A stretch of 64,000 bases of DNA from a virus. The notes below the pieces were generated by a model that did not search any database, was not told the origin of the DNA, and saw only the letters and a list, made by a program, of their open reading frames with translations. The DNA is taken from positions 124,001 to 188,000 of the IMG/VR virus record IMGVR_UViG_3300023208_000003, one strand, 5' to 3'. Both the position numbers and the translations under genes were made by a program. Each line of letters opens with the position of its first letter. Position 1 is the first letter of the stretch. This document shows positions 1-64,000 of this stretch, in pieces.

Positions 1-1
1 T

Positions 2-361
2 ATGGACGCAACTATAGTTGCAAATTTGGCGTTTAATAATTTATCTGACTTTGAAAACTTGCCGCATAATACTGCGCATTGTTTCTTAAATTCTAACAAA
101 TATACATCACTCTCAGGAATACATAAGCAACTTAAGGATTGTTATCAACTTGATATTGAAAAGAACCCGATTAAAGAATCTGTTTTAGGATTGCTCTTAA
201 TTAAAGGACTTTATGATTTTTCATTTGAAGGAGTTCCAGCAAAAGCTTATGACGCAATTTACTTAATTATGAAACATCATAGACATGAAGAAGCTGGAGA
301 TGTTCTCGAAGCAAAAGCAGAACTAATAGAAAAAGGATTTAGCCAGTATGCGAAGCTTTAA
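2..361 (+). CDS. YAKL-family protein 1, probably 5'-truncated
   Basis: This is the C-terminal part of the first of 15 paralogs in the window, called here the YAKL family. The reading frame is open to the left edge, so the ATG at base 2 may be internal; complete relatives have 190-329 residues and only 119 are seen here. Visible are an LRR-like run (residues about 35-60, SLSGIHKQLKDC), a hydrophobic LGLLLIKGL segment, and the family C-terminus D-V-L-E-A-K-A-E-L-I-E-K-G-F ending QYAKL. The last 14 bases are shared with the next gene's start. Function unknown. Confidence 0.7.
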   Translation: MDATIVANLAFNNLSDFENLPHNTAHCFLNSNKYTSLSGIHKQLKDCYQLDIEKNPIKESVLGLLLIKGLYDFSFEGVPAKAYDAIYLIMKHHRHEEAGDVLEAKAELIEKGFSQYAKL

Positions 362-920
362 GCAATTTATACGTGAAAATATCGACGGCGTAAAAAATGG
401 AATCTGGTGTACCTCACCACCAGAAAATCCTCTTGAGTATAATGCTACAGATTTAAGAACAATTTTAGATTTCAATAATTATGAAGAAGACCATCTTTAT
501 AATGATGTTGAATTTGCGTTCTACAAAAAGCTAAATACTCTTGAAGGCTGTCCTGAAAAAGTTATTAATTATTTTTATCTAAACTTTTTACCTGAACTTA
601 AAACGCTTGAGTATGCTCCTAAATTTGTCGGAAATTCAGCTTATCTTTCATCATTAGATCTTTCAACGTTGTCTGGCATTGGTAAGCGCTTTTTCAATGA
701 AATTAAAGTTATGCTTTCATTTGATAATTGCACAATTGATTCATCTATTTTAGGGCTCTTATTGATTAAGGGGCTTTCATCCTGTGTTTCAGTTTTTAAT
801 GGCGGTAAAGATTTAGAACGTGCGATAATCGTAATCAACAACCACTTACCTGATCGTGATATTTTAGAAGCAAAAACAGAACTTATCGAACTTGGATATT
901 CACGATACGCAAAGCTATGA
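348..920 (+). CDS. YAKL-family protein 2
   Basis: Complete 190-residue paralog, the shortest in the set. It starts MRSFKQFIRE, which resembles the capsid-targeting peptide of T4 internal proteins, including an [I/L]xE cleavage-like site at FIRE. The middle has LRR-like spacing (TLEGCP, TLEYAP, SLDLSTLSGIGK), followed by LGLLLIKGL and a C-terminus ending RYAKL. The start overlaps the previous stop by 14 nt and there is no separate leader, so translation is probably coupled. The overlap with the next gene is the 4-nt ATGA type. Function unknown; a virion or internal-head role is inference only. Confidence 0.75.
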   Translation: MRSFKQFIRENIDGVKNGIWCTSPPENPLEYNATDLRTILDFNNYEEDHLYNDVEFAFYKKLNTLEGCPEKVINYFYLNFLPELKTLEYAPKFVGNSAYLSSLDLSTLSGIGKRFFNEIKVMLSFDNCTIDSSILGLLLIKGLSSCVSVFNGGKDLERAIIVINNHLPDRDILEAKTELIELGYSRYAKL

Positions 921-1573
921 AACTATTAGAAATTACATCTCCTACATACAAACACTCAGATGTTGAATTAGCTTTTTACACAGCCGATGTTAAACGCTTG
1001 TATCAACTTGTGGATGCTGTTACAAAAGAAAAAATAATTAAAGAGATGCTTGATGTTAAAAAATACGGGGTTTATTTTTTAGGCGAAGATTATCATAATG
1101 AAGCATGCTCGATCTTTTACTCATTTGGGTGTGAGGATCCAATATCTTCAGCCGGGGTTAAAGAAATTTATCGCAGTGTTGAAAAAATATTTGAATCTTA
1201 CGGAATTAACACAGAAGAATTATTGGCCGGTCTCAATTTTTATAAAATGCCTGATAAAGTTTGGGTTAAAAGTGATCATTCTTCTCCAAATTTTTATCTT
1301 TCAGCAAATGAAGAATTTACCAGCTTATGTGGAATTTCCAAAAAGATTAAATATGAAGTTGTTGATGATATTGACATTGAGCACGTAGAACGCATCACAG
1401 AAGGTGGTCTAGGATTTTTATTAATTGATAATCTTAGAACAATTTATACTCTTCCTGCAAAAAAAATATTATGGCTGAGCATTATAAATGAGCATCTTAA
1501 AGGAGAACGAGATATTCTTGAATGTAAAACCGCTCTTATTGAACAAGGACAAGGAGCTTTTGCTAAAATATGA
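917..1573 (+). CDS. YAKL-family protein 3
   Basis: 218 residues, starting MKLLEITSP through an ATGA overlap. The family signature is visible as SLCGISKKIK, then LGFLLIDNL, then ERDILECKTALIEQG ending FAKI. The N-terminal two thirds is not recognisable and is less LRR-like than in its neighbours. It lies directly before gp15, whose start overlaps this stop by 4 nt (1570-1573), so this accessory protein and a tail protein are made from one coupled message. Confidence 0.72.
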   Translation: MKLLEITSPTYKHSDVELAFYTADVKRLYQLVDAVTKEKIIKEMLDVKKYGVYFLGEDYHNEACSIFYSFGCEDPISSAGVKEIYRSVEKIFESYGINTEELLAGLNFYKMPDKVWVKSDHSSPNFYLSANEEFTSLCGISKKIKYEVVDDIDIEHVERITEGGLGFLLIDNLRTIYTLPAKKILWLSIINEHLKGERDILECKTALIEQGQGAFAKI

Positions 1574-2310
1574 TAACAGAATATTTTTATGACGCGCAGC
1601 TGCGCTCTTATCTGCAACAATTTTGCGCTATATTTTACGGTCTACAGGTTAAAACAGGTAAAGGTGAAGATGGAACAGAAGCTTTCATAAGCGTTCCAAC
1701 TCACGTAGGCAATCGTGATCGAGTTGTGGCGGCCATCATGCAGTCAAACACGCACAACAAGCCATTCTCTCTTCCTATCATGGCGGCCTCAATTACTGGA
1801 ATTGATTTATCCCCAGAACGTCGAAAAGGCATCGGTGTTACTGATACTCGCGTCTTTATGCCGCAAGGCGGTGTATTTCCTGATGATCTTGCTACAGCAA
1901 GTCGCATCATGCCAATTCCATACAATATGAATGTGCAACTTACGTTATACGCATCGAATACTAATCAGCTTCACCAGATAATCGAGCAGATTTTAATGTT
2001 GTTTGACCCTATCCTGCAGATTCAGACAACTGACGCGCCATTTGACTGGACAAAGATAACCACAGTAGAGCTAACTGGAATAGCCAATGAGGAAAATTAT
2101 CCAGCCGGACAAGACCAGCGCATTTTAAATTGGTCATTTGATTTCTTAATTCCGATTTGGATTTCAGCGCCAATGGATGTCAAGGATAGACTGGTTCGTA
2201 AAATTATTGTAACTATCGGTGATAAAAGCTCAATGTTATTTAATGAATTTGATGAAAATGGCGAGCTTGTACCATTTGAAGTTGTATTTGGGCAGAGTGT
2301 TACACAATAA
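1570..2310 (+). CDS. gp15: Proximal tail sheath stabiliser (T4 gp15-like)
   Basis: 246 residues. It matches the T4 gp15 architecture: the FYDAQLRSYLQQFCAIFYGLQV opening parallels the FYNSSFRRYATLMGDLFSNIQI opening of gp15 in spacing and character. Next come a VP..V..RDR block, MPIPYNMNVQLTLYASN, and QIIEQILMLFDP, which parallels QIVEQILPYFQP in T4. In T4, gp15 forms the terminator ring on the tail end that joins the head. Its place just upstream of the sheath gene fits. T4 gp15 is about 272 residues, so this is a normal length. The start is set by the ATGA overlap with the previous gene. Confidence 0.85.
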   Translation: MITEYFYDAQLRSYLQQFCAIFYGLQVKTGKGEDGTEAFISVPTHVGNRDRVVAAIMQSNTHNKPFSLPIMAASITGIDLSPERRKGIGVTDTRVFMPQGGVFPDDLATASRIMPIPYNMNVQLTLYASNTNQLHQIIEQILMLFDPILQIQTTDAPFDWTKITTVELTGIANEENYPAGQDQRILNWSFDFLIPIWISAPMDVKDRLVRKIIVTIGDKSSMLFNEFDENGELVPFEVVFGQSVTQ

Positions 2311-2353
2311 AAACCAAAAAGCAACAAAATTTAGCCAGAAAAACTCCTATTTG

Positions 2354-2361
2354 AATAAATA
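2354..2361 (+). promoter_or_regulatory. Late promoter box (AATAAATA) before sheath gene
   Basis: AATAAATA differs by one base from the T4 late consensus TATAAATA. It lies 47 nt upstream of the gp18 start, with a strong AAGGAG ribosome-binding site before ATG 2408. The same box recurs before other virion genes in the window. Confidence 0.6.
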
Positions 2362-2407
2362 TCATCAAGAAAAAATCTTCTCAACATTTTTATAAGGAGA
2401 AAAACAT

Positions 2408-4318
2408 ATGGCTACACTCGTGAGTCCTGGAGTGTCAGTTCCAATAACTGATGAATCCTTCTATATCCCTGTTACCGCACCCACGGTGCCTTTATTTTTT
2501 ATTGCGACGCGCAAGAACAAGCGTCAGCCAAACGGCGTAGATATTGCAACTGCTACTAACGAAAGTTCTGTAGTTCGTACAGTTACTTCGCTTGGTCAGT
2601 CAACGCAGCTTTACGGCATTCCATACTTTTGGCAGGATGCCGGTAAGAATCAATTTCACGGCGACGCTCGCAATGAATATGGTTTGTTTGCGCTTAATCA
2701 ATTTCTTGGAGTTGGTAACCGTGCTTTCGTAGTTCGCTCAAACATTGATTTGTCTGACGCGACAACAAATTTTATCGGTATTACTAACACTAACGGCTCA
2801 CAGCCACCACTTGCCACTGTTCCTAATTTGATTGGAGCTGGCAATGGAACAATGACGACACCTACTGTAGCGAGCGCTTTAGTTCAGCCAGATAACTACA
2901 GTGTTGTTTGCATTACACCAGCAGTTTACGATATTAACAACGTAAAAACCAAAGCAGCTAAATTTAATGTCTTGAGCTCACGTGGTTTTATTGGTATTGC
3001 AACTGAAGGCACTGCTTTTAGCACTCCGTTGACTCCTGAAGTTGCTTTCACGATTACTGAAGGTACAACGCATTTTGCAGCAGGCGATTACTTTACGTTT
3101 TCAACTTACTATGTTCCATTGACTTCACCTTCAGGTGCTGGTAAAGGAACAATGTCTGATCTTCTTCCAGCTGAGCTAGCAGTTGAAGAAACTTGGACAA
3201 TTACATTTATCACTCCGACAACGTTTGATGTTTCAGGTTCTGTTTTTGGTCCATCTACTCCTGGTACAGTTGGTGTTCCATACGATAACAATTACATTAA
3301 TTTCATAGTTAATGACGGAACTACTCCGTTTGTTGTAGGTGACACGTTTACTGTTGTCTTTAAGAGCCTTTCACACTTTAATCCATTAGGTTCTACAGAT
3401 GCCCAGAAACGCGTTACCATCGCTACTGCGCTTCAAGCGGAAATTAACTCAAACACTGAAGTTCGTTCCGAAATGTATGAGTATAATTTGATTTTGGCTC
3501 CTGGCTATTCAGAAGTTGTTGATGAGCTTCTCGCGCTTTCAACCGCGGTTAATGATGAAGCTTTCGTAATTGCAGATACTCCAGTTGATAAGACACCTGA
3601 ACAGGTTGCGACTTGGGCAAATACTTCAGATCGTTTCAACAGTCACAATGCTGCATACTATTACCCTTGGGGTCTTGCTTCAAACTTGGATGGAACTGAT
3701 GTCGTGGTTGCTCCATCTGGCATTGCTCTTCGCACCTACGCATTCTCTGACAACGAGAGTTACGTGTGGTTCGCGCCAGCAGGTCCTAACCGTGGTCTTG
3801 TAACAGGCGTTTCAAAAGTTGGTTACGTTACTGGCGAGCTTGGTACTCCAACGACCTTTATTGAAGCAAACCTCAACCAAGGTCAACGTGATAACCTTTA
3901 CGAATTCTACAAGAATATCAACCCAATTGTGTACTTCACTGGCCGCGGAATGATGGTATTTGGACAGAAAACAGCAGCTCCTGTTGCTTCTGCACTTGAT
4001 CGCGTTAATGTTGTTCGCCTAGTTATGTACATTAAGCGCGGTATTCGTAAGGGTATGTTTGCCTTCTTGTTCGAACCTAACGATCAGATTACTCGTGATA
4101 ACGTTAAGAACGCAATTGATGGTTATCTTGGCGATATTATGATTAAGCGCGGTTTGTATGACTTCGCTACAATCTGCGATGCTTCAAACAACACTCCAAC
4201 TCGAATTGATCGCAATGAGCTTTGGGCTGATGTAGCATTGAAACCAGTAAAAGCGGTGGAATTTATTTACGTGCCAATTCGAATTCTTTCAACTGGCGCG
4301 GCGATGGGAAAAGCGTAA
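2408..4318 (+). CDS. gp18: Tail sheath protein (T4 gp18-like)
   Basis: 636-residue contractile sheath subunit. The N-terminus MATLVSPGVSVPITDESFY is the typical sheath opening. The C-terminal half carries the conserved sheath core: FVIADTP, the YYYPWG region, APSG, NPIVYFTGRGMMVFGQKT, RVNVVRLVMYIKRGIRKGM and FIYVPIRI. The middle (about residues 130-320) is the variable surface-exposed insertion, rich in Thr/Pro/Gly. It is close in length to T4 gp18 (659). It has its own late box and an AAGGAG ribosome-binding site 8 nt before the ATG, and a strong terminator follows. The codon pattern is more GC-rich and regular than in neighbouring ORFans, as expected for an abundant virion protein. Confidence 0.96.
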   Translation: MATLVSPGVSVPITDESFYIPVTAPTVPLFFIATRKNKRQPNGVDIATATNESSVVRTVTSLGQSTQLYGIPYFWQDAGKNQFHGDARNEYGLFALNQFLGVGNRAFVVRSNIDLSDATTNFIGITNTNGSQPPLATVPNLIGAGNGTMTTPTVASALVQPDNYSVVCITPAVYDINNVKTKAAKFNVLSSRGFIGIATEGTAFSTPLTPEVAFTITEGTTHFAAGDYFTFSTYYVPLTSPSGAGKGTMSDLLPAELAVEETWTITFITPTTFDVSGSVFGPSTPGTVGVPYDNNYINFIVNDGTTPFVVGDTFTVVFKSLSHFNPLGSTDAQKRVTIATALQAEINSNTEVRSEMYEYNLILAPGYSEVVDELLALSTAVNDEAFVIADTPVDKTPEQVATWANTSDRFNSHNAAYYYPWGLASNLDGTDVVVAPSGIALRTYAFSDNESYVWFAPAGPNRGLVTGVSKVGYVTGELGTPTTFIEANLNQGQRDNLYEFYKNINPIVYFTGRGMMVFGQKTAAPVASALDRVNVVRLVMYIKRGIRKGMFAFLFEPNDQITRDNVKNAIDGYLGDIMIKRGLYDFATICDASNNTPTRIDRNELWADVALKPVKAVEFIYVPIRILSTGAAMGKA

Positions 4319-4337
4319 ATTAACTTTTCAATTTGAA

Positions 4338-4367
4338 ATAAAGCCGGCTCGTCCGGCTTTATTTTTG
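4338..4367 (+). terminator. Rho-independent terminator after sheath gene
   Basis: A 10-bp perfect stem (ATAAAGCCGG / CCGGCTTTAT) with a CTCGT loop at 4338-4362 is followed by a T-run. It isolates gp18 from the endonuclease gene downstream. Confidence 0.88.
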
Positions 4368-4378
4368 TCTGTGGATAT

Positions 4379-4386
4379 GATATAAT
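4379..4386 (+). promoter_or_regulatory. Possible extended -10 promoter for endonuclease gene
   Basis: TGATATAAT at 4378-4386 fits an extended -10 element (TGN-TATAAT). No good -35 is visible because the terminator lies there. It is 28 nt before ATG 4414 and would give the mobile endonuclease its own early transcript. Confidence 0.4.
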
Positions 4387-4413
4387 TAAAATTATTTAAC
4401 TAGAGTAATTTTA

Positions 4414-5967
4414 ATGCTTACTTGTCAAATCTGTGGTTATCAACACCCAACAATGTTGGCGCCTGCGCATATTTCAAAGCATAAATTGACTGCTGTTCAA
4501 TATCGTGAGTTATTTCCTGGCGCAGTACTTCGAATTCAATCAACGGTATCAAAAGAAAAAATGTCAGCATCTAAAAAAGGGCAAAAACCCTATAATGCTG
4601 GTAAAAACATTTCAGAAGAGCAAAAGCAAAAGCAATCTCAAACAATGAAAGCACGCTATCTTAATGGAGAGATCATTCATTGGAACACAGGCAAAACCAC
4701 TTCGGAACAAACAAAAGAAAGAATACGAAAAGCTACTAAAGGTCAGCAATTAACAGATGAACAGAAAGCAAAACATCTGGAAGGAATTAGACGATATAGA
4801 AATTCTAAAAATTATGTTCCTGGTATGTTAGGAAAACACCATTCCAAAGAAACAAAAGAAAAACTTTCAAGGAATGTAAGAAAAACTTGGAATAAAAAAA
4901 CAGATAATTTAATAGAAGTGTGTATTAAAAAAGCTCAGTCTGATAATTTAAAAGTCTTAAAAATTGAATACAATTATTGGTTTGACTTTGAATGTAATGT
5001 TTGCGGAACACATTTTACTTTTACGCGTCAAATTTTTAGAGATTCGACAAAACAAGGAATAGAATTGTGTCCTACTTGTTATCCGCGACTTAATGGTAGA
5101 AGTAAAATGGAAATCGACTTTTACTGTGAAATTCAAAAAATGTGGCCTACCGCAGTTGCAAGTGATACTAAAATTCTTGGCGGTAAAGAAATTGATGTCC
5201 TCATTAAAGAAAAAAGATTAGGGTTTGAATTTACTGGAATTTATCATCATTCGGAGTTAAAAGGTAACCCTAAATATCACTTACTTTGGAAGCAACAATT
5301 TGCAGTTAAAGAAGATCATAAAATATTTACAGTTTTTGAAAATGAATGGGTGCTAAAACGCGATTTAGTGTTATCGCGAATTGCGTCAATTTTAGGAGTA
5401 AATAAAACTTTTTATGACGCGCGTAAATGCAAAATAAAACAGCTAACGTCTCAAATGAAAAATAGATTTTTAAATGATAATCATCTTCAAGGTAGAGATA
5501 CTTCTCCAATTTCTTTAGGCTTATTTTATCAAGACACGTTAGTATCCGCGATGACGTTTAAAAAAACAACAGTTGTTAAAGGCGGCACTGGCGAAGAATG
5601 GGAATTGAGTCGTTTCTGTAATTTAAAATTTTGTACAGTTAGAGGAGCAGCTGGAAAATTGCTTTCGCATTTTCAGCAGAATTATAACACTGATCATCTA
5701 TCAATTATTTCATTTGCAAATAGACGATGGTCAAATGGAGAATTTTATGAAAAGATCGGTTTTGAATTCGCTGGAACTACGCCTCCCTCATACTGGTATT
5801 TTAAAGGAAACAGCATTGATATTCAGCATCGAAGCAATTTTATGAAACACAAAATTATAAAAAAGTTTGGTGGTGATCCAATTAAAACAGAATGGGAATT
5901 AGCGCAAGAAAATGGTTTCAATCGGATTTGGGATTGTGGAAATACTAAGTGGATTTTGAGCTATTAG
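4414..5967 (+). CDS. Putative free-standing homing endonuclease (EDxHD/Vsr-like) with NUMOD3 motifs
   Basis: 517 residues. An N-terminal Cys2-His2-like finger (CQICGYQH...HISKH) is followed by NUMOD3-like DNA-binding helices (SEQTKERIRKATKG, SKETKEKLSRNVRK). A CxxC...CPTC zinc ribbon precedes a nuclease core: SKMEIDFYCEIQ, EIDVLIKEKRLGFEFTGIYHHSE, then FTVFENEW. This core resembles the EDxHD / very-short-patch-repair fold of phage homing endonucleases. The C-terminal region (about 345-517) is shared with the minus-strand gene at 20413-21972: HLQG, EWELSRFCN, GAAGKLL, YEKIGF, IWDCG. It sits between the sheath gene and the next late gene, a typical homing site. No ribosome-binding site better than AGAG is seen. 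Confidence 0.8.
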   Translation: MLTCQICGYQHPTMLAPAHISKHKLTAVQYRELFPGAVLRIQSTVSKEKMSASKKGQKPYNAGKNISEEQKQKQSQTMKARYLNGEIIHWNTGKTTSEQTKERIRKATKGQQLTDEQKAKHLEGIRRYRNSKNYVPGMLGKHHSKETKEKLSRNVRKTWNKKTDNLIEVCIKKAQSDNLKVLKIEYNYWFDFECNVCGTHFTFTRQIFRDSTKQGIELCPTCYPRLNGRSKMEIDFYCEIQKMWPTAVASDTKILGGKEIDVLIKEKRLGFEFTGIYHHSELKGNPKYHLLWKQQFAVKEDHKIFTVFENEWVLKRDLVLSRIASILGVNKTFYDARKCKIKQLTSQMKNRFLNDNHLQGRDTSPISLGLFYQDTLVSAMTFKKTTVVKGGTGEEWELSRFCNLKFCTVRGAAGKLLSHFQQNYNTDHLSIISFANRRWSNGEFYEKIGFEFAGTTPPSYWYFKGNSIDIQHRSNFMKHKIIKKFGGDPIKTEWELAQENGFNRIWDCGNTKWILSY

Positions 5968-5988
5968 TTATTAAATGTTAAAGTCTTC

Positions 5989-5996
5989 AATAAATA
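5989..5996 (+). promoter_or_regulatory. Late promoter box (AATAAATA)
   Basis: One-mismatch T4-type late box 35 nt before ATG 6031, heading the gene run that includes the MoxR/VWA pair. Confidence 0.55.
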
Positions 5997-6030
5997 GTCT
6001 AACAAGTTAGATAATTTATTGGAGATAACA

Positions 6031-6219
6031 ATGAAACTTCACCGTTTGTCAGAAACAATTTTAGCCGAAAAGAAGGCTGAAATAAACATCGATGATTCTC
6101 CTCTTGAAAGACCAATCGGTATTTCGCGAGACGAGTGGACTCCTGAATATCAGGATCGTCTACGCAAAATTAGAAAAAATAATCCAACCCGCTATGAAAG
6201 AATGGTAAGAGGAGATTAA
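6031..6219 (+). CDS. Small conserved-looking protein of unknown function
   Basis: 62 residues starting MKLHRLSETILAEKKAE. ATG 6031 is preferred over an upstream TTG because GGAG lies 7 nt before it. The N-terminus again resembles a capsid-targeting peptide (ILAE site), and the rest is charged (ISRDEWTPEYQDRLRKIRKNNPTRYE). It lies 4 nt before the AAA+ gene, under a late box. No family recognised. Confidence 0.6.
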   Translation: MKLHRLSETILAEKKAEINIDDSPLERPIGISRDEWTPEYQDRLRKIRKNNPTRYERMVRGD

Positions 6220-6223
6220 ATCA

Positions 6224-8848
6224 ATGGCGACTCCTAAAACGAAAGATTTTAAACCATCTCCAGCCAATATTTCACAGCGCTTAGATCTTGTGCGTGACGT
6301 TATACGTAACGCAAAGATTAAATCTTCAGGCGACATTAAGCAGCACCCAAGCGTTATGCTCGCTGGTGATCCAGGTATTGGTAAAACTCAATTTTTAGAG
6401 CAGTTTGCTTCTCTTATGGGATTATCAGTTATTACCATTGAAGCGCCACACATTATTGAAGAGCACTTAATCAATATTCCTTACATCGTAACTGATACCA
6501 AGGGCAAGCAAACAGGCGGCGAAACAGAAGTTGTTGAGAAAAAATACTCAATTGAAATTGCTGACAGTAATCTTTATACTGCGTTGAATCGCGTTAGAAA
6601 GAATACTGACAAACAATATCTTTCTGACATTTATACCGATGCGGCTGACGATACTAAGGCAATTTTTGAGGAACTTGGTGGTAATGAAACTACTGTTCCA
6701 CCTGACATTGAAATTTTACGTAGCAAATATCGCGTAATTTTGTTCTTAGATGAATACTTTAGAACAACTGTTCCACGTATTCTCAAGATGCTTCGTGGTA
6801 TCTTGAACAACAAGCTTGGTCTTCACGATATTCCAAAAGACATTCTTATCATCTACGCATCAAATATCAGCGACGTTGGCGGAAGTCTTGCGAAAATTCC
6901 AAAGAACGCGCAGTTGCCTCCGATTGATTTCCCAGTTCCTACAAAGGACGAGTGGTTTAGCTGGCTTGTTTACAAATTCAAGCAAGAGCACCGCGGCGTA
7001 ACGCTTAAGAAAGAGGTCATCAACAAGTTTTACCACGCGCTAAATGACGAGCACATCAGCTACTTTGATCCAGCCTCTAAAGTTCGTACTTCACCTCGCC
7101 GCTGGGAACAGCTTTTGCTCTATGTGAATGAATCACTTCCTGTAAAGGATGAGCACGAAGCCCGTCAGCTCTTGACCAACGTTAAAGTGAATTTCAGAAA
7201 CTACGTCAAGGGTGGTCACTCTGAGCTTGTTGACACCGTAATGAAAGCAGTTTCTGAGCTTATCGAAGAAACGTCTCATTTTGACGTCGCAGCAAATAAC
7301 ACTCAGAGTGAGCACGACTGGCGTTCTACTCTTGAGCATCAGATCAAGCTAAAGATGAAGCTTGGTGATCATCGTAAGTATGTTCCAGTTATTGCTGGTG
7401 AACCTGGTATTGGTAAAACAACTCACATTCAACAAATCGCAGATGATCTTGACCTTCGTCTTATTGACTTTGAAGTTGATAAGTTCAACGCTGAAGACGC
7501 AACAGGTCTTGTAACTCCTCACAAGGAGAAAGGCAAGAAGATGGAGACGCGCTTCTCCACCCCAATGCTTTATCGTTTAATCACCGATAAGATTAAGAAA
7601 GAAGATGAGGAACACATTGCGCAGCTTAAAGCCGACGGAAAGACCAGAGAAGCAAAAGAATATCCAAACAAGCGTTGGAAGTATTTGATTTTCTTCGATG
7701 AGTTGAACCGCGCCAGTGATCCTAAAGTCTTCAACGCGCTGCGTCGCGTTCTTCTTGAGAAGAACTTTGGGCCTTCTGATGAAAGCAACGGTGAAGTTCT
7801 TAAGCTTCCAGAAGGGTCAATTATGGTTGCTGCCATTAACCCTGACCCAAAGGAAGAAGGTGTTATTGAATTTACTGATCACGTCAAAGACGTTCTTGAC
7901 ATTATTCCAGCAGCTCCAAACTGGAATAGCACTGTTCAGCATTTAGAAGATACGAAAGTTCCGTACGCAGAAGATAACGCGGCTCACACCACACTTGACG
8001 TCATTAAGAAGTTTGTTGATAAGTTTAAAACAAAGGAGCCATCAATTCAGGTTTCTGAACGTCCATTCTACATTAACATCGGTAAGAACATTTACGTACA
8101 ACCACGTGAATATAAGGCAATGTACCTTGAGGCGGCTGTTGCTCTCACTGAGGAGCTTCAACGTATTCGTAAGCACGATCTCAAGAAAGCAACAGCTGAC
8201 GAACTGAAAGAATATGAACAAGACGCGAAGTTGACGCTTTACAAGTCAATTCGTAGATTTTTACTTGGCTTGGCAGTTATTCGTAATAACATTAAGGGAA
8301 CTGAATTCTTTGAAGATTTGAAGACTTGGTTCTTACATTCACCAGAAATTGATATAGGTGAAGGTTTATTCTATCACGTTGGTTCAAAAGTTAAGCGTAC
8401 ATTCTTAGGTGTCTTCGACGATATCTTTGAAGGTAATTATGCAGAACATTTAGCTGACAATCAGGACTTTATTAACTATCTTGAAAACATAACTGGCGAT
8501 ATTACTAAATTTAAGGAAAGCTTGACAGAGTTTATCGAGAAGAAATTAAAAGACCCAGCTGATATTGAAAAGTACTTGACGAAGGATGATTACCCACTTA
8601 TTGTTCTTAAGGACGGTGAAATCAAAGAAGATAAAGGTAAAAAAGTTACGCTGCTTGCCAACTTAATGTCAGAAGCACGTATCGCGTTAATAATGCACGA
8701 GTATGACAACAGTATGGTTGAAGCTCTTGGTGTTGGTGTTCTAAAGGCTATAACAGCTTTCTTGAAGACACACAAGGATAAAGGCTTCTACCCACCAGAA
8801 GTAGCAGCTCAAATTTCTGAACTTTATGATACAGTGTTTGAGATTTAA
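6224..8848 (+). CDS. Double MoxR-type AAA+ ATPase
   Basis: 874 residues with two P-loop ATPase modules. The first has Walker A GDPGIGKT at residues 48-55 and Walker B VILFLDEYF; the second has GEPGIGKT at 392-399 and YLIFFDELNRASDPKV, with a conserved AINPDP sensor-like stretch. The layout matches MoxR/RavA-type AAA+ remodelling enzymes, which act with a VWA-domain partner to mature or disassemble protein complexes. The partner is encoded 14 nt downstream. A tandem duplication in one chain is less common than single-module MoxR. Sitting between sheath and tube genes under a late box, it may act in virion assembly or be packaged; the substrate is unknown. Confidence 0.85.
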   Translation: MATPKTKDFKPSPANISQRLDLVRDVIRNAKIKSSGDIKQHPSVMLAGDPGIGKTQFLEQFASLMGLSVITIEAPHIIEEHLINIPYIVTDTKGKQTGGETEVVEKKYSIEIADSNLYTALNRVRKNTDKQYLSDIYTDAADDTKAIFEELGGNETTVPPDIEILRSKYRVILFLDEYFRTTVPRILKMLRGILNNKLGLHDIPKDILIIYASNISDVGGSLAKIPKNAQLPPIDFPVPTKDEWFSWLVYKFKQEHRGVTLKKEVINKFYHALNDEHISYFDPASKVRTSPRRWEQLLLYVNESLPVKDEHEARQLLTNVKVNFRNYVKGGHSELVDTVMKAVSELIEETSHFDVAANNTQSEHDWRSTLEHQIKLKMKLGDHRKYVPVIAGEPGIGKTTHIQQIADDLDLRLIDFEVDKFNAEDATGLVTPHKEKGKKMETRFSTPMLYRLITDKIKKEDEEHIAQLKADGKTREAKEYPNKRWKYLIFFDELNRASDPKVFNALRRVLLEKNFGPSDESNGEVLKLPEGSIMVAAINPDPKEEGVIEFTDHVKDVLDIIPAAPNWNSTVQHLEDTKVPYAEDNAAHTTLDVIKKFVDKFKTKEPSIQVSERPFYINIGKNIYVQPREYKAMYLEAAVALTEELQRIRKHDLKKATADELKEYEQDAKLTLYKSIRRFLLGLAVIRNNIKGTEFFEDLKTWFLHSPEIDIGEGLFYHVGSKVKRTFLGVFDDIFEGNYAEHLADNQDFINYLENITGDITKFKESLTEFIEKKLKDPADIEKYLTKDDYPLIVLKDGEIKEDKGKKVTLLANLMSEARIALIMHEYDNSMVEALGVGVLKAITAFLKTHKDKGFYPPEVAAQISELYDTVFEI

Positions 8849-8862
8849 TCGGATAAAAATTT

Positions 8863-10923
8863 ATGTCATTCATAACTGAAGCATTTGTTAGTCGTAAGTA
8901 TGCTAAGGGTGCTGTTAAATTCAAAAAACACACCCTTAATGATCCTGAAATTCAGGCAGCAATTGATCACGCTGCTAAGGAGCTTAACAAACCAAAAAGT
9001 GAAATTTTAGATGAGATTAATGATAAGATTGATAAGTTTAAAAAATACGCGACTAAGGCACCGTTTTTGTTTTCAACAATTCTTGAAAATGTCGTTGAAC
9101 AAACAATATTTGCAATGTACGAGGACTACGCGATTAATACGCCTGGTCCAAAATTCAGCACTGTCATTTTTAGAAAGCTTGTTCGTTACATTAAAGTTGA
9201 ACACGATCAGTTTTTTCCGCTTCGAAGCTTTATAAAGTCGACGTATCTTTATGATCCGCCAATTATTTTGCTACCAAACCCAAAATACAAAGCTGAGTCA
9301 GAGCAGATAACAACGGCAGCTGCCGATAAGCAGGGCAATTTTTATTTTAACGTGCCGTTTATGCAAAATTTAATGAATTACGCACATATTAAAAAAGTTC
9401 ATCCTGCCGGCAAGAAATATCAATCAAATGGCGGCGATATTCCTGATGAGTATTGTTACATTGAGTTCGTTATTATGCATGAATTCATGCACTATAGCTA
9501 TGATGACTTTTATTACAATGACATTATAAAAGACCCAGGAATCAGTAGAAAATTTAAGAGCAAAATTATTAATTATGTCGGTGATTTTCGTACGAATTAT
9601 CTATTGGTGAAATCAGGATTTGAGCAGCTTCCAATGGGATTATTTAATGATGACATCAATTATGATCGCCAATCAACTTACAAGGAAATGTATGATTTAG
9701 TAAAGTCTGAACTTGAAAAGCTAAACGATAAGGATCGTGAAGAGCTTGAAAAAATGCTTGACGATATGACAGATGACCACGAACCTGGTAATGAGCCTGG
9801 AGAAGGCGAGGGAGAAGGCGAGGGAGAAGGCGAAGGTCAGCCAGGAAAAGGAAAAGGAAAGGGTAAAGGAAAACCAAGTGATAAAAAAGAAGAGGGAGAG
9901 GAAACCGGCGAAGGAGGAGATGAAAAGAAAGATGGTAAAAGTGGTAAGGGCAAAGCTGGCGAAGGGGAAGATAAAGATGGAGACGCTGCGGGTGAAAAAG
10001 AAGGAGAATCTGACAAGAAATCAAAAGTTAATAAAACTTTAGAGGACATTGAAAAGCGTCACAAGGAAATTGAAGACGCAATGAGTAAAGGCGAAGATAA
10101 AGATGCTGAAGAAGTCGAATCAAAAACACGTGAAGAAAATACAAAGCGAAACATAAAATCTGGTTCTAATTTCGGAGGTGGTAGTAAAACCGGCGACGGT
10201 AACATTGGCATTGATTATTCAAAGGAACACGCGCGTTTTGATTGGGATGAGCTTCTTAACAACGTTATCAAATCAACAGGTACGGATACGGTAGAAGTTT
10301 ATGGTAAGCATAATCGTAGAAATATGCAGGCTGTCGTTCAAGCTGATGATACCGGTGCGGCAGCAGTATTTCCAACTCCTACTGAAGAGCCGTACATTGA
10401 CGCAAAATTTGCCTTTATCATTGACAGCTCTGGTTCAATGAGCGGTTACATTGAACAGGTTTATGCCAACGTTCATTCATTGTTTAGCGAGCATCATACA
10501 TTAGCAAATGCTGAATTTTTCTTAATTAAGTTTTCAAGTGATTACGAAATCTTCAAGTGTATTTTTAACCAGAATAAAGCCGCACTTCTTCCTAAAATTG
10601 ATGCAACTCCTAACTTTGATAAAGATTTACACCACGTGTTCACAACACATTTTGGCGGAGGCACAAATTTCTCTGGTGAGGTAGCTCATATTGGAAGAAA
10701 GTTGCTTGATGATGGATACAACGTTATCATTCTTTCAGACTCTGATATATGTGGCGGTGGAAATTTAGAAGATTTGGTAACCTTGCTTAATTTCCCTAGC
10801 GGTAAAGCGTTTGTTATTTTTGCAACGCGAGGTGATTGGGTTGCATTCCGTCAGGCAGCAAGAGAGCAATATCCAGAACAAGTTACCTACATTGATAAAT
10901 CATTGGAAAAGAATCAGAAATGA
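8863..10923 (+). CDS. VWA-domain protein with N-terminal HExxH metallopeptidase-like region
   Basis: 686 residues. The N-terminal domain carries VIMHEFMHYS at 203-212, a gluzincin-like HExxH (206-210), as in DUF2201-type putative metallopeptidases. Residues about 312-400 are low-complexity linker: Gly-Glu repeats, then Gly-Lys repeats, then acidic/lysine-rich. The C-terminal VWA domain has the MIDAS motif IIDSSGSMSG (Asp521, Ser523, Ser525) and the later FGGGTNFSGE and ILSDSDICGGG segments. It is the expected VWA partner of the MoxR ATPase upstream. Peptidase activity is inference; only the HExxH is seen. It ends in an ATGA overlap with the next gene. Confidence 0.82.
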   Translation: MSFITEAFVSRKYAKGAVKFKKHTLNDPEIQAAIDHAAKELNKPKSEILDEINDKIDKFKKYATKAPFLFSTILENVVEQTIFAMYEDYAINTPGPKFSTVIFRKLVRYIKVEHDQFFPLRSFIKSTYLYDPPIILLPNPKYKAESEQITTAAADKQGNFYFNVPFMQNLMNYAHIKKVHPAGKKYQSNGGDIPDEYCYIEFVIMHEFMHYSYDDFYYNDIIKDPGISRKFKSKIINYVGDFRTNYLLVKSGFEQLPMGLFNDDINYDRQSTYKEMYDLVKSELEKLNDKDREELEKMLDDMTDDHEPGNEPGEGEGEGEGEGEGQPGKGKGKGKGKPSDKKEEGEETGEGGDEKKDGKSGKGKAGEGEDKDGDAAGEKEGESDKKSKVNKTLEDIEKRHKEIEDAMSKGEDKDAEEVESKTREENTKRNIKSGSNFGGGSKTGDGNIGIDYSKEHARFDWDELLNNVIKSTGTDTVEVYGKHNRRNMQAVVQADDTGAAAVFPTPTEEPYIDAKFAFIIDSSGSMSGYIEQVYANVHSLFSEHHTLANAEFFLIKFSSDYEIFKCIFNQNKAALLPKIDATPNFDKDLHHVFTTHFGGGTNFSGEVAHIGRKLLDDGYNVIILSDSDICGGGNLEDLVTLLNFPSGKAFVIFATRGDWVAFRQAAREQYPEQVTYIDKSLEKNQK
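9799..9834 (+). repeat. 12-nt tandem repeat, 3 copies, in the VWA-protein linker
   Basis: Three direct copies of GGAGAAGGCGAG (the last ends AA) encode Gly-Glu-Gly-Glu linker. They are followed by lysine-glycine codon repeats (GGAAAAGGAAAAGGAAAGGG). Copy-number slippage is likely between related phages. Confidence 0.85.
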
Positions 10924-11699
10924 AGACGTGGTTCAAGAAATTTATTAAGGAAGATTTTGAACCTAATCTTAAACCTTGGATGCTTCAAACGAAACCTGAG
11001 ATTGAGAAATGGTTGAAAGATAATAGAATTGATGGTTTGGTTTCAAAAGAACTGGAAGTTCATATTACGAGAGGGTCATTATCTTTTATATTTTTAGGCA
11101 ATAATGACTTTACTACGGACAACCAAGGCCGTCGCTGCTTGCCAGTGCAATTTTATATCGTAAAAGAATATGATATGGACGGTCCTGATCTTGAATCATT
11201 TGTCGGCAGTCCAATTGGTGTTTTTGAAAAAATGACATTTAATGATTTTTGCGGTGATAGCTGGGAAGGGTTTCCAAAGTTTTGTTCTGAACTTCGAGGT
11301 AATCCAGGAAAGATAACTTCATTCGAAGGTTTTCCTACTAATGGGGTAAAGTCTCTTAAACTTTTTAGTAAAAAAGATGAACCGCAAATTCCAACTTTAG
11401 AAGGACTTCCAGATAATATTAAAGAGTTTGCAACTGATTGCGTTGCAAGTTATTCAAAAATTGATAAAATTTTACCCAATTTAACTTTTGTAAATGTTCC
11501 AAAAACTCTAAAGGATTCAATTTTAGGAATTTTATTGTTAGAACACTTAAGTGACATTGGATATAATTCAAAAGGGGAAAGTAAGGCATGCCGCGCGGCA
11601 ACCATTGTAAATGACCATTACTTCTCGGGCGATCGTGACATTCTTGACTGTAAGTCAGAGTTAATTGAAAAAGGACTTTCTGAATATGCCAAGCTTTAA
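10920..11699 (+). CDS. YAKL-family protein 4
   Basis: 259 residues, starting MKTWFKKFIKEDFEPN, with a capsid-targeting-like FIKE site. A KPEIEKWLKDN helix follows, and this xxIxxWLxxN element recurs in several paralogs. LRR-like units SFEGFPTNGVKSLKL and TLEGLPDNIKEF come next, then LGILLLEHL and the C-terminus DRDILDCKSELIEKGLSEYAKL. Its start overlaps the VWA gene stop by 4 nt and its end is shared (14 nt) with the next paralog. Confidence 0.75.
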   Translation: MKTWFKKFIKEDFEPNLKPWMLQTKPEIEKWLKDNRIDGLVSKELEVHITRGSLSFIFLGNNDFTTDNQGRRCLPVQFYIVKEYDMDGPDLESFVGSPIGVFEKMTFNDFCGDSWEGFPKFCSELRGNPGKITSFEGFPTNGVKSLKLFSKKDEPQIPTLEGLPDNIKEFATDCVASYSKIDKILPNLTFVNVPKTLKDSILGILLLEHLSDIGYNSKGESKACRAATIVNDHYFSGDRDILDCKSELIEKGLSEYAKL

Positions 11700-12333
11700 A
11701 ACTTTTATTGTAAATGACCCTGATAGAGTTAGAGCGAGCGTATTTGCTGGACGCATAATAAAATCTCGACAAACTGATGCCGATGCTTTTAAAATTGAAC
11801 GAGATGCTAGCATAACGCTTTTAGCTAATGCTAGACTTTTAACAGTTGACTATAAAAACATTGAAAATTCAAATTTTGAGCTGCCGTTCAAAATTAATGA
11901 CACTGACATGAAAATCAGCTTTGATTTTGATTCTTCTGTTTTAAAATCATTTAAGAATTTTCCAAGAAAAATACCAAATGTTTATTTGAGACTTATAGAT
12001 TGTGGCATTACTTCTATTGAAAATATACCTGAGGAAATGGATCGCTTGTTAATGGCTGGAAATGACAGGCTAGAATCATACGCTGGTATTGGATCAAAAA
12101 TTAAAAAATGTGACGAAATGATAATGCCTACTGTTAGTATTAAATCAAGTATTCTTGGATTTCTTCTTATTGATAGACTTGAATCTTTAATGTTTGATAT
12201 GTTTTCACCAACCCCACATTTTACTGCTGTAGCTTTTCAAATTTTACATAAGCATTTTAAAGGCGAAAAAGACGTGCTAGACTGTAAAGCCGAGCTTATT
12301 GAAAATAAATTATCGGAATTCGCCAAACTATGA
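11686..12333 (+). CDS. YAKL-family protein 5
   Basis: 215 residues from ATG 11686 (MPSFKTFIVND). The frame is open to a TTG at 11665, but ATG 11686 reproduces the exact 14-nt overlap found at six other family junctions. LRR-like centre: VYLRLIDCGITSIENIPEEMDRLLM, SYAGIGSKIKKC. Then LGFLLIDRL and KDVLDCKAELIENKLSEFAKL. The next gene starts through ATGA. Confidence 0.74.
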   Translation: MPSFKTFIVNDPDRVRASVFAGRIIKSRQTDADAFKIERDASITLLANARLLTVDYKNIENSNFELPFKINDTDMKISFDFDSSVLKSFKNFPRKIPNVYLRLIDCGITSIENIPEEMDRLLMAGNDRLESYAGIGSKIKKCDEMIMPTVSIKSSILGFLLIDRLESLMFDMFSPTPHFTAVAFQILHKHFKGEKDVLDCKAELIENKLSEFAKL

Positions 12334-13274
12334 AACTTACTGACATTTTACAAGAAGATGTTGATATTGCTGCTATTGAAAATCTTCCTATCTTTCAAAA
12401 GTTTAAGAACTTACAATTTACTGTGGTTTCAACCCCACGTCAAATAAAGAATGGTACTTTTGAAATTTCACAGCCAAAAGATATTATTAAGAACCCTGAT
12501 ATTATCAAGATGGGCGTTAAGATTTCAAGAACAGGAAACATTTATTTTAGACACCGCTCAAATATGTATCCTTCTTCAGCAAATGTTGCTTTTATTTATG
12601 AAAAAGATGATCTTACATTTTACCAAAAGGCGCTTGAGCGTGCCTGGGAAGAAATTGAAAAACGTTTAAAGCTAGATCAAAAACAAAGAGATAAAAATGC
12701 TAAGGAAATTTTTAAATTTGATCCTACAGCGTATTATGAAGATTTAACTTTCTTAAATTTGCCTGCCGAGCAACGAAATTTACGACTTGAAAACATTAAT
12801 ACGGGATCTTTTTTAGGGCTTCCAAAAAAGATACCTGGAGAATGCAGAATATTGCTCGCTGAAAATAATGTCAACTCTCTTGAGCATTTACCGGCTATTT
12901 GTGGAGATTTTCGATTAGCTTTATTTAAATCTGGTCTTGTTAAAGCTTCAGATGATCAATTAAAGTACGTACCAGCTCGTTGTGAGTACTTATGGCTTGA
13001 CACTATTGGCTTTACATCATTTGCAGGAATTGGAAAAATATTAAAACGGTGTCAAAATCTTTACGCACCAACAACACTTGCATCATCATGTTTAGGCATT
13101 TTGCTTATTCCAAAAATAGATAGGTTTGGTTTTAACCGGTCAATTGATGCCACTCCTATAAAATTGCAATTATTAAACAAAATTATTAACACGCATTTAG
13201 GATCAGACAAAGATATTCTTGAATGCAAAACAGAACTTATTGAAAATGGATTAAAAGAGTTTGCTAAACTATGA
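12330..13274 (+). CDS. YAKL-family protein 6, long form
   Basis: 314 residues, starting MKLTDILQED. It is clearly the closest relative of the next gene: both have an added N-terminal domain, a Lys/Glu-rich helix (residues about 95-125), an F-x-P-T-x-Y-Y-x-x-x-x-F-L-x-L-P block and LRR-like units (SFLGLPKKIPGECRILL, SLEHLPAICGDFRLAL). It ends DKDILECKTELIENGLKEFAKL. This pair looks like a tandem duplication that has since diverged. Confidence 0.74.
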   Translation: MKLTDILQEDVDIAAIENLPIFQKFKNLQFTVVSTPRQIKNGTFEISQPKDIIKNPDIIKMGVKISRTGNIYFRHRSNMYPSSANVAFIYEKDDLTFYQKALERAWEEIEKRLKLDQKQRDKNAKEIFKFDPTAYYEDLTFLNLPAEQRNLRLENINTGSFLGLPKKIPGECRILLAENNVNSLEHLPAICGDFRLALFKSGLVKASDDQLKYVPARCEYLWLDTIGFTSFAGIGKILKRCQNLYAPTTLASSCLGILLIPKIDRFGFNRSIDATPIKLQLLNKIINTHLGSDKDILECKTELIENGLKEFAKL

Positions 13275-14239
13275 AACTTAATCAGCTAATTCGTGAATCG
13301 TTAACTTACGATCAGCTTATTAACTCTCCAGCATTTAAGGAGTTAAAGTCAAAGCATGGTTTTGAAATCGACTTTGACTCTTTTACAAAAAGTCCAAAAC
13401 GAAACGAAATTAAATTAGCTCAAGGAAAATTCGTCAATTCTAAAAATATGTATTTTATGTCCTTTTTTATTAAAATAAAGGGCGATAAGGCTAACATTGA
13501 ATTTCGTCGTAGCTCAAAAAAGATTGAATATTTTAAATCCCCTGATTTGAAAGATGATATTGAAAAGAATCAGGATAATTTTTTAGAGCAAATTTTTGAG
13601 TACTGTAAGCTTGTTGTTGAATCACAACTTAAAAAGGAAGAAGAAGCGCGAATGAAACACGCGCTTGAAAATCGTACTTTCATTCCAACTGATTACTATG
13701 ACAGCTTTGAATTTCTATACTTGCCTGAAGATAGAATGGACACGTTGAACATCAAAAATGCAAATGTCGGTTCTCTAAAAGGACTACCGCAGAGCGTTGA
13801 TGAATTGCATATTGAACTTGCTGAATCAATAGAAAGTATCTCTCTTGAAGGTCTTCCTTGGCGGTGCGCAGATTCATTTTATTTAGGTCTATATCAATCA
13901 CAACAACTATTAAATTTTCCTGCAGGTGATATAAAGCATTTGCCTAAAAGTTGTACATTTCTTGATTTAACTGGGTTAAACGTGACATCATTAATAGGCA
14001 TTAATAAAGTCGAATTTAAACGAATTCTTAGAATTAAAATGAGTAAAACTCTTGAAGAAGGAGGACTCGGCTTATTATTGATTCCGAAACTTCGTGAACT
14101 TACTTTTACTACTGCGCATGGAAAGTATAAAGCTTTTGCAGATATTATGAACGCTAATTTTAGAAAAGCTGAAAAAGATATTCTTGATTGCAAAGCAGAA
14201 CTTATTGAAAATGGATTATCAGCATATGCCAAGCTTTAA
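13271..14239 (+). CDS. YAKL-family protein 7, long form
   Basis: 322 residues, starting MKLNQLIRES, sister of the gene before it. LRR-like units: SLKGLPQSVDELHIEL, SLEGLPWRCADSFYLGL and SLIGINKVEFKRI. It ends ILDCKAELIENGLSAYAKL. Its last 14 bases encode the start of head-completion gene gp4, so translation of a conserved head gene is tied to this accessory gene. Confidence 0.74.
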   Translation: MKLNQLIRESLTYDQLINSPAFKELKSKHGFEIDFDSFTKSPKRNEIKLAQGKFVNSKNMYFMSFFIKIKGDKANIEFRRSSKKIEYFKSPDLKDDIEKNQDNFLEQIFEYCKLVVESQLKKEEEARMKHALENRTFIPTDYYDSFEFLYLPEDRMDTLNIKNANVGSLKGLPQSVDELHIELAESIESISLEGLPWRCADSFYLGLYQSQQLLNFPAGDIKHLPKSCTFLDLTGLNVTSLIGINKVEFKRILRIKMSKTLEEGGLGLLLIPKLRELTFTTAHGKYKAFADIMNANFRKAEKDILDCKAELIENGLSAYAKL

Positions 14240-14777
14240 AGCAAGATACATCCCAAAAAATCCTCAAAAGTATGTCGGTAATCCAAATAACATTCAATGC
14301 CGTAGTTCTTGGGAAATAGCAGTTTGTAAATTTTTCGATCTTTCAACTTCAGTTATTCGCTGGGCTTCAGAAGAAATTTCCGTGCCTTATATTTCACCAG
14401 TTGACGGAAGAGTGCATCGATATTTTCCAGATTTTATTGTTTCATATTTAGACGCCCGCGGCAATATTCAACAAGAAATTGTTGAAGTAAAGCCCTTAAA
14501 AGAATCAGATGAACGATTTGCTAAAACTCCAGTCGATAAATCACGTTTTTTAGTAAATAAAGCAAAGTGGGAAGCAGCAGCTAAATTTGCGTCAAGTAAT
14601 GGAATGAGCTTTCGAGTAATTACTGAACTTAGTATTTTTAAGGACAGCCGGTCAACCTCGAAAAATCGTGTTAAATCAACAAAAGGAACGCAAGGGTCCA
14701 CCACAACTAAAAAAGCTCGTACTACGGTTGCGCCGCGCTCAGTAAAAACGGCTCGCAAGCAAAAGGCTAAAAAATGA
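14226..14777 (+). CDS. gp4: Head completion protein (T4 gp4-like)
   Basis: 183 residues from ATG 14226 (MPSFKARYIPKNPQKY); the frame is open further upstream, but this start gives the recurrent 14-nt overlap and matches T4 gp4, which opens with a short GKWVPKNISKY segment. Conserved features are NPNNIQCRSSWE (T4: YRSNWE), WASEEISVPY, RYFPDF and VEVKP, with D and E-x-K residues like those of TnsA-type restriction-fold nucleases. In T4, gp4 (also called 50/65) finishes the DNA-filled head before tail joining. The C-terminal 40 residues are a Lys/Arg/Thr-rich basic tail absent from T4 gp4. Confidence 0.87.
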   Translation: MPSFKARYIPKNPQKYVGNPNNIQCRSSWEIAVCKFFDLSTSVIRWASEEISVPYISPVDGRVHRYFPDFIVSYLDARGNIQQEIVEVKPLKESDERFAKTPVDKSRFLVNKAKWEAAAKFASSNGMSFRVITELSIFKDSRSTSKNRVKSTKGTQGSTTTKKARTTVAPRSVKTARKQKAKK

Positions 14778-15430
14778 CATCATTCAAAACATACTTTAAA
14801 CAAGATGACACTGTTGATTCACCAAAACAAATTGAGAATTATCTAAGAAATAATTGGAAATTCAATTTTGACGCTGGAAATATCAAAATTGACCTATTAA
14901 AAAAAGAAGTTTTTGGTTCAAACTTTTCACTGACTGTTACCGAGGAAAATTTAGCTAATGTCAATGGTAAAAAAGTAATTCCAGTAAAATTTTCTACTGT
15001 TGCTAACTTTCAACATATCAACAAACATACTGAAAGTTTTACATTAGAATACGCGCCACACACAACTATAGATCATTGGTACGCGATTGATCCATATTTT
15101 AATAATATTGAATACTTACCTCAATATTCAACTATGATTGATATTTCTCAATGTTTAAATTTTAAATCTCTTCATAATATTCATAAAAGAGTAAAGCGAA
15201 CTCACGTTGTTACGCTGTGCAATATGATTGAAAGTTCAATGCTAGGGCTAATGTTAATTCCTGAACTAGGACAAGTTGAGTTTATAAATTTTATAAGTTC
15301 AGGAACTTCAAATGATACGATTTCCACTTTAACAAATACCTTTCGAAAAGCGCTAGAAACAAGCGTCGATGTTTTAGATGTTAAAGCTGAACTAATTGAA
15401 AAAGGATTATCAGAGTTTGCGAAGCTCTAA
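14774..15430 (+). CDS. YAKL-family protein 8
   Basis: 218 residues, starting MTSFKTYFKQDD through ATGA after gp4. It has the IENYLRNNW helix and one weak LRR-like unit (SLHNIHKRVKRTHVVTL) before LGLMLIPEL, and ends DVLDVKAELIEKGLSEFAKL. It closes the coupled chain that began at 8863; a late box follows immediately. Confidence 0.73.
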   Translation: MTSFKTYFKQDDTVDSPKQIENYLRNNWKFNFDAGNIKIDLLKKEVFGSNFSLTVTEENLANVNGKKVIPVKFSTVANFQHINKHTESFTLEYAPHTTIDHWYAIDPYFNNIEYLPQYSTMIDISQCLNFKSLHNIHKRVKRTHVVTLCNMIESSMLGLMLIPELGQVEFINFISSGTSNDTISTLTNTFRKALETSVDVLDVKAELIEKGLSEFAKL

Positions 15431-15438
15431 AATAAATA
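15431..15438 (+). promoter_or_regulatory. Late promoter box (AATAAATA)
   Basis: Lies directly after the stop at 15430 and 27 nt before ATG 15466, with TTGGAG as ribosome-binding site. Confidence 0.55.
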
Positions 15439-15465
15439 AGAAAAACACAATTTGGAGCATATCAA

Positions 15466-16143
15466 ATGCGAATAAACGATCTCGTAAACGAACAAATTAT
15501 TGCTGAAGTACACCAGGAGGAAAACCTGGTAGCGCAGTATCACAACGCTGAAGAGTATGAAGGGAATATAAGCATGTCAGGACGTCACCTGACATCACTC
15601 AGAGGAGCCCCGAAGATAGTCAATGGAAACTTTGACGTTAATGAAAATCCTCTTTTAAAGACACTGCGCTTTGCACCAATCCACATAACTGGTAGATTTA
15701 ACGCTAATGATTGTGATATTCAATCATTGCGCGGCTGTACAACAAAAACAATTGGTGAGCTATTTACTATATCAAAAAATTCTTTTAGATCAGTTGATGA
15801 TTTAATGGGGGCTCCTGAAGATATTGGCTCACTTCACATGTGTTTTGGAATGAACTTTACTTCACTAAGCGGAATTCATAAAGCGTTTAAATGCGTCAAT
15901 GATACGATTTTTATTCCAGAAAAATCAACTCACGTGCTTGCATTAGCTTTTATTAAAAACCTTAAACACGTTGTTATTGGTTCATTGCCATCTGATCAGA
16001 AATTAAATACTGACCTTGGTAAGGTAATAAAGATTTTGAATGATCATTTAAAAACTGGTTCAATTGATATGCTTGATGTAAAGACTGAAATTATTGAAAC
16101 TTATTCAGGTCAGCCTGAAATTCTTGCGCTTGCAAAGGTATAA
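15466..16143 (+). CDS. YAKL-family protein 9, most LRR-like member
   Basis: 225 residues, starting MRINDLVNEQ. It has the clearest repeat solenoid of the set: ISMSGRHLTSLRGAPKIVNG, FDVNENPLLKTLRFAPIHITG, FNANDCDIQSLRGC and FTSLSGIHKAFK, each about 20-23 residues. The C-terminus is diverged: DMLDVKTEIIETYSGQPEILALAKV, with a 5-residue insertion. It has its own late promoter and a GGAG site, unlike the chained members, and is not overlapped by the next gene (3-nt gap). Confidence 0.76.
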   Translation: MRINDLVNEQIIAEVHQEENLVAQYHNAEEYEGNISMSGRHLTSLRGAPKIVNGNFDVNENPLLKTLRFAPIHITGRFNANDCDIQSLRGCTTKTIGELFTISKNSFRSVDDLMGAPEDIGSLHMCFGMNFTSLSGIHKAFKCVNDTIFIPEKSTHVLALAFIKNLKHVVIGSLPSDQKLNTDLGKVIKILNDHLKTGSIDMLDVKTEIIETYSGQPEILALAKV

Positions 16144-16146
16144 ACA

Positions 16147-17136
16147 ATGAAACTAATTGAAATAACTGAATCTAGCAAAGTCTATAATTTTAAAAATGTT
16201 GAAGATACTATTAAACGACTTACTCCAGAAGAATTTGAAGCGGCAATTCGATTCGCAAAAAAGCAGCCAGAGTTTAAAGCGCTTTTAGCAGCTGGTTATG
16301 ATTTTGCTTCGTCTGAAAATCAGCTTAAGAAAGGAATTTTAAGTTTTAAATTTGCGCATATTTCAAAAACTGACGCTGGCCAAGCAATATCTGACAACAC
16401 TGCACGTTCAGTAATTTACCCAAACGGCAATGTTCGTTTAATGTGGGATAGCGGCGACCATGCAACAACTATTTCAATTCCAGGTATTGGTAGAAATCTA
16501 ACTGAACGTTATAAAATCGGACTTCAAGCTCTTGTACGAGTTGCTAATAAGCGCGCTAAGCTCAGACAAGAGCTAGGCGTTGTCCATGGGTTAACCAATC
16601 TTTCTAAAATTGATACATCTCATCAAGCTTTAAATCAAATAACTTTTGATCGTTGTTCATTTAAGGATTTTAAAACTCTTGATCCCAATTTTAATGGCAT
16701 AATGAAAATTATCAGCCACAAAGTTGACCTTTCAATGGTTGGCTGCGCAGTTAAGAGTCAACATTTAGATGAACTAAGAATACAAGAAGGCAAAAACGTA
16801 ATTGATCTCGATAAATTACCGGAACGTATCGACATTTTAGATTTATCTGAATCAAACATTATAAGTTTAAAAGGAATCGGAAAAAGTTTAAGATATTGTG
16901 ATAAGTTTTACTTTTCGCCTAAAATACAGGATAGCATTTTAGGTATAATGAACATTCAATGGATTTCAACTTATAAAGATGTTAAAGTAAATAGATTTAC
17001 TATAGCATTTGAAAAAAACAAATTATTAGCTGATGCAATTGGAATCTTAATGACAAATTACCACAACAAAGCAGATATTTTAGATTGTAAAGCTGAGCTG
17101 ATTGAAGCTGGGTTAGGGCAGTATGCCAAACTTTAA
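16147..17136 (+). CDS. YAKL-family protein 10, long form
   Basis: 329 residues, the longest member, starting MKLIEITES. The N-terminal half (about 1-165) is unrelated to the other long forms. The C-terminal half has LRR-like units (NVIDLDKLPERIDILDL, SLKGIGKSLRYC), LGIMNIQW and ADILDCKAELIEAGLGQYAKL. The 14-nt shared end starts the next paralog. Confidence 0.73.
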   Translation: MKLIEITESSKVYNFKNVEDTIKRLTPEEFEAAIRFAKKQPEFKALLAAGYDFASSENQLKKGILSFKFAHISKTDAGQAISDNTARSVIYPNGNVRLMWDSGDHATTISIPGIGRNLTERYKIGLQALVRVANKRAKLRQELGVVHGLTNLSKIDTSHQALNQITFDRCSFKDFKTLDPNFNGIMKIISHKVDLSMVGCAVKSQHLDELRIQEGKNVIDLDKLPERIDILDLSESNIISLKGIGKSLRYCDKFYFSPKIQDSILGIMNIQWISTYKDVKVNRFTIAFEKNKLLADAIGILMTNYHNKADILDCKAELIEAGLGQYAKL

Positions 17137-17749
17137 AGAATTTTTCAAATATAATCCTCGTGAACCCGCTCTTTGGATGTATGCTGAAAGACAAGACGTT
17201 TTAGACTGGCTTTGGCAGGCAGCTCCGCATAAAACGCAATTTGACGTAAATGATGATCTGATTGTTTTTTCAAAAGACGATTTCCAGCTCGAAGATAACG
17301 TAATAACAGCATTGCCAGTTCGTTTAGATACTCCAAAAAAATTAGTATTGAAAATGAAAAATTTACAAACTTTACGAGGTATACCAGAAGGCGTAATGTA
17401 TGGAACTTTAATAATCGCTTCTGATAAATTAACAGAGCTTGATTATTTGCCATATAGCGTGTCTTCATTGAATATAATAGATTGCCCAAATGTTCATTCG
17501 CTTCATGGAATTCACGATAAGGTTAAACGAATGACGATGATTATTGTTGGTGAAGGAATTGAAAGCTCAATTCTTGGTCTTCTAACAATTAAAGATTTTT
17601 CAGGAATGATGACTAATACATCTAATTCTAACGCTTCGCTAAATAAAGCTTGTCAGATTTTAAATGCTGCAATTATTCATAAGCAAGATTTACTTGATTG
17701 CAAAGCAGAACTAATTGAAAAAGGATTATCAACATATGCTAAGCTTTAG
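17123..17749 (+). CDS. YAKL-family protein 11
   Basis: 208 residues, starting MPNFKEFFKYNP. A DVLDWLWQ helix, then LRR-like TLRGIPEGVMYGTLII, ELDYLPYSVSSLNII and SLHGIHDKVKRM, then LGLLTIKDF and QDLLDCKAELIEKGLSTYAKL. It is joined to both neighbours by 14-nt overlaps. Confidence 0.73.
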   Translation: MPNFKEFFKYNPREPALWMYAERQDVLDWLWQAAPHKTQFDVNDDLIVFSKDDFQLEDNVITALPVRLDTPKKLVLKMKNLQTLRGIPEGVMYGTLIIASDKLTELDYLPYSVSSLNIIDCPNVHSLHGIHDKVKRMTMIIVGEGIESSILGLLTIKDFSGMMTNTSNSNASLNKACQILNAAIIHKQDLLDCKAELIEKGLSTYAKL

Positions 17750-18413
17750 AGATTATTTAAAAGAAGAAAAACTAACAGGCTTCTTAGATACAAGAGAGGC
17801 AGTTAAACAATACATGCAGGATAATTTTTCACTCATTTCATATTCATTTAATGATTATGAAGATGATCCTGATATTGTAGAAGTTAATTTAGAGTTAACT
17901 CCACGAATAACTTTTACAAATGAACATTTACGTAAAACTGGCAGCCAATATCATCTTCCATTTAAAATTGGAGAAATTACTAATTTAGTTATTAACGCGC
18001 CGAAGTTAAATTCTACTGAAGGTTTTCCAAATTCAGCAGGACGTATTTTAATTTTAGATATGGATTTACACGAGCTGAATCACGATATTGTATTCAATGT
18101 TGGTGATTTATGCTTACGCGGCACTTATCTCATAACGTTAACAGGAATTCATAACTCCTGTCCTCATGGAGTTAGTGAGTTAGAATTTCCAAAAGGACTA
18201 CAGGGAAACGTTTTAGATTTAGCGCGTCTAGATAATCTTGACAGTGTAAGCGTTGCGCCGCATGCAATGCGACTTTCAGATGAAATTTGGAATGAACAAG
18301 TTCGTTTGGCGGCCACTATTAATGATTATCTTAGTGAATCTCGTGGTCTTGATTTATTAGAACTAAAAGCTACTCTTATTGATAATGGATTTTCAAAGTA
18401 TGCCAAGATTTAA
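17736..18413 (+). CDS. YAKL-family protein 12
   Basis: 225 residues from ATG 17736 (MLSFRDYLKEEKL; [I/L]xE-like site at YLKE). It is closely related to the next gene: both have an AVxxxxxD helix, L-P-x-K-I, LNST-x-GFP and an LRR-like TLTGIHNSCPHG. The C-terminus is more diverged (LLELKATLIDNGFSKYAKI), and the LGLLLI segment is replaced by NVLDLARLDNL. Start chosen for the conserved 14-nt overlap. Confidence 0.72.
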   Translation: MLSFRDYLKEEKLTGFLDTREAVKQYMQDNFSLISYSFNDYEDDPDIVEVNLELTPRITFTNEHLRKTGSQYHLPFKIGEITNLVINAPKLNSTEGFPNSAGRILILDMDLHELNHDIVFNVGDLCLRGTYLITLTGIHNSCPHGVSELEFPKGLQGNVLDLARLDNLDSVSVAPHAMRLSDEIWNEQVRLAATINDYLSESRGLDLLELKATLIDNGFSKYAKI

Positions 18414-19086
18414 AGAATTTTTAAAAGAAGAAACTGAATCACATTACTTTAAAAATAAAGACGCCGTACTAGATTGGTTTAGCGATTATGTTGAAACACT
18501 TGAAACTCCTGATATTAAAGTAAATAATAAAGGAGTTTTTTATGTAGCCGATGATTCAATGGATTTTACTCTTAATCCTGGTTGTTCAGTTCCTGTAACT
18601 TGGAATGGAAGAAAAGTTTATGGTTTACCAGTTAAAATAGAAGAAGCCCGTGATTTTATTGTTAAAGATGGAAGATTAAATTCAACAGTAGGATTTCCTG
18701 ATCTTGTAGATAATATTGTCCATTATCCATATGGTTTTCCTTGTGGTTTAACTGAATTTAACGACGCTGTATTTTTTCCGATGTGTAATCTTAAGTTGTC
18801 TGGAACTCAAATTAAAACATTAAGAGGTATTCATACTTCTTGTGACGCCGGTCTTGGCGATCTTTGGTTACCATTTGAACTTGACGGCCCGGTTCTTGAC
18901 ATTACAAAGCTTGAAGGTCTTAATATGGTAAGAATCGATAAAAAAATTCATCCGGCTCATTCAGATTATTTTAGATACAAGACACTTACTGAAACTATAA
19001 ATCTTGTTCTTGAAGACGGTTTTGACGCGCTTGATTTAAAAGCTGCGCTTATTGAAAAAGGATTAAGTCAATATGCGAAGTTTTAA
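18400..19086 (+). CDS. YAKL-family protein 13
   Basis: 228 residues from ATG 18400 (MPRFKEFLKEETES), sister of the previous gene (DAVLDWF, LPVKIEEAR, LNSTVGFPD, TLRGIHTSCDAG, VLDITKLEGL). It ends ALDLKAALIEKGLSQYAKF. An FLKEE capsid-targeting-like site is visible. Confidence 0.72.
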   Translation: MPRFKEFLKEETESHYFKNKDAVLDWFSDYVETLETPDIKVNNKGVFYVADDSMDFTLNPGCSVPVTWNGRKVYGLPVKIEEARDFIVKDGRLNSTVGFPDLVDNIVHYPYGFPCGLTEFNDAVFFPMCNLKLSGTQIKTLRGIHTSCDAGLGDLWLPFELDGPVLDITKLEGLNMVRIDKKIHPAHSDYFRYKTLTETINLVLEDGFDALDLKAALIEKGLSQYAKF

Positions 19087-19726
19087 GCAATTTTTAGCTG
19101 ATGAAGAAGTCGACAGTTGCTTTTTAACATTTGTAATGCAATTCAGCAAGCTTTATAATTCGCCTGAAGACTCAGAAGCGGAACGAATTGTTAGAGAAGC
19201 GTTTGAGCCTGTTTTTTCAAAGTATCACATTGAAAAAATGATTCCTTCTAAAGTAAACAAGCTTGGCGGCTTTTATTCTATAGTGCTTGTGATAGCTGAA
19301 GGGGCTCATTTAAATGTAAAAGATTTAGTTAATGAATTGACATTGTTGTATAAAGAAAAAATTGGTTCATATTCAGTTTTTGAACCTAACCCCTGGGCCG
19401 CTAGTTTGTATGTTAATCTTCCAACGTCATCAGTGTTTGATTGTGATTTTGAAGCTTTTATTACTCGTGTTAATAATAAAACTGCTAAAAATATTCACAA
19501 AACACTTTTGAATCTTGAACATCTAATGTTTCAAGATTCACTTTTTAATGGTCCGGTACTTGGAACGATGTTAATGCCGCATCTTAAAAGCGTTGGTCTT
19601 GAATTTCATTTAGAGCCGCCTGATTGGATCAAAATAATTAATGCGCAGCTTAAAGGCGATCGTGATTTGCTTGAGTGCAAGACACAACTAATTGAGGCTG
19701 GCTACGCTGAAATGGCTAAAATTTAA
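19073..19726 (+). CDS. YAKL-family protein 14
   Basis: 217 residues, starting MRSFKQFLADEE. LRR character is nearly lost; what remains are KTAKNIHKTLLNLEHLMF, LGTMLMPHL and DRDLLECKTQLIEAGYAEMAKI. It is the last gene of the 15.4-19.7 kb chain, with a late box for gp19 after it. Confidence 0.7.
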   Translation: MRSFKQFLADEEVDSCFLTFVMQFSKLYNSPEDSEAERIVREAFEPVFSKYHIEKMIPSKVNKLGGFYSIVLVIAEGAHLNVKDLVNELTLLYKEKIGSYSVFEPNPWAASLYVNLPTSSVFDCDFEAFITRVNNKTAKNIHKTLLNLEHLMFQDSLFNGPVLGTMLMPHLKSVGLEFHLEPPDWIKIINAQLKGDRDLLECKTQLIEAGYAEMAKI

Positions 19727-19803
19727 GCAAGTAATATTTATTCAATCTCAATAAAATCTCAAAATCATCAACCTTTAGAAATAAGCAAAAAATTAAAGTA
19801 GCT

Positions 19804-19811
19804 GATAAATA
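19804..19811 (+). promoter_or_regulatory. Late promoter box (GATAAATA) before tube gene
   Basis: One-mismatch late box 41 nt before the gp19 ATG. A bulged hairpin (CTTTAACAC 19813-19821 with GTGTTTAAAG 19831-19840) overlaps the expected start of transcription and, on its 3' side, the AAGGAG ribosome-binding site. Confidence 0.58.
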
Positions 19812-19852
19812 GCTTTAACACTTTACTTACGTGTTTAAAGGAGAAAAAATTT

Positions 19853-20443
19853 ATGGCTACTCTCTCACAGATTGGCATTCCAGCTTCTGGAAATGGTATT
19901 TTAGCACCAAAAATTAAGAATCGCTTTCAAGTTCGCTTTGTTGGTATTGCAAGGGCACTTGGTGGAAATGGACGTGACTTAACCGCGCAGGTAACCACAT
20001 TTACCCGCCCACAACTTGATTTTGAAGAAATTGAATTAAACCGCTACAACAGCCGCGCGTATGTTGCTGGTAAGCATACTTGGTCTGAAACAACTCTTAC
20101 TGTTGAGGATGACATTACAGGTCGTGCAGCGTATGTTGTTCAAGGTCAGCTTGAAACTCAGCAGCGCTTGATTGGCGCAGACTCAACTAATGGTCAGTGG
20201 TTGAACGCAACCCCAACGGCTTCTGGTTACAAGTTTGCAACCAAGGTTGAACAGCTTGACGGTAATGAGTTCCCTGTTGAAACTTGGATTATTGAGGGCT
20301 GTTGGATCAAGTCAGTTGACTGGGGTGATCTTGATTATCAAGCATCTGAAGCAAATACGATTCAGCTTACTATTCGTTACGACCATGCACGTCAAGAACT
20401 TACAGGTCAGGGTTATGGAACGGCCATTGGAGGCACGTTATAA
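19853..20443 (+). CDS. gp19: Tail tube protein (T4 gp19-like)
   Basis: 196 residues. Tube-subunit features: an N-terminal NRFQVRFVGI strand, TAQVTTFTRPQLDFEEIELNRYNSRAYVAGK, WSETTLTVEDD, and a C-terminal VETWIIEGCWIKSVDWGDLDYQASEANTIQLTIRYDHA. It forms the inner tube through which DNA passes. T4 gp19 is 163 residues, so this is slightly longer. Strong AAAGGAG site and own late box. Its last 31 nt are overlapped by a convergent endonuclease gene; no terminator separates them. Confidence 0.93.
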   Translation: MATLSQIGIPASGNGILAPKIKNRFQVRFVGIARALGGNGRDLTAQVTTFTRPQLDFEEIELNRYNSRAYVAGKHTWSETTLTVEDDITGRAAYVVQGQLETQQRLIGADSTNGQWLNATPTASGYKFATKVEQLDGNEFPVETWIIEGCWIKSVDWGDLDYQASEANTIQLTIRYDHARQELTGQGYGTAIGGTL

Positions 20444-21972
20444 GTCCAACCATAAACATCCTGTCCGCAATCATAAACGCGGTACGCTTTTACAGCTACC
20501 GCGTTTTCTTCTTCTGATAAATTTTTATTGTATTGAATATCAAAATTTTTATTAAAGTTTTTTTCTTGAAATGCAATTCGTGATATTCTAAGTAATTGTC
20601 CTTCTTTATAATAAGAGTACCCTATTTTTGATGTACGTAAATAGGTAAAACCGATTTTTTCATAAAAAGAACTAATAAAGCCCCACGTTTTATCTCTATA
20701 TGTTATTATAGATTGAGGATTAAGATTTTTTTTAAAAAACGCCAGTAATTTACCGGCACCACCAATCACATTTCCATTTGAACAATATCTTAGTAATTCC
20801 CATTCATAAGATTTATCATATCGTGGTTTTCCAAAAGTCATAACAGCGATAAGATTTTCATTATTAAATAAGCCCAAATTTATTTTTGCTGGAATAAAAC
20901 CTTGTATATGATGTTGTTCTAAAAAATCTTTAGACGTTTTTATTATTTTTACTGTGCAATTTCGCGCAAACATTCTATTTGATTTATCTAATAGACTTTT
21001 TATTCTATTTTTACAAATTTCATTTTTTGAAATCCAGTCATCTTCAAAAATATGAAATAGTTGAATATAATTTTCATTACATAAAAACGATTTATTGAAA
21101 TGATATGCAGGGTCAATTCCTTTTTTTGTTGAATGCCAATACAGCCCATTAAATTCAAATGCTATATTTTTTTTCGGTAAAAATATATCTAATTGGTATG
21201 GTTTTATAATCTGTTTTGAATCAATTATGATTTCATCATCGAACTGTTTTATCCATTCACAAATTTCATTTTGTAGTTTTGTTTTAGGATTAGAATAACA
21301 AGTTGGACAAGTTGGAATATTATTTGCTGATAATCTAGATATTTTAAAAGTCGTCTGACAGTCTTTGTGCTTAATTAGATTTATACGACCATTTTCAAAC
21401 GTTTTTATTATTTCAAAGTTGAAAATTTTTAATTTTTCTATTATTTCATTTAATCGTTTTTGATATCTATTAGTGTAAAATTGCTTTGATTGAAAAATTG
21501 TAGGAGCACCGTATTTGGTCATACAGGTTTGACGTTTTTTAAATTCTGCTTCTACTTTATCTCTGCTATTTGCTGCCTCTTTCATTTTTTGTTTTTGCTC
21601 TAAGGTCCTTTTGCTACCTAAATTTTTATTAGGTGTATTTTTTTCCTTGATTGTCAATAGTCTCTTTTTTGTACATTCAGGATCTTTCATTTGACAGGAC
21701 ACGGAGCAATATGTGCCAACATATCCTAATTTAAAAACACTAAATGTTAAATAACCAGTTTGACAAATTTTACATTTAGGAGGTTCAATAACATTATTCA
21801 AAATTCTAAAAATTTTTTCACTTAACGAGCGCGATTTAAACGTAAAACTTTCTTCAATTATTTCAACATATTCAGCTATTTCCACGTTTTTAGGATTTTT
21901 TAGAATTGCTGCAGCATTTTTGTTGAGATTACCGTTTTTTAAGACAATTAATTGTTTTAATTTTTCTAACAT
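20413..21972 (-). CDS. Putative homing endonuclease (EDxHD/Vsr-like), opposite strand, overlapping gp19 end
   Basis: 519 residues. CxxC...C..SCQ zinc-binding N-terminus, a KYGAPTIFQSKQF-type motif, a CPTC ribbon, then the nuclease core YQLDIFLPKKNIAFEFNGLYWHST and LFHIFEDDWISKNEICKNRI. The C-terminal region is homologous to the gene at 4414-5967 (HIQGFIPAKINLGLF, YEWELLRYC, GGAGKLLAFF, YEKIGFTYLR, VYDCG). The paralog ends soon after the DCG motif, whereas this protein runs on for extra residues encoded antisense to the last codons of gp19. This suggests insertion at the very end of the tube gene. Confidence 0.8.
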   Translation of the reverse strand: MLEKLKQLIVLKNGNLNKNAAAILKNPKNVEIAEYVEIIEESFTFKSRSLSEKIFRILNNVIEPPKCKICQTGYLTFSVFKLGYVGTYCSVSCQMKDPECTKKRLLTIKEKNTPNKNLGSKRTLEQKQKMKEAANSRDKVEAEFKKRQTCMTKYGAPTIFQSKQFYTNRYQKRLNEIIEKLKIFNFEIIKTFENGRINLIKHKDCQTTFKISRLSANNIPTCPTCYSNPKTKLQNEICEWIKQFDDEIIIDSKQIIKPYQLDIFLPKKNIAFEFNGLYWHSTKKGIDPAYHFNKSFLCNENYIQLFHIFEDDWISKNEICKNRIKSLLDKSNRMFARNCTVKIIKTSKDFLEQHHIQGFIPAKINLGLFNNENLIAVMTFGKPRYDKSYEWELLRYCSNGNVIGGAGKLLAFFKKNLNPQSIITYRDKTWGFISSFYEKIGFTYLRTSKIGYSYYKEGQLLRISRIAFQEKNFNKNFDIQYNKNLSEEENAVAVKAYRVYDCGQDVYGWTYNVPPMAVP

Positions 21973-22033
21973 AGAATTACTTTAAAATCAAAATAAATAT
22001 ATTTTATCAACATTTCATTTGGTTGTACATTGA

Positions 22034-22041
22034 AATAAATA
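22034..22041 (+). promoter_or_regulatory. Late promoter box (AATAAATA)
   Basis: 26 nt before ATG 22067, followed by TAGGAG as ribosome-binding site. Confidence 0.58.
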
Positions 22042-22066
22042 GATCATATTATTTTAGGAGAATTTT

Positions 22067-23311
22067 ATGTCTCTAGATTTTTCAGGAATTGTAGGTGGTA
22101 CCGGTATTGATCTTGAACGAACAGCAGCTGCTGTTTTTGGTCAAGCGGTTGATATTTACGCTAATCAGCAAATAAATCGAATTTTTAGCGGGCCGACGTC
22201 TGGTGAAATAACGTCACATTCTAGACCACCATATGGATTATGGGATCCAGCTTCTTACGCTGAGGATCTTGTTGCGTTTCAACCAAAACACCGCTTTCTT
22301 TTTAAGGTGATGTTTGATGTTGAACCTCAGTATCTAAATCTTTTTAAGAACCATTCTGGACAATCAGCTTTCCAATATATGGTTAAATCTATTCAACGTC
22401 CTACAATAACGTATGAATATGAAGACGTTAACTTTTACAACTTTCGTACAAAGTTTTTAAAGTCAATAAAGCACGGTGAACTTCAGTTAACATTAATTGA
22501 CGATATTCAAAATACGCTTCACGTATTTTTAGGTGAATATATTAGAGCGTTTTCTCCAATCAATCGTTCGGCCGCCCCCGCTAGTCCAATAATGTATGAT
22601 ACTGCTGGTTTTAACTTCACGGATCCTGCAGGCGTCGGGCAAGTAGATTCATCAGTACGCGGCGTATTAAAGAAAGCTAATTCTGATAATTCAATTAACC
22701 CACTCAAGTCAATAAAGATTATTCAGTTCTTTGGTCACGCAGCATGGTATAATACATTTACGCTAATTAATCCACGCGTTACATCAATCAATTATGATGA
22801 CGCATCTCATGAAGGTGGCGATCCTGGAAATCACGTAACTCTTAACTTTGATTATGACGCGCTCTATCTTGATCAAACTGTTGACTTTATCGGAGCTCCT
22901 CCGTACCCAGCCCCAAAGTCAGACATTTACGGATCAATAAATGATAGAACAATAAAAGCAGCATCGTTTAATGATAGCTTTGATCCAGCCACTGGCAGAC
23001 AAACAAGCGGTTTTGGTGTTGCACAAAGTGTTTTAGGTACTTTGCTTGGAAACGTTGGCTCAAGAATAGCGTCAAATGCAATTCAGCGAGTTACTCAAGG
23101 AGTGCTTGGGTCAAGCAATCCAATGATTGCAGGTGTGCTTGGAAATCTTGGTTATGGTGTTTCAAGTCAAGTAGGTGATATGGCTCGCCGAACAATCGGT
23201 AATACAGTGAACGGCGTTAGTCCTGGATTTATAGCGCCAAATCGTCCAGCTGTTATTGACAATAGTTCAATCAATCAAACAACTACACAACGTTACAATA
23301 ATTTATTCTAA
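22067..23311 (+). CDS. Tail-tube-like baseplate/tail structural protein
   Basis: 414 residues. The core (residues about 75-165) reads FLFKVMFDVEP...FQYMVKSIQRPTITYEYEDVNFYNFRTKFLKSIKHGELQLTLIDDIQN, a tube-protein pattern (RP...YE..DVN.YN.RTK...TLxDD) seen in T4-like tube and tube-initiator (gp54/gp48-type) proteins. The C-terminal third is Gly/Ser/Asn-rich (GVAQSVLGTLLGNVGS), perhaps a membrane- or tape-contacting tail. It lies between tube and terminase genes under its own late box. Exact T4 equivalent not certain. Confidence 0.62.
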   Translation: MSLDFSGIVGGTGIDLERTAAAVFGQAVDIYANQQINRIFSGPTSGEITSHSRPPYGLWDPASYAEDLVAFQPKHRFLFKVMFDVEPQYLNLFKNHSGQSAFQYMVKSIQRPTITYEYEDVNFYNFRTKFLKSIKHGELQLTLIDDIQNTLHVFLGEYIRAFSPINRSAAPASPIMYDTAGFNFTDPAGVGQVDSSVRGVLKKANSDNSINPLKSIKIIQFFGHAAWYNTFTLINPRVTSINYDDASHEGGDPGNHVTLNFDYDALYLDQTVDFIGAPPYPAPKSDIYGSINDRTIKAASFNDSFDPATGRQTSGFGVAQSVLGTLLGNVGSRIASNAIQRVTQGVLGSSNPMIAGVLGNLGYGVSSQVGDMARRTIGNTVNGVSPGFIAPNRPAVIDNSSINQTTTQRYNNLF

Positions 23312-23781
23312 TGAGCACAAAAACTACAATTCTTCCGTTAGAGCAAACCTTTAATATTGAAGCTGGCTCAACGCGCGCTTTACAAAACGTTTTAGAAGAA
23401 GATGATCAGATGATGGCGATATCACAAGCGACTGCAAATGAAGTCGCTCCTTATCAGGACGATGCTGAAGATAAAGAAATTGCAGAGCAAATTAAAACAA
23501 TTTATGACGCTGCAATGGACGCCTTCGATAACCAAACACAACTTGTTGAAGTTGTTGAGCCACGATACGCCGCCCGACTTGGTGAAATCGCTAATCAAAG
23601 TTTAAATACGGCTTTAAATGCAGTTGCTCTTCGTTCTAAAAATAAGAATGAAAAGCGAAAAACTGCAGCATTTGTGCCTTTTGCTAATCAAAGCAATCAA
23701 ACTAACATTGTAATGGCAAGTCGAAATGATTTGCTTAAAATGATTAAGGACAGAAAGGAAGTAATAATCGATGCAGAATAA
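23311..23781 (+). CDS. gp16: Small terminase subunit (T4 gp16-like)
   Basis: 156 residues, acidic N-terminus, helical centre (DKEIAEQIKTIYDAAMDAFDNQTQLVEVVEPRYAARLGEIANQSLNTALNAVALRSKNK) and basic tail. Length, coiled helical character and position just before the large subunit match T4 gp16 (164 residues), which recognises DNA and stimulates gp17. Assignment rests mostly on context and composition. The start overlaps the previous stop codon by one base. Confidence 0.65.
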   Translation: MSTKTTILPLEQTFNIEAGSTRALQNVLEEDDQMMAISQATANEVAPYQDDAEDKEIAEQIKTIYDAAMDAFDNQTQLVEVVEPRYAARLGEIANQSLNTALNAVALRSKNKNEKRKTAAFVPFANQSNQTNIVMASRNDLLKMIKDRKEVIIDAE

Positions 23782-24427
23782 ATCGTTAAAGCAATTTCTA
23801 TGTGAAGATGAAAATTTAACTCTTGAGAGGGGTGTTGAAGTTTTGCAAATGCTTTTTGGTGATCAATTTGTTATTGACGGTGATAGAGTCAACTCTACTC
23901 AAAGTTTATCATTGAATTTTTCACATAAACGCTGGTTCAAAGGAACACACATGCCTGTAAAATTTGGCAAAATTCAAGGTAATTTTAATGTAACAAATAT
24001 GGATTTTAATTACAATAAAGAACTACCAATTTACGTTAAAGGAAATTGTTATCTCACTAGTAATGGATTTAAAACCATTGAGCATTTTCCTGAGTATATA
24101 GGCGCAATTCTTTCAATTTACGATAATCCAGAAATAAAAACGTATTCTAACATTCACAAACACGTAAAATATTGTGGAAAGGGAATAGTAATTGATCCTC
24201 TTCACTGCCCATATCTTGGTTTTCTTTTAGTTAAAGATAACTTATCAATTTTTAACATCAAATCATATTTAACTTTTGATATTTCAGTAGTAATGGGCGA
24301 CCCTCATAATGAAGAAGCTTTTCAAGCAAAGCAAATCATTAACGATTACAAAGTTAAAAACGGCGATTTACTTGATTGCAAAGCTGAATTAATAGAACAA
24401 GGACTTACAGAGTTTGCGAAAATATAA
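23771..24427 (+). CDS. YAKL-family protein 15, between the terminase genes
   Basis: 218 residues starting MQNKSLKQFLCEDEN, overlapping gp16 by 11 nt. LRR-like: GNFNVTNMDFNYNKELPIYVKGNCYL, TIEHFPEYIGAIL, TYSNIHKHVKYC. Then LGFLLVKDN and GDLLDCKAELIEQGLTEFAKI. It separates small and large terminase genes, which are adjacent in T4. FLCE fits the capsid-targeting-like site. Confidence 0.74.
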   Translation: MQNKSLKQFLCEDENLTLERGVEVLQMLFGDQFVIDGDRVNSTQSLSLNFSHKRWFKGTHMPVKFGKIQGNFNVTNMDFNYNKELPIYVKGNCYLTSNGFKTIEHFPEYIGAILSIYDNPEIKTYSNIHKHVKYCGKGIVIDPLHCPYLGFLLVKDNLSIFNIKSYLTFDISVVMGDPHNEEAFQAKQIINDYKVKNGDLLDCKAELIEQGLTEFAKI

Positions 24428-24457
24428 TATCTATCGATAATCTTATTCAGATTAGCC

Positions 24458-24465
24458 CATAAATA
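24458..24465 (+). promoter_or_regulatory. Late promoter box (CATAAATA) before terminase
   Basis: 28 nt before ATG 24493. The leader has no evident Shine-Dalgarno sequence, unusual for this genome. Confidence 0.5.
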
Positions 24466-24492
24466 AATGAAAGTACCAATCTTTCATATTTT

Positions 24493-25356
24493 ATGGCAAA
24501 CATATACATCAAAAGAGCTTTCGCAGAAAGTGAATATACGTACAATGAAGTTCTTGAACTCGAACGTTGTACAAATGATCCAATCTACTTCATAGAAAAA
24601 TACGTAAAGGTTCAGCACCCAACACGAGGACCTGTCCCATTTATTCTGTATGACTACCAGAGACACATGATCGATGTCATACATAACAATAAAGACTCGA
24701 TTATCTTGTGTTCCAGACAGCTTGGTAAGACCACGGTAGTAGCAATCTATCTACTTTGGTTAACCACATTTTTTGAGGACAAGCTTGCTATTATTGCATC
24801 AAAGGCAAACAGTCACGCGATTGAAATTATGTCTCGCATTAAGTTTGCTTATGAGGAACTTCCGCACTGGTTAAAAGCAGGTTGCAAATATTACAATCGT
24901 CACAGCATTGAATTTGATAACGGCTCAATCATAAAGTCAGAAGCAACAACTGAAAAAACAGGTCGAGGCAGTTCGCCATCAATTTTGTTCCTTGACGAAA
25001 TTGCATTTATTTCTCATAAAATTCAGGAAGAGCTTTGGGCGTCATTAACACCATCTCTTTCTACTGGTGGTAAATTTATTCTCACCTCAACACCAAACGG
25101 AGACTCTGATCTTTACGCGACTCTCTGGCGCGGCGCAATGGCTGGTACAAACAATTTTAAGCCGTTTAAAGCGCTATTTCACCAGCACCCTGAGCGTGGT
25201 CCAGAATCTGGTTACTATGAAGAAATGAAAGGTAAGCTTGGTGAGATTAAGACTCGACAGGAATTAGACTGTTGCATTGGTGAAACTGAAGTAACAGTTG
25301 AAAATAAAAATAAAATACAAAATATTTCAATAGAAAAATTATTTGAACTTTTATGA
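24493..25356 (+). CDS. gp17: Large terminase N-terminal fragment fused to a 28-residue N-intein
   Basis: 287 residues. Residues 1-259 are the ATPase half of the packaging motor: Walker A SRQLGKTT (74-81) and Walker B ILFLDE (164-169). From Cys260 (codon 25270) the last 28 residues are an intein N-half, CCIGETEV...IEKLFELL, matching the C-x-x-x-[D/E]-T-x-V block A. The fragment stops there. The rest of the terminase lies in the gene at 25931. It closely resembles the atypically split AceL-TerL intein, whose N-part is about 25 residues. Trans-splicing is expected to join ...RQELD to CEFLSSD... The stop overlaps the HNH start (ATGA). Confidence 0.9.
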   Translation: MANIYIKRAFAESEYTYNEVLELERCTNDPIYFIEKYVKVQHPTRGPVPFILYDYQRHMIDVIHNNKDSIILCSRQLGKTTVVAIYLLWLTTFFEDKLAIIASKANSHAIEIMSRIKFAYEELPHWLKAGCKYYNRHSIEFDNGSIIKSEATTEKTGRGSSPSILFLDEIAFISHKIQEELWASLTPSLSTGGKFILTSTPNGDSDLYATLWRGAMAGTNNFKPFKALFHQHPERGPESGYYEEMKGKLGEIKTRQELDCCIGETEVTVENKNKIQNISIEKLFELL

Positions 25357-25967
25357 CAAACATAAATCATAGACAAATTTGGCAAAATAATTTCGGTTCA
25401 ATACCAATTGATGAATATGGCAGAAGCTATGAAATTCATCATATAAATGGCAATCATTTTGATAATTCAATTGAAAATTTAAAATGCGTTTCAATTGATG
25501 AACATTTTCAAATTCATTTAAGTCAAGGAGATTTTGGTGCGTGTTTTTTAATTGCTCGCAGAATGGGATTATCATCTGAAGAATTAAGCAATTTGCAAAA
25601 AGGAAATAAATTATCTGAAATTACAAAAGCTAAAATTTCAATAGCGCATAAAAGGGGACATTTTGAAGGTAAAATTAAATCATGGAATGAAGGATTTAAA
25701 GGGTATAAATTGAAGCTAAAAATTCAACGAAAAGGAAAACGTTTTTCTTCAAAAATATCAGAAGAAGATGTTATCAAAATTAAAAATGATTTTATTGAAT
25801 GGAAAAAAACTCAGCCTAACAAATTACCATTTAAACTTTCACATGAAAAAGCTTTTGCACGTTTAATAAAACCAAAATTCCCGTTATTAAAAACAGACGT
25901 AACTATAGTTAATATTCTTAAAGGCAAATCATGGAAACCAGAGATTTTGAATATAAACCCAATTTAA
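25353..25967 (+). CDS. HNH endonuclease gene lodged in the terminase break
   Basis: 204 residues. The HNH core is YEIHHINGNHFDNSIENLKCVS (His29-His30, Asn/His following) and EHFQIHLSQ. A NUMOD3-like SEITKAKISIAHKRG stretch and a basic C-terminal DNA-binding region (DVIKIKNDFIEWKK...SHEKAFARLIKP) follow. It is placed exactly between the two intein halves, so it is probably the homing enzyme that spreads the split-intein locus. It overlaps the upstream stop by 4 nt and the downstream gene by 37 nt. Confidence 0.88.
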   Translation: MTNINHRQIWQNNFGSIPIDEYGRSYEIHHINGNHFDNSIENLKCVSIDEHFQIHLSQGDFGACFLIARRMGLSSEELSNLQKGNKLSEITKAKISIAHKRGHFEGKIKSWNEGFKGYKLKLKIQRKGKRFSSKISEEDVIKIKNDFIEWKKTQPNKLPFKLSHEKAFARLIKPKFPLLKTDVTIVNILKGKSWKPEILNINPI

Positions 25968-27028
25968 AAAAGTTAAAAATTAAAACCTTATTTGGAATGA
26001 AATCATTTGATGGAATAAGAAAAATACTTAAAAAAGGTTTAATTGAAATTCAGACACACCATTTTAATTTAAAATGTTCATTGACCCATAAAGTTTTAAC
26101 TGAACGAAATTGGATTTCTGCAGATGAATTACAGGTTGGTGAAAAAATTGAAACTATTAATGGTGAAGAAGAAATTATTTCAATTTCAATAGATCATGAA
26201 AAAGAAGAAACTTTTTATGATTTAGTAAATGTTGAAGGTGGAAATACATATCTAACCAATGGAATTGTTTCACATAATTGTGAGTTCTTATCATCTGATG
26301 CACTATTAATTAATACTTTGCGCCTTATTGAGTTAAAAGCTTCCCTACCAATCTCTGAAGAACTCGGATTTAAATACTGGAAACCGATTGGAGGTCGCGG
26401 AAAAGTTTATCTGATGAGCGTGGATATAGCAACCGGAAACGGTAATGATTTCTCAGTTATTGATGTGTTTGAATTTCCATCTCTTGAACAAGTGGTTCAA
26501 TGGCGCTCAAACGTTATGAACATTCCGATGCTTTACCAAGCAATAAAATACATGCTTTCAATGTTGACAAGACAAGATTCACACGGATTTAGACCTGATG
26601 TTTTTTGGACATTTGAACGTAATGGAGTTGGTGAAGCAATCAAAGCGCTCCTTTTCAATGATGAAAAACCAAATGAATTTGCTGAACTTGTAAGCGATAA
26701 GCCAGATGAAATGGGAATGAACACGTCTGGTAAGACAAAAATTCTTGCATGCCTTCACGTAAAGCAACTTGTTGAAAAACAAAAAGATGGATTAAAGCTA
26801 AATTCAGATAAAACAATTTTTGAGCTTCAAAATTTTGTTGCTTCTGGCGGTTCCTACGCAGCAAAGAAGGGAGCAACAGACGATACTGTTTCATCTCTTC
26901 TTTTGATATCTAGACTGTTAAAGCAAATCTGTATGTACGATGACCGCGCAATTGATATTCTTTACGATTATTCTAACCAATTTGATGACACACAAACAGA
27001 AGCACCTATGCCTATTTTAATCGTGTAA
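25931..27028 (+). CDS. gp17: C-intein fused to large terminase C-terminal nuclease fragment
   Basis: 365 residues. Residues 1-116 are the intein C-half: MKSFDGIRKI, a CSLTHKVL block-B-like TxxH segment, LQVGEKIE, FYDLVNVEGGNTYLTNGIVSHN ending in His-Asn. Cys117 (codon 26279) is the +1 nucleophile and the first terminase residue. Residues 117-365 are the terminase remainder with the nuclease motif YLMSVDIATGNGNDFSVIDV, FERNGVGEAIKALL and the TKILACLH region. Combined spliced product: 259 + 249 = 508 residues. AAAGG lies about 8 nt before ATG 25931 and fixes the start. Confidence 0.9.
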   Translation: METRDFEYKPNLKKLKIKTLFGMKSFDGIRKILKKGLIEIQTHHFNLKCSLTHKVLTERNWISADELQVGEKIETINGEEEIISISIDHEKEETFYDLVNVEGGNTYLTNGIVSHNCEFLSSDALLINTLRLIELKASLPISEELGFKYWKPIGGRGKVYLMSVDIATGNGNDFSVIDVFEFPSLEQVVQWRSNVMNIPMLYQAIKYMLSMLTRQDSHGFRPDVFWTFERNGVGEAIKALLFNDEKPNEFAELVSDKPDEMGMNTSGKTKILACLHVKQLVEKQKDGLKLNSDKTIFELQNFVASGGSYAAKKGATDDTVSSLLLISRLLKQICMYDDRAIDILYDYSNQFDDTQTEAPMPILIV

Positions 27029-27076
27029 TAATATTGAAACAATTTGGTGATATGATAAACTTTTTGAGGTAGGCTT

Positions 27077-27844
27077 ATGTTACGCGTAAAAACTTGTTGG
27101 ATTTCAGATCTTCATCTTGGTAGTACTCAGTGTCAAGCTGATAAACTCCTTGAGTTTCTTAAAGTGCTTGATGCTCAAAAGCTTTACTTAGTCGGTGATA
27201 TTATTGATTTTTGGGCTCTTTCAAGAAAATCATTTTGGCCAACTGATCACAATACAGTGGTTCAAAAAATACTTCGAATGGCGCGGCATGGTGTTGAAGT
27301 CATTTATATTCCAGGTAATCATGACTCTCCAGTACGTGATTTAGCTGATATGACATTTGGAAATGTACAAGTTAAGCTAGAAGATATTCATGAGCTAAAA
27401 AATGGTAAAAAGTTTTTAGTTACTCATGGCGACCAATTTGATACAATATCAAAGCATTATGGTTGGCTTTCAAAATTCGGCGCCATAGGCTATGACATTT
27501 TGCTTCAGCTAAATCGTTTTACACGATTAATTCAAAAGCTTTTTAACATTGAATCTCACTTTTCACTGTCTTCATTTATAAAGTACAAAGTTAAGAACAT
27601 TGTAAAATTTATAAGTGATTATGAGAATGAAATTTGTGAAATTTTAAAGAATGAAGAACTAGATGGAATAATTTGCGGGCATATTCATCATCCTGAGCTA
27701 ATAAAAAATAATGATTTCATTTACTTGAACTGCGGTGATTGGGTAGAAAGCTTAACAGCAATTATTGAAACTTATGAAAATGAATTAATTTTAATTAAAA
27801 AAATTGAAAATGACATTATTGAAATTAAAAAATTATCCATCTAA
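27077..27844 (+). CDS. PlcP/LpxH-type metallophosphoesterase (probable phospholipid remodelling)
   Basis: 255 residues. All calcineurin-fold motifs are present: SDLHLG (Asp11, His13), GDIID (40-44), GNHD (80-83), THGD (His117) and GHIHH (201-205), plus LNCGDWVES (217-225), typical of the PlcP / UDP-diacylglucosamine-hydrolase-like group. PlcP of Sinorhizobium and marine bacteria removes phosphate head groups from phospholipids under phosphorus starvation, and a glycosyltransferase is encoded next to it. Here too a glycosyltransferase gene follows, with an endonuclease gene between. LpxH activity in lipid A synthesis is the alternative. GAGG precedes the ATG. Confidence 0.8.
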   Translation: MLRVKTCWISDLHLGSTQCQADKLLEFLKVLDAQKLYLVGDIIDFWALSRKSFWPTDHNTVVQKILRMARHGVEVIYIPGNHDSPVRDLADMTFGNVQVKLEDIHELKNGKKFLVTHGDQFDTISKHYGWLSKFGAIGYDILLQLNRFTRLIQKLFNIESHFSLSSFIKYKVKNIVKFISDYENEICEILKNEELDGIICGHIHHPELIKNNDFIYLNCGDWVESLTAIIETYENELILIKKIENDIIEIKKLSI

Positions 27845-28769
27845 ATAAAAATCCAAGATTTTTAGTGGCCGTTTCTTTTAAAAATGATATTTTTTGATCA
27901 ATTTTAAACGTATATTGACTTTTTACTTCAATAATAGTATTAATTTTTGGAATAAAAAAGTCAGGATAATATCGCTTAATTTTGTTATCATATTCATAGA
28001 TAATTTTGGGCATATCTTTTTTAGAAAAAAGAATTTCTTCTTCATTAAATCCTTCATCTAATAACAAAGAAAATGCCTTTGGCTCAAATCCTTGTAATAA
28101 AATTACTTTACCGGATGGTAAAGTAAATTCATGTTTCTTTTTAAATCTGTTATTACAACAAATTTCTGCTACTGATGGAATATGTGCTGGATAAAATACA
28201 TCATATTTTTCATTTAAAACTTGTTGTAAATAATTTTGATCAAAATTATGTGGACGTTTATATTTTTGCATCATTGTTTGAGCTTTTTTAAATTTTATGC
28301 TGTCTAATTTACTAATATTATCCACTCCATATCTTTTAATTAAGGTAAATTTACATTTTTGTTTAACATCTTTACGTTGAAAGACATTAGTAATTCCATA
28401 TTTTTCTAAAAGACTTTTTTCTAAATTTTGCTTTATAAGCTGTTTTCCTTCATTGCTTGATGCTTCTCTTTTAGAATGAAATAATGCATATCCATATTGT
28501 AATCCAGGAAAATCAATTTCCCGTCGAGTTGCCGGGCCACGCCGCCACATACATTCAAGTCCGCTAATTGGACATATTGGAACATTTACGTGACCTAATA
28601 ACAAGTGATATATTTTACGTTGAAAATTCCATTCATTTGGAATTTTCAACGTTTTAAAAGCATTTTCGATTTCAAAAAACCAACTTTCTTTTTGAATAAA
28701 AAATAGATTTCTTCGTTTTCTTTTTGGATTTGATAAATATTCAAGAATTTTACTTTGTATAATAATCAT
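27825..28769 (-). CDS. Putative homing endonuclease with PD-(D/E)xK-like site
   Basis: 314 residues on the opposite strand between two co-oriented metabolic genes. The N-terminus has a helical region and CPISGLECMW. Repeated LxxKYGxxNVxxxxxVKxK motifs (KYGITNVFQRKDVKQK, RYGVDNISKLDSIKFK) are common in phage endonucleases. The C-terminus has RYYPDFFIPKINTIIEVKSQYTF, a PD...E-x-K nuclease signature. Its 3' end overlaps the phosphoesterase by 20 nt. It has its own GGAG site (minus strand) and a late box at 28800-28807. Confidence 0.75.
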   Translation of the reverse strand: MIIIQSKILEYLSNPKRKRRNLFFIQKESWFFEIENAFKTLKIPNEWNFQRKIYHLLLGHVNVPICPISGLECMWRRGPATRREIDFPGLQYGYALFHSKREASSNEGKQLIKQNLEKSLLEKYGITNVFQRKDVKQKCKFTLIKRYGVDNISKLDSIKFKKAQTMMQKYKRPHNFDQNYLQQVLNEKYDVFYPAHIPSVAEICCNNRFKKKHEFTLPSGKVILLQGFEPKAFSLLLDEGFNEEEILFSKKDMPKIIYEYDNKIKRYYPDFFIPKINTIIEVKSQYTFKIDQKISFLKETATKNLGFLFRWIIF

Positions 28770-28799
28770 GTTAATATCTCCACTATTAGCATAATAAAC

Positions 28800-28807
28800 T
28801 ATTTATA
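28800..28807 (-). promoter_or_regulatory. Minus-strand late promoter (TATAAATA) for the endonuclease
   Basis: A perfect TATAAATA on the minus strand, 30 nt upstream of the minus-strand ATG at 28769, with GGAG between. It overlaps the leader of the plus-strand glycosyltransferase. Confidence 0.6.
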
Positions 28808-28817
28808 GGAAAAAATA

Positions 28818-29852
28818 ATGACAAAATTGCTAATTGTAACTGATGCGTTTAGACCTCAAGTATCAGGCGTAGTTCGTACACTTGAAAAAACTATTGATGG
28901 GCTTTCTGCTCATTTTAATATTACAGTAATTCATCCAGAGATGTTTAAAACATTTCCTTGCCCAACTTATCCTGAAATTAAGTTAGCTTGGCCTGGAATG
29001 AAACGATTAGCAACACGAATAAAGCACGCAAAACCAGATTTTATTCACATTGCAACTGAAGGTCCTTTAGGGCTTTTAGCCCGCTGTTACTGCGTTAAAA
29101 ATAATCTCAGATTTACAACCGCATATCATACAAAGTTTCCTGAATATATTGAAAATAAGTTAAGTGTTCCTGCCAGCTTAACTTACAAATACTTCAAATG
29201 GTTTCATAAACCTGCTTCTCGCGTCTTTGTCGCAACAGAATCACTTGAAAATGAATTGAAAGCTCGAGGCTTTCAAAACCAATTTTGGCGCTGGTCTCGT
29301 GGTGTCGATATTGATCTTTTTAATCCTTCACGCGATTATAAAAAAGGACCACCGTTTGCTCTTTATGTAGGTCGAGTTTCAAGTGAAAAAAATATTGAAG
29401 CTTTTTTAAATGCAAAAACAGCATTTTTAAAAATAGTTGTCGGTGATGGCCCGCAACTTGAACAGTATAAAAAGCAATATAAATGTGATAGTATAATATT
29501 TGTTGGAGCTAAGCATTCAACAGACTTAGCTAATTTTTATGCTTCTGCTAAGGTAGTAGTTTTTCCATCAAAAACTGATACGTTTGGTTTGGTAACTCTT
29601 GAGGCTTTAGCAAGCGGAACGCCAGTGGTTGCGTTTAACGTGCCTGGTCCTGGTGATGTATTGCCAGCATACTTAAAGGGGTATCTATCAAACGTAGGAA
29701 CTCTTGTAGAAAGCGATAATGAAATAGGAGCCGCAATTAATTATTATTGTGAATATTATAAAAATGAAGTTCCTCGTCAGTATGTGCTTGACAATTTTAC
29801 GTGGGAAATAGCTACTCAGCAATTTAAAGATGGTTTAGTTTTGATGAAATGA
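28818..29852 (+). CDS. GT4-family glycosyltransferase (Agt-like)
   Basis: 344 residues, GT-B fold. N-terminal domain: LLIVTDAFRPQVSGVVRTLEKTI, HPEMFKTFPCPTYPEIKLAW, HIATEGPLGLLAR, TTAYHTKFPEY. C-terminal nucleotide-sugar domain: ALYVGRVSSEKN, VVGDGPQL and PSKTDTFGLVTLEALASGTPVVAF with the E-x7-E-type acidic pair. The sequence type matches proteobacterial glycosyltransferases encoded beside plcP-like genes that glycosylate diacylglycerol to replace phospholipids. Inferred partner: the phosphoesterase upstream. Its stop overlaps the start of the next frame (ATGA at 29849). Confidence 0.83.
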   Translation: MTKLLIVTDAFRPQVSGVVRTLEKTIDGLSAHFNITVIHPEMFKTFPCPTYPEIKLAWPGMKRLATRIKHAKPDFIHIATEGPLGLLARCYCVKNNLRFTTAYHTKFPEYIENKLSVPASLTYKYFKWFHKPASRVFVATESLENELKARGFQNQFWRWSRGVDIDLFNPSRDYKKGPPFALYVGRVSSEKNIEAFLNAKTAFLKIVVGDGPQLEQYKKQYKCDSIIFVGAKHSTDLANFYASAKVVVFPSKTDTFGLVTLEALASGTPVVAFNVPGPGDVLPAYLKGYLSNVGTLVESDNEIGAAINYYCEYYKNEVPRQYVLDNFTWEIATQQFKDGLVLMK

Positions 29853-29875
29853 ATGATAAAAAAGAGGTTATTAAG

Positions 29876-30430
29876 ATGCTTAAATTTTTGATGATGTTAT
29901 TTCTTTCAAATCTTGCTTTTGCCAGTAGTCCTAATGTTTCAACCGCTACGTATGATATCCCTGAGTTAATGATTTTTCGTGACGATGGCGTAAAGATAAA
30001 TATCAAAGATGAAACAATGGGGTACAAACCCATTGCCATCAATTTTGTTTTTACCACGTGCGCTGGCATTTGTCCTGCGTTAAGCCGCACGTTTGTAGCA
30101 GTTCAGAAGCAATTAGGCGAGGACGCTTCGAAAGTTCATCTCATTTCATTTTCAATTGACCCTGAAAATGACACTGTTAGCGTCTTACAGGAACATATGA
30201 AAAAATTAAAGACGCAACCAGGTTGGAATTTTTACACTGGAACCTTTGATCAAATTATTCAAATTGAAAAAGCATTTCACGCTTATTTTGGTGATAAAAT
30301 GAATCACCAGCCGTTAACCATTATTCATCGACCTGGTGAAAGTACTTGGACTCGTATTGATGGTTTCGCCACAGCCAATCAAATTGTGTCAGAGTTGAGA
30401 AAAAACGATGAAGTTGTTACCATAAAATAA
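29876..30430 (+). CDS. Sco1/SenC-family copper/thioredoxin-like protein, exported
   Basis: 184 residues from ATG 29876; a start at 29849 is possible, but 29876 has AAGAGG 8 nt upstream and gives a clean signal peptide (MLKFLMMLFLSNLAFA, cleaved near residue 16). Thioredoxin fold with the Sco copper motif FTTCAGICPALS (Cys62, Cys66) and the distal copper His144 in NHQPLTII. SFSIDPENDT and WNFYTG also match Sco proteins. Family role: copper delivery to CuA of cytochrome c oxidase, or thiol redox in the periplasm. It is the last gene of the auxiliary metabolic cluster. Unusual cargo for a phage. Confidence 0.85.
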   Translation: MLKFLMMLFLSNLAFASSPNVSTATYDIPELMIFRDDGVKINIKDETMGYKPIAINFVFTTCAGICPALSRTFVAVQKQLGEDASKVHLISFSIDPENDTVSVLQEHMKKLKTQPGWNFYTGTFDQIIQIEKAFHAYFGDKMNHQPLTIIHRPGESTWTRIDGFATANQIVSELRKNDEVVTIK

Positions 30431-30458
30431 TGAAATTCACAAAGTGCAATAATGTTTG

Positions 30459-30497
30459 GTACAATTAATTGTACTTTTTTAAAAATTGTGCTATAAT
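30459..30497 (+). promoter_or_regulatory. Early/middle promoter with palindrome over the -35
   Basis: TTGTAC (30469-30474), 17-nt spacer, TATAAT (30492-30497). A perfect 16-bp palindrome GTACAATTAATTGTAC (30459-30474) includes the -35 and may be an operator. The predicted transcription start falls at or next to the ATG at 30504. Confidence 0.72.
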
Positions 30498-30503
30498 AAG
30501 CAC

Positions 30504-30788
30504 ATGAACACTGATATGGCTGGGCCTGACGCTAGAATTGAAATCATTGACGACATTTCACTTACTCTGAGACTTCGTCATGATTTCATTTATGAAAGTC
30601 GTTTTACGCCTACTTCAGTTCACTTAGACGTTTGTAGAAATAACCAAACGGTAACACTCTATTTACAACTTATGCCTAATTATGAAATTTTAATTTCATT
30701 TGAAGGCATTTTTTACCAAACCGTTACAACAGATGAAGCGCTTTCGTTAATTGAAATGTTGATTGAGGAACATAATGGAACTTTTTAA
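30504..30788 (+). CDS. Small protein of unknown function, possibly leaderless
   Basis: 94 residues from ATG 30504 (MNTDMAGPDARIEIIDD); a TTG at 30486 would lie inside the -10 region and is rejected. No ribosome-binding site is present before ATG 30504 or ATG 30516. The chain is beta-rich with an acidic helical end. The last 14 nt overlap the HD/kinase gene. Confidence 0.6.
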   Translation: MNTDMAGPDARIEIIDDISLTLRLRHDFIYESRFTPTSVHLDVCRNNQTVTLYLQLMPNYEILISFEGIFYQTVTTDEALSLIEMLIEEHNGTF

Positions 30789-31956
30789 CAAGCTCTACAT
30801 TGCTCTCACCTCGAGCTCAATTGCGCATAACATGCGTTCTATTCGTGAAAACAGCCCGTATCATCGTGAGGAAAATGTGTGGAAGCACACGTTGATGACA
30901 CTTGACTCATACTGCGTAAACATTGGGCCGCACCGCACCCAACGGATGGAGCTTATCACGATGACAGCTCTGCTTTTTCATGATGCTGGAAAGCCGCTGT
31001 CACGTCAAGAAAAGTACAGTGACAGCCGTGGCAACTATCAAACTTTTGGTGGTCATGAACCTGTTTCAGCTCGAGTGTTTGAAGATTTCATGATGACAAA
31101 CCCCGAACTTATGGCTGAACTTCGCTTTGACAGCAATGAGTGGCGTTTGATTAAGTGGTTGATTGAAAATCATCTTCCGTACGACATTAAGGATAACCAA
31201 AAGTGTCGCGCTTTGATAACTGATTGTCATTCACACGGTCTGGGAGCGTTGCAAATGTTCTTAGATGTTTTGCGCTCTGACGCAAGAGGCCGCATCTCTG
31301 ATGATCATGAAGCGAAGCTCTCAAAGGTCGAGCAATGGATTGCCGAGTTTGTTACTTTGGAACCTTTGTCTTACAGAATAGTTGAGCAACCGCAGCCGGC
31401 AAATCATAAGATTGCTACATTTTTGATTGGTCCTTCTGGTGCTGGTAAGTCCACGTATGCCCGTCAATTGGCTACTAATGCCAAGATTTTTTCACTCGAT
31501 GAGCTTCGCTTGGAGTTTTACTTTACGTCAGGTTTTAAGACATCAAATAATTCTAAGCGTGATTACGCACTCGCTTGGAAGTATTGCACAATGGAAAAGT
31601 CAAAAGAATTTGACCAGTTTTGGAGAGCTCGTTTTATTGGATTAATGAACGCTGGTCACGATTTGGTTATTGACAACGTGAACTCGACCAGAAAGTCTCG
31701 CGCGTTCTATGTTGCAGAGCTTCGCAAGCGCAATTATTTCATTGTTTCAATGGAATTTCCGATTGCGCTTTCTACGGTAATTGAGCGTCAATTGTTGCGT
31801 GATGATAAGGAAGTACCAGTTGAGAGTGTAACGCAGCAATACTACGCTATTAGTCAGCCGCGAGTTGGAAGCGAGGTTGATGAAGCGTACGTAATATTTG
31901 ATGGAAACTTTCAAAAATCTGCTGCTAAGCACTACAAAGTAGTGTACAACAGCTGA
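30775..31956 (+). CDS. HD-domain phosphohydrolase fused to P-loop polynucleotide-kinase-like domain
   Basis: 393 residues from ATG 30775, chosen over TTG 30763 because GAGG lies 7 nt before it. The N-terminal HD domain has NVWKHTLMTLDSY, TALLFHDAGKP and IENHLPYD metal-binding motifs. The C-terminal kinase domain has Walker A GPSGAGKS (219-226), SLDELRLEF, LVIDNVNSTRKSR and ERQLLRDDKEVP, like T4 Pnkp/AAA_33 kinases. Such HD-kinase fusions are expected to act on nucleic-acid ends or nucleotides; here it may pair with the RNA ligase and 2H enzymes at 57-59 kb. Base usage is more GC-rich than nearby ORFans. Confidence 0.8.
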   Translation: MELFNKLYIALTSSSIAHNMRSIRENSPYHREENVWKHTLMTLDSYCVNIGPHRTQRMELITMTALLFHDAGKPLSRQEKYSDSRGNYQTFGGHEPVSARVFEDFMMTNPELMAELRFDSNEWRLIKWLIENHLPYDIKDNQKCRALITDCHSHGLGALQMFLDVLRSDARGRISDDHEAKLSKVEQWIAEFVTLEPLSYRIVEQPQPANHKIATFLIGPSGAGKSTYARQLATNAKIFSLDELRLEFYFTSGFKTSNNSKRDYALAWKYCTMEKSKEFDQFWRARFIGLMNAGHDLVIDNVNSTRKSRAFYVAELRKRNYFIVSMEFPIALSTVIERQLLRDDKEVPVESVTQQYYAISQPRVGSEVDEAYVIFDGNFQKSAAKHYKVVYNS

Positions 31957-31970
31957 TTTCTTGTTATAAT
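31942..31970 (+). promoter_or_regulatory. Promoter inside the end of the HD/kinase gene
   Basis: GTGTAC (31942-31947), 17-nt spacer, TATAAT (31965-31970). Same class as the TTGTAC promoters elsewhere. It drives either a short RNA ending at the 32046-32066 terminator or readthrough into gp32. Confidence 0.55.
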
Positions 31971-31976
31971 AACACT

Positions 31977-32067
31977 TACCCGCTGATAAGGGAACCTATT
32001 ATAGGTTCCCTTCCTCTTTTGTCTAAGACTTCCCCTTGTTGATATGCCCAATTTATTTGGGCTTTTG
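31977..32067 (+). ncRNA. Candidate small structured RNA, about 90 nt
   Basis: Bounded by the promoter above and a good intrinsic terminator. It contains a near-perfect inverted repeat (GGGAACCTAT / ATAGGTTCCC, 31990-32010) before the terminator hairpin. No ORF of useful length and no tRNA shape is seen. Alternatively these are two tandem terminators behind the HD/kinase gene, with the promoter match fortuitous. Confidence 0.35.
32046..32066 (+). terminator. Intrinsic terminator before gp32
   Basis: Stem GCCCAA / TTGGGC with a 5-nt loop followed by TTTT. Confidence 0.72.
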
Positions 32068-32099
32068 TTGCCGTTGTCCTACAAAAACTGTTGACAGTC

Positions 32100-32107
32100 T
32101 ATAAATA
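32100..32107 (+). promoter_or_regulatory. Promoter region of gp32 with perfect TATAAATA
   Basis: Perfect late box; a TTGACA at 32091-32096 is too close to serve as its -35. A short hairpin (CACCTG / CAGGTG, 32115-32131) would sit at the very 5' end of the transcript. Ribosome-binding site TAGGAG lies before ATG 32177. Confidence 0.6.
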
Positions 32108-32114
32108 ACATTGT

Positions 32115-32131
32115 CACCTGCCAAACAGGTG
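32115..32131 (+). promoter_or_regulatory. 5'-leader hairpin of gp32 mRNA
   Basis: Six-base-pair stem CACCTG/CAGGTG with loop CCAAA, placed just after the expected start of transcription. T4 gp32 represses its own translation through a 5' leader structure, so this may be a comparable operator; it may equally be a stabilising 5' cap. Confidence 0.4.
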
Positions 32132-32176
32132 TCATTTGTACGTTTATTTGTTTATTTTGTTTAGGAGAATATTATC

Positions 32177-33073
32177 ATGGCATCAGAACGTTTTACCCGT
32201 TTAACTGGAAATTACAACAAATCTGCTAATTCCGAATCACCATACAAAAAGTTTTTTCCATTCTGGAAAATGGAAGATGACACAACTACAGTTGTTCGTT
32301 TTCTTCCTGATCGCAACGAAAGCAATCCATTAGGTTTTCTAGTAGAAAATCTTCAACATGAGCTCACCATCAACGGTGAAAGAAAGCGCGTTCCTTGTTT
32401 GTCAATGTATGGCGAAAAATGTCCTATTTGTGAACTCTCTCGTAAGTATTACAATGAGAAAAACGAAGATCTTGGTTACAAGTACTATAAGAAAAAGTCC
32501 TATATCGGACAAGTCATCGTAGTTGAATCTCCAATTGAGACTAACGATTCTGACCTAGTAAAGCTTATTGAATTTGGCCCAAAGATTTTCAAAGCAATTC
32601 AAGCTGGATTTAAATCTGGTGATCTTGAAGAAAGTCCAGATGATATGAAAGCTGGTTACAATTTTCGCATCAAGAAGACAAAGTCTGGTAAGTGGTCAGA
32701 TTACGGAACTTCAACATTTTCACCAAAGCAAACTCCTCTTGACGACTCTCTTATTGAGAGTTTAACTCGATATGATCTATCTGAATATCGTACACCGTAC
32801 ATGGATTATGATACTGTTGCAAACATGCTTCTCGCTGATCAAACTGGCGCAAGTTATGAAGGCGATACAGATTCTGGTCATGAAATTCCTGATGATTCAA
32901 GTACGACATCAAGTTTAAAAACTGAAACTACAGAATCTTCTGCTCCGTCACAATTTAATGCTTCTGAATCAAATGATGATAAATTTGATTCAGCTGAAAA
33001 TAATACAAGCAAAGCTTCAGCTGTTCTTGAAAGATTAAAGAACCGCAAGGCAGCACGTCAGACAGCCGAGTAA
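32177..33073 (+). CDS. gp32: Single-stranded DNA-binding protein (T4 gp32-like)
   Basis: 298 residues (T4: 301). Zinc site His61, Cys74, Cys82, Cys85 (CLSMYGEKCPICELS) matches the T4 H-C-C-C spacing. N-terminal basic LAST-like segment (MASERFTRLTGNYNK), core with YKYYKKKSYIGQVIVVESP and FGPKIFKAIQ, and an acidic Ser/Thr/Asp/Glu-rich C-tail (about 225-275) for partner contacts. Unusually, the tail ends in a basic helix (KASAVLERLKNRKAARQ). It coats ssDNA in replication and recombination. UvsX, UvsY and UvsW follow, a coherent recombination block. Confidence 0.94.
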   Translation: MASERFTRLTGNYNKSANSESPYKKFFPFWKMEDDTTTVVRFLPDRNESNPLGFLVENLQHELTINGERKRVPCLSMYGEKCPICELSRKYYNEKNEDLGYKYYKKKSYIGQVIVVESPIETNDSDLVKLIEFGPKIFKAIQAGFKSGDLEESPDDMKAGYNFRIKKTKSGKWSDYGTSTFSPKQTPLDDSLIESLTRYDLSEYRTPYMDYDTVANMLLADQTGASYEGDTDSGHEIPDDSSTTSSLKTETTESSAPSQFNASESNDDKFDSAENNTSKASAVLERLKNRKAARQTAE

Positions 33074-33090
33074 AAACTTAGGAATTAAAA

Positions 33091-33116
33091 GGCAAAGCAT
33101 TTAATGCTTTGCCTTT
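33091..33116 (+). terminator. Strong hairpin between gp32 and uvsX
   Basis: 10-bp perfect stem GGCAAAGCAT / ATGCTTTGCC with loop TTA, then TTT. It ends one nucleotide before the GGAG of uvsX. It may act as a partial terminator or mRNA 3'-end stabiliser for gp32. Confidence 0.7.
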
Positions 33117-33126
33117 GGAGCTTGTT

Positions 33127-34194
33127 ATGTTACCATTTTTGAATAAATTTAAAAAGACGATTGATAAACTAGAAACAGTTTATACGTCATTCGGACCGCC
33201 TGATTTTTGGTATAATACCGGAAATTACGCGATTAATAAAATTATGTCTGGTTCTTTTACCAAAGGCATTCCACAAGGTAGAATTACATGTTTAGCTGGT
33301 CCATCTGGTGCCGGTAAATCATTTTTACTTTGTAACATTTTACGAGATGCTCAGAAGCAAGGAGCATTTGTTTTAGTTCTTGATTCCGAAAATGCTCTTG
33401 ATGATAACTTTATGTCAGCTATCGGAATTGATACATCACCTGATAAGCTCATGTACGTTGGCGTAACGCTATTCTCTGATGTTGTTTCTGTAATTTCAGA
33501 TTTTATTCAGAGTTATGAAAAGGAATACGGCAAGGATAATCCTAACTCGCCTAAAGTTGTAATAGCACTTGATTCACTTGATATGCTTTTGACAGATTCT
33601 GAAGTTTCTCACTTTGAATCAGGCGTTCAAAAAGGCGATCAAGGACAGCGAGCCAAGCAGTCAAAGCACATGCTTAGAACTGCTGTTTCACGAATAAAGC
33701 GATTGCCGATGGCAATGATTGTTACACATCAAGTTTACGCAAACTCTGATTTGCTAAACGGTGAAGGTAATTGGATTATCAATAATGCAATTCGTTACTC
33801 TGTTTCTCAAATCCTGCTTATCACGAAGCTTAAATTAAGAGAGGCCGGCGAAGTTCTTGGTATTCGCATGAGAGTAGAATGTTTTAAATCACGCTTTGCA
33901 AAACTTGGTAGTCGAGTTGAAGTCGATGTTCCGTACACAAAGGGAATGAGTCCTTATTCTGGATTTCTTGATCTTATGGAAGCAGCTGGGATTGTAACTT
34001 CTGCAGGTGCCTGGAAAACATTAGTTATGCCTGATGAACAAATCAAGTTTCAATCAAAACAGCTAAATGAAGAGTTGGTCTCAAAAATGTTGAGTCACCC
34101 AAAAATAACCGGTGAAGAAATAGCCATAACAACACTCATAGACTCAATGTCAGAAGACCCTGAACAAGAACTACAAACGGAGGCAATCCAATGA
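33127..34194 (+). CDS. uvsX: RecA-like recombinase UvsX
   Basis: 355 residues from ATG 33127 (GGAG 6 nt upstream; a TTG at 33109 lies inside the hairpin). Walker A GPSGAGKS (58-65), Walker B VVIALDSLDML, the LVLDSENAL motif with the catalytic Glu, and an MIVTHQVYAN loop. It catalyses strand exchange in recombination-dependent replication and repair, loaded by UvsY on gp32-covered ssDNA. T4 UvsX is 391 residues; the C-terminus here is shorter. It ends ATGA-overlapping the next gene. Confidence 0.93.
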   Translation: MLPFLNKFKKTIDKLETVYTSFGPPDFWYNTGNYAINKIMSGSFTKGIPQGRITCLAGPSGAGKSFLLCNILRDAQKQGAFVLVLDSENALDDNFMSAIGIDTSPDKLMYVGVTLFSDVVSVISDFIQSYEKEYGKDNPNSPKVVIALDSLDMLLTDSEVSHFESGVQKGDQGQRAKQSKHMLRTAVSRIKRLPMAMIVTHQVYANSDLLNGEGNWIINNAIRYSVSQILLITKLKLREAGEVLGIRMRVECFKSRFAKLGSRVEVDVPYTKGMSPYSGFLDLMEAAGIVTSAGAWKTLVMPDEQIKFQSKQLNEELVSKMLSHPKITGEEIAITTLIDSMSEDPEQELQTEAIQ

Positions 34195-34397
34195 AACGAA
34201 AGGACCTTGATTTTTACAATGTTGAAGTTGTAATTGAAATTGTAAACGGCGGTTTTATTTTAAACTACCCAACTTTTGAAAATGCTGGAAATGCAGATGA
34301 ATTATCTAGCGTTGGACAACGTCGTGAAGTTTTTCACACCCGCGCCAAATTAAATAAAAAGTTAAAAGAAGTAGTCGATAATCTAACTGAAAAATAA
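34191..34397 (+). CDS. Small protein of unknown function
   Basis: 68 residues coupled to uvsX by ATGA. One beta-rich segment (VEVVIEIVNGGFILNYPTF) and a basic C-terminal helix (KLNKKLKEVVDNLTEK). No family recognised; probably a co-expressed accessory of the recombination block. Confidence 0.6.
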   Translation: MKRKDLDFYNVEVVIEIVNGGFILNYPTFENAGNADELSSVGQRREVFHTRAKLNKKLKEVVDNLTEK

Positions 34398-34407
34398 TTC
34401 TAACTTG

Positions 34408-34426
34408 GAAGCTCGTAAAGAGCTTC
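34408..34426 (+). terminator. Hairpin upstream of the 34446 gene
   Basis: Stem GAAGCTC / GAGCTTC with loop GTAAA followed by ATTTT. Like the uvsX hairpin it ends shortly before a GGAG site, so it may be a partial terminator or processing signal. Confidence 0.55.
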
Positions 34427-34445
34427 ATTTTACGTGGAGCTTTTT

Positions 34446-34712
34446 ATGAGCTTGCTTTTTGATACTAGTGCAATCGAAAAGTTACAAGAAACAGGAATTA
34501 AAAAATTCCGAATAGAAATTAATAATAACGATGAATTTAGTATTGTTCAAATTGATGAAGTTGAATTGCCGGATATTGCTGACGCTATTGTAGAAATTCA
34601 AGACATTTTAGTGTATATTGATTTTATAAGCTACACCATTCTCGTAGAAAGCGTTGTTAAATTCGATACTACGTTAGATACTTTTATTGTTGATTCTCAA
34701 TATGTTTCATGA
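34446..34712 (+). CDS. Small acidic protein of unknown function
   Basis: 88 residues from ATG 34446 with GGAG upstream (a GTG at 34434 is less likely). Acidic, beta-rich and hydrophobic in part (VEIQDILVYIDFISYTILVESVV). It overlaps uvsY by 11 nt. No family recognised. Confidence 0.6.
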   Translation: MSLLFDTSAIEKLQETGIKKFRIEINNNDEFSIVQIDEVELPDIADAIVEIQDILVYIDFISYTILVESVVKFDTTLDTFIVDSQYVS

Positions 34713-35154
34713 TATCATAAAAAATAATGAATTACTAGTTCATAAAATACTTGATTATTCAGATAAAATTGATGAGGCGGCGCCTATCTTTGATATTGAG
34801 GGTAAGCGAATTGAAACGCTACACCGTGAGTTACCTAGTAACTTAGTTCGTTATCGTCAAATAGCTGATGAGTTAAAAACTCTAGAACAATTTCTCCTTA
34901 TTAAAAAGGAAAAAGCTGAGTCTGACGCGTATCGTAAGTTTAAAGAAGGTTCAAACAGAGCCCTTCAACCATCAGATATCAAGGCCTATGTACCTGGCGA
35001 TAAGGATGTTATAAGTTGGGCTGAACTTGGACTAGAGGTTACTCTTCTTAGAAGAAAAGCTGAATCAATTGTTGCCGCTCTAGAAACTTGGAGTTGGCGA
35101 ATTAGCGACATAACAAAATTAAGAATTGCAGAATTGCAAGACGTTATCCTGTGA
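34702..35154 (+). CDS. uvsY: Recombination mediator UvsY-like protein
   Basis: 150 residues from ATG 34702. Helical, with EKAESDAYRKFKEGSNRALQPSDIKAYVPGDKDVISWAELGLEVTLLRRKAESIVAALETWSWRISDITKLR, which aligns in pattern with T4 UvsY (ARLDYYSGRGD...SADKDVL...KSRGFAIKHIQDMR). UvsY helps UvsX displace gp32. Position between uvsX and uvsW supports the call. Confidence 0.8.
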   Translation: MFHDIIKNNELLVHKILDYSDKIDEAAPIFDIEGKRIETLHRELPSNLVRYRQIADELKTLEQFLLIKKEKAESDAYRKFKEGSNRALQPSDIKAYVPGDKDVISWAELGLEVTLLRRKAESIVAALETWSWRISDITKLRIAELQDVIL

Positions 35155-36554
35155 TAAAGTGTTACATTACAGTTAAAGATGAAGTTTGGTGTATTATCTC
35201 TGGGTTAAAACCGTCACACGCTGAGGTCCTCTGGGATAAGTTGGGGCCTCACAAAGATGGTTACTTTTGGAGCCCACAATATAAGCTTGGACGCTGGGAT
35301 GGTAGAATCAGATTTTTTAACAAACAAACTGGTAAAACTTACTATCGACTATTAACTACCATTGTTCCAATGTTGGCAGCTTGGGACTATGATATTGAGT
35401 TAAGAGATGAACGAAAACCAATTGAAAATATTCCAGCTTTAGTTTGTGAAAACTTCTTTGCAAATGAAAAGATAAAACTTAGACCTTATCAAGTAGAAGC
35501 TGTTAATCTTGCCATTGATGCAACCTCAGGATTTATTATTGCTGGAACTGGAGCTGGTAAATCACTTATTTGCGCTGCGCTTTGTGACACTTATGGTCGC
35601 TCAGGGTACAGAACAATAACAGTAGTTCCATCAGCTGATTTAGTACGACAAACAGCTGATTGGTATGAAATCTGCGGGCTAGATGTTGGCATTTATTGTG
35701 GTGATAAAAAAGAAATTGATCACCAGCATGTAGTGGGCACGTGGCAAGCACTTCAAAACAACCCTCATTTGTTAAGTTTTTTTCAATGTTTTGTTTGGGA
35801 CGAAGTACACGGCGCCGCCGCTAATGTAGCTCAAAAGTTAATGAATGAAAATGGAGTTCATATTCCATTTAGATATGGAGTAACTGGAACATTTCCAAAA
35901 CCTGAAGTTGATAAGCTTTCACTTTATTCTTCAATTGGAGATATTTTAACTGAAATACCAGCTAGTTGGTTAATTGAAAATGGTTATCTAGCTGAAGTTG
36001 AAATTGAGCCTGTTGAGTTAAAAGAAAACGTGGATGAGGAGTTCATTGATTACGCTTCAGAGCGAGCTTACTTAGCTAAGTCTCCAAGTAGAATAGATTT
36101 TATTGCGGATTTAATCATTGCAAAAGCTGAAACTTATGGAAACACCCTTGTGTTAGTTAGCTCAATTCAATTCGGCAAGAAACTGCAAAAGTTAATTGAC
36201 GGAAGTGTTTTCCTCTACGGCGCTTCTGAAAAAGAAGAACGAAAAGAAAATTATGATCTTTTTGAAACTGAAAATAACTTAATTGTAATTGCCACGTTTG
36301 GTATTGCGTCAACTGGCATTTCAATCAATAGGGTGTTTTGCGAAGTTATGATTGATGGCGGAAAATCATTCATTAAAGCAATACAATCAGTTGGTCGTGG
36401 AACACGACTTGCGCATGACAAGAAAAAAGTTCATGTAGTAGATTTACATAGCTCTCTTAAGTGGTCAAAAAAGCACTTTAGAGAACGTAAGAAATATTTT
36501 AAAGCAGCACAATACACACTTCTTCCTTTAGTTAATTATAAAATAAGAAACTGA
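35151..36554 (+). CDS. uvsW: Recombination helicase UvsW
   Basis: 467 residues, SF2 helicase. A small N-terminal domain (residues 1-95: GYFWSPQYKLGRWDGRIRFF) is followed by RPYQVEAV (Q-motif region), Walker A GTGAGKS (132-138), DEVH (217-220), VTGTF (motif III), ATFGIASTGI (motif V) and QSVGRGTR (motif VI). It branch-migrates and unwinds recombination intermediates and R-loops. T4 UvsW is 503 residues. Coupled to uvsY by ATGA. Confidence 0.93.
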   Translation: MIKCYITVKDEVWCIISGLKPSHAEVLWDKLGPHKDGYFWSPQYKLGRWDGRIRFFNKQTGKTYYRLLTTIVPMLAAWDYDIELRDERKPIENIPALVCENFFANEKIKLRPYQVEAVNLAIDATSGFIIAGTGAGKSLICAALCDTYGRSGYRTITVVPSADLVRQTADWYEICGLDVGIYCGDKKEIDHQHVVGTWQALQNNPHLLSFFQCFVWDEVHGAAANVAQKLMNENGVHIPFRYGVTGTFPKPEVDKLSLYSSIGDILTEIPASWLIENGYLAEVEIEPVELKENVDEEFIDYASERAYLAKSPSRIDFIADLIIAKAETYGNTLVLVSSIQFGKKLQKLIDGSVFLYGASEKEERKENYDLFETENNLIVIATFGIASTGISINRVFCEVMIDGGKSFIKAIQSVGRGTRLAHDKKKVHVVDLHSSLKWSKKHFRERKKYFKAAQYTLLPLVNYKIRN

Positions 36555-36555
36555 C

Positions 36556-37092
36556 ATGTTATGTTTTCCTGAAATAAATAAACCTTATATTATTGAATCT
36601 ACAGATTCACCAATTGCTGTAAAATACTTTTGGGCATTTAGCGCAACTTTAGCTGATTTTATTCTCAAACCGTTTACATACTTTGAAGATACAATTGGCA
36701 ACGCAGTTTCTGTTGAAATCAATAATTTTAATTTCATGATGCCTAGTTCTTGGCATATTTTAATTATTGATCCTGAAACTAGCATGGTTGATACTGTTCC
36801 AATTGCAAGTTGTGCTCATCAACCATCGTACGCTGTATTAATGACACCTTCACCGCATGATCAAAAGCAAAGAACAGCAAAAATTAACATTATAGATTTT
36901 CATGAAAATGAAAATATTAGCTTAGTTCATCCAATGGTTCAAAAACAGCATGCGCTCTGTCACCCAGCAGGTTTAGCAAATGCTCACTTTGATAATGTAA
37001 ATAATGAAGTTCACGTCGGCGTTTCAATTGGTCCACATGATTTACATAAGTATTTGAATGGATTAACAATAGGTAATATTCTTAGCTACTAA
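36556..37092 (+). CDS. Conserved-looking phage protein of unknown function
   Basis: 178 residues, one base after the uvsW stop. Visible blocks: SPIAVKYFWAFSATLADFILKPFTYFED, NFNFMMPSSWHILIIDPETSMVDTVPIASCAHQ and HALCHPAGLANAHF. Cys and His residues (SCAHQ, HALCHP) could bind a metal. No transmembrane segment or signal peptide. Function not recognised. Confidence 0.6.
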   Translation: MLCFPEINKPYIIESTDSPIAVKYFWAFSATLADFILKPFTYFEDTIGNAVSVEINNFNFMMPSSWHILIIDPETSMVDTVPIASCAHQPSYAVLMTPSPHDQKQRTAKINIIDFHENENISLVHPMVQKQHALCHPAGLANAHFDNVNNEVHVGVSIGPHDLHKYLNGLTIGNILSY

Positions 37093-37118
37093 GCTTTAAA
37101 AATGCTGCTTTGAAGCTG

Positions 37119-37126
37119 TATAAATA
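37119..37126 (+). promoter_or_regulatory. Late promoter (perfect TATAAATA) of the endolysin gene
   Basis: With T4-like spacing, transcription would start near 37131-37133, inside the 5' arm of the hairpin at 37128-37162. Confidence 0.7.
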
Positions 37127-37127
37127 G

Positions 37128-37162
37128 CCCTATCATTCCTCAAATAATACATCATGATAGGG
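37128..37162 (+). promoter_or_regulatory. Hairpin sequestering the endolysin ribosome-binding site
   Basis: CCCTATCAT (37128-37136) pairs with ATGATAGGG (37154-37162); the last G residues belong to the GGGAG ribosome-binding site 7 nt before ATG 37170. Readthrough RNA would form the full 9-bp stem and hide the site, while late RNA begins within the 5' arm. This is the logic known for T4 lysozyme gene e. Confidence 0.65.
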
Positions 37163-37169
37163 AGCATTT

Positions 37170-37751
37170 ATGCCTTCAGAACACGACTTTTCTCCAGCCT
37201 TTGTTAAAGCTTTTAATTTTTCAATGAAATATGAAGTTGGGCCACGTTTTAACCCAACAGATCCAGATGTAATTATAGGTGCCTGTGGAACTAAAGAGCA
37301 ACAACGAAAAACCGGATATGTTAATGACGCGGCTGACCGGGGCGGCGAAACAAAGTTTGGCATCGCAAAAAACTCACACCCGTCTCTTAATATAAAAACG
37401 TTAACTTTGGAACAGGCAATGGGTGTTTATGAAAGAGGATATTGGCAAGCTGGTCACGCTGATGATTTGCCTGCTAATTTAGGTATTGTTCATTTTGACG
37501 CGTGCGTCAACCATGGTAACGGCCGAGGCATTAAGATGCTTCAAGAAGCAATAGGCTGTAAAGCAGACGGTCTTTTTGGAAAAGGTACGTTAGCGGCTGC
37601 TCAATCGATTGATGAAAATAAAGCCATAAAAAATTACTTAGATATACGTTCTCGTTTTTTTAAAAATTTAGCTTTACGAAATCCTTCACAAAATAGATTC
37701 TTGAATGGTTGGTTATCTCGAGTTGAAAGCATACGTTCGCTGCTTTCATGA
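37170..37751 (+). CDS. Endolysin, GH108-type muramidase with peptidoglycan-binding C-domain
   Basis: 193 residues, no signal peptide. The N-terminal catalytic domain has FSMKYEVGPRFN with candidate catalytic Glu22, NDAADRGGETKFGIAKNSHP and GYWQAGHADDLP, as in GH108 lysozymes (usual motif E-G-G, here E-V-G). The C-terminal half (VHFDACVNHGNGRGIKMLQEAIG, DGLFGKGTLAAAQ, RSRFFKNLA...FLNGWLSRV) matches PG_binding_3. It cuts the glycan backbone for lysis. The lack of a signal implies holin-dependent release; a holin candidate lies at 43038. Confidence 0.88.
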   Translation: MPSEHDFSPAFVKAFNFSMKYEVGPRFNPTDPDVIIGACGTKEQQRKTGYVNDAADRGGETKFGIAKNSHPSLNIKTLTLEQAMGVYERGYWQAGHADDLPANLGIVHFDACVNHGNGRGIKMLQEAIGCKADGLFGKGTLAAAQSIDENKAIKNYLDIRSRFFKNLALRNPSQNRFLNGWLSRVESIRSLLS

Positions 37752-37756
37752 GTTGA

Positions 37757-37784
37757 TTACAATTTCTGATATCTTTGATATAAT
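37757..37784 (+). promoter_or_regulatory. Promoter before nrdA
   Basis: TTACAA (37757-37762), 16-nt spacer, TATAAT (37779-37784) with TGA in front, an extended -10. It lies 41 nt before the nrdA ATG, which has AAGGA upstream. Confidence 0.55.
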
Positions 37785-37824
37785 AATGTAGTTAACCTAG
37801 GCTTTACTTAGTAAGGACATAATA

Positions 37825-40143
37825 ATGACAAATGAAATCTTTATAATAAAAAGAAATGGAAATCGTGAAGCTCTCAATTTAGAAAAAATGCACTTTGTCG
37901 TCGAGCAGAGCTGCGAAGGTCTAAATGGAGTTTCTGCTTCTCAAATTGAGATGACTTCAAACTTACAGTTTAAAAATGGGATGACAACTGATGAAATTCA
38001 AAATATTTTAATAAAATCTGCGTCAGATTTAATTTCATTAGAAACGCCGAATTATCAGTACGCCGCCGCTCGTCTTCTTCTTTGGTCACTTCGTAAGCAA
38101 GTATTTGGTCGCTTTGAGTACTTTTCATTGACAGAATTGCTAGAGCGAAATATTTCAGTAGGAGTTTATGATGCTGAGATTTTGAAAAAATACACTCCAA
38201 CTGAGTTAAAAAAATTAAACACCTTCATTAAGCATGAGCGTGATCTTGATTTTACCTATGCTGGATTGCAACAACTTGTTGATAAGTACCTTGTACAAGA
38301 CCGTGGAACTAAACAAATTTTTGAAACTCCACAATTTATGTTCTTGCTCGTTGCCGCTACTTTATTTGCTGAATACCCTGCCGAAACTCGTTTAAAATAC
38401 GTAAAAGACTATTATGACGCACTTTCAACTTTCAAGATTAATTTACCAACTCCTGTCTTGGCTGGGGTTCGTACGCCCATACGTCAGTTTGCTTCTTGTG
38501 TACTTATTGATGTCGGAGATTCTCTCGACTCCATTTTCAGTTCCAACACTGCTGTTGGAAAGTATATTGCTAGGCGCGCTGGTCTTGGTATAAATTTTGG
38601 CCGCATTAGAGGCATAAACTCAAAGATTAGAGATGGTGAAGTTTTACATACTGGTGTAATTCCATTTTTAAAGGTATTTGAATCTACAGTTCGTTCTTGT
38701 TCTCAAAACGGAATTCGCGGCGGCAACGGCACAATCAACTTCCCAATCTGGCATCAGGAAATTGAGGACATTATCGTTTTGAAGAACAATAAGGGAACTG
38801 AAGATTCTCGTGTTAGAAAGCTCGACTACTGCATTTCTCTTAGCAAGCTATTCTACGAACGATTTATTTCCGACGGTGAAATCAGTCTGTTCTCACCTCA
38901 TGAGGTTCCTGGACTTTATGAAGCTTTTGGAACTTCGGCTTTTGATGAGCTCTATTGTAAATATGAAAAGGATAAAAGTAAAGTAAAAAAGAAAATAAAG
39001 GCTCGTCAGCTTTTTATTGATATTCTAAAGGAGCGAATTGAAACCGGTAGAATCTATTTAATGAACATTGATCATTTTAACGATCATAGTTCATTTCTTG
39101 ATAAAATTTATATGACTAATCTCTGCACAGAAATTAGTCTTCCTACCGCACCAATAAAATCCATGGATGATGAAGAAGGCGAAATTGCGCTTTGTATTCT
39201 TTCATCTTTAAATGTTGGACTTATTAAGTCTAATGAGCTTGAATATGTTTGCGAACTTGCAGTTCGCGCGCTTGACGCTCTAATTGATTATCAGGATTAT
39301 CCTGTTAAGGCTGCAGAAATCACAAAACTACGTCGTTCTCTTGGAATTGGTTTTACAGGTTTAGCTCATTATCTTGCAAAATGTAAGCGTGGTTACGAGG
39401 AAAAAGAAGCTGCAATTTTAGTTCACCGTTTAGCTGAAGCGACCCAGTATTATTTACTAAAAGCATCAAATAAGCTTGCTCAAGAAATTGGTCCTTGCGC
39501 ATACTTTAATCGTACAAAATATTCTCGTGGAATTTTACCAGTTGATACTTATAAAAAAGATATCGATGCCTTAATTGGTGATGGTTACCTTGAGTTGAAT
39601 TGGGAAGAACTTCGCGATAATATTAAAAAATATGGATTAAGAAATTCGACTTTAACAGCGCAAGCGCCAGTTGAAAGTTCAAGTCTTGTTACAAATTCAA
39701 CTAATGGTATTGAACCGCCACGCGCCCTACTTTCAGTTAAAAAATCAAAGAAAGGAGTTATTAAGCAAATTGTTCCACAATTTGAAAAGTTGAAAAATCA
39801 GTATACTTTACTTTGGGAAATGAAATCAAACTCTGGTTACATTAACATTGTTGGTGCGATGCAGAAGTTTTTTGATCAAGCAATTTCTGCAAACTGGTCA
39901 TACAATCCAATGAACTATGAAAATCACGAGCTTCCTTTACAAGTAGTTATTTCAGATTGGTTTCATTCATACAAGGCAGGGTTAAAAACAAACTACTATT
40001 TGAATATGTATGATATGAAAACAGATGATAGTATTGAAGACCAACATTTAAAAAATGTAAAATCTAATGCGGAACAAAATACTGAGCATCAACAAGAGTA
40101 CTTAACCGCTGAAGAAGAACATTGTGAATCTTGCACAATTTAA
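37825..40143 (+). CDS. nrdA: Ribonucleotide reductase, class Ia large subunit
   Basis: 772 residues. An N-terminal ATP-cone (IKRNGNREALNLEKMHFVVEQ) is followed by the NrdA barrel: RQFASCVLIDVGDSLDSI, ARRAGLGINFGRIRG, NGIRGGNGTINFPIWHQEI, LCTEISLP, RRSLGIGFTGLAHYLA and TLTAQAPVESSSLVTNSTNGIEPPR. It has a redox C-tail CESCTI that is reduced by the glutaredoxin encoded at 42735. It makes dNDPs for phage DNA synthesis. Length is normal (T4 NrdA 754). No intein or intron interrupts it. Confidence 0.96.
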   Translation: MTNEIFIIKRNGNREALNLEKMHFVVEQSCEGLNGVSASQIEMTSNLQFKNGMTTDEIQNILIKSASDLISLETPNYQYAAARLLLWSLRKQVFGRFEYFSLTELLERNISVGVYDAEILKKYTPTELKKLNTFIKHERDLDFTYAGLQQLVDKYLVQDRGTKQIFETPQFMFLLVAATLFAEYPAETRLKYVKDYYDALSTFKINLPTPVLAGVRTPIRQFASCVLIDVGDSLDSIFSSNTAVGKYIARRAGLGINFGRIRGINSKIRDGEVLHTGVIPFLKVFESTVRSCSQNGIRGGNGTINFPIWHQEIEDIIVLKNNKGTEDSRVRKLDYCISLSKLFYERFISDGEISLFSPHEVPGLYEAFGTSAFDELYCKYEKDKSKVKKKIKARQLFIDILKERIETGRIYLMNIDHFNDHSSFLDKIYMTNLCTEISLPTAPIKSMDDEEGEIALCILSSLNVGLIKSNELEYVCELAVRALDALIDYQDYPVKAAEITKLRRSLGIGFTGLAHYLAKCKRGYEEKEAAILVHRLAEATQYYLLKASNKLAQEIGPCAYFNRTKYSRGILPVDTYKKDIDALIGDGYLELNWEELRDNIKKYGLRNSTLTAQAPVESSSLVTNSTNGIEPPRALLSVKKSKKGVIKQIVPQFEKLKNQYTLLWEMKSNSGYINIVGAMQKFFDQAISANWSYNPMNYENHELPLQVVISDWFHSYKAGLKTNYYLNMYDMKTDDSIEDQHLKNVKSNAEQNTEHQQEYLTAEEEHCESCTI

Positions 40144-40152
40144 GGAATAAAA

Positions 40153-41253
40153 ATGAGAACTGTTTATAATAAAGAAGTCGTAGATTTTACAAAACAACCG
40201 TTATTTTTTGGTGAAGATTTAAATATTCAGCGATATGATGTATTTAAGTATCCTGTACTTGATAAGCTTAATGAAAAAATGCAAGGTCTTTACTGGCGCC
40301 CAGTAGAGATTTCTCTTCAAAAGGACCGATCTGATTATCACGCTTTTCGTCCAGAGCAAAAGTTTATTTTCACCAAGAACTTAAGCTACCAAATTTTGCT
40401 TGATTCTGTACAAGGACGTGGACCAGAAACTATTCTTCAAACCTATTGTTCAAATCCTGAACTTGAAGGTTGTATTATTACCTGGGGATTTTTTGAAGCA
40501 ATTCATTCAAGAGCTTACACTCACATTATTAAAAATGTATATCCTGATCCAGCGGTTATATTTGATGATGTTTTAAAGGATGAATATATTCAAAAGCGCG
40601 CGCAATCAGTAACAAAATACTATGACGAGTTTCTTCATGATTCAAAAAATTATGATGAACACAGAGATGAATTTAATAGACTTAAGGCTAAGCGTTCACT
40701 AGTAAAATTAATTTACAACATTAATGCGCTAGAAGGCCTTCGTTTTTATGGCTCATTTGCAGTAACGTTCGCATTCGGCGAGCTAAAATTAGTTGAAGGT
40801 TCAGCTAAAAATATTTCATTGATTGCAAGAGATGAGATTCAGCATCTTGCCTTAACTCAACATCTTATCAAATTTTGGCAAAAAGGAGATGATTCAGAAA
40901 TCTTAGAAATTTTAAATGAATCTAATTTTGCTGAAGAAATGCGGCAAATGTATGCTGATATTTTGATGGAAGAAAAAGAGTGGAATGCTTATATGTTTAG
41001 TGAAGGCTCAATTATTGGGTGTAATGAGCGGCTTCATAATGATTATCTTGACTACATTTCAGGTCATCGTTTAAAAGCTATTGGATTAGAGCCAATTGAA
41101 AAGCAAACCCAGAATCCTTATCCTTGGACAAATCACTGGTTAAGCTCATCAGGGCTTCAAGAAGCGCCGATGGAAACGGAGAAACAATCGTATCTTATTG
41201 GAGCAATCAAGGCTGATATTGATTATGATAATTTTTCAAACTTTTCATTATAG
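40153..41253 (+). CDS. nrdB: Ribonucleotide reductase, class Ia small subunit
   Basis: 366 residues. Di-iron ligands: EGCIITWGFFEAIHSRAYTHI with Glu and His, an upstream Asp/Glu in SLQKDRSDYHAF, and the helix LIARDEIQHLALTQHLI (E-x-x-H). The helix Leu-Ile-Tyr-Asn-Ile-Asn-Ala-Leu-Glu gives the remaining Glu. YWRPVEISLQKD is typical of T4-like NrdB. Radical Tyr is expected in the IHSRAYTHI region or nearby. It follows nrdA by 9 nt; a GIY-YIG gene sits just after it. Confidence 0.95.
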   Translation: MRTVYNKEVVDFTKQPLFFGEDLNIQRYDVFKYPVLDKLNEKMQGLYWRPVEISLQKDRSDYHAFRPEQKFIFTKNLSYQILLDSVQGRGPETILQTYCSNPELEGCIITWGFFEAIHSRAYTHIIKNVYPDPAVIFDDVLKDEYIQKRAQSVTKYYDEFLHDSKNYDEHRDEFNRLKAKRSLVKLIYNINALEGLRFYGSFAVTFAFGELKLVEGSAKNISLIARDEIQHLALTQHLIKFWQKGDDSEILEILNESNFAEEMRQMYADILMEEKEWNAYMFSEGSIIGCNERLHNDYLDYISGHRLKAIGLEPIEKQTQNPYPWTNHWLSSSGLQEAPMETEKQSYLIGAIKADIDYDNFSNFSL

Positions 41254-41270
41254 AAACTGATTTAGAAAAC

Positions 41271-41278
41271 TATAAATA
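41271..41278 (+). promoter_or_regulatory. Late-type box TATAAATA before the GIY-YIG gene
   Basis: Perfect box 18 nt after the nrdB stop. It implies transcription from about 41284, downstream of the first possible ATG (41283), favouring ATG 41310 for the endonuclease. Confidence 0.5.
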
Positions 41279-41309
41279 CAGTATGTTTAATTTTTGCATG
41301 CTCTATTTT

Positions 41310-42083
41310 ATGGAACCTTTATTTGTATATTTTGTTTATGGGTTAATTGATAAAAGAACCGATTTACCCTTTTATATTGGCAAAGGAAAACACGATAGAC
41401 CATTTCAACATTTTGCACCACAATCGATAAAGCGTGATAAAAAAAGAAATTCTCGAAAATTAAATAAAATTTTAAAATTACAATCATTAGGTTTTGAAAT
41501 TCCAATTGTTTATTACGCATATTTTATTAATGAGCAAGACGCTTATGATTATGAGACTCAACTAATAATTCAATATGGAAGAAAAGGTATAGATGAGAAT
41601 GGTATTCTTACAAATTTTTGTTTAGGAGCAAAACCTCCTTCTTTTAAAGGAAAAACGTTAGCTGAAATTATTGGACCTGGGTGGGAAGAAAAAGTAGAAG
41701 CTCGTCGTCAAAAGCAATTAGCTCGTGGTGGATATGGGCCTAAAAAACATAGCGAAGAAACTAAAAGAAAAATAAGTGAAAAAATGTCTGGCACGAATAA
41801 TCCAATGTATGGAAGAGAAAAATCAGAAAACTTTATAAAAATAATGAAAGAAAAGATGTCAATAAAAAGTGCTGGTGCTAACAATCCTATGGCAAAAACA
41901 TATGAAATTATTACTCCAAATAATGAACATTTTTTTATAACAGGTAACCTTAAAAACTTTTGTAATGATAATAATTTATTTTATGGAACTATGAAAGGGA
42001 TGATTGATAAAAATAGGACTGCTAGATTTGGTAATTGTAAAGGTTGGTATATTAATGAAGTGTCGTCCAGCAAAAAAAGATGA
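41310..42083 (+). CDS. GIY-YIG homing endonuclease with NUMOD3 motifs
   Basis: 257 residues from ATG 41310 (alternatives 41283, 41298). N-terminal GIY-YIG domain: FVYFVYGLIDKRTDLPFYIGKGKHDRPFQHF, with GIY degenerated to VYG and YIG intact, the Arg at R30, and catalytic Glu probably in DYETQLIIQYGRKG. The middle has SEETKRKISEKMSGTNNPMYGREKS (NUMOD3), and the C-terminus has a NUMOD1-like AKTYEIITPNNEHFFITGNLKNFCND. Inserted between nrdB and glutaredoxin, a known hotspot type for T4-like mobile genes. No good ribosome-binding site. Confidence 0.85.
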   Translation: MEPLFVYFVYGLIDKRTDLPFYIGKGKHDRPFQHFAPQSIKRDKKRNSRKLNKILKLQSLGFEIPIVYYAYFINEQDAYDYETQLIIQYGRKGIDENGILTNFCLGAKPPSFKGKTLAEIIGPGWEEKVEARRQKQLARGGYGPKKHSEETKRKISEKMSGTNNPMYGREKSENFIKIMKEKMSIKSAGANNPMAKTYEIITPNNEHFFITGNLKNFCNDNNLFYGTMKGMIDKNRTARFGNCKGWYINEVSSSKKR

Positions 42084-42435
42084 TATTGGCTTTAATGAAA
42101 TAGTAGAATTTTTGAATTTACAAAAATCATATTTTCATTATTTAAAAACTGGTAAATTTCCAGAAAATGAATGTCATAAAAATGTTGAAAATTATATTTT
42201 AGAAAATAATGCTTATAAAGTTATTGGATATAATTTAATTCACGTAGAAGATAAACGTCTATACGCAATTTTTCATTCTGTAGTTTCAAAAGCTAATATA
42301 TTATTTGATATTACGAAAAATTTTCTACCAAAAATATTATTTGCAGAATGTACTAATAATATAAAAATTTATTCAGCAGTAGAATATAAAAATGGAATAA
42401 TAACGCCAATTGATTATAAGCAAATAATTTTATAA
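42055..42435 (+). CDS. Protein of unknown function downstream of the GIY-YIG gene
   Basis: 126 residues from ATG 42055 (MKCRPAKKDDIGFNEI), overlapping the endonuclease by 29 nt. Very AT-rich, beta/alpha mixed, no recognised motif. The frame continues upstream to an ATG at 42004, but that would overlap much more of the endonuclease. Possibly carried with the mobile element. Confidence 0.5.
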   Translation: MKCRPAKKDDIGFNEIVEFLNLQKSYFHYLKTGKFPENECHKNVENYILENNAYKVIGYNLIHVEDKRLYAIFHSVVSKANILFDITKNFLPKILFAECTNNIKIYSAVEYKNGIITPIDYKQIIL

Positions 42436-42447
42436 TGGAGAATACTT

Positions 42448-42735
42448 ATGAAATACGATTTCAACATTCAATTGAAAAATAGAAAACCGATTTCTGAAAA
42501 AGATGTTCAGAATATAAAGGCAACAATTATTGAAAATGGTGATGGCTTTACAAATGTTGATGCGATTATTCCTAATGAGACTAGAATAGTTCACGCGCTA
42601 GTTATTCGACCAGGAACGTATGAAAAATTAGTAACGATATTTGAAGAGAATATACCATCATTTTTAGTCAGACATGAATTTGTTGAATTAAAAAACCCAC
42701 CGAATAATTATTTACCAGTTTTTAGGAGAATTTAA
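42448..42735 (+). CDS. Small protein of unknown function
   Basis: 95 residues with GGAG before ATG 42448. Contains NVDAIIPNETRIVHALVIRPGTYEKLVTIFEENIPSFLVRHEFVEL. No motif recognised. Its stop overlaps the glutaredoxin start by one base, so the two are co-translated. Confidence 0.6.
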   Translation: MKYDFNIQLKNRKPISEKDVQNIKATIIENGDGFTNVDAIIPNETRIVHALVIRPGTYEKLVTIFEENIPSFLVRHEFVELKNPPNNYLPVFRRI

Positions 42736-42986
42736 TGCACGCTATAATTTATTCAAAAGAAAATTGTCCATATTGCGATAAAGCGAAATACCTTTTAGAA
42801 ACAAAAGGTATTGAATATATTCAATACCTGCTTGACTATGGACAGTTAAAGAATCCAGGAGTTATTTATTATACGCGTAATGAACTTTTAAAGGCTGCTC
42901 CAGATGCTCGTTCTGTTCCACAAATTTTCATAAACGATAACCACATTGGCGGTTATACGCAATTAGAGCAATTTCTAAATAAATAG
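42735..42986 (+). CDS. Glutaredoxin (NrdC-like)
   Basis: 83 residues. Classic dithiol active site CPYC (Cys11, Cys14), RSVPQIFINDNHIGGYTQLEQF with the cis-Pro (VPQ) and the GG glutathione site. A long insertion between helix 1 and beta 2 (LDYGQLKNPGVIYYTRNELLKAAP) is seen in phage glutaredoxins. Likely electron donor to NrdA/NrdB encoded upstream. Confidence 0.93.
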   Translation: MHAIIYSKENCPYCDKAKYLLETKGIEYIQYLLDYGQLKNPGVIYYTRNELLKAAPDARSVPQIFINDNHIGGYTQLEQFLNK

Positions 42987-42995
42987 TTACATAAT

Positions 42996-43020
42996 AGAGA
43001 CGGTGCTGAGCACCGTCTCT
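42996..43020 (+). terminator. Strong hairpin after glutaredoxin
   Basis: 11-bp perfect stem AGAGACGGTGC / GCACCGTCTCT with a TGA loop. It lacks a downstream T-run, so it may be an mRNA stabiliser or a factor-assisted terminator rather than a classical intrinsic one. Confidence 0.6.
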
Positions 43021-43037
43021 CATACTTATAACACCAT

Positions 43038-43466
43038 ATGTTCAAATTTTTTGAGAGTTATAAGTATATGTGGCACGACTTTATAAACAGTCTTTTGGAT
43101 CAGATTTTATCAAGCCATTTTTGGTCGTCATTATTCATTCTTCTTTTCTTCACTTTATTAATTTATGGCATTCAGCGCGCCGATAGTCTTGAATGGTCGG
43201 ATTTAATAACAGCTAAAGGAACCAATCGAGTATCTCTTACAAAACTTCTCCAATTTATTGGAGGTATCGTTGGAACCTGGGTTATTATTCGAATGACTAT
43301 TTTTGAAAAACTTACATGGGATATGTTCGCTACATATCTTACTTATGTTGCCTCAAGTGAAGGCTTTAGTAAATTTATCGCTGCTAAATATGGGGTAAAA
43401 ATTGAAAATAAGGAAAAAGAAAATGATGAACCACCTTCACCAAAGAAGATTTTTGGAGTTTTTTGA
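43038..43466 (+). CDS. Membrane protein, candidate holin
   Basis: 142 residues; an alternative start is ATG 43068 (MWHDFINSLL). Two membrane segments are visible: FWSSLFILLFFTLLIYGI (about 29-45) and FIGGIVGTWVIIRMTIF (about 73-89), plus an amphipathic WDMFATYLTYVASSEGFSKFI. The tail is charged (KIENKEKENDEPPSPKK). Small size, two or three membrane helices and a soluble endolysin elsewhere in the window suggest a holin; this is inference. Confidence 0.55.
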   Translation: MFKFFESYKYMWHDFINSLLDQILSSHFWSSLFILLFFTLLIYGIQRADSLEWSDLITAKGTNRVSLTKLLQFIGGIVGTWVIIRMTIFEKLTWDMFATYLTYVASSEGFSKFIAAKYGVKIENKEKENDEPPSPKKIFGVF

Positions 43467-43494
43467 GCTTTAGTCTAATAAAATCATTTCAAAT

Positions 43495-43502
43495 AATAAA
43501 TA
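43495..43502 (+). promoter_or_regulatory. Late promoter box (AATAAATA) of the fibre gene
   Basis: 28 nt before ATG 43531, with GAGGA before the start codon. Confidence 0.55.
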
Positions 43503-43530
43503 AGAAAAACATCTTAACTGAGGACGTGAA

Positions 43531-46500
43531 ATGATTTTACAGTTTCGTCACGGTGTTCTTAATGCACCACAAGACAATTTAGGCAACTTTAGTTCGCTGC
43601 GCTTGAGCTCTGATCCTACTCGTGTAGATTTAAGCACATCTAATGGGCCACTCTATATTACGATAGCTCATGGTACATCAAATTATATTATTGAATTTAA
43701 TAAAACAATTCAAAAGGCCTGGGGTCCATTACCAGCAAATGCGGATTTGTATGTTGAAATCAGTCAAATAACTGGTCAGCCATCGTTTACATTTTCAACT
43801 TTACCATTTTTAGTTCAACATGGTGTGCCAGCTACAGCCGGTGTTGGTCAAACAGTTTTTGATCTTGACGCTAACGTAGTTAAAGAGTGGGATGGTAATC
43901 GTTGGATAACAAAACTTAAAGTTTTAGTTGGTTCAAAAGCTGGTTATAACATCACGTCTTATCCGGTAGGAAGTCAAGTTTCAATTAATGGTAATTTTGA
44001 GGGCGGCTTTATCATTGCAGATGGTGATGGTAAACCAGTTAGACGCCCTAATGGTGAGCTTTTAACTTCTGACGTTGATCTCAAACTTATAGGTAGTCAA
44101 CAGCAAAGTAACATTAAGATTGATAGTACGATCTTTTTGGTAACAGCAATTGAACCAATTCCAGCATTCTCTGTTGTAGCGTTTGGCGGTCCTGATCAAA
44201 TAAAGCTTGCGCAAAATGATCCTGTTTTAGGTGCTACGCCTATTGGTTTCTGTATTGAACCTGTTTATGTTAATGAACCTACCACCATTATTCTTAGTGG
44301 TCGTATTGTTCATAACCCAAATTGGAATTTTGATATTTCTGATGCAGGGAAAACACTGTACCTTACAGCAAATGGGCAGTTTTCTACAGTAAGACCACAA
44401 CGTGACGTTTGGCATATTGGTTCAATTTTAAATCCTACAACAATTCTTTTTCAAATAGATAGAGAAGCATCCGCACCTGTAACAGCTTCATCAACAGGCA
44501 TCACTTCAGTAAGTGCAGTTGCTCCACTCGCAGCAAGCACTTCTTCAGGTGCAGTGCTAGTAGCAATTGGTGAAGCAAGCGCCAGCCAAGGCGGGTACAT
44601 GAGTGAGACTGTTTTTCAAACAGTAGAAAGTACAGCAGCTAACTTAGCACTTGAAATTCAAACTCGCGATAATCAAGTTCAATCTATTTTAAGTTCATTA
44701 ACAGCTGAAATTCAAAATAGAATAAGCGCAGATTTATTAAAAGCTGATATAAATCATGTTCATGATATTTTAGATATAACCGGTTTACAAGCTGTTCTTG
44801 ATAACAAGACAGATATCGGCCATCTTCATGACATGACAGATATCAATGGATTAATTGCTGAACTAAACAATAAATCAAATATTTCACATGTTCATAACTG
44901 GTTTGATTTAATTAATATTCCAACTGTTGCCGCCGGCTGGTTAACAGATGTTTCATTAATTGGTCACACACATCATATCGCTGATATTGTTGATTTTCCA
45001 ACATCATGGGACTGGATACATATTTCAAATACGCCAACAACTTGGCAGGCATATGGAATTACAAATGTTGCCGATATAAATCATACACATCATGTTGCTA
45101 ATATTGTTGATTTTCCAAGCGTGTGGGACTGGGCTAACATCATAAATACTCCTACCACACTTGCTGGTTATGGAATATCACCATCAGAGCTTGTGCATAA
45201 TCACCCGTGGTTAGAGATAGTTAACACTCCTACCACACTTGCTGGTTATGGAATAAATGACGCTGCACTAGCAAATCATACTCACGGGCTTTTAAATCTA
45301 ACAGATGTTCAGTTTTTAACTTTACCAGCTAATGGTGACTTGTTAAAATTCAACGGAATTACTAATAAGTGGGAAAATTCACCGCACGCTGTAGCAATTA
45401 ACTCAAATTTAGGTGGTGTTCAAATAACCACTCCAGTTAATGGACAAATTTTAACTTATGATTTAAGTGGAAACTGGGTAAATGCAAATCTTCCAGCGCT
45501 TCCAACAAATTGGGACTGGGCTAATGTCGTAAACACGCCAAGCAATCTTGCCGGTTACGGAATAAATGACGCGGTTTCACTAACAACATTTAATGCGCAC
45601 AATCACGCTCTTTCGCAACTTTCTGATGTAATAAATTCTACTCCTGGTAGAATTCCTGGTGATGTTTTGAAATGGGATGGTTCTCAGTGGGTAAATCAAC
45701 AGTTGCCAGTTCAAGTTAATTCATTACCGTGGACAAGTATAACTGCGAAGCCGTCGACAATTAGTGGTTTCGCAATTACTGACGCGTACACAATGTCACA
45801 AGTTGATTCACTGCTTAGCAACAAGTCAAATGTTGGACATATTCATTCACTTGCATCATCAAGTGATGTCACTATAGCGTCACCATCAGCTACACAGTAT
45901 CTCGCCTTTAATGGAACAACTTGGGCTAACACTCCATTTCCAACAACTTGGGCCTGGTCTAATATTACTGGCGCTCCAACAACTTGGGCCTGGTCTAATA
46001 TTACTGGCGCTCCAACGTCACTTGTCGGGTACGGTATTATTGATGCTTATACCGCAACACAGGTTGATACTCTACTAAGTGGTAAAGCTGCGACAGCACA
46101 CACACACGCTCTTAGTTCGTTAACTGATACTGTAATTTCGACACCAAGTGTAGATGAGTTTTTGAAATTTAATGGAACTGTTTGGGTAAATAGCCCACTT
46201 ACCACTACTGTTAATTGGTCAAATATTATTGGCACTCCTACCACTCTTGCTGGTTATAATATCAGTGACGCGATTGCGACAACTGAAAAAGGTATTGTAA
46301 ACGGAGTTGCATCTCTTGATGCAACTGGAAAAGTTCCATCAATTCAACTTCCAGCAATCGCAATAGTTGATACTTTTGTAGTTACAGATCAAACTCAGAT
46401 GCTTGCCCTTACAGCACAGACAGGTGACGTTGCAATTAGAAGTGATCTAAACAAAAGTTTTATTTTGCAAGGAACTGATCCTTCATTGTTATCAGATTGG

Positions 46501-47718
46501 CAGGAGCTTTTAACTCCAACTGATTTAGTGCTTTCAGTAAATGGCCAAGTTGGCGCGGTTAGCATCACTGATATTACTGGAAACGCAGGTACCGCTTCCA
46601 ATGTAAATTGGTCAGGAGTTTTAAATGCTCCTACCACACTTGCTGGTTATAACATCAGTGACTCTTATGACATTACGCAGATCAATAACTTGCTTGCTGG
46701 TAAAGCAAATGTTTCGCACAGTCACGCTATTGCTGATTTAACTGATGTTAATATTGGAACGCTAACTGTTTTAAATAACGATGAAGCGTTAGTTTTCAAT
46801 GGAACAACATTAAAATGGGAGGCCGGCCAAAAGTTCTTAAACCTTAACGGTGGAACAATGACTGGCGATATCAATGTTAATAATAATATCGTCGAAAAGG
46901 CGATTTTAAAAAGCTACAGTGAACCTACTGTTAATGTTAGTATTCAAGGAACGTATGACATTGACCTTTCACAAGGTAACACACATGTTGTTACAATGAC
47001 AGATAACACCGCGTTTACAATTTCAAACTTTGTTCCGGGGACATTCACATCATCGGTTACACTTGTTCTTATTCAAAACGCTTCAGGTAACAATATACCG
47101 TCATTTCCTTCTACTTTTAAATGGGCAAATGGAACATTACCTACCTTTAGTATGACTCCTGGCGGTATTGATGTTCTTACTATTATTACAACTGACGGCG
47201 GCGCAACATGGTTAGCATTTGTTGCAGGAGCAGATATGAAATTTATTCCATTAATTGCATACTGGTGGTTAACAACTACTACTGGTGGTTGGGCATTAAC
47301 AGGAAATGATACTGTGACGGTTCCTACTGGGGCTGGAGGCGGAGTCGCTTTACGAGCTGAACTTATTTCACAGCACAATTTCTATATCTCTTCATTACAA
47401 AGCATTCAGCCATCAGCTCTTAAATTTGACTTTATTTTAGATGCTCCTTATGATGGAACATCATTTTTACAACAGACAATTGCTATTGCAACTCAAAACG
47501 GAACTGCTGTTACCACTGACAATGTCAATCTTGACATGAGCACAGGTTTAAATGCAGGTGATACAACAGGTTCAATAACTGTTCCATTAAATTGGACTGG
47601 AGCTCCACCTACTGATGGGCTAATGTCAATTACTTTCGTTGTTCAACCATATGACTGGTATAGCTTTAGTATGAAAATATCTGGTATAGGTGGAAATATA
47701 AAATTCTGGCAGCAGTAA
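43531..47718 (+). CDS. Tail fibre / tail structural protein with internal repeats
   Basis: 1395 residues. The N-terminal 300 residues are a beta-rich head with a virion attachment look (FRHGVLNAPQDNLGNFSSLRLSSDPTRVDLS). Residues about 350-1110 form a shaft of recurring modules: [W-x-x-I-x-N-T-P-T-T-L-A-G-Y-x-I-x-D-A], [N-H-x-H-x-L-x-x-L-x-D-V] and [F-L-K-F-N-G-x-x-W-x-N-S], with many paired histidines as in iron-bearing fibre shafts. The C-terminus (about 1230-1395) holds GGWALTGNDTVTVPTGAGGG and a jelly-roll-like tip, probably the receptor-binding part. A recent 36-nt tandem duplication is seen within it. Confidence 0.85.
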   Translation: MILQFRHGVLNAPQDNLGNFSSLRLSSDPTRVDLSTSNGPLYITIAHGTSNYIIEFNKTIQKAWGPLPANADLYVEISQITGQPSFTFSTLPFLVQHGVPATAGVGQTVFDLDANVVKEWDGNRWITKLKVLVGSKAGYNITSYPVGSQVSINGNFEGGFIIADGDGKPVRRPNGELLTSDVDLKLIGSQQQSNIKIDSTIFLVTAIEPIPAFSVVAFGGPDQIKLAQNDPVLGATPIGFCIEPVYVNEPTTIILSGRIVHNPNWNFDISDAGKTLYLTANGQFSTVRPQRDVWHIGSILNPTTILFQIDREASAPVTASSTGITSVSAVAPLAASTSSGAVLVAIGEASASQGGYMSETVFQTVESTAANLALEIQTRDNQVQSILSSLTAEIQNRISADLLKADINHVHDILDITGLQAVLDNKTDIGHLHDMTDINGLIAELNNKSNISHVHNWFDLINIPTVAAGWLTDVSLIGHTHHIADIVDFPTSWDWIHISNTPTTWQAYGITNVADINHTHHVANIVDFPSVWDWANIINTPTTLAGYGISPSELVHNHPWLEIVNTPTTLAGYGINDAALANHTHGLLNLTDVQFLTLPANGDLLKFNGITNKWENSPHAVAINSNLGGVQITTPVNGQILTYDLSGNWVNANLPALPTNWDWANVVNTPSNLAGYGINDAVSLTTFNAHNHALSQLSDVINSTPGRIPGDVLKWDGSQWVNQQLPVQVNSLPWTSITAKPSTISGFAITDAYTMSQVDSLLSNKSNVGHIHSLASSSDVTIASPSATQYLAFNGTTWANTPFPTTWAWSNITGAPTTWAWSNITGAPTSLVGYGIIDAYTATQVDTLLSGKAATAHTHALSSLTDTVISTPSVDEFLKFNGTVWVNSPLTTTVNWSNIIGTPTTLAGYNISDAIATTEKGIVNGVASLDATGKVPSIQLPAIAIVDTFVVTDQTQMLALTAQTGDVAIRSDLNKSFILQGTDPSLLSDWQELLTPTDLVLSVNGQVGAVSITDITGNAGTASNVNWSGVLNAPTTLAGYNISDSYDITQINNLLAGKANVSHSHAIADLTDVNIGTLTVLNNDEALVFNGTTLKWEAGQKFLNLNGGTMTGDINVNNNIVEKAILKSYSEPTVNVSIQGTYDIDLSQGNTHVVTMTDNTAFTISNFVPGTFTSSVTLVLIQNASGNNIPSFPSTFKWANGTLPTFSMTPGGIDVLTIITTDGGATWLAFVAGADMKFIPLIAYWWLTTTTGGWALTGNDTVTVPTGAGGGVALRAELISQHNFYISSLQSIQPSALKFDFILDAPYDGTSFLQQTIAIATQNGTAVTTDNVNLDMSTGLNAGDTTGSITVPLNWTGAPPTDGLMSITFVVQPYDWYSFSMKISGIGGNIKFWQQ
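45940..46011 (+). repeat. 36-nt exact tandem duplication in the fibre shaft
   Basis: Two identical units starting CCAACAACTTGGGCCTGG encode P-T-T-W-A-W-S-N-I-T-G-A twice. Lack of synonymous differences shows a recent slippage or recombination event in the fibre. Confidence 0.92.
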
Positions 47719-47724
47719 AATTCA

Positions 47725-47753
47725 TTGTACTTTTTTAGATGTTGTGCTATAAT
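47725..47753 (+). promoter_or_regulatory. Early/middle promoter TTGTAC-17-TATAAT
   Basis: TTGTAC followed by TTTTTT, and TATAAT at 47748-47753, 28 nt before ATG 47781. Confidence 0.75.
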
Positions 47754-47780
47754 ATAATTATCAACTAAAGAGCAAAAACG

Positions 47781-48647
47781 ATGGCTACTAAAATTGTTGA
47801 ACAACTACAAGCTCTCGCAAACAAAACAGCGTCAATTCACAATGTTGACGCTGTTTTGTTTTTTAAAGCATTGACTTCCTTATTAAAAGTTAAAGTATGT
47901 CCCCGATGCGGTGGCAGTGGTCATTACTCTTACAGTAACTGGTATCATAGTTCAGTTTGCTTCAAGTGTAACGGTTACGGTCATATAGGTTTTGTTCCTT
48001 CATTGAATGAAGTAGAGGTTTTTGTGGTAAATGAGGAACAAAAGATTTTGAAAAAAATTAAATCTTTACAAGTAGCAAATGATCGTAAGACTGCGAAAGT
48101 TCAAGAGAAGCGCAATGCGGTTCTTGAGGCTTTGAAGCAAAAACAAAAAGCTACTCTTGCAAATTTGAGTTGCTATCATCGTGAACTTTTTTTACAAGCT
48201 ATTGATTCTGAAACTGCTAGTGTATTTGTACGTGATATTGGTTTAAAATATCACATGTATGGAACGCTTTCTGAAAAGCAAGTAGCAGCAGTCATAAAAA
48301 ACGCTGAAGCAGTTATTAACGAAGCTGAAAATCCGACAGAATATCCTGAAACACACATTAAACAAAATTACGAATTTCAAGGCGTAGTTTCAAGCGTAAA
48401 AGAAAAAGCAAATGATTTTGGATGTTTTTTCCAAGTTAATTTAAAGCTTACTGATGGTCGCTTCGTAACTTTTAAAGCAAAAAATTATGATGATGTTTTA
48501 GAAATTTTTAATCCTGCAAAAGAAAATAAAATTCAAATAAAAGTTACAGGAACTGTAAAATGGGTATCAGATGATAAAAAGCTTATTTCACTTTCTACGA
48601 GATCAACTCGGTATAACCAAGAAGCAGGCAGCGCTGCAGCAGCGTAA
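47781..48647 (+). CDS. DnaJ-type zinc-finger protein of unknown function
   Basis: 288 residues. One DnaJ-like zinc site CPRCGGSGHYSY...CFKCNGYGHIG (Cys40, 43, 60, 63). Then a basic coiled coil (about 85-130, KKIKSLQVANDRKTAKVQEKRNAVLEALKQKQKAT), and a C-terminal beta-rich region (YEFQGVVSSVKEKANDFGCFFQVNLKLTDGRFVTFKA...IQIKVTGTVKWVSDDKKLISL) that looks like an OB fold. Possibly an RNA- or nucleic-acid-binding early protein. Overlapped by the deaminase gene by 77 nt. Confidence 0.7.
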   Translation: MATKIVEQLQALANKTASIHNVDAVLFFKALTSLLKVKVCPRCGGSGHYSYSNWYHSSVCFKCNGYGHIGFVPSLNEVEVFVVNEEQKILKKIKSLQVANDRKTAKVQEKRNAVLEALKQKQKATLANLSCYHRELFLQAIDSETASVFVRDIGLKYHMYGTLSEKQVAAVIKNAEAVINEAENPTEYPETHIKQNYEFQGVVSSVKEKANDFGCFFQVNLKLTDGRFVTFKAKNYDDVLEIFNPAKENKIQIKVTGTVKWVSDDKKLISLSTRSTRYNQEAGSAAAA

Positions 48648-49113
48648 GCAAGAAACTCTTGATAAAATTTTCATTGAGCAAGTTTGTAATTTTACTAAAC
48701 TTTCACATTGTGTGTCACAACAGGTAGCATGTTTTTTTGTAGTTGACAATCGAATTGTTGCTACAGGCATCAACGGTACCGTTGCTGGTGAAATTAATTG
48801 TGATGAAATATTTACAAGAGAAGGGTTTGACCCAGCTGCTCATCGAGCTTGGTCAGACGTTCATGAAATTCACGCTGAGCTAAATGCATTAATTTGGGCA
48901 GCCCGCCGCGGAATTAGTCTTGAAGGAGCAACTGTGTATAGTTCGCTTCAACCTTGTTCGCAATGTCTAAAAAATTTAATTCCGCTTAAGGTAAAGCGGA
49001 TTGTTTTTGCGCGATATTATAATCGAGTTACGAACAATGACGAAGTTATTCAGCGTCTAATTGACAATGGGATTGAATATAAATGGTGTCCTATAGACCC
49101 GATGGAAAAATAA
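48571..49113 (+). CDS. Deoxycytidylate-deaminase-like enzyme
   Basis: 180 residues. Zinc deaminase motifs HAE (His101, Glu103) and PCSQC (Cys129, Cys132), with GINGT and the ATVYSSLQPCSQCLKNLI strand typical of dCMP/CMP deaminases. It likely makes dUMP for thymidylate synthesis. The 77-nt overlap with the preceding gene is large, but no other start codon exists before the conserved KQETLDKIFIEQV helix. Its C-terminal codons overlap the next gene by 31 nt. Confidence 0.82.
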   Translation: MIKSLFHFLRDQLGITKKQAALQQRKQETLDKIFIEQVCNFTKLSHCVSQQVACFFVVDNRIVATGINGTVAGEINCDEIFTREGFDPAAHRAWSDVHEIHAELNALIWAARRGISLEGATVYSSLQPCSQCLKNLIPLKVKRIVFARYYNRVTNNDEVIQRLIDNGIEYKWCPIDPMEK

Positions 49114-49574
49114 TTGCTGAACCTGAAAATGTTGAAGAATTACTTCTTCGAAATATTCCAGTTCAGCAAATTCTTGTAACACAGTTAACACCAGAAATTA
49201 TTGAGTTTAATCAATTTGCTGAAACATTGCTTTTAAAAAGCAATGATGACGATAAATATACGTGGAATTTAGAATGGAATATTCCAACTAAGTATAAAAC
49301 ACTTGACGTTCGTGAATATTTCAATCAATTCAAAACCGGTGATGATCGAGTTGACACTAGGATTGATAACGAGTTAACACAGGTCTACAGGAGAAATCTT
49401 GTAGACTTGTTTAGAGTTATTATTTACATCGTTGATACTTTAAAAGAAAAGGCTCAGGTTTGGGGAGTAGGTAGAGGAAGTAGCTGCGCTTCATATCTTC
49501 TATTTTTAATTGGTCTACATTTAGTTGACCCATTAAAGTACAATATTTCATACTCCGAATTTTTCCATGATTGA
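49083..49574 (+). CDS. DnaE-like polymerase fragment A (GRGS palm segment)
   Basis: 163 residues. The C-terminal 70 residues match the bacterial PolIII alpha palm: NELTQVYRRNLVDLFRVIIYIVDTLKEK, then VWGVGRGSSCASYLLFLIGLHLVDPLKYNISYSEFF, equivalent to [40 protein letters not shown] is at residues 128-134. The protein stops exactly where DnaE continues into the catalytic DIDF strand, which is found at the start of the gene at 53447. The N-terminal 90 residues are not recognised. Confidence 0.75.
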   Translation: MVSYRPDGKIIAEPENVEELLLRNIPVQQILVTQLTPEIIEFNQFAETLLLKSNDDDKYTWNLEWNIPTKYKTLDVREYFNQFKTGDDRVDTRIDNELTQVYRRNLVDLFRVIIYIVDTLKEKAQVWGVGRGSSCASYLLFLIGLHLVDPLKYNISYSEFFHD

Positions 49575-49591
49575 TATTTCTGCCTGACACC

Positions 49592-49599
49592 TATAAATA
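49592..49599 (+). promoter_or_regulatory. Late promoter (perfect TATAAATA)
   Basis: Overlaps a 10-bp hairpin with a UUCG tetraloop (ATAAAGTAGG / CCTACTTTAT, 49597-49620), so late RNA would start inside its 5' arm. CGGAG precedes ATG 49648. Confidence 0.68.
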
Positions 49600-49620
49600 A
49601 AGTAGGTTCGCCTACTTTAT
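49597..49620 (+). terminator. UUCG-capped hairpin overlapping the late promoter
   Basis: Perfect stem with TTCG loop and no T-run. It would form only in RNA reading through from the DnaE-fragment gene, so it probably ends or stabilises that upstream message. Confidence 0.55.
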
Positions 49621-49647
49621 AACTAATACCAAATAGTCGGAGAAATT

Positions 49648-49929
49648 ATGGGAAGAATAACACGATCTGCGCGCGGCGAAATTGTTGATTTTGATATTTT
49701 AGAAATTCAGCAGGCTCTTGCGGCAGCCCCTATACCAGTTTCTGTAAATCAACGAAGAAAATTTATTGATGAAAAAGGTGGCTTTTCAAAAGCAACGCCT
49801 GTTGCAGAACCTGTTGAAACTGCAATCAGCGATGAAAAACAAATTAATGAGTTACCACTTGCGCTAAGAGTCAGCGCTGAAGCCGCTGCAGAATCTGCCT
49901 CGGTATCAAAGAACTCAAAAACTAAATAA
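49648..49929 (+). CDS. Small late protein of unknown function
   Basis: 93 residues: MGRITRSARGEIVDFDILEIQQAL, VNQRRKFIDEKGG, then an Ala/Glu/Ser-rich C-terminus. The late promoter and the conserved-looking GEIVDFD opening suggest a virion-associated or assembly protein. No firm family. Confidence 0.58.
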   Translation: MGRITRSARGEIVDFDILEIQQALAAAPIPVSVNQRRKFIDEKGGFSKATPVAEPVETAISDEKQINELPLALRVSAEAAAESASVSKNSKTK

Positions 49930-49954
49930 AAATATTCATAAGGAAATAAGGCAT

Positions 49955-50263
49955 ATGTTAAGACCATTAGGCAATTCAATTTTATTTGCGTTCGTTGATG
50001 ATCATGCTGGCGGAAATTTTATTCCAAAAACAAAATCAGGAATTTTGTTAACAAATCAAAATCTTAATGAAGCTCATGTACCGAAATGGGCCAAGGTTTT
50101 AGCAATTGGCCCTGATGTTGATGAGCAAATAAAAGTTGGATTATACATTTTGATCGAACCATTAAAATGGACGATTGGCTTCAAGCATGAAAATGTTCAA
50201 ATTTGGAAAACTGATGATACTCAAGTCATGCTTGTAGACGACGAGCCACACTTTTCGTATTAA
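49955..50263 (+). CDS. gp31: GroES-like co-chaperonin (T4 gp31 analogue)
   Basis: 102 residues with the Cpn10 pattern: MLRPLGNSILFAFVDD, TKSGILLTNQN (mobile loop region), WAKVLAIGPDVDEQIKVGLYILIEPLKWTIGFKHENVQIWKTDDTQVMLV. T4 gp31 (111 residues) replaces GroES in folding the major capsid protein. AAGGA precedes the ATG. Assignment rests on GxVLAxGP-like and K-V-G-x-Y-x-L-I motifs. Confidence 0.75.
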   Translation: MLRPLGNSILFAFVDDHAGGNFIPKTKSGILLTNQNLNEAHVPKWAKVLAIGPDVDEQIKVGLYILIEPLKWTIGFKHENVQIWKTDDTQVMLVDDEPHFSY

Positions 50264-51253
50264 ATGCTTTTTACTTTATTAGTTTTTTTATCAGCACTTA
50301 CAATTGAAGTTTTAGGAAGTTGGATTTCAATTTTGGGTTGGAGTTCATTTTTCTCAAATAATTTTTTAGTTCTTGCAGTCGCTGCCTCTCTTGACCTGGG
50401 GAAAGTTATTGGTGTCTCTTTCTTGTACAAGGAATGGAATAATATTAACTTTTTACAGAAACTTTACGGGGTGCCTGCGGCTGCGACATTAATTTTGATT
50501 ACTTCTGCTGGAGCTGCTGGATTTCTAGCTGCTGAATTTCAGAAATCATCAGTTCCTATAAAAGGGATTGAAACAAAAATTGAGTTGCTCGAAGCTGAAA
50601 AATCAAAGCTTGAAACGCGTAAAAGAGAAATTGATACTCAAATCGCGAACTTGCCAACAGACGTTGTTAGAGGAAGAACCAAGTTAATGGCAAATTTCAA
50701 AGCAGAACAAGAAGCAGTAACTAATCGAGTTGCCGAAATTGACAAGGAACTACCTGAGATCAAAATGACTCAGATAGATAGAAATGCCCATGTTGGGCCA
50801 ATAATGTACCTTGCAGCAATCTTTGGAAAAACGCCAGAAGAAACTGTTAGTTATGCGATTTCATTAATTATTTTTGTTTTTGATCCATTAGCAATTTGGC
50901 TTCTTTTATCTGGAAACTATTTGCTATTAAAGAAAGTTCCGAAAAAAGAAGTCATAATTACTCCAGAAGAAGTAATTGTTGATTTTACACCTGATTTAGC
51001 ATCTCCTGGATTTGTTAATGTTCCAAGTGGTCCTTTAGAATTAGAGCCAAAACACGACATTATTGAACCAATTGTAAAAGAAGAGCTACCATATATTCCT
51101 GAGCTAGAAGTAAAAGATAAAACGCCAACTGTTTTAACTGAGATTGAAAGTACACCCATGAGATCAAAACTTGAAGATATTGATGCCGACTCTATTCAAA
51201 TTGACTTTGGTAACGTTTCAAAAAACGCGCCAATTAATCAGGTTTATAGATAA
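50264..51253 (+). CDS. Membrane protein with periplasmic or cytoplasmic coiled coil
   Basis: 329 residues, starting at the base after the GroES-like stop. Membrane segments at about 1-24, 30-50 and 68-92 (VPAAATLILITSAGAAGFLAA), a long coiled coil about 100-165 (IETKIELLEAEKSKLETRKREIDTQ), and two more hydrophobic stretches about 182-220. The tail (225-329) is acidic and Pro-rich. Not recognised; it may organise replication or lysis at the membrane. Confidence 0.68.
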   Translation: MLFTLLVFLSALTIEVLGSWISILGWSSFFSNNFLVLAVAASLDLGKVIGVSFLYKEWNNINFLQKLYGVPAAATLILITSAGAAGFLAAEFQKSSVPIKGIETKIELLEAEKSKLETRKREIDTQIANLPTDVVRGRTKLMANFKAEQEAVTNRVAEIDKELPEIKMTQIDRNAHVGPIMYLAAIFGKTPEETVSYAISLIIFVFDPLAIWLLLSGNYLLLKKVPKKEVIITPEEVIVDFTPDLASPGFVNVPSGPLELEPKHDIIEPIVKEELPYIPELEVKDKTPTVLTEIESTPMRSKLEDIDADSIQIDFGNVSKNAPINQVYR

Positions 51254-51254
51254 A

Positions 51255-51284
51255 TTGTACTTTTAAAAATATAAGTTGTATAAT
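51255..51284 (+). promoter_or_regulatory. Promoter TTGTAC-18-TATAAT before the clamp loader
   Basis: AAATTGTACTTTT overlaps the preceding stop; TATAAT at 51279-51284, 27 nt before ATG 51312. Confidence 0.72.
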
Positions 51285-51311
51285 GATTCTTTGAATCATT
51301 ATGGAAGACAA

Positions 51312-52241
51312 ATGAAGAATAAAAGTCCACTTTGGGTTGATAGATACGCCCCAACTTGTTTAGCCGATATTGTGTTTCAAGATAATTCGCAACGAGCTTA
51401 TTTTGAATCAATAGTTAAAAATAAAGATCTTCCCCACTTATTGATTAGTGGAATTAAAGGAACTGGTAAATCTACTTTATCAAATATTTTAATTTCTGAG
51501 CTAGGTGTTCATGAACTTGATGTGCTTCGTATTAACTCATCAGATGAAACTGGCGTTGATACGATTCGTGAAAAGATCAGTCGATTTGCAAATGTAATGC
51601 CGTTTGGAGATTTTAAAGTAATTCAGCTCGAGGAAGCTGATTATCTTTCTCCTAACGCGCAAGCTATGTTGCGTCACATAATTGTTGAAAATACGTCAAC
51701 CACAAGATTTATCGCAACATGTAATCATGAAAATCGATTAACTATTGAGATTAAGTCAAGGTTCAACCACATTAGATTTAAATCTCCGCACACTGATTCT
51801 GTAATTGAATTAGTTGTTGACATTCTTGATAAAGAAGGGGTTGACATAAACGTTGATGTGCTTGAAAAAATAATCTACTCATCATATCCAGACATTCGTC
51901 AAATAATTACAATTTGTCAAGAATCATCAAGATCAGGAGTTCTTAAAGCTCCTCTTGAAAGTGAATCAAAAAATTATCGTTATGATGTTCTTGAGCTTTT
52001 ACAACAAAATAAATTTAAGGAAGCCAGAAAACTTTTAGTAGATTCAGTTAACACTGAAGATTACGAAGATTTGTTTAGATTTTTGTATACAAGTCTTGAA
52101 CTCATTCCAAAGTTTAAAGTTGATGACAATAAACAAGAAAAGGCAATCATTGAAATAGCTGAGCACCTTTACAAGCATGGCATTGTGGTTGACCCTGAAA
52201 TTAACTTTGCCGCATTACTTATAAAGCTAGGTGCTCTTTAA
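51312..52241 (+). CDS. gp44: Clamp loader large subunit (T4 gp44-like)
   Basis: 309 residues from ATG 51312 (GGAAG 5 nt upstream; the TTG at 51276 lies in the promoter). AAA+ motifs: WVDRYAPTCLADIV, Walker A GIKGTGKS (47-54), IQLEEADYLSPNAQAMLRHII (Walker B, DEAD-like changed to EEAD), ATCNHENRL (sensor 1) and IKSRFNHIRF (Arg finger). T4 gp44 is 319 residues. It loads the gp45 clamp together with gp62. Confidence 0.94.
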   Translation: MKNKSPLWVDRYAPTCLADIVFQDNSQRAYFESIVKNKDLPHLLISGIKGTGKSTLSNILISELGVHELDVLRINSSDETGVDTIREKISRFANVMPFGDFKVIQLEEADYLSPNAQAMLRHIIVENTSTTRFIATCNHENRLTIEIKSRFNHIRFKSPHTDSVIELVVDILDKEGVDINVDVLEKIIYSSYPDIRQIITICQESSRSGVLKAPLESESKNYRYDVLELLQQNKFKEARKLLVDSVNTEDYEDLFRFLYTSLELIPKFKVDDNKQEKAIIEIAEHLYKHGIVVDPEINFAALLIKLGAL

Positions 52242-52714
52242 TGGGAGAAAAAGTTCGAAGCTTCAAGCTTGATATTTTCTGGTTGCTTAGTGAAATTAAC
52301 AAACGCAATTTCAATATTTGGGAAAGTTTAACGGTTGAACAACAAAAAGGATTTTCTCCAATTGTTGTTCAACGCTGGTTGGCAGGAACACATGATACAG
52401 AAGCACTTAGGAAGCTAAATGATAACGTAAATCCATATGTGTTTGCGCTGGGTAAATACCCTAATTTGTTGCTAAAACTGATGTCAACAACAGGAAATAA
52501 AAAAACAAATCGCTATTTTTGGAAGCCACTTAATAAAAAGAAACAAAAAAAGCTTGCGCTTGAAGTAATTGCTACAGCTCGAAATTGTTCGCTTCGAGAG
52601 GCAAAAATAATTTTTCCAGGTTATACTGATGATGATATAATAACGTTGGCCGAAGATTTAGCTTGGGAAAAAGATCAATTGACAAAATTGAAAAAAGAAT
52701 TAAAAGATGGATGA
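52241..52714 (+). CDS. gp62: Clamp loader small subunit (T4 gp62-like)
   Basis: 157 residues. GFSPIVVQRWLAGTHDTEALRKLNDNVNPYVFALGKYPNLLLKLM and RYFWKPLNKKKQK...SLREAKIIFPGYTDDDIITLAEDL are typical of T4-like gp62. One-base overlap with gp44. T4 gp62 is 187 residues. Confidence 0.88.
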   Translation: MGEKVRSFKLDIFWLLSEINKRNFNIWESLTVEQQKGFSPIVVQRWLAGTHDTEALRKLNDNVNPYVFALGKYPNLLLKLMSTTGNKKTNRYFWKPLNKKKQKKLALEVIATARNCSLREAKIIFPGYTDDDIITLAEDLAWEKDQLTKLKKELKDG

Positions 52715-53450
52715 AGAAACAATTCGTCGAATTGCAAAGAAGAGAAAAGCACAAGTTGAGATAAATGCAAGTCCAAGCAGTTGGACTTGCCCTCATTGTA
52801 AAAGAACTCTTGCAAATGAAACCAATTTCATGAAGCATAGTTGTCGTGAAATGGAGCGTGCTGAAATTTTAAAAACTCCAATTGGGCAAGGAGCATTTGC
52901 AATCTATGCTGACTGGATGACTATTCAGAAGCGAGCAGTTCCTCCAATTGACACGTTTGCAGAATCTAGATTTTTTTCAGTTTTTATAAAGTTTGCCGAA
53001 TTTATAAAAAAGCTCGGCATAAGCAAACCAACGGTTTACGTGCGAACTATGGTTGAAATTGACTATCCACCTGCAATGTGGATGAGAAATGAAGCTTATG
53101 GGGCTTATATTCAACAGGTCGATAAATCAGTTGATAATCCACAGGAAGCGTTAGCTGAAAGTATCGGTGTTTTAATTAACTATGCTGAAAAATATGAAGT
53201 TGATTTAACTAATGTTCTTAATGAAATCGGAAGTAAAAGATTCATTGAGTTATTTCGTCGCCGTCAGCTTTCTCCATGGATTATTTTTATTAGTAGCTCA
53301 GTGAATCAATTTGTTAGTAAAATGGACACTGAAGATAAGGAAGAATTAAAAAAAGTAATTAATATAGGTTTTTGGTTTACTAAGTTTGAAGAAATGAAAT
53401 CCACTGTTGATGAATTGAAGCATTTCATAAAGGAAGAATTTGGTTTATGA
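52707..53450 (+). CDS. Zinc-finger protein of unknown function in the replication cluster
   Basis: 247 residues. N-terminal C2HC finger WTCPHCKRTLANETNFMKHSC (Cys28, Cys31, His44, Cys46). The rest is alpha-helical (AIYADWMTIQKRAVPPIDTFAESRFFSVFIKFAEFIKKLGI; IDYPPAMWMRNEAYGAYIQQVDKSV). Coupled to gp62 (8-nt overlap) and to the DnaE-like fragment (4 nt), so it probably works at the replisome. T4 has regA near here, but this is not RegA-like. Confidence 0.7.
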   Translation: MDEETIRRIAKKRKAQVEINASPSSWTCPHCKRTLANETNFMKHSCREMERAEILKTPIGQGAFAIYADWMTIQKRAVPPIDTFAESRFFSVFIKFAEFIKKLGISKPTVYVRTMVEIDYPPAMWMRNEAYGAYIQQVDKSVDNPQEALAESIGVLINYAEKYEVDLTNVLNEIGSKRFIELFRRRQLSPWIIFISSSVNQFVSKMDTEDKEELKKVINIGFWFTKFEEMKSTVDELKHFIKEEFGL

Positions 53451-54025
53451 GCGCTGACGTTGATATTGATTTTCCGTCAGATTTCAATCCTATTAAAATT
53501 TTTCCAGAGTTGATACGAGCTTCTCAATCAAAAAAAGGAAACTTAACACCTCACCAATGTGGCTTTTATTTTCAAAACATTGTAAAAGACATATTAACAG
53601 ATTTAGCGTGTATTGATTATGAAATTGCTGAAGAAATTGGTTATCAAAAAATTGACTTTCTTCATTTAGGCGTTTATGATCATTTTACTAGTAGAGCTGA
53701 AATTGAAGAGCTTATAAATGTAGAACCTGATTGGAATCTTCTTTTGATTCCAAGCAAAGTTGAAAAACTATTTCATCTTGCAAAGCATTATGATGTTTTA
53801 GAAAAAATAAAACCTAAATCAATTGATGATGTTGCAGATGCGCTTGCATTAATTAGACCAGGTAAAAGAGAACTTCTTGATTTTTATTTGGAAAATAAAC
53901 AAGAATGTCGAAAAATCCTGTATTCAAAAACTAAGACTGGATATTCTTTTAAAAAGTCTCATGGTATAGCGTACGCGCTAATTATTGTTTTACAGCTTCA
54001 CATGATAGAAGCTGGAATTATCTAA
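53447..54025 (+). CDS. DnaE-like polymerase fragment B (catalytic DxD and finger segments)
   Basis: 192 residues. It begins with the PolIII alpha catalytic strand DVDIDF (Asp6, Asp8, equivalent to E. coli D401/D403). Then GYQKIDFLHLG (Lys68, Asp70; equivalent to VKFDFLGL with D555), LEKIKPKSIDDVADALALIRPGK (DnaE: LKPDCFEDMIALVALFRPG) and FKKSHGIAYALI (DnaE: FNKSHAAAYALV). It is a shortened version of the domain, about one third of the DnaE distance, and continues precisely where the 49083 gene stops. The three catalytic acidic residues appear kept. Whether it polymerises is unknown. Confidence 0.75.
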   Translation: MSADVDIDFPSDFNPIKIFPELIRASQSKKGNLTPHQCGFYFQNIVKDILTDLACIDYEIAEEIGYQKIDFLHLGVYDHFTSRAEIEELINVEPDWNLLLIPSKVEKLFHLAKHYDVLEKIKPKSIDDVADALALIRPGKRELLDFYLENKQECRKILYSKTKTGYSFKKSHGIAYALIIVLQLHMIEAGII

Positions 54026-54036
54026 GGAGAAAAAAA

Positions 54037-54288
54037 ATGAGCTTGAATCTTTTTGTAGTAAAACATGGTACCAAGGTAGTTGGTGAATTTGAGAATAAAA
54101 TTCTCGCAAAAGTAGCTCGTGACGAGCTAAATGGCGGTGCCTTTGGTTCTGATAAGTCTAGTGATTCTCATCATGTTTCTCGCAGTAAAGACCACTGGCG
54201 GGGGCTATCAGGATTGGTTCCTGCAACCAGACCTCAAGGCAGTCGTAAAAATTCTAAAGTTGAAGCCAAAAAGGGTGCTAAGAAATAA
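54037..54288 (+). CDS. Small basic protein of unknown function
   Basis: 83 residues, AAGGAG ribosome-binding site. An N-terminal beta-alpha unit (MSLNLFVVKHGTKVVGEFENKILAKVARDELN) and a basic low-complexity tail (SRKNSKVEAKKGAKK) suggest nucleic-acid binding. One-base overlap with the next gene. Confidence 0.6.
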   Translation: MSLNLFVVKHGTKVVGEFENKILAKVARDELNGGAFGSDKSSDSHHVSRSKDHWRGLSGLVPATRPQGSRKNSKVEAKKGAKK

Positions 54289-54554
54289 TGGTTTTAAACG
54301 ATAGCAGATTAAAAGCGTGCAACGTTTTACGACAACTGTTGAACGGTGAAACTTTAAAATTTTATGGTGTTGACGTTAAATGGTTTAATGAAGACGCAAC
54401 CTATGAAGAAGATGGTAAGATAAAAAGAGCTGATAAATCTGGAATTTATAAAAACATTCCTGTCGTAACTCCTAAACGTCAACATAAGTATAATAAATGG
54501 GTTTTTATTGAAATTTCTGTTGATGAATTTGTAGAAATGTGTAAACTGTCTTAA
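54288..54554 (+). CDS. Small protein of unknown function
   Basis: 88 residues: NDSRLKACNVLRQLLNGETLKFYGVDVKWFNEDATYEEDGKI, then KYNKWVFIEISVDEFVEMCKL. No motif recognised. Co-translated with the preceding gene. Confidence 0.58.
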   Translation: MVLNDSRLKACNVLRQLLNGETLKFYGVDVKWFNEDATYEEDGKIKRADKSGIYKNIPVVTPKRQHKYNKWVFIEISVDEFVEMCKLS

Positions 54555-54560
54555 AATAAA

Positions 54561-54589
54561 TTGTACTTCTAAAAAAATTAGGTTATAAT
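54561..54589 (+). promoter_or_regulatory. Promoter TTGTAC-17-TATAAT
   Basis: AAATTGTACTTCT and TATAAT at 54584-54589, before the nucleotidyltransferase gene. Confidence 0.75.
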
Positions 54590-54624
54590 TTGTTCAAGAG
54601 AATTATTACTTGGATAGAATTCAA

Positions 54625-55644
54625 ATGAAAAATTTACTTGCAGAAATTGTTAGTGGCTCCCACCTGTTTGGTACTTCCACGCCAACATCAGACCGTGACT
54701 TTAAGGTAATTTACATCCCTGACCTCAATCAAGTTCTTCTTGAACGACGTTCAGCTATCATTAAGAAGCGGCCTGAAGGTGTGAGCGACGATGACATCAT
54801 GCCCGCCGATGAGTCGGAATATGAATTTGTTCCGCTCAAAACTTTTGCGGAACACTTCTTTGAAGGGCAAACATACGCAATTGAATCTGCTTTTGTTATA
54901 GCGTTTAGCAATAACGAAAACAAACAGTTTGTTAATTGTTATGATGCTCGAATTGTTGAATTCTGTCATGAGTTAATTAATGACTTCTTAACGGATGATA
55001 TCACAAAGATGATTCAGTACGCTATGAGCCAAGCAGAGCTTTATGGTGCTCGCGCCAGCAGGTTAAACTCGGTTGAAGCAATTATTGAGCTCATTGAACA
55101 TGAACTTACAGAGGGATTACTGGATGTTTCTAACACGCTTGGGTCAATTGAATCAAAGCTGACAAAGTTGCAGTCAGAATTTATCTTCATGACAGAAATA
55201 AAAGACACAAAAACCGGTTACGATAAGATGCCAGCGCTGTCTGTTAATAATCGCACTTATGCTCTTACGACAAAAGTTGGGCATTTTTTAAACGCAATGA
55301 AGGGGCTTCGTGATAAATATGGAGAGCGAGTTCGTAAATCACAGGGTGATGAAGTTGACTGGAAGGCGCTTTCACACGCCATCCGCATCACTGAAGAAGC
55401 GCTAGAAATTTTAACGGTAGGTAAAATTAATTTCCCACGTGAAAGCGCCAAGCATCTTCTAGATATCAAAAATGGAAAAATTCCATTCGACAGGGTTAAG
55501 GCAGAATTTGAGGAGCTAAATGAACGTGTTACGAACGCGCAGCAAATTACTAACTTACCATTTAAGGACGATAATCTTAAACGTCAGTTTTACGAATGGT
55601 TAGTCGACTGGCTTAGACTCTTTTACGATATTGAACACAATTAA
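54625..55644 (+). CDS. Pol-beta-type nucleotidyltransferase
   Basis: 339 residues from ATG 54625; a TTG at 54610 would add five residues. Nucleotidyltransferase signature GSHLFGTSTPTSDRDFK (Gly11-Ser12, Asp23-x-Asp25), as in the YcgL/COG3541-type group, and a helical C-terminal domain (ALTTKVGHFLNAMKGLRDKYGE, WKALSHAIRITEEAL). Such enzymes add nucleotides to RNA or proteins; the substrate is not known. It opens the RNA-processing cluster. Codon usage is more GC-rich than its neighbours, which hints at a separate origin. Confidence 0.8.
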   Translation: MKNLLAEIVSGSHLFGTSTPTSDRDFKVIYIPDLNQVLLERRSAIIKKRPEGVSDDDIMPADESEYEFVPLKTFAEHFFEGQTYAIESAFVIAFSNNENKQFVNCYDARIVEFCHELINDFLTDDITKMIQYAMSQAELYGARASRLNSVEAIIELIEHELTEGLLDVSNTLGSIESKLTKLQSEFIFMTEIKDTKTGYDKMPALSVNNRTYALTTKVGHFLNAMKGLRDKYGERVRKSQGDEVDWKALSHAIRITEEALEILTVGKINFPRESAKHLLDIKNGKIPFDRVKAEFEELNERVTNAQQITNLPFKDDNLKRQFYEWLVDWLRLFYDIEHN

Positions 55645-55645
55645 A

Positions 55646-55849
55646 ATGCCACTTTACGATTATAAATGCACTGGCTGTGGTCGGTTTACGGAATTAAATT
55701 CATCAATTTCTTCACGTAATGAACAATATTGTGATATTTGTGGTATGATGCTAAAGCGCGTAATTAGCGCCGTAAATATTAATCTTAAAGGCTCAGACTT
55801 TTATAAACCAGGTTTTTCAGGAAAAACTCAAAATGCTAAATCCACTTGA
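55646..55849 (+). CDS. FmdB-type zinc-ribbon protein
   Basis: 67 residues from ATG 55646 (MPLYDYKCTGCG), the exact FmdB opening. Cys8, Cys11, Cys29 and Cys32 form the ribbon. FmdB-like proteins are small putative regulators. One base after the preceding stop. Confidence 0.83.
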   Translation: MPLYDYKCTGCGRFTELNSSISSRNEQYCDICGMMLKRVISAVNINLKGSDFYKPGFSGKTQNAKST

Positions 55850-55988
55850 TGTTATAAATTATATTTGTTTAGGTTTTATGACGATTGCATTTTCAATTTT
55901 CTTTACTGGAAATACTTCAGCTCATTATTATAGCTTAACTGTTCAAGATTTTTTCATTGAGTTTCCAGAATTTTTTCTAGAGAATTAA
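55833..55988 (+). CDS. Tiny membrane protein
   Basis: 51 residues, one membrane helix (VINYICLGFMTIAFSIFF, about 7-24) and an aromatic C-terminal stretch (QDFFIEFPEFFLEN). It overlaps the FmdB gene by 17 nt. Function unknown; such proteins often act on host membranes. Confidence 0.5.
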   Translation: MLNPLDVINYICLGFMTIAFSIFFTGNTSAHYYSLTVQDFFIEFPEFFLEN

Positions 55989-55989
55989 A

Positions 55990-56145
55990 ATGTTGACACT
56001 TATTGACAAAATTCTAACCTATTTTGCTGCAATGGCGCTCGCATTTTTGAGCGCCATTTGCTTTATTCTTTTTCTTTTATTTTCAACTGGCGTTTACACA
56101 GTCGAGAAAATTTCAGGAATTTGGCGCTGGGTATTTACAGATTGA
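55990..56145 (+). CDS. Tiny membrane protein
   Basis: 51 residues, one membrane helix (FAAMALAFLSAICFILFLLF, about 12-31) and a short basic/aromatic tail (KISGIWRWVFTD). One base after the previous stop. Its last 52 nt are antisense to the end of the minus-strand gene at 56094. Confidence 0.48.
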   Translation: MLTLIDKILTYFAAMALAFLSAICFILFLLFSTGVYTVEKISGIWRWVFTD

Positions 56146-56564
56146 TTTTTTAAGCGAATTGGAATTCCTTCTTGAATAGGAATTACTCTTCTGCGCTTAA
56201 CCTTTTTAGGTTGGCTAAAATCAAACTTAAATGGATTTCCTAAAACTCTGGCAACAAAATTAACATCAAAGCTTCTATACATATTTGAAAGCGAGCCTGT
56301 TAATCCAAGCTTTGCGACTTCAATACTAATTGGATAATTATTACTACTTTTGTAAAACCAAATATTTACAATGCGCATGAATTGTTGAATGTCAACATTT
56401 GACTGCGCAGCATAATCAAGAACATAGGCGCCTATTTCAAAAGGTGTAATGTTATCAATTACAACTAAAAAATTTTCTCGCTTGTACTCAATGAGTGATA
56501 AAGCGAAAAGATTAGTTCTATCCTGCAAAAATTCAATTTGAAGTGGTGGAATTTTCTTTTTCAT
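56094..56564 (-). CDS. Late protein of unknown function, minus strand
   Basis: 156 residues: PLQIEFLQDRTNLFALSLIEYKRENFLVVIDNITPFEIGAYVLDYAAQ, IVNIWFYKSSNNYPISIEVAKLGLTGSLSNMYRSFDVNFVARVLG. Basic, Pro-rich end. Co-transcribed with the small gene upstream under a late box, so likely a virion or assembly protein. Not recognised. Start overlaps the upstream stop by one base. Confidence 0.65.
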   Translation of the reverse strand: MKKKIPPLQIEFLQDRTNLFALSLIEYKRENFLVVIDNITPFEIGAYVLDYAAQSNVDIQQFMRIVNIWFYKSSNNYPISIEVAKLGLTGSLSNMYRSFDVNFVARVLGNPFKFDFSQPKKVKRRRVIPIQEGIPIRLKNQSVNTQRQIPEIFSTV

Positions 56565-56767
56565 TATTGACTCACCAATATGCCCGTTTTTTTGTATTCT
56601 CGGGGGCGGCCGGCGTCATCATAAACAATATTACCGTCTATTGTAGCGGCCATGTATTTTCCATGAGGCCCGACGTATAAACTTGGTTTAACTTGCTTAC
56701 CTTCGTGCATTCTAACACGCTGAGTATTTACACTAGCTGATGTGTTTTTCTTTGGTGGACCTGCCAT
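56564..56767 (-). CDS. Small late protein, minus strand
   Basis: 67 residues: MAGPPKKNTSASVNTQRVRMHEGKQVKPSLYVGPHGKYMAATIDGNIVYDDAGRP. Strong AAGGAG on the minus strand 6 nt before the ATG. Shares the VNTQR motif with the end of its downstream partner. Function unknown. Confidence 0.62.
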   Translation of the reverse strand: MAGPPKKNTSASVNTQRVRMHEGKQVKPSLYVGPHGKYMAATIDGNIVYDDAGRPREYKKTGILVSQ

Positions 56768-56823
56768 ATAATTTCTCCTTATAAATTTATCGTTCTTATT
56801 AAATAACTTTGTTTAATAAGACG

Positions 56824-56831
56824 TATTTATT
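56824..56831 (-). promoter_or_regulatory. Minus-strand late promoter box (AATAAATA)
   Basis: 57 nt upstream of the minus-strand ATG; it overlaps the leader of the plus-strand gene at 56843. Confidence 0.55.
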
Positions 56832-56842
56832 GGAGAAATGAA

Positions 56843-57256
56843 GTGTTTTTTGATTTTTTAAAAGCATTTATAATTCTTTCTTTGATAATTGGAACACAAA
56901 ATGGAACATCTTTATTTTCTAAAACTAAAAAGTTTCATAATTTTGATTACTTAACCTTTAACTTTAAACCCATTAACCAAATTGAATTATTTGTAGGACC
57001 ATATTATGCCAATAAAGCACTTACAACTAGCTATAACCAAGTAGGAATTCTAACAGGAATAAATATTGAAATTATTCCAAAACAACTAGATTTAAATTTG
57101 TCATATGTTTCAGGACACACAAATGTTTCAGGTGCGATGACACAGTTATTGTACAGGCCATTTAAAAAAGTACAACTTTACGGAGGAGTTGGTGTTCCTG
57201 AAAAACAAAGCGGAAATGAATTTTTTGGAATTTTTGGTATAAATTACACATTCTAA
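56843..57256 (+). CDS. Candidate outer-membrane beta-barrel protein
   Basis: 137 residues from GTG 56843 (GGAG 7 nt upstream). A hydrophobic N-terminus (MFFDFLKAFIILSLIIGTQ) could be a signal peptide. Then alternating beta strands (FDYLTFNFKPINQIELFVGPYYA, QVGILTGINIEIIPKQLDLNLSYVSG, KVQLYGGVGVPEKQ, FFGIFGINYTF) end in an aromatic Phe, the pattern of outer-membrane barrels. A superinfection-exclusion or surface-remodelling role is possible but inferred. Confidence 0.55.
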   Translation: MFFDFLKAFIILSLIIGTQNGTSLFSKTKKFHNFDYLTFNFKPINQIELFVGPYYANKALTTSYNQVGILTGINIEIIPKQLDLNLSYVSGHTNVSGAMTQLLYRPFKKVQLYGGVGVPEKQSGNEFFGIFGINYTF

Positions 57257-57257
57257 G

Positions 57258-57286
57258 TTTACAGTGTTAACTATTTGTTGTATAAT
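57258..57286 (+). promoter_or_regulatory. Promoter TTTACA-17-TATAAT
   Basis: -10 TATAAT at 57281-57286; the next gene starts at 57317 with AGGTG upstream. Confidence 0.65.
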
Positions 57287-57316
57287 TTAACAACAGCTAA
57301 CTTTAGGTGAATAGTG

Positions 57317-57775
57317 ATGTCTACTTGGTTCAAAACAACCGGTACGTTAATTTACGATCCAAATCGTGGAAAGATGAAAAACCGTACAGTTTGGTGGGCT
57401 GTTGTTAATACCTGTCCAGAAATTGCCAACTACTATCGTTGGTGGCTTGAAAAATTCTGGTGGCATTGGGAAGCCAATGGGTACAAGAGACGTTACTTAC
57501 AACCAGCCTGGGGGTCTCACGTCAGCGTCATTCGCGGCGAGGAGCCTCTTAATAAAGAGCTTTGGGGCAAGTATAATGGCGAGCGAATTATTTTAGAGTA
57601 TCAACACAAAATCGAAGCTACTCGTGAGCTTGGTTTTCGTGACAAGTTTTTTATGGTACGAGTTCGCTCTCATCGCTTGAATGAAATCAGAAAGGAACTT
57701 GGCTTAAAATCTGAAGATGCTAAAGGCCGAGAATTTACTTTCCACATTACAATTGCTAAAACAGAGGAAAATTAA
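57317..57775 (+). CDS. 2H phosphoesterase-like protein
   Basis: 152 residues from ATG 57317. Two H-x-[S/T] motifs: WGSHVSVIRGEEP (His68, Ser70) and FTFHITIAKT (His143, Thr145). These define the 2H phosphoesterase fold that acts on 2',3'-cyclic or 2'-5' phosphodiester bonds. RYYRWWLEKFWWHWE is rich in Trp. Similar proteins occur in T4-like phages as RNA-repair-like enzymes; the T4 anti-CBASS nuclease Acb1 is also a 2H enzyme of comparable size. Which of these applies cannot be decided from sequence alone. Confidence 0.78.
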   Translation: MSTWFKTTGTLIYDPNRGKMKNRTVWWAVVNTCPEIANYYRWWLEKFWWHWEANGYKRRYLQPAWGSHVSVIRGEEPLNKELWGKYNGERIILEYQHKIEATRELGFRDKFFMVRVRSHRLNEIRKELGLKSEDAKGREFTFHITIAKTEEN

Positions 57776-57993
57776 TGATCAACACACTTTTAGAAGATAT
57801 TCAAGAACTTGCGAACAAAGTTGCACATGGTTATGATATCGATGCTATAGAAAATGGAGAATGGAATGATTTTCAATCAATTGATAGTCATGAATATCAA
57901 TTGCGTCGACTAAAAACTCGTGTTGATGCGGTTCTATCAGCCATTGAAATATATAGGCTTGAAGAGAAAATCACAAACAGTGACCATAGTTAA
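57775..57993 (+). CDS. Small helical protein of unknown function
   Basis: 72 residues, fully helical and acidic (LLEDIQELANKVAHGYDIDAIENGEWNDF, RRLKTRVDAVLSAIEIYRLEEKI). Overlaps the 2H gene by one base and the next gene by 14 nt. Confidence 0.6.
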   Translation: MINTLLEDIQELANKVAHGYDIDAIENGEWNDFQSIDSHEYQLRRLKTRVDAVLSAIEIYRLEEKITNSDHS

Positions 57994-58315
57994 TCTTTAC
58001 GGGCTATTTGTTGATGATACTAGAGATGTTCCTACAGATTACTATAAGATTTGTGGGAACTGGACGGTTGTATATGATTACTTTACTGCAGTAGAGTTTT
58101 TACAGAAATACAAATATGATTTTCTTTCTTTAGATCATGACCTTGCGTCATTCTCTCCTGATGGTAGAGAGTGGACAGGTTATGACATTTGTTTATGGTT
58201 GGCAGAACAAAAAACATTTGGTTTGTGGATACCGCCTATAATAAAAGTTCACTCAGCAAATCCTGTTGGTTCAACCAGAATGCGCGGCGTTATTGAACGT
58301 TATTTAATTTCTTAA
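57980..58315 (+). CDS. Cyclic-phosphate-processing receiver-like protein
   Basis: 111 residues from GTG 57980, which begins right at the domain edge; GTG 57920 and ATG 57926 are alternatives. LFVDDTRDVP (Asp12-Asp13), FLSLDHDL (50-55) and KVHSANPVG (89-97) match the receiver-like domain predicted to process cyclic phosphates, found beside RNA-repair enzymes. Neighbours here (2H phosphoesterase, RNA ligase) fit that role. Confidence 0.72.
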   Translation: MTIVNLYGLFVDDTRDVPTDYYKICGNWTVVYDYFTAVEFLQKYKYDFLSLDHDLASFSPDGREWTGYDICLWLAEQKTFGLWIPPIIKVHSANPVGSTRMRGVIERYLIS

Positions 58316-58317
58316 AA

Positions 58318-58345
58318 TTGTACTTTTTTGGTTTTTGATTATAAT
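58318..58345 (+). promoter_or_regulatory. Promoter TTGTAC-16-TATAAT
   Basis: AAATTGTACTTTTTT and TATAAT at 58340-58345, 26 nt before ATG 58372. Confidence 0.72.
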
Positions 58346-58371
58346 TATTTCATAACGCAGAGGTGACTAAG

Positions 58372-58635
58372 ATGTTTAATTCATATTCTTTATCATGTAT
58401 CGATGACGCTGCCGCCTTTATTGAACGTCTTATTGAAGATGTTCAACATGCAAATAAAGACAATTTACCGAACATCAAAATTGAACGACTGATAAAGCAG
58501 CTCAGCATGCTTCAACAAGTTACAACTGAACTTTCTGACTCGCTTGATCAAATAAAGTATGAAAGAACCATGGCCGAATTCAGGTGCAATAGTGAGCAAA
58601 AGCTTGAGCTATGGAAAGAATCACTAAAAAATTAA
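58372..58635 (+). CDS. Small coiled-coil protein of unknown function
   Basis: 87 residues from ATG 58372 (GAGGTG upstream). Helical throughout: DDAAAFIERLIEDVQHANKDN, IERLIKQLSMLQQVTTELSDSLDQIKYERTMAEF. No family. Confidence 0.6.
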   Translation: MFNSYSLSCIDDAAAFIERLIEDVQHANKDNLPNIKIERLIKQLSMLQQVTTELSDSLDQIKYERTMAEFRCNSEQKLELWKESLKN

Positions 58636-58645
58636 TTTTTTAAAA

Positions 58646-58674
58646 ATGTAATTTTTTGGTTTTTTGATTATAAT
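58646..58674 (+). promoter_or_regulatory. Promoter ATGTAA-17-TATAAT before the RNA ligase
   Basis: The -10 and flanking sequence (TTTTTGATTATAATTATTTCATAA) is nearly identical to the promoter at 58318-58345, a local duplication. Confidence 0.6.
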
Positions 58675-58689
58675 TATTTCATAAACCAA

Positions 58690-59331
58690 ATGAGTGTTAC
58701 TTCAATGAGTAAAGTCAAATACCCCCGCACCTATCATCTTCCCTGGTCGCTAGGTCGTTCTGATGATGACAAAGTGCTCAAGAATGTTGAACATTTTGAA
58801 GGTCAACATGTCATCATAACAGAAAAAATGGATGGTGAGAACACTTCACTTTATACTAATGGCAATCTACATGCCAGGTCACTTGACAGTGCAAATCACC
58901 CTTCTCGTGATTGGGTAAAGCGTTGGTGGCAAGAACGTTGTTATGACCTTCCTGAAGGTTGGAGAGTTTGTGGAGAAAACTTATTTGCTCAACACTCGAT
59001 TAGATATGAGAACTTGGTAATACCATTTCGTGGGTTTTCAATTTGGAATGAAAAAAATTTTTGTTTAAGCTGGGGTGAAACACAAGAATGGTTTTCACTT
59101 CTCGAAATTCCGTCTGTACATATTCTTTGGCAAGGTGAATTTGACGAAGACCAAATTCGTCAAATTCAATATCGACTGGATACAACAACACAGGAAGGTT
59201 ACGTGGTCAGAATGAAAAAGGGGTTTCACTATAAGGATTTTGCTCAGTCAGTAGCTAAGTTTGTTCGTGCTAGTCACGTTCAAACTGATACGCACTGGAT
59301 GCATTCTGAAATCGTGCCAAATGGGCTCTAA
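58690..59331 (+). CDS. RNA ligase (Rnl-type)
   Basis: 213 residues; ATG 58705 (MSKVKYPRTYHLPWS) is an alternative start. Nucleotidyl-transfer lysine in motif I TEKMDGEN (Lys46), motif IIIa-like GFSIWNEKNF, motif IV EGYVVRMKKG and motif V AKFVR. It matches short phage RNA ligases that seal 5'-phosphate and 3'-OH ends. It lacks an added C-terminal domain, so specificity may come from partners such as the HD/kinase, 2H and receiver-like proteins. Confidence 0.87.
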   Translation: MSVTSMSKVKYPRTYHLPWSLGRSDDDKVLKNVEHFEGQHVIITEKMDGENTSLYTNGNLHARSLDSANHPSRDWVKRWWQERCYDLPEGWRVCGENLFAQHSIRYENLVIPFRGFSIWNEKNFCLSWGETQEWFSLLEIPSVHILWQGEFDEDQIRQIQYRLDTTTQEGYVVRMKKGFHYKDFAQSVAKFVRASHVQTDTHWMHSEIVPNGL

Positions 59332-59332
59332 A

Positions 59333-59575
59333 ATGGAAATTCAATTCAAAGATTTTTTGAACAAAACAGTTCAAATTATAATGAAGAAAACCAACGCCAA
59401 ATATGAAGGGTTTCTTAATGGTATTAGACATGATAAAATACACCTGACCCACTTGGTAATTTATAACTGGGCGGGTGGTCCTATAGTGTCTGGTGGAGTC
59501 AATCAAAATGTAAGATGGTTTAACAAAACTTCAATAGCGTCAATTAAAGAAATTTCAGCTTTTGGCAATGAATAG
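59333..59575 (+). CDS. Small protein, possible LSm-like fold
   Basis: 80 residues from ATG 59333 (ATG 59321 also possible). FLNKTVQIIMKKTNAKYEGFLNGIRHDKIHLTHLVIYN resembles the Sm1 strand pattern (K-x-V-x-[I/V], Y-x-G-x-L-x-G-x-x-x-D-x-I-x-L). If so it could bind RNA near the ligase. Low certainty. Confidence 0.5.
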   Translation: MEIQFKDFLNKTVQIIMKKTNAKYEGFLNGIRHDKIHLTHLVIYNWAGGPIVSGGVNQNVRWFNKTSIASIKEISAFGNE

Positions 59576-60074
59576 ATTAATCCAAACTTTTAATTCGCTT
59601 AAAGAACGTGGAAGAATAAACTTCCCGGTTAAAGTATGGCTTGATCTTGAAGAAACAGTTATTGATGAATGGGGAAATTATGCCTTATTGTTTCATAGTT
59701 GTGAACTAATTGCTGAATTTTTGAACGAGTTTGGTGTAAATGATATTGGTATTTGGTCATTTGCAATTTATAATGACGCTGATATTGAAAAATTTAAAGT
59801 TGAATTAATGCCGCGACTAGAAACAATATTAAATGTGTCAGTTTCGGATATTATTTCAGTTAGACAAATGATTAAACAAATAGGAGATTTTCAAAAACTA
59901 AGATTTCAGGATGAATGTGATTTTATTTCAGTCTATGGGAAGCAAAAATCATTTATTGATTCATGTATTTTTTCTCAAAAGTGGACTACTTGTGTATTAA
60001 TAGATGATGTAGTTCGCACGAGCTACATTTATGATACCGAGTCAGACGTAGAAATTATCACATTGAGAATTTAA
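59568..60074 (+). CDS. HAD-like protein with altered first motif
   Basis: 168 residues from ATG 59568. VKVWLDLEETVIDEWGN matches HAD motif I, but the second Asp is Glu (Asp26-x-Glu28). A late TCVLIDDVVRTS supplies motif IV. Family members are phosphatases; the D-x-E change may alter or lower activity. Overlaps the previous gene by 8 nt. Confidence 0.62.
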   Translation: MNRLIQTFNSLKERGRINFPVKVWLDLEETVIDEWGNYALLFHSCELIAEFLNEFGVNDIGIWSFAIYNDADIEKFKVELMPRLETILNVSVSDIISVRQMIKQIGDFQKLRFQDECDFISVYGKQKSFIDSCIFSQKWTTCVLIDDVVRTSYIYDTESDVEIITLRI

Positions 60075-60076
60075 AA

Positions 60077-60211
60077 ATGAACACAGAAAACAGAGAAAAT
60101 CTGATTATGCTTGAACTGAGCGAATCAGTATGGTCCGCAATGGTAAAATACGTGCGGATTATTGTTCTTTTTCATATATCAAATTTAATAGCACCGATCG
60201 AACACGATTAA
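60077..60211 (+). CDS. Tiny ORF, possible protein
   Basis: 44 residues (MNTENRENLIMLELSESVWSAMVKYVRIIVLFHISN...), 2 nt after the previous stop, with a hydrophobic stretch near the end. No ribosome-binding site seen, so it depends on coupling. Confidence 0.35.
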   Translation: MNTENRENLIMLELSESVWSAMVKYVRIIVLFHISNLIAPIEHD

Positions 60212-60223
60212 CAGGAGTAGTAA

Positions 60224-60487
60224 ATGCTGCGCGTCTTTTTGGGATTTTTAATTTTATTTCCATGGCTAATTATTAGCGGGTATTGGTTGTTTGGAAACGG
60301 AAACTTTGATGCGTTCCAATGTAAATTTTCTTTATTTTTTATTTGGCTTTCGCCAATAATAAGTTTCATTATAGCATGTGTAGCTTATTCACTTGGGCGC
60401 ACGATTGAAATTATAGAAAATGCTAAAACGCTGCATAGTATTGCGCAAACTGGACTAAAAGTAATGAAAGATAGAATAGTAAAATAA
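60224..60487 (+). CDS. Small membrane protein, two helices
   Basis: 87 residues, CAGGAG upstream. Membrane helices MLRVFLGFLILFPWLIISGYWLF (1-23) and LFFIWLSPIISFIIACVAYSL (about 37-57), then a short amphipathic tail. Function unknown; too small for a transporter. Confidence 0.62.
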   Translation: MLRVFLGFLILFPWLIISGYWLFGNGNFDAFQCKFSLFFIWLSPIISFIIACVAYSLGRTIEIIENAKTLHSIAQTGLKVMKDRIVK

Positions 60488-60516
60488 GTGTATTTTTGAT
60501 ATCTTTTGCTTATAAT
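60488..60516 (+). promoter_or_regulatory. Promoter GTGTAT-17-TATAAT before DNA ligase
   Basis: TATAAT at 60511-60516, 30 nt before ATG 60546. Confidence 0.6.
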
Positions 60517-60545
60517 AATACTATAATTAAATAGTGGAACATTTT

Positions 60546-62450
60546 ATGTCAGCTATAATTCAGCAAATTATTAACAGTCCTGAATCTTTTGAAAAGGATG
60601 AAATTCTTAGCGCACTCATTCAGCTTGATGAAATTTACTATAACGGTGATGAGCCATTAATCTCAGACGCTGAATATGATGAGCTTCATGCTTTTGCTGA
60701 ATCAAGGTGGCCAAATGACGGGTACTTTATGGAAACCGGCAGTATGGTTAGAGGTGTCAAAGTAAAACACCCGAACCCTGTTGGTGGTTTAAATCAAATC
60801 AATCGTGACGGTCTTAACCGCTGGCTAGCAGGAAAAGACGCAGATTTATACATCTTGTCTGAAAAGCTTGATGGATCATCTGGAACTCTTACCTACGTTA
60901 ACGGCAAGCTAAAAGTCGCATTAACGCGGGGTGACGGCGTTTATGGTTCAGATTGCACCCGCCACGCACTTTCAATGCGTTCAATTCCTATTTCGCTAGG
61001 TAGTGGAATTGAATCACCTTCATTCGAAGTTCGTGGCGAATTTATTATCCGTAAATGTGATGAAGAAAAAGTTAAGGAAATTTTGAAGCAGCACAATGGG
61101 CGTGAGTATAAAAATTTGCGCGGTATTGCAAACGGGCTAATCAATGCAAAAGAAATTCCTGATGAAATTTTCCAATATTTGAAATTTGTTGCATATGGGC
61201 TCTCATTACCACAATATGATTACTTTGCGCACCTTAATATGCTTGACAGCTACGGATTTCAAACTCCACGCTGGATGCAGGTAAATTCAATTAACGAAAC
61301 ACAGTTGACTAGTGTGCTTGTTGATTGGCGTGATTCTTCAAATTACGAAATAGACGGTATTGTTGTTCAGATCAGTAATGCAAAAAGTCGTGAAAAGCTT
61401 GGTTTGAAAAACAAGCGACCGCAGTATGGTTTTAAGTGGAAGGTTGCTGATGAAAGCAATGAGGCTGTCACCACAGTCATTGGTATTGAATGGAAAGCGT
61501 CTCAATATAGTTACCTAATACCAACAGTCTTGCTTGAACCAGTCGACCTTTGCGGAGCAACCATCAAACGAGCTGCTGGATTCAATGCTGCTTATATCAA
61601 AAATAATGGAGTTGGAGTTGGTGCTAAAGTTCGCATTACCCGCTCTGGAGACGTAATTCCTTACATTCTCAAGGTTGAAGAAGGTGTTGAGCCTTTGATG
61701 CCTGAAGTTGCATATCATTGGTCAAAAACTGGAATTGATGCAATTGCTGATATCGAAAGTGATGCGTCAAAATTATTGAAGTTAAAGCGGTTTTTTAACA
61801 AGCTTGAAATTGATCAAGTACAAGATGCAACTCTTTCCGCGCTAGTAGAAAATAAAGTCGATTCACTTGAAGCGATCATAAGTCTATCTCGCAAAGAATG
61901 GAATGATTTGATTGGGCGCAACGGTGAAAAAGCTTACGATAGCCTTCATGCTAAGCTTCAGGATGTTTATCTTTGGGAATTGATGGGAGCTTACCCATCA
62001 TTTGGTAGAGGATTTGGTGAACGAAGAGCAAAAGTTCTTTGCGAAGCTTTCGGGACTTTAGTGCTTGAAGCCACAGAAGCTGATATCCTCACGCTGAAGG
62101 GGTTTAGTGAAATAACCGCACAAACTTATCTTGATGGTATTGACGAATTCAAAGAATTTTTTGATTGGCTTAATCACGTCAATTTCATAAAGCTGAAAAC
62201 CGCCGTCAAAAAAGTGATTACGACCGGTAAGCTGGTTGGTAAAAGTTTCGTATTTACCGGCTTTAGAAGTGATGAATTAACTGCTCAAATTGAAGCTCTC
62301 GGCGGAATAGTTCAAGACGGTATTAAAAAGGATACCACACACCTCGTAATGAAGGACACGACAAAATCTTCTGGAAAATCAAAGAAGGCTGCTGAACAAG
62401 GAATAATCGTAATTGATCGTGATTCCTTGATTGAAATGTTAATCGTGTAA
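60546..62450 (+). CDS. ligA: NAD-dependent DNA ligase, zinc finger missing
   Basis: 634 residues from ATG 60546 (GTG 60534 less likely). Ia domain YYNGDEPLISDAEYDEL binds NMN; the adenylation site is Lys107 in SEKLDGSS; later YEIDGIVVQI and YGFKWKV. OB fold: GATIKRAAGFNAAYIKNNGVGVGAKVRITRSGDVIPYI. The usual C-x2-C...C-x-C zinc finger is replaced by a short Cys-free segment (EPLMPEVAYHWSKTG). HhH region and a C-terminal BRCT (VGKSFVFTGFRSDELTAQIEALGG) remain. T4 uses an ATP-dependent ligase, so this is a bacterial-type replacement. Confidence 0.93.
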   Translation: MSAIIQQIINSPESFEKDEILSALIQLDEIYYNGDEPLISDAEYDELHAFAESRWPNDGYFMETGSMVRGVKVKHPNPVGGLNQINRDGLNRWLAGKDADLYILSEKLDGSSGTLTYVNGKLKVALTRGDGVYGSDCTRHALSMRSIPISLGSGIESPSFEVRGEFIIRKCDEEKVKEILKQHNGREYKNLRGIANGLINAKEIPDEIFQYLKFVAYGLSLPQYDYFAHLNMLDSYGFQTPRWMQVNSINETQLTSVLVDWRDSSNYEIDGIVVQISNAKSREKLGLKNKRPQYGFKWKVADESNEAVTTVIGIEWKASQYSYLIPTVLLEPVDLCGATIKRAAGFNAAYIKNNGVGVGAKVRITRSGDVIPYILKVEEGVEPLMPEVAYHWSKTGIDAIADIESDASKLLKLKRFFNKLEIDQVQDATLSALVENKVDSLEAIISLSRKEWNDLIGRNGEKAYDSLHAKLQDVYLWELMGAYPSFGRGFGERRAKVLCEAFGTLVLEATEADILTLKGFSEITAQTYLDGIDEFKEFFDWLNHVNFIKLKTAVKKVITTGKLVGKSFVFTGFRSDELTAQIEALGGIVQDGIKKDTTHLVMKDTTKSSGKSKKAAEQGIIVIDRDSLIEMLIV

Positions 62451-62475
62451 TGTCGAAGAACAATAAATAAATTAT

Positions 62476-62670
62476 ATGTGTAACCCAATAGAAGAAACAA
62501 AACTTGAAAAATTAAATATTGCTCTCATAGAATATTTTACATGGCTTGGAACTTTATCTTTTGAAGAAAAACAGAAAAATTTTTTAAAGCTTCATGAAAT
62601 TTTACAACATCGGATTTCAGTATTTGTCCAGCTCAATTCAAGCCCAACTGTTGAAATCTTAAAAGAATAG
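62476..62670 (+). CDS. Small helical protein of unknown function
   Basis: 64 residues: MCNPIEETKLEKLNIALIEYFTWLGTLSFEEKQKNFLKLHEILQHRI. No ribosome-binding site is visible; AATAAATA at 62462 is too close to the ATG to serve as a normal late promoter. Confidence 0.45.
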   Translation: MCNPIEETKLEKLNIALIEYFTWLGTLSFEEKQKNFLKLHEILQHRISVFVQLNSSPTVEILKE

Positions 62671-62699
62671 TGTAAAAATAAAACTAAATGTGTTATAAT
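62671..62699 (+). promoter_or_regulatory. Promoter TGTAAA-17-TATAAT
   Basis: TATAAT at 62694-62699 overlaps the ATG of the tiny ORF at 62698, so its RNA should start inside that ORF and serve the phosphoesterase at 62865. Confidence 0.5.
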
Positions 62700-62868
62700 G
62701 TCAGCTATAATTTATCAATTTGGGATTTACTACAGCAAAAAGCAATTAAAATTATTAGAAGCAGAAGCAGCACAGGCAGTAATTGAAAATTCATTTTTTA
62801 CTGTTTTAAAGTTAAAATCGATAATTAAGCAGTCAGTGTTACTTCAACAAAAAAGAATGTCGAGATGA
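62698..62868 (+). CDS. Tiny ORF, possible protein
   Basis: 56 residues (MSAIIYQFGIYYSKKQLKLLEAEAAQAVIENSFF...). Its first residues (MSAII) match those of the DNA ligase, suggesting a copied start region. The ATG is fused to a -10 box, so expression requires readthrough. ATGA overlap with the next gene. Confidence 0.38.
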   Translation: MSAIIYQFGIYYSKKQLKLLEAEAAQAVIENSFFTVLKLKSIIKQSVLLQQKRMSR

Positions 62869-63635
62869 TTAAAATTAAATATCTGAGATTAGTTTCTGAT
62901 CTACACCTTGAATTTAAAAATTTCACTGTTCCTCAGTTAGATACTGATAGTGAAACCCTTCTTATCTTAGCTGGTGACATTTATGTCGGTACGCTAGGAG
63001 TCGCCTTTGTACGTGAGCACGCCTCACGGTTTGGTGCTGTTTTTTATGTTTTGGGAAATCACGAATTTTACCGTAATCAAATAGTAGGTCTGGTGGACAA
63101 GATAAAAGAAAAAGTTGCTGATTTACCAAATGTTTTTGTCACTACTAATGGTGAAACTGTAAAATTTGATGGTGTTACAGTAATTGGTACGACACTTTGG
63201 GCCGATGCCAATAAAAATGATCCTGTAACAAAATTTCAATTAAGTCAAAGAATGAATGATTTTTACCTTATAAAAAACATAACACGGACATTCACTCCTG
63301 ACGATATGGTAGAGCTGCATAAAAAACAGCTTGAATTCATCAAATCACAGCTTTTTGAAAATAAAGATTCTAAGCAGCCGGTAGTAGTGGTTACACATCA
63401 CTTGCCGTCTAGTTTTAGTACTCCACCAGAGTTTCGAGCAGATTTTCATATGAATGGAGGATATCGATCTGAGCTTAATGAGTTAATTGATCACTATAAA
63501 CCAACTTACTGGCTTCACGGCCACACACATGATTCATGTAATTATGAAATGAGCAACACAAAAGTTGTTTGTAATCCACGAGGGTATAACGATTCAAATG
63601 CCCTGTTTGATGCTAATTTGCTGTTGGAATTATGA
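62865..63635 (+). CDS. Calcineurin-like metallophosphoesterase
   Basis: 256 residues. Metal motifs: LVSDLHLEF (Asp12, His14), ILAGDIYVG, VLGNHEFYR, VVTHHLPSS and WLHGHTHDS. It differs from the PlcP-like enzyme at 27077 (GNHE rather than GNHD; no NCGDW). Family members hydrolyse nucleotides or nucleic-acid phosphodiesters. Substrate unknown; possibly host or alarmone nucleotides. Confidence 0.83.
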   Translation: MIKIKYLRLVSDLHLEFKNFTVPQLDTDSETLLILAGDIYVGTLGVAFVREHASRFGAVFYVLGNHEFYRNQIVGLVDKIKEKVADLPNVFVTTNGETVKFDGVTVIGTTLWADANKNDPVTKFQLSQRMNDFYLIKNITRTFTPDDMVELHKKQLEFIKSQLFENKDSKQPVVVVTHHLPSSFSTPPEFRADFHMNGGYRSELNELIDHYKPTYWLHGHTHDSCNYEMSNTKVVCNPRGYNDSNALFDANLLLEL

Positions 63636-64000
63636 CAGTCATCAGTTTTTCTGATGCTAAACAACGATTACGAGGGGCAAGTTTTAAGTCTCCTCAAATG
63701 CAGAAGCTGTATGCTGACGCAGTCGATGATGTGCTATGTCTTTGGCAAAGCGCAATTTCCGTTGATAGGCTCAATGAGCTATTTTTAACTGAGATAAAAT
63801 CAAAGTTAAAATTAAACGTGGAAAATTCAATTGAAGACCTAAATTTTTTATCGAGCATAGAAGCTCAATTGGGTATGAAGATTGTAATTTTCTGGCCAGA
63901 AACAACCAATTCAAATAGAGCTGGTTGGATAGCTGGTTTTGAGATAAATGAAGGAGCTTTTGCTACGCCTGAATTTGCCTCGGAAAATTACGCTCGCGCT
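63632..64000 (+). CDS. Partial gene running off the window
   Basis: 123 residues seen, starting through ATGA after the phosphoesterase. MTVISFSDAKQRLRGASFKSPQMQKLYADAVDDVLCLWQSAI, then KIVIFWPETTNSNRAGWIAGFEINEGAFATPEFA. No stop codon before the end. Not recognised. Confidence 0.65.
   Translation, partial: MTVISFSDAKQRLRGASFKSPQMQKLYADAVDDVLCLWQSAISVDRLNELFLTEIKSKLKLNVENSIEDLNFLSSIEAQLGMKIVIFWPETTNSNRAGWIAGFEINEGAFATPEFASENYARA

Follow-up and report, generated by a model that had tools for sequence, protein, structure and literature searches.

Natural split inteins with very short N-terminal parts are used in protein labelling and semisynthesis. Fractured genes, that is, split inteins with a nuclease gene in the break, were reportedly described by Dassa in 2009. 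Among the described systems, the closest to the locus considered here are the split inteins of the large terminase gene terL, whose published N-terminal parts (intein-N) comprise 25-37 residues and from which the Cat intein (6dsl) was derived as a consensus of GOS-TerL and AceL-TerL (PMC11766414). Two further systems are relevant, namely Pseudomonas phage MIJ3, in which an HNH gene lies between the halves of PolB, joined by a split intein (PMC6892783), and the endonuclease I-TevIII, which is known from a group I intron and whose RB3 version is an active, dimeric enzyme (PMC2988022).

Herein we describe an interrupted terL in a stretch of 64,000 nucleotides (the window), which is a portion of a 197-kb virus record. 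The interruption is very probably a mobile element, in which an atypically split intein of 28 + 116 residues would trans-splice TerL and the HNH protein encoded in the break would home into empty alleles. TerL split inteins of the AceL/GOS/Cat type in a fractured-gene arrangement are already known, and the window locus shows the testable features of that type; what is added here is the breadth of the family, an I-TevIII-like HNH apparently specialised on the terL site, and an allele footprint.

Compared with AceL-TerL, GOS-TerL and Cat, the window intein interrupts the same gene, has the HINT fold and is likewise split atypically near its start (after about 25-37 residues in this class); with AceL-TerL and Cat it shares Cys1 and Cys+1, and Cat is the best match of its C-terminal part (intein-C) by sequence as well as by structure. 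However, the identity to Cat is about 34% in the structure alignment, intein-C has 116 residues against 104 with a longer N-terminal lead, and the second residue of the intein is Cys (CCIGETEV), unlike in the three others. With the fractured genes reported in 2009, the locus has in common a split intein in an essential phage gene and an endonuclease encoded on its own between the two half-genes, but here the nuclease is an I-TevIII-like HNH, while other TerL breaks hold GIY-YIG or MTES/DUF559-like genes or none. The same insertion point (QEH/C...HN/C, slashes marking the splice points) is found in Aeromonas PX29 gene 17A/17B, Providencia PSTRCR_127 and Serratia 92A1 terL, and the PX29 record itself annotates an N-intein and a GIY-YIG + C-intein; in these phages, however, the nuclease is GIY-YIG, fused to the C-half in PX29. 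MIJ3 also has an HNH gene between two genes of a split-intein protein, but this is DNA polymerase B, not terminase, and the intein is another one. The named nuclease closest to the window HNH is intron-associated endonuclease 3, I-TevIII, encoded in the T4-type nrdB intron; the two share 44% identity along some 125 aa, and the window HNH matches phrog_12324. I-TevIII resides in a group I intron, whereas the window HNH resides in a split intein. A preliminary description of the locus had taken the arrangement as new and intein-N as remarkably short. Neither view holds, since the arrangement recurs in many metagenomic loci and cultured phages, is annotated in PX29 and is published for MIJ3 PolB (PMC6892783), and 28 residues are normal for the class. 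The fast splicing proposed there was likewise put too strongly for a reading from sequence.

Anatomy of the interrupted terL and identity of the intein

Three overlapping ORFs on the plus strand at 24493-27028 correspond to a TerL N-half, an HNH protein and a TerL C-half (Table 1), and this reading is more than chance, as Pfam matches to Terminase_6N and HNH_3 (Table 1) and a weak one of the C-gene to Intein_splicing (7e-4) indicate. The N-gene stop and the HNH gene start share ATGA, the HNH gene and the C-gene overlap by 37 bp, and the G+C content of intein-N, HNH and intein-C is 0.20, 0.27 and 0.25, as against 0.40 and 0.37 in the exteins. The ORFs lie as first described, with the HNH gene between the half-genes, and once the intein pieces are removed, 259 + 249 = 508 TerL residues are left. 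Upstream, at 2-24427, at least 13 paralogous genes have a common C-terminal signature like D(I/L)L(D/E)CK(A/T)ELIE.GLS..AKL; those tested, including the gene directly 5' of terL (23771-24427), have no PHROG or Pfam match.

Table 1. Features of the terL locus and of its variant stretches, in window coordinates
Feature	Position	Strand	Remarks
N-gene	24493-25356	+	287 aa = 259 TerL residues + 28-residue intein-N; C-terminus ...TRQELD + CCIGETEVTVENKNKIQNISIEKLFELL-stop
TerL N-extein, ATPase half	24493-25269	+	259 aa; Walker A CSRQLGKTT; Pfam Terminase_6N 7e-14; phrog_5989 terminase 4.9e-53
Intein-N, CCIGETEV...LFELL	25270-25353	+	28 aa; stop 25354-25356; block A aligned with family, Cys1 invariant; absent in intein-free relatives
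HNH endonuclease gene, I-TevIII-like	25353-25967	+	204 aa; Pfam HNH_3 1.7e-9; phrog_12324 intron-like endonuclease 4.3e-24
C-gene	25931-27028	+	365 aa = 116-residue intein-C + 249 TerL residues
Intein-C, ending YDLVNVEGGNTYLTNGIVSHN	25931-26278	+	116 aa; YLTNGIVSHN then Cys; Cat intein 6dsl by profile and Foldseek
TerL C-extein, nuclease half	26279-27025	+	249 aa from Cys+1 (CEFLSSDALL); phrog_36964 terminase 4.9e-23
Small diverged patch at terL start, contig 429 of sample 3300044511	24457-24531		10 mismatches + two 2-base gaps; flanks 100% identical
Stretch with second, diverged terL allele, possible co-conversion tract	25182-27358		L094 + L001; sampled at two edges only

A profile of six intein-C sequences, the window's and five cultured-phage homologues, matched in the PDB the Cat intein 6dsl (E 2.9e-22), VidaL (9.8e-10) and gp41-1. 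The AF2 model of intein-C is a confident HINT half (pLDDT 95.6), whose top PDB match in Foldseek is again 6dsl (TMq 0.81, 34% identity). These profile and fold matches agree with the first description in the kinship of the intein to AceL-TerL, the latter compared only via the Cat consensus structure. Moreover, every catalytic position tested is there, namely Cys1, the block B His, the terminal His-Asn and Cys+1. Cys1 is invariant in all ten intein-N sequences aligned; His53 (block B), His115 and Asn116 are invariant across 42 intein-C sequences, and Asp97 is conserved with His53 and the terminal His-Asn across 38-42 homologues, the conservation of the terminal SHN[C] or HN being partly ascertained as the search pattern included that ending. 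Mutation of the block A Cys or of the C-terminal His-Asn in related phages, proposed beforehand as a sign against splicing, is not what these aligned sequences show.

By the established domain layout of T4 gp17, the insertion in terL falls where the ATPase domain gives way to the nuclease domain, so that each unspliced TerL half would be one domain. A two-chain motor is thus conceivable, in which the halves work as separate unspliced polypeptides in the manner of Aeh1 NrdA while the intein is dead. We regard this as highly improbable, because a dead intein would decay, whereas the tested catalytic residues are retained in the window intein and its family alike, and intein-C pairs in relatives have dN/dS of 0.05-0.18 (synonymous sites near saturation). 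A different alternative is an RNA intron, with the terminase joined at the RNA level as for T4 nrdB, which the nearness of the HNH to I-TevIII, known from a group I intron (PMC2988022), might suggest. However, a search of the interrupted region for group I/II intron RNA gave no Rfam match, either at the gathering threshold or at E<=1, and conserved in-frame intein blocks stand at both insertion ends with the HINT fold intact; an RNA intron in terL was rejected on these grounds, its probability being next to nil. The element is accordingly supported, by sequence and model, as an AceL/GOS/Cat-type TerL split intein, for which trans-splicing is predicted.

Empty sites and recurrence at the terL site

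The nearest intein-free TerLs in IMG/VR, L095 and L096 (N-extein identity to the window 66% and 62%), span the predicted junction contiguously (QELDCEFLSSDALL; KQELDCEFLSSDALL). Their junction reads QELD/CEFLSSDALL, the insertion being exact and scarless, and from it the splice points are placed at Asp(-1)/Cys1 and Asn116/Cys(+1). Since there is a single Cys at the relatives' junction and the C-x-x-G/E-x-T spacing aligns with the family, the intein starts at the first of its two Cys. The RQELD-CEFLSSD junction of a continuous terminase, which had been deduced from the window itself, is thereby found uninterrupted in relatives that lack the intein. In L095, L096 and L102, a second TerL-like ORF adjoins terL (tandem paralogues of about 30-36% identity).

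A pattern scan with intein-C yielded 168 confirmed IMG/VR loci, and the insertion site recurs, with the split at a similar point, in dozens of IMG/VR loci. Cultured phages with the site are Providencia PSTRCR_127, Serratia 92A1, Vibrio 1.244.A, Vibrio K469 and Aeromonas PX29, and those sharing both insertion site and split point include several Straboviridae/Ackermannviridae phages; a single scan of genome contigs gave three clear relatives, all Bacteroidota/Chlorobi MAG contigs. The inteins occupying this terL site are contiguous mini-inteins in some loci (L016, L017, L023, L024, L058) and split in others, where the break holds no nuclease gene (L014, L026, L031, L036, L038, L040, L079), an HNH gene (L020, L033, L041, L054, L088), or GIY-YIG/SegE-like, MTES_1575/DUF559-like or further nuclease genes, these classes being hand-checked lists, as GIY-YIG proteins share NUMOD3 with the HNH and confound an automated census. 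The nuclease genes are free-standing or fused to either TerL half. In 22 loci examined in detail besides the window, the whole set of intein-N, HNH and intein-C is present, with an HNH-C-half fusion in one. For example, L215 has this arrangement and an intein-N (CVDGNTIVETEDGKIKIEDLYKKL) that presumably nearly matches AceL-TerL.

Some variants were also met. Ten members with the same HNH combine Cys1 with Thr at +1 (SHN/T; L191, L192, L200, L202, L210, L211, L214, L218, L227, L231), a rare nucleophile pairing, and came through the HNH search, not the intein-C ending pattern. A second TerL intein site lies in the Walker A motif (GK/T), where Vibrio VP-1 (L009) has an intein and L097-L099 have an insertion at the same point, and a third beside Walker B (DE/C), with related contiguous inteins in L004 (Vibrio VmeM-32), L051, L090 and L269 (Desulfovibrio phage 7757).

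The HNH gene and the allele footprint

The His/Asn catalytic columns of the HNH are invariant in 19 homologous sequences, and residues 27-58 are predicted to form strand-strand-helix. A sequence search of the PDB gave nothing useful, and a fold search with the HNH model gave no match below 1e-3, probably because the shape is elongated and multi-module. When loci were scanned with an alignment of the break HNHs, 35 of the 80 best had the intein-C profile, and nearly all full-length HNH matches had intein-C and TerL directly downstream. The protein is a member of an I-TevIII-like family, and the full-length sequences nearest to it sit nearly all in split TerL inteins. Four further homing-endonuclease-like genes occur in the window, at 4414-5967 (+), 20413-21972 (-), 27825-28769 (-) and 41283-42083 (+), with matches to phrog_3339, DUF7487 and phrog_314.

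The proposed mechanism has its observed basis in the anatomy, the homology, the intact catalytic positions, the empty sites in relatives, the recurrence and the constraint in relatives, while trans-splicing, cleavage of empty alleles by the HNH and homing are what we infer from sequence. The three overlapping genes would be translated separately; the intein pieces may then associate into one HINT domain that would excise itself via Cys1, the block B His, Asn116 and Cys+1, so joining RQELD to CEFLSSD in a terminase of 508 residues. The HNH protein, made separately, would cut terL alleles without the insertion, and repair from the intein copy would spread intein, HNH gene and flanking terL DNA together.

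It may be objected that the intein trans-splices but the HNH is a passenger or no longer homing, the cassette now being a vertical, fixed and obligatory part of terL. In fact, HNH distances follow those of the TerL C-extein (Spearman 0.59) more closely than those of intein-C (0.38), so long vertical residence fits as well as recent homing, and the seven nuclease-free members listed above are still split. The catalytic residues of the HNH are nevertheless intact, related HNH pairs have dN/dS of 0.11-0.33 (synonymous sites near saturation), and between-strain divergence is concentrated at the cassette; a passenger HNH is on the whole rather unlikely.

That divergence was seen in contigs from two samples. 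L001 (contig 447, sample 3300044511, 27 kb) aligns to window 26389-53477. Of its mismatches, about 155 in number, all lie within 26391-27358 apart from two, which are the 2 SNPs in the next 26 kb, to 53477. In terL, 88 of its 110 mismatches are at third codon positions, and this predominance indicates a real allele rather than errors. L094 (contig 703, sample 3300044996) is identical to the window over 18493-25181, and from 25182, which is 88 bp 5' of the intein, has three third-position mismatches before its end at 25192. Over 17641-26124, the cassette included, contig 429 of sample 3300044511 does not differ from the window except for a small patch (Table 1). Thus a second terL allele, known from its two edges, coexists in otherwise nearly identical phages: the divergence sets in about 88 bp ahead of the intein, extends 1,080 bp past it and reaches no further than terL and the beginning of the following gene, the contigs being otherwise about 99.99% identical. 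When the diverged sequence 5' of the insertion site was searched for by exact match, only the contig already known was recovered.

Such a footprint is suggestive of homing, being what homing with co-conversion would leave. It is possible, although we put it forward tentatively, that the cassette has been caught spreading in one natural phage population: genomes that are near-clonal would then be distinguished by little more than a terL tract of roughly 2-3 kb surrounding the split intein, with tract ends that differ by sample, and the HNH, of the I-TevIII family, would have made split terL inteins its specialised home. The local divergence might instead have arisen by ordinary recombination among related phages or by chimeric assembly, and we give this a real but less than even chance. 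Contigs break off within the region in both samples (L002 at 26124, L001 at 26389, L094 at 25192), the second allele is seen at its edges only, no contig crossing its insertion site, the patch at the terL start is an extra diverged one, and metagenome assembly could distort allele patterns; on the other hand, this reading sits poorly with the third-position excess, which speaks for a real allele, and with the restriction of divergence to terL and the next gene's start, only 2 SNPs being present over the 26 kb beyond.

Altogether, the locus and its relatives provide many natural, sequence-diverse candidates for split inteins with a very short N-part. The three states at one site, that is, contiguous mini-intein, split without a nuclease and split with various nucleases, form a natural series for the origin of fractured genes, and the terL allele footprint offers a natural case in which homing into an essential phage gene could be tested.

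What the first reader, a model, noticed from the sequence alone, without database searches (positions are those of the whole stretch)
27077..29852. Phage-carried lipid-remodelling pair (PlcP-like phosphoesterase and Agt-like glycosyltransferase)
The two genes match the bacterial plcP-agt pair that strips phosphate from membrane phospholipids and replaces it with sugar lipids under phosphorus starvation. A phage would gain phosphate for DNA synthesis. Both proteins keep all catalytic motifs. Identification relies on the NCGDWVES signature and gene pairing; LpxH-type activity remains possible.
Basis: partly seen in the sequence, partly recalled or inferred. Interest (0 to 1): 0.75.

Follow-up and report, generated by a model that had tools for sequence, protein, structure and literature searches.

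The report
Phage genes that swap membrane lipids
A large T4-like virus, probably of methane-eating bacteria, carries two bacterial-type enzymes predicted to cut the phosphate heads off membrane lipids and put sugars in their place, and relatives of this pair sit side by side in dozens of other environmental phage sequences, so viruses may be mining cell membranes for phosphorus.

Summary
A bona fide T4-superfamily phage (197-kb IMG/VR record: Gp23, gp20, gp32, sheath, NrdAB) encodes a calcineurin-like phosphoesterase (27077-27844) and a GT4 glycosyltransferase (28818-29852). The first is PlcP-type, not LpxH: LpxH is a separate 100/100 clade, the window protein is sister to Methylococcales PlcP (100/100, 56-62% identity), it scores 50 bits on the LpxH model (cut-off 190), and it has the PlcP motif GNHD (LpxH: GNRDF). 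The second is an Agt homologue (about 41-48% identity to bacterial Agt next to plcP), probably of a phage lineage. The pair is not a one-off: 48 of 51 distinct viral agt loci have plcP just upstream on the same strand. The first third of plcP is under strong purifying selection (dN/dS about 0.03). Host homologues carry Pho boxes; the phage copies do not, so expression is probably phage-timed, not starvation-triggered. Activity and benefit are inferred. I found no paper on phage plcP-agt in the open library. New variant of a known kind.

The parts
27077..27844 (+). plcP-like gene, 255 aa calcineurin-like metallophosphoesterase (predicted phospholipase C acting on membrane phospholipids)
27825..28769 (-). 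DUF7487 homing-endonuclease-like gene inserted between plcP and agt, convergent with plcP (20-bp overlap)
28818..29852 (+). agt-like gene, 344 aa GT4 (GT-B) glycosyltransferase, predicted diacylglycerol glycosyltransferase
29849..30430 (+). SCO1/SenC-like gene with a CxxxC (CAGIC) motif and a hydrophobic N-terminus resembling a signal peptide; starts in a 4-bp ATGA overlap with agt, so probably the same transcript; role in the module unknown

Best explanation
This is a phage-borne plcP-agt membrane-lipid-remodelling module. During infection the phage PlcP would hydrolyse the phosphate head groups of host phospholipids, leaving diacylglycerol. Agt would cap the diacylglycerol with a sugar from a UDP-sugar (glucose or glucuronate), giving a phosphorus-free glycolipid that keeps the membrane intact. 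The released phosphorylated head groups, after host phosphatases, would feed nucleotide synthesis for a 197-kb genome (about 394,000 phosphates per copy). Shown here: gene identity, family placement, conserved catalytic residues, recurrent operon with the same order in many phages, and purifying selection on part of plcP. Inferred: enzymatic activity, sugar donor, phosphate benefit, and a methanotroph (Methylococcales) host.
For: PlcP identity: LpxH forms a 100/100 clade without the window; the window is sister to 7 PlcP (6 titled Methylococcales or Methylococcus, 1 uncultured proteobacterium) at 100/100. In 11 genomes that have both, true LpxH score 236-343 bits on TIGR01854 and the PlcP paralogues 30-46; the window scores 50. 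GNH[DE] occurs in 117/117 sequences of PlcP type including the window, in 0/11 LpxH; GNRDF in 10/11 LpxH. Characterised anchors: a P. aeruginosa pair matching PA3219-PA3218 by arrangement, 44%/41% to the window; PA3219 and PA3218 were shown to act in glycolipid synthesis by genetics, with purified Agt1 active on diacylglycerol (PMC8528852); S. meliloti PlcP homologue 40%. Recurrence: 74/80 viral agt loci have plcP in the flank; after removing near-copies 48/51, all same strand and all plcP then agt. Phosphate context: pstS beside plcP in pelagiphage Mosig, and PstS about 0.9-1.5 kb downstream of the pair in two viral contigs. Selection: in the diverged first 282 nt of plcP, 27 synonymous and 4 nonsynonymous changes, dN/dS about 0.03. 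Phage status: Gp23, Portal_T4, gp32, sheath, NrdAB, PhoH. The plcP-agt pathway is established in methanotrophs (PMC9239053).
Against: No activity data. Sequence does not fix the lipid substrate or sugar donor. The phage copy has no Pho box (best 9/14) and viral plcP upstreams show none above background (2/147), so the P-starvation link is not regulatory. No PstS in this phage record. Fold comparison returns LpxH first, but no PlcP structure appears among the listed hits.
Confidence: 0.77

Rival explanations
1. The phosphoesterase is LpxH-like (UDP-2,3-diacylglucosamine pyrophosphatase) and the pair modifies lipid A or LPS.
For: Annotators call many homologues UDP-2,3-diacylglucosamine diphosphatase; closest solved structures are LpxH.
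Against: Below the LpxH cut-off (50 vs 190 bits); outside the 100/100 LpxH clade; lacks GNRDF; 11 of 12 host-type genomes tested keep a genuine LpxH alongside the PlcP homologue. The AU test (p 0.13) only asks whether the outgroup could attach next to the window; it does not place the window inside LpxH.
Confidence: 0.07
2. The enzymes do remodel lipids, but the selective benefit is a changed envelope (block of superinfecting phages, altered membrane charge, resistance to lysis agents) rather than phosphate.
For: The phage copies lack Pho boxes, so they would act regardless of P status. Published work shows glycolipids change polymyxin susceptibility (PMC8528852) and argues that lipid changes could alter phage binding (PMC9804370; PMC9938194). 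No PstS in this phage.
Against: pstS next to plcP or plcP-agt in other phages; plcP is the head-group-cleaving step, and a pure glycolipid coat would need only Agt.
Confidence: 0.3
3. The GT4 enzyme acts on something else (capsule, virion or DNA sugar) and its pairing with plcP is incidental.
For: GT4 is a broad family; closest folds are PimB', BshA and MshA; the two genes seem to have different histories.
Against: Adjacency and order in 48/51 distinct viral agt loci; 42-46% identity to Agt of bacterial plcP-agt type; conserved TDTFG and EK(N) motifs shared with them. Pfam places it in GT4, not with the T4 DNA glucosyltransferases.
Confidence: 0.1

Closest known systems
Bacterial PlcP-Agt lipid renovation pathway (P. 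aeruginosa PA3219-PA3218, Pelagibacter HTCC7211, Methylosinus trichosporium OB3b; S. meliloti PlcP)
   Same: Same two protein families, same gene order, same catalytic motifs; about 40-62% identity for PlcP, 41-48% for Agt.
   Different: Encoded by a T4-superfamily phage, no Pho box, split by a homing endonuclease, followed by a coupled SCO1-like gene; PlcP and Agt nearest to different lineages.
Methylococcales lineage-A PlcP (Methylomonas, Methylococcaceae)
   Same: Closest sequence relatives of the phage PlcP (55-62%); the Methylomonas copies have 13-14 of 14 Pho-box matches upstream.
   Different: None of the 40 such genomes has a co-oriented agt directly next to it, and 25 of 40 have no agt match at E<=1e-30. 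Whether phage took the gene from host or the reverse is unresolved.
Phosphate-acquisition auxiliary genes of phages (pstS, phoA, phoH)
   Same: Host-derived genes thought to raise phosphate supply during infection; PhoH is also present in this phage.
   Different: They import or mobilise phosphate; this pair would recycle phosphorus already in the membrane.
Large freshwater phages of methanotrophs carrying pmoC (PMC7674155)
   Same: Similar genome size range (159-527 kb) and probable host guild.
   Different: No pmoC-type match in this record, although that negative is weak because no control genome rang; that paper's main text does not mention lipids, phosphoesterase or glycosyltransferase.

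Membership tests
PlcP phospholipase C family | Calcineurin-like metallophosphoesterase with full metal-ligand set | tested here: met
   D11, H13, D41, N81, H82, H117, H202, H204 invariant in 30 relatives; AlphaFold pLDDT 85, pTM 0.80
PlcP phospholipase C family | Groups with characterised PlcP and outside LpxH | tested here: met
   LpxH clade 100/100 excludes it; sister to Methylococcales PlcP 100/100. The bootstrap had not fully settled (correlation 0.97)
PlcP phospholipase C family | GNH[DE] in motif III and N-x-GDWVE near the C-terminus | tested here: met
   GNHD at residues 80-83, NCGDWVES from 218
PlcP phospholipase C family | Hydrolysis of phospholipid to diacylglycerol | not testable with these tools
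   Needs enzyme assay or complementation
LpxH | Reaches the TIGR01854 cut-off and carries GNRDF | tested here: not met
   50.2 bits against 190.35; GNHD instead
Agt diacylglycerol glycosyltransferase | GT4 GT-B fold with Agt motifs, homologous to characterised Agt | tested here: met
   model pLDDT 91 with GT-B hits; 41% to a PA3218-type Agt1
Agt diacylglycerol glycosyltransferase | Encoded directly downstream of plcP | tested here: met
   Same strand, downstream, separated by a 973-bp insert holding a homing endonuclease; directly adjacent in most viral relatives
Agt diacylglycerol glycosyltransferase | Transfers Glc or GlcA from UDP-sugar to diacylglycerol | not testable with these tools
   Needs gain-of-function lipidomics
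Pho regulon member | Pho box upstream | tested here: not met
   Window best 9/14; viral plcP 2/147, no more than background; bacterial plcP 13/79 against 1.7% background
Phage auxiliary metabolic gene | Host-type metabolic gene embedded in a bona fide phage genome | tested here: met
   Pair sits directly downstream of terL in a T4-superfamily genome; two further viral contigs repeat the locus

The most novel reading that the evidence does not exclude
Phages, chiefly large T4-like ones from environmental metagenomes, commonly carry an unreported, phage-timed lipid-for-phosphorus exchange module that turns the host membrane into a phosphate reserve, and in methanotroph hosts without Agt the phage supplies the missing glycosylation step, giving the infected cell a lipid it could not otherwise make.
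Probability: 0.4. Interest if true: 0.85.

Novelty: new variant of a known kind. Interest (0 to 1): 0.72.

Why it matters
Phosphorus often limits phage DNA synthesis in lakes and oceans, and known phage phosphate genes address import or stress sensing. A phage module that recycles membrane phosphorus would be a different route. It would predict glycolipid-rich infected cells, affect lipid biomarkers used to read P stress in the environment, and, for methanotroph phages, touch the intracytoplasmic membranes that house methane monooxygenase. The gene is usually annotated as LpxH, so it is probably hidden in existing virome surveys.

Tried and rejected
LpxH identity: disfavoured. First PlcP tree and first Agt tree contained rows read on the wrong strand; one search kept one such row (L271). 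They were corrected; the stray row blurred the window's position, it is with Methylococcales. AU test of the window with the LpxH side (p 0.13) is uninformative because it only tests where the outgroup attaches. Mosaic origin: Agt grouped with Methylococcales Agt is about 18.5 log units worse but not rejected (p 0.17-0.19), so mosaic origin is likely, not shown. Two further AU tests did not finish. Pho-box-like minus-strand matches in viral upstreams (one search counted both strands) sit in related sequences and were discarded after a strand-specific control. pmoC in the phage: none found, weak negative. T4 late-promoter motif TATAAATA: no more than chance in the window. sigma-70-like sites: no more than shuffles. 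Two 'phage' database hits are probably bacterial contigs (L010, L011) and were not counted as phage.

Full report
What is there. The window is bases 124001-188000 of a 197,099-bp IMG/VR record. Two ORFs at the stated places encode a 255-aa calcineurin-like phosphoesterase (27077-27844) and a 344-aa GT4 glycosyltransferase (28818-29852). They are separated by a DUF7487 homing-endonuclease-like gene on the opposite strand (27825-28769). The glycosyltransferase overlaps a SCO1/SenC-like gene by 4 bp (ATGA). The pair lies directly downstream of terL, which is interrupted by an intein with an HNH endonuclease. The record carries T4-superfamily hallmarks: Gp23, T4 portal, gp32, tail sheath and tube, NrdA/NrdB, UvsX-like recombinase, family B polymerase, PhoH.

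Phosphoesterase: PlcP, not LpxH. On the NCBIfam LpxH model the protein scores 50 bits against a cut-off of 190. Of 12 host-type genomes with a PlcP homologue that could be searched, 11 also hold a true LpxH scoring 236-343 bits, while their PlcP-type proteins score 30-46. In a careful tree of 70 proteins LpxH is one clade (100/100) without the window, and the window is sister to seven PlcP, six of them titled Methylococcales or Methylococcus and one an uncultured proteobacterium (100/100). Grouping it with the largest other viral PlcP clade is rejected (AU p 0.0006). The GNH[DE] motif is in all 117 PlcP-type sequences and no LpxH; GNRDF is in 10 of 11 LpxH. Identity to a P. aeruginosa PlcP matching PA3219 by arrangement is 44%, and that protein is 46.6% identical to the S. 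meliloti homologue L012, in line with the 46% published for PA3219 against S. meliloti PlcP.

Glycosyltransferase: Agt. It is 42-46% identical to GT4 proteins of alphaproteobacterial and Pseudomonas type, three of them encoded next to plcP, and 38-52% to Methylococcales Agt. It keeps the Agt motifs, and its model (pLDDT 91) matches GT-B enzymes that use nucleotide sugars such as PimB', BshA and MshA. In the larger tree 22 Methylococcales Agt form one clade (SH-aLRT 96) and the window falls with three viral Agt instead (95). Holding it with Methylococcales is 18.5 log units worse but not rejected (p 0.19). So the two genes probably have different recent histories, but this is not proven.

The pair recurs across phages. 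Of the 80 best viral Agt loci, 74 have plcP in the flank, 63 within 200 bp. After removing near-copies it is 48 of 51, all same strand, always plcP before agt. The sample was chosen by similarity to the window's own Agt, so it is not a random one. Of 50 of these contigs checked, 17 hold a terminase and 15 a Gp23; 19 hold at least one. Many of the rest are short fragments, so their viral status rests on IMG/VR. In pelagiphage Mosig plcP lies next to an annotated phosphate ABC transporter gene. In two viral contigs PstS lies about 1.5 and 0.9 kb downstream of the pair (with coordinates).

Selection and mobility. A second contig of the same phage type (L003) differs from the window by about 16% upstream but is nearly identical for 10 kb downstream, with a sharp break at position 27358 inside plcP. 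In the diverged first 282 nt of plcP there are 27 synonymous and 4 nonsynonymous changes, dN/dS about 0.03. This argues for a working protein; it rests on one comparison and an assembly chimera cannot be excluded. The break lies 467 bp from the homing endonuclease, which would fit a co-conversion tract (inference). Other phages have different homing endonucleases, or a RimK-like gene, in the same plcP-agt gap.

Host. The nearest PlcP are Methylococcales, at 55-62%. Of 121 Methylococcales genomes, 40 have this PlcP lineage; none of the 40 has a co-oriented agt immediately beside it, and 25 have no Agt match at E<=1e-30 (incomplete genomes may inflate this). This agrees with the published note that type Ia methanotrophs lack agt beside plcP (PMC9239053). 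A methanotroph host is therefore likely but unproven, and the direction of transfer is open because the window is sister to, not inside, the host clade.

Regulation. Bacterial plcP upstream regions carry Pho boxes in 13 of 79 cases against 1.7% of random segments, and the Methylomonas relatives have 13-14 of 14 matches. Viral plcP upstreams have them in 2 of 147, no more than background, and the window has none. The phage gene is thus probably switched on by the infection programme rather than by the host's starvation signal.

Mechanism. PlcP cuts phospholipid to diacylglycerol plus a phosphorylated head group; Agt glycosylates the diacylglycerol. This chemistry is established for bacterial homologues (PMC8528852, PMC4796936, PMC9239053). 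One 197-kb genome needs about 394,000 phosphates; a bacterial membrane holds on the order of ten million phospholipids (my own general knowledge), enough for tens of genomes, so the phosphate benefit is arithmetically plausible. It is inferred, as is the competing idea that an altered envelope is the benefit.

Prior work. Searches of the open-access library found no report of phage-encoded plcP or plcP-agt; one Lake Baikal virome lists a single lpxH among its genes, and the Mosig announcement does not mention it. Subscription papers and preprints were not searched, so novelty is provisional.

Noticed in passing
window 29849-30430: SCO1/SenC-like copper chaperone gene with an apparent signal peptide, translationally coupled to agt; found only in this phage type in IMG/VR (L306, L307), about 40% to Methylococcales and Cupriavidus homologues. 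A copper role in a methanotroph (pMMO) is tempting but untested.
   Followed up: partly
window 24493-27028: Terminase large subunit gene appears interrupted by an intein carrying an HNH endonuclease ORF (25353-25967); the intein C-terminal splice motif is in ORF 25931-27028.
   Followed up: partly
window 27358 against L003: Sharp recombination breakpoint inside plcP between two related phage contigs: about 16% divergence upstream, almost none for 10 kb downstream, 467 bp from the homing endonuclease.
   Followed up: yes
L207, L212, L217, L229, L240, L249, L257 between plcP and agt: A RimK-like ATP-grasp gene (about 295 aa) sits between plcP and agt in several viral contigs; RimK and an ATP-dependent zinc protease family protein also occur elsewhere in this phage.
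   Followed up: partly
L155 6714-7421, L209 2183-3148: Other homing-endonuclease-like genes (HNH type; another resembling LAGLIDADG) occupy the same plcP-agt gap in other phages, suggesting a recurrent insertion spot.
   Followed up: no
L176 3583-4116: PAP2-like phosphatase gene between plcP and agt in one viral contig, compatible with further lipid-phosphate handling.
   Followed up: no
L010 (MT836169.1) and L011 (CAKLQH020000017.1): Records labelled as phage look like bacterial chromosome pieces (TyrRS, polyphosphate kinase, Ppx; gcpE, hisS), so database counts of phage PlcP and Agt need care.
   Followed up: partly
L013 (NZ_CP137508.1), also NZ_CP042268.1 and CP075839.1: Three P. aeruginosa plasmids carry a copy of the chromosomal-type plcP-agt pair.
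   Followed up: no
window 30763-31956: Fusion of an HD domain with a polynucleotide-kinase-like P-loop domain (phrog_6931, unknown function).
   Followed up: no
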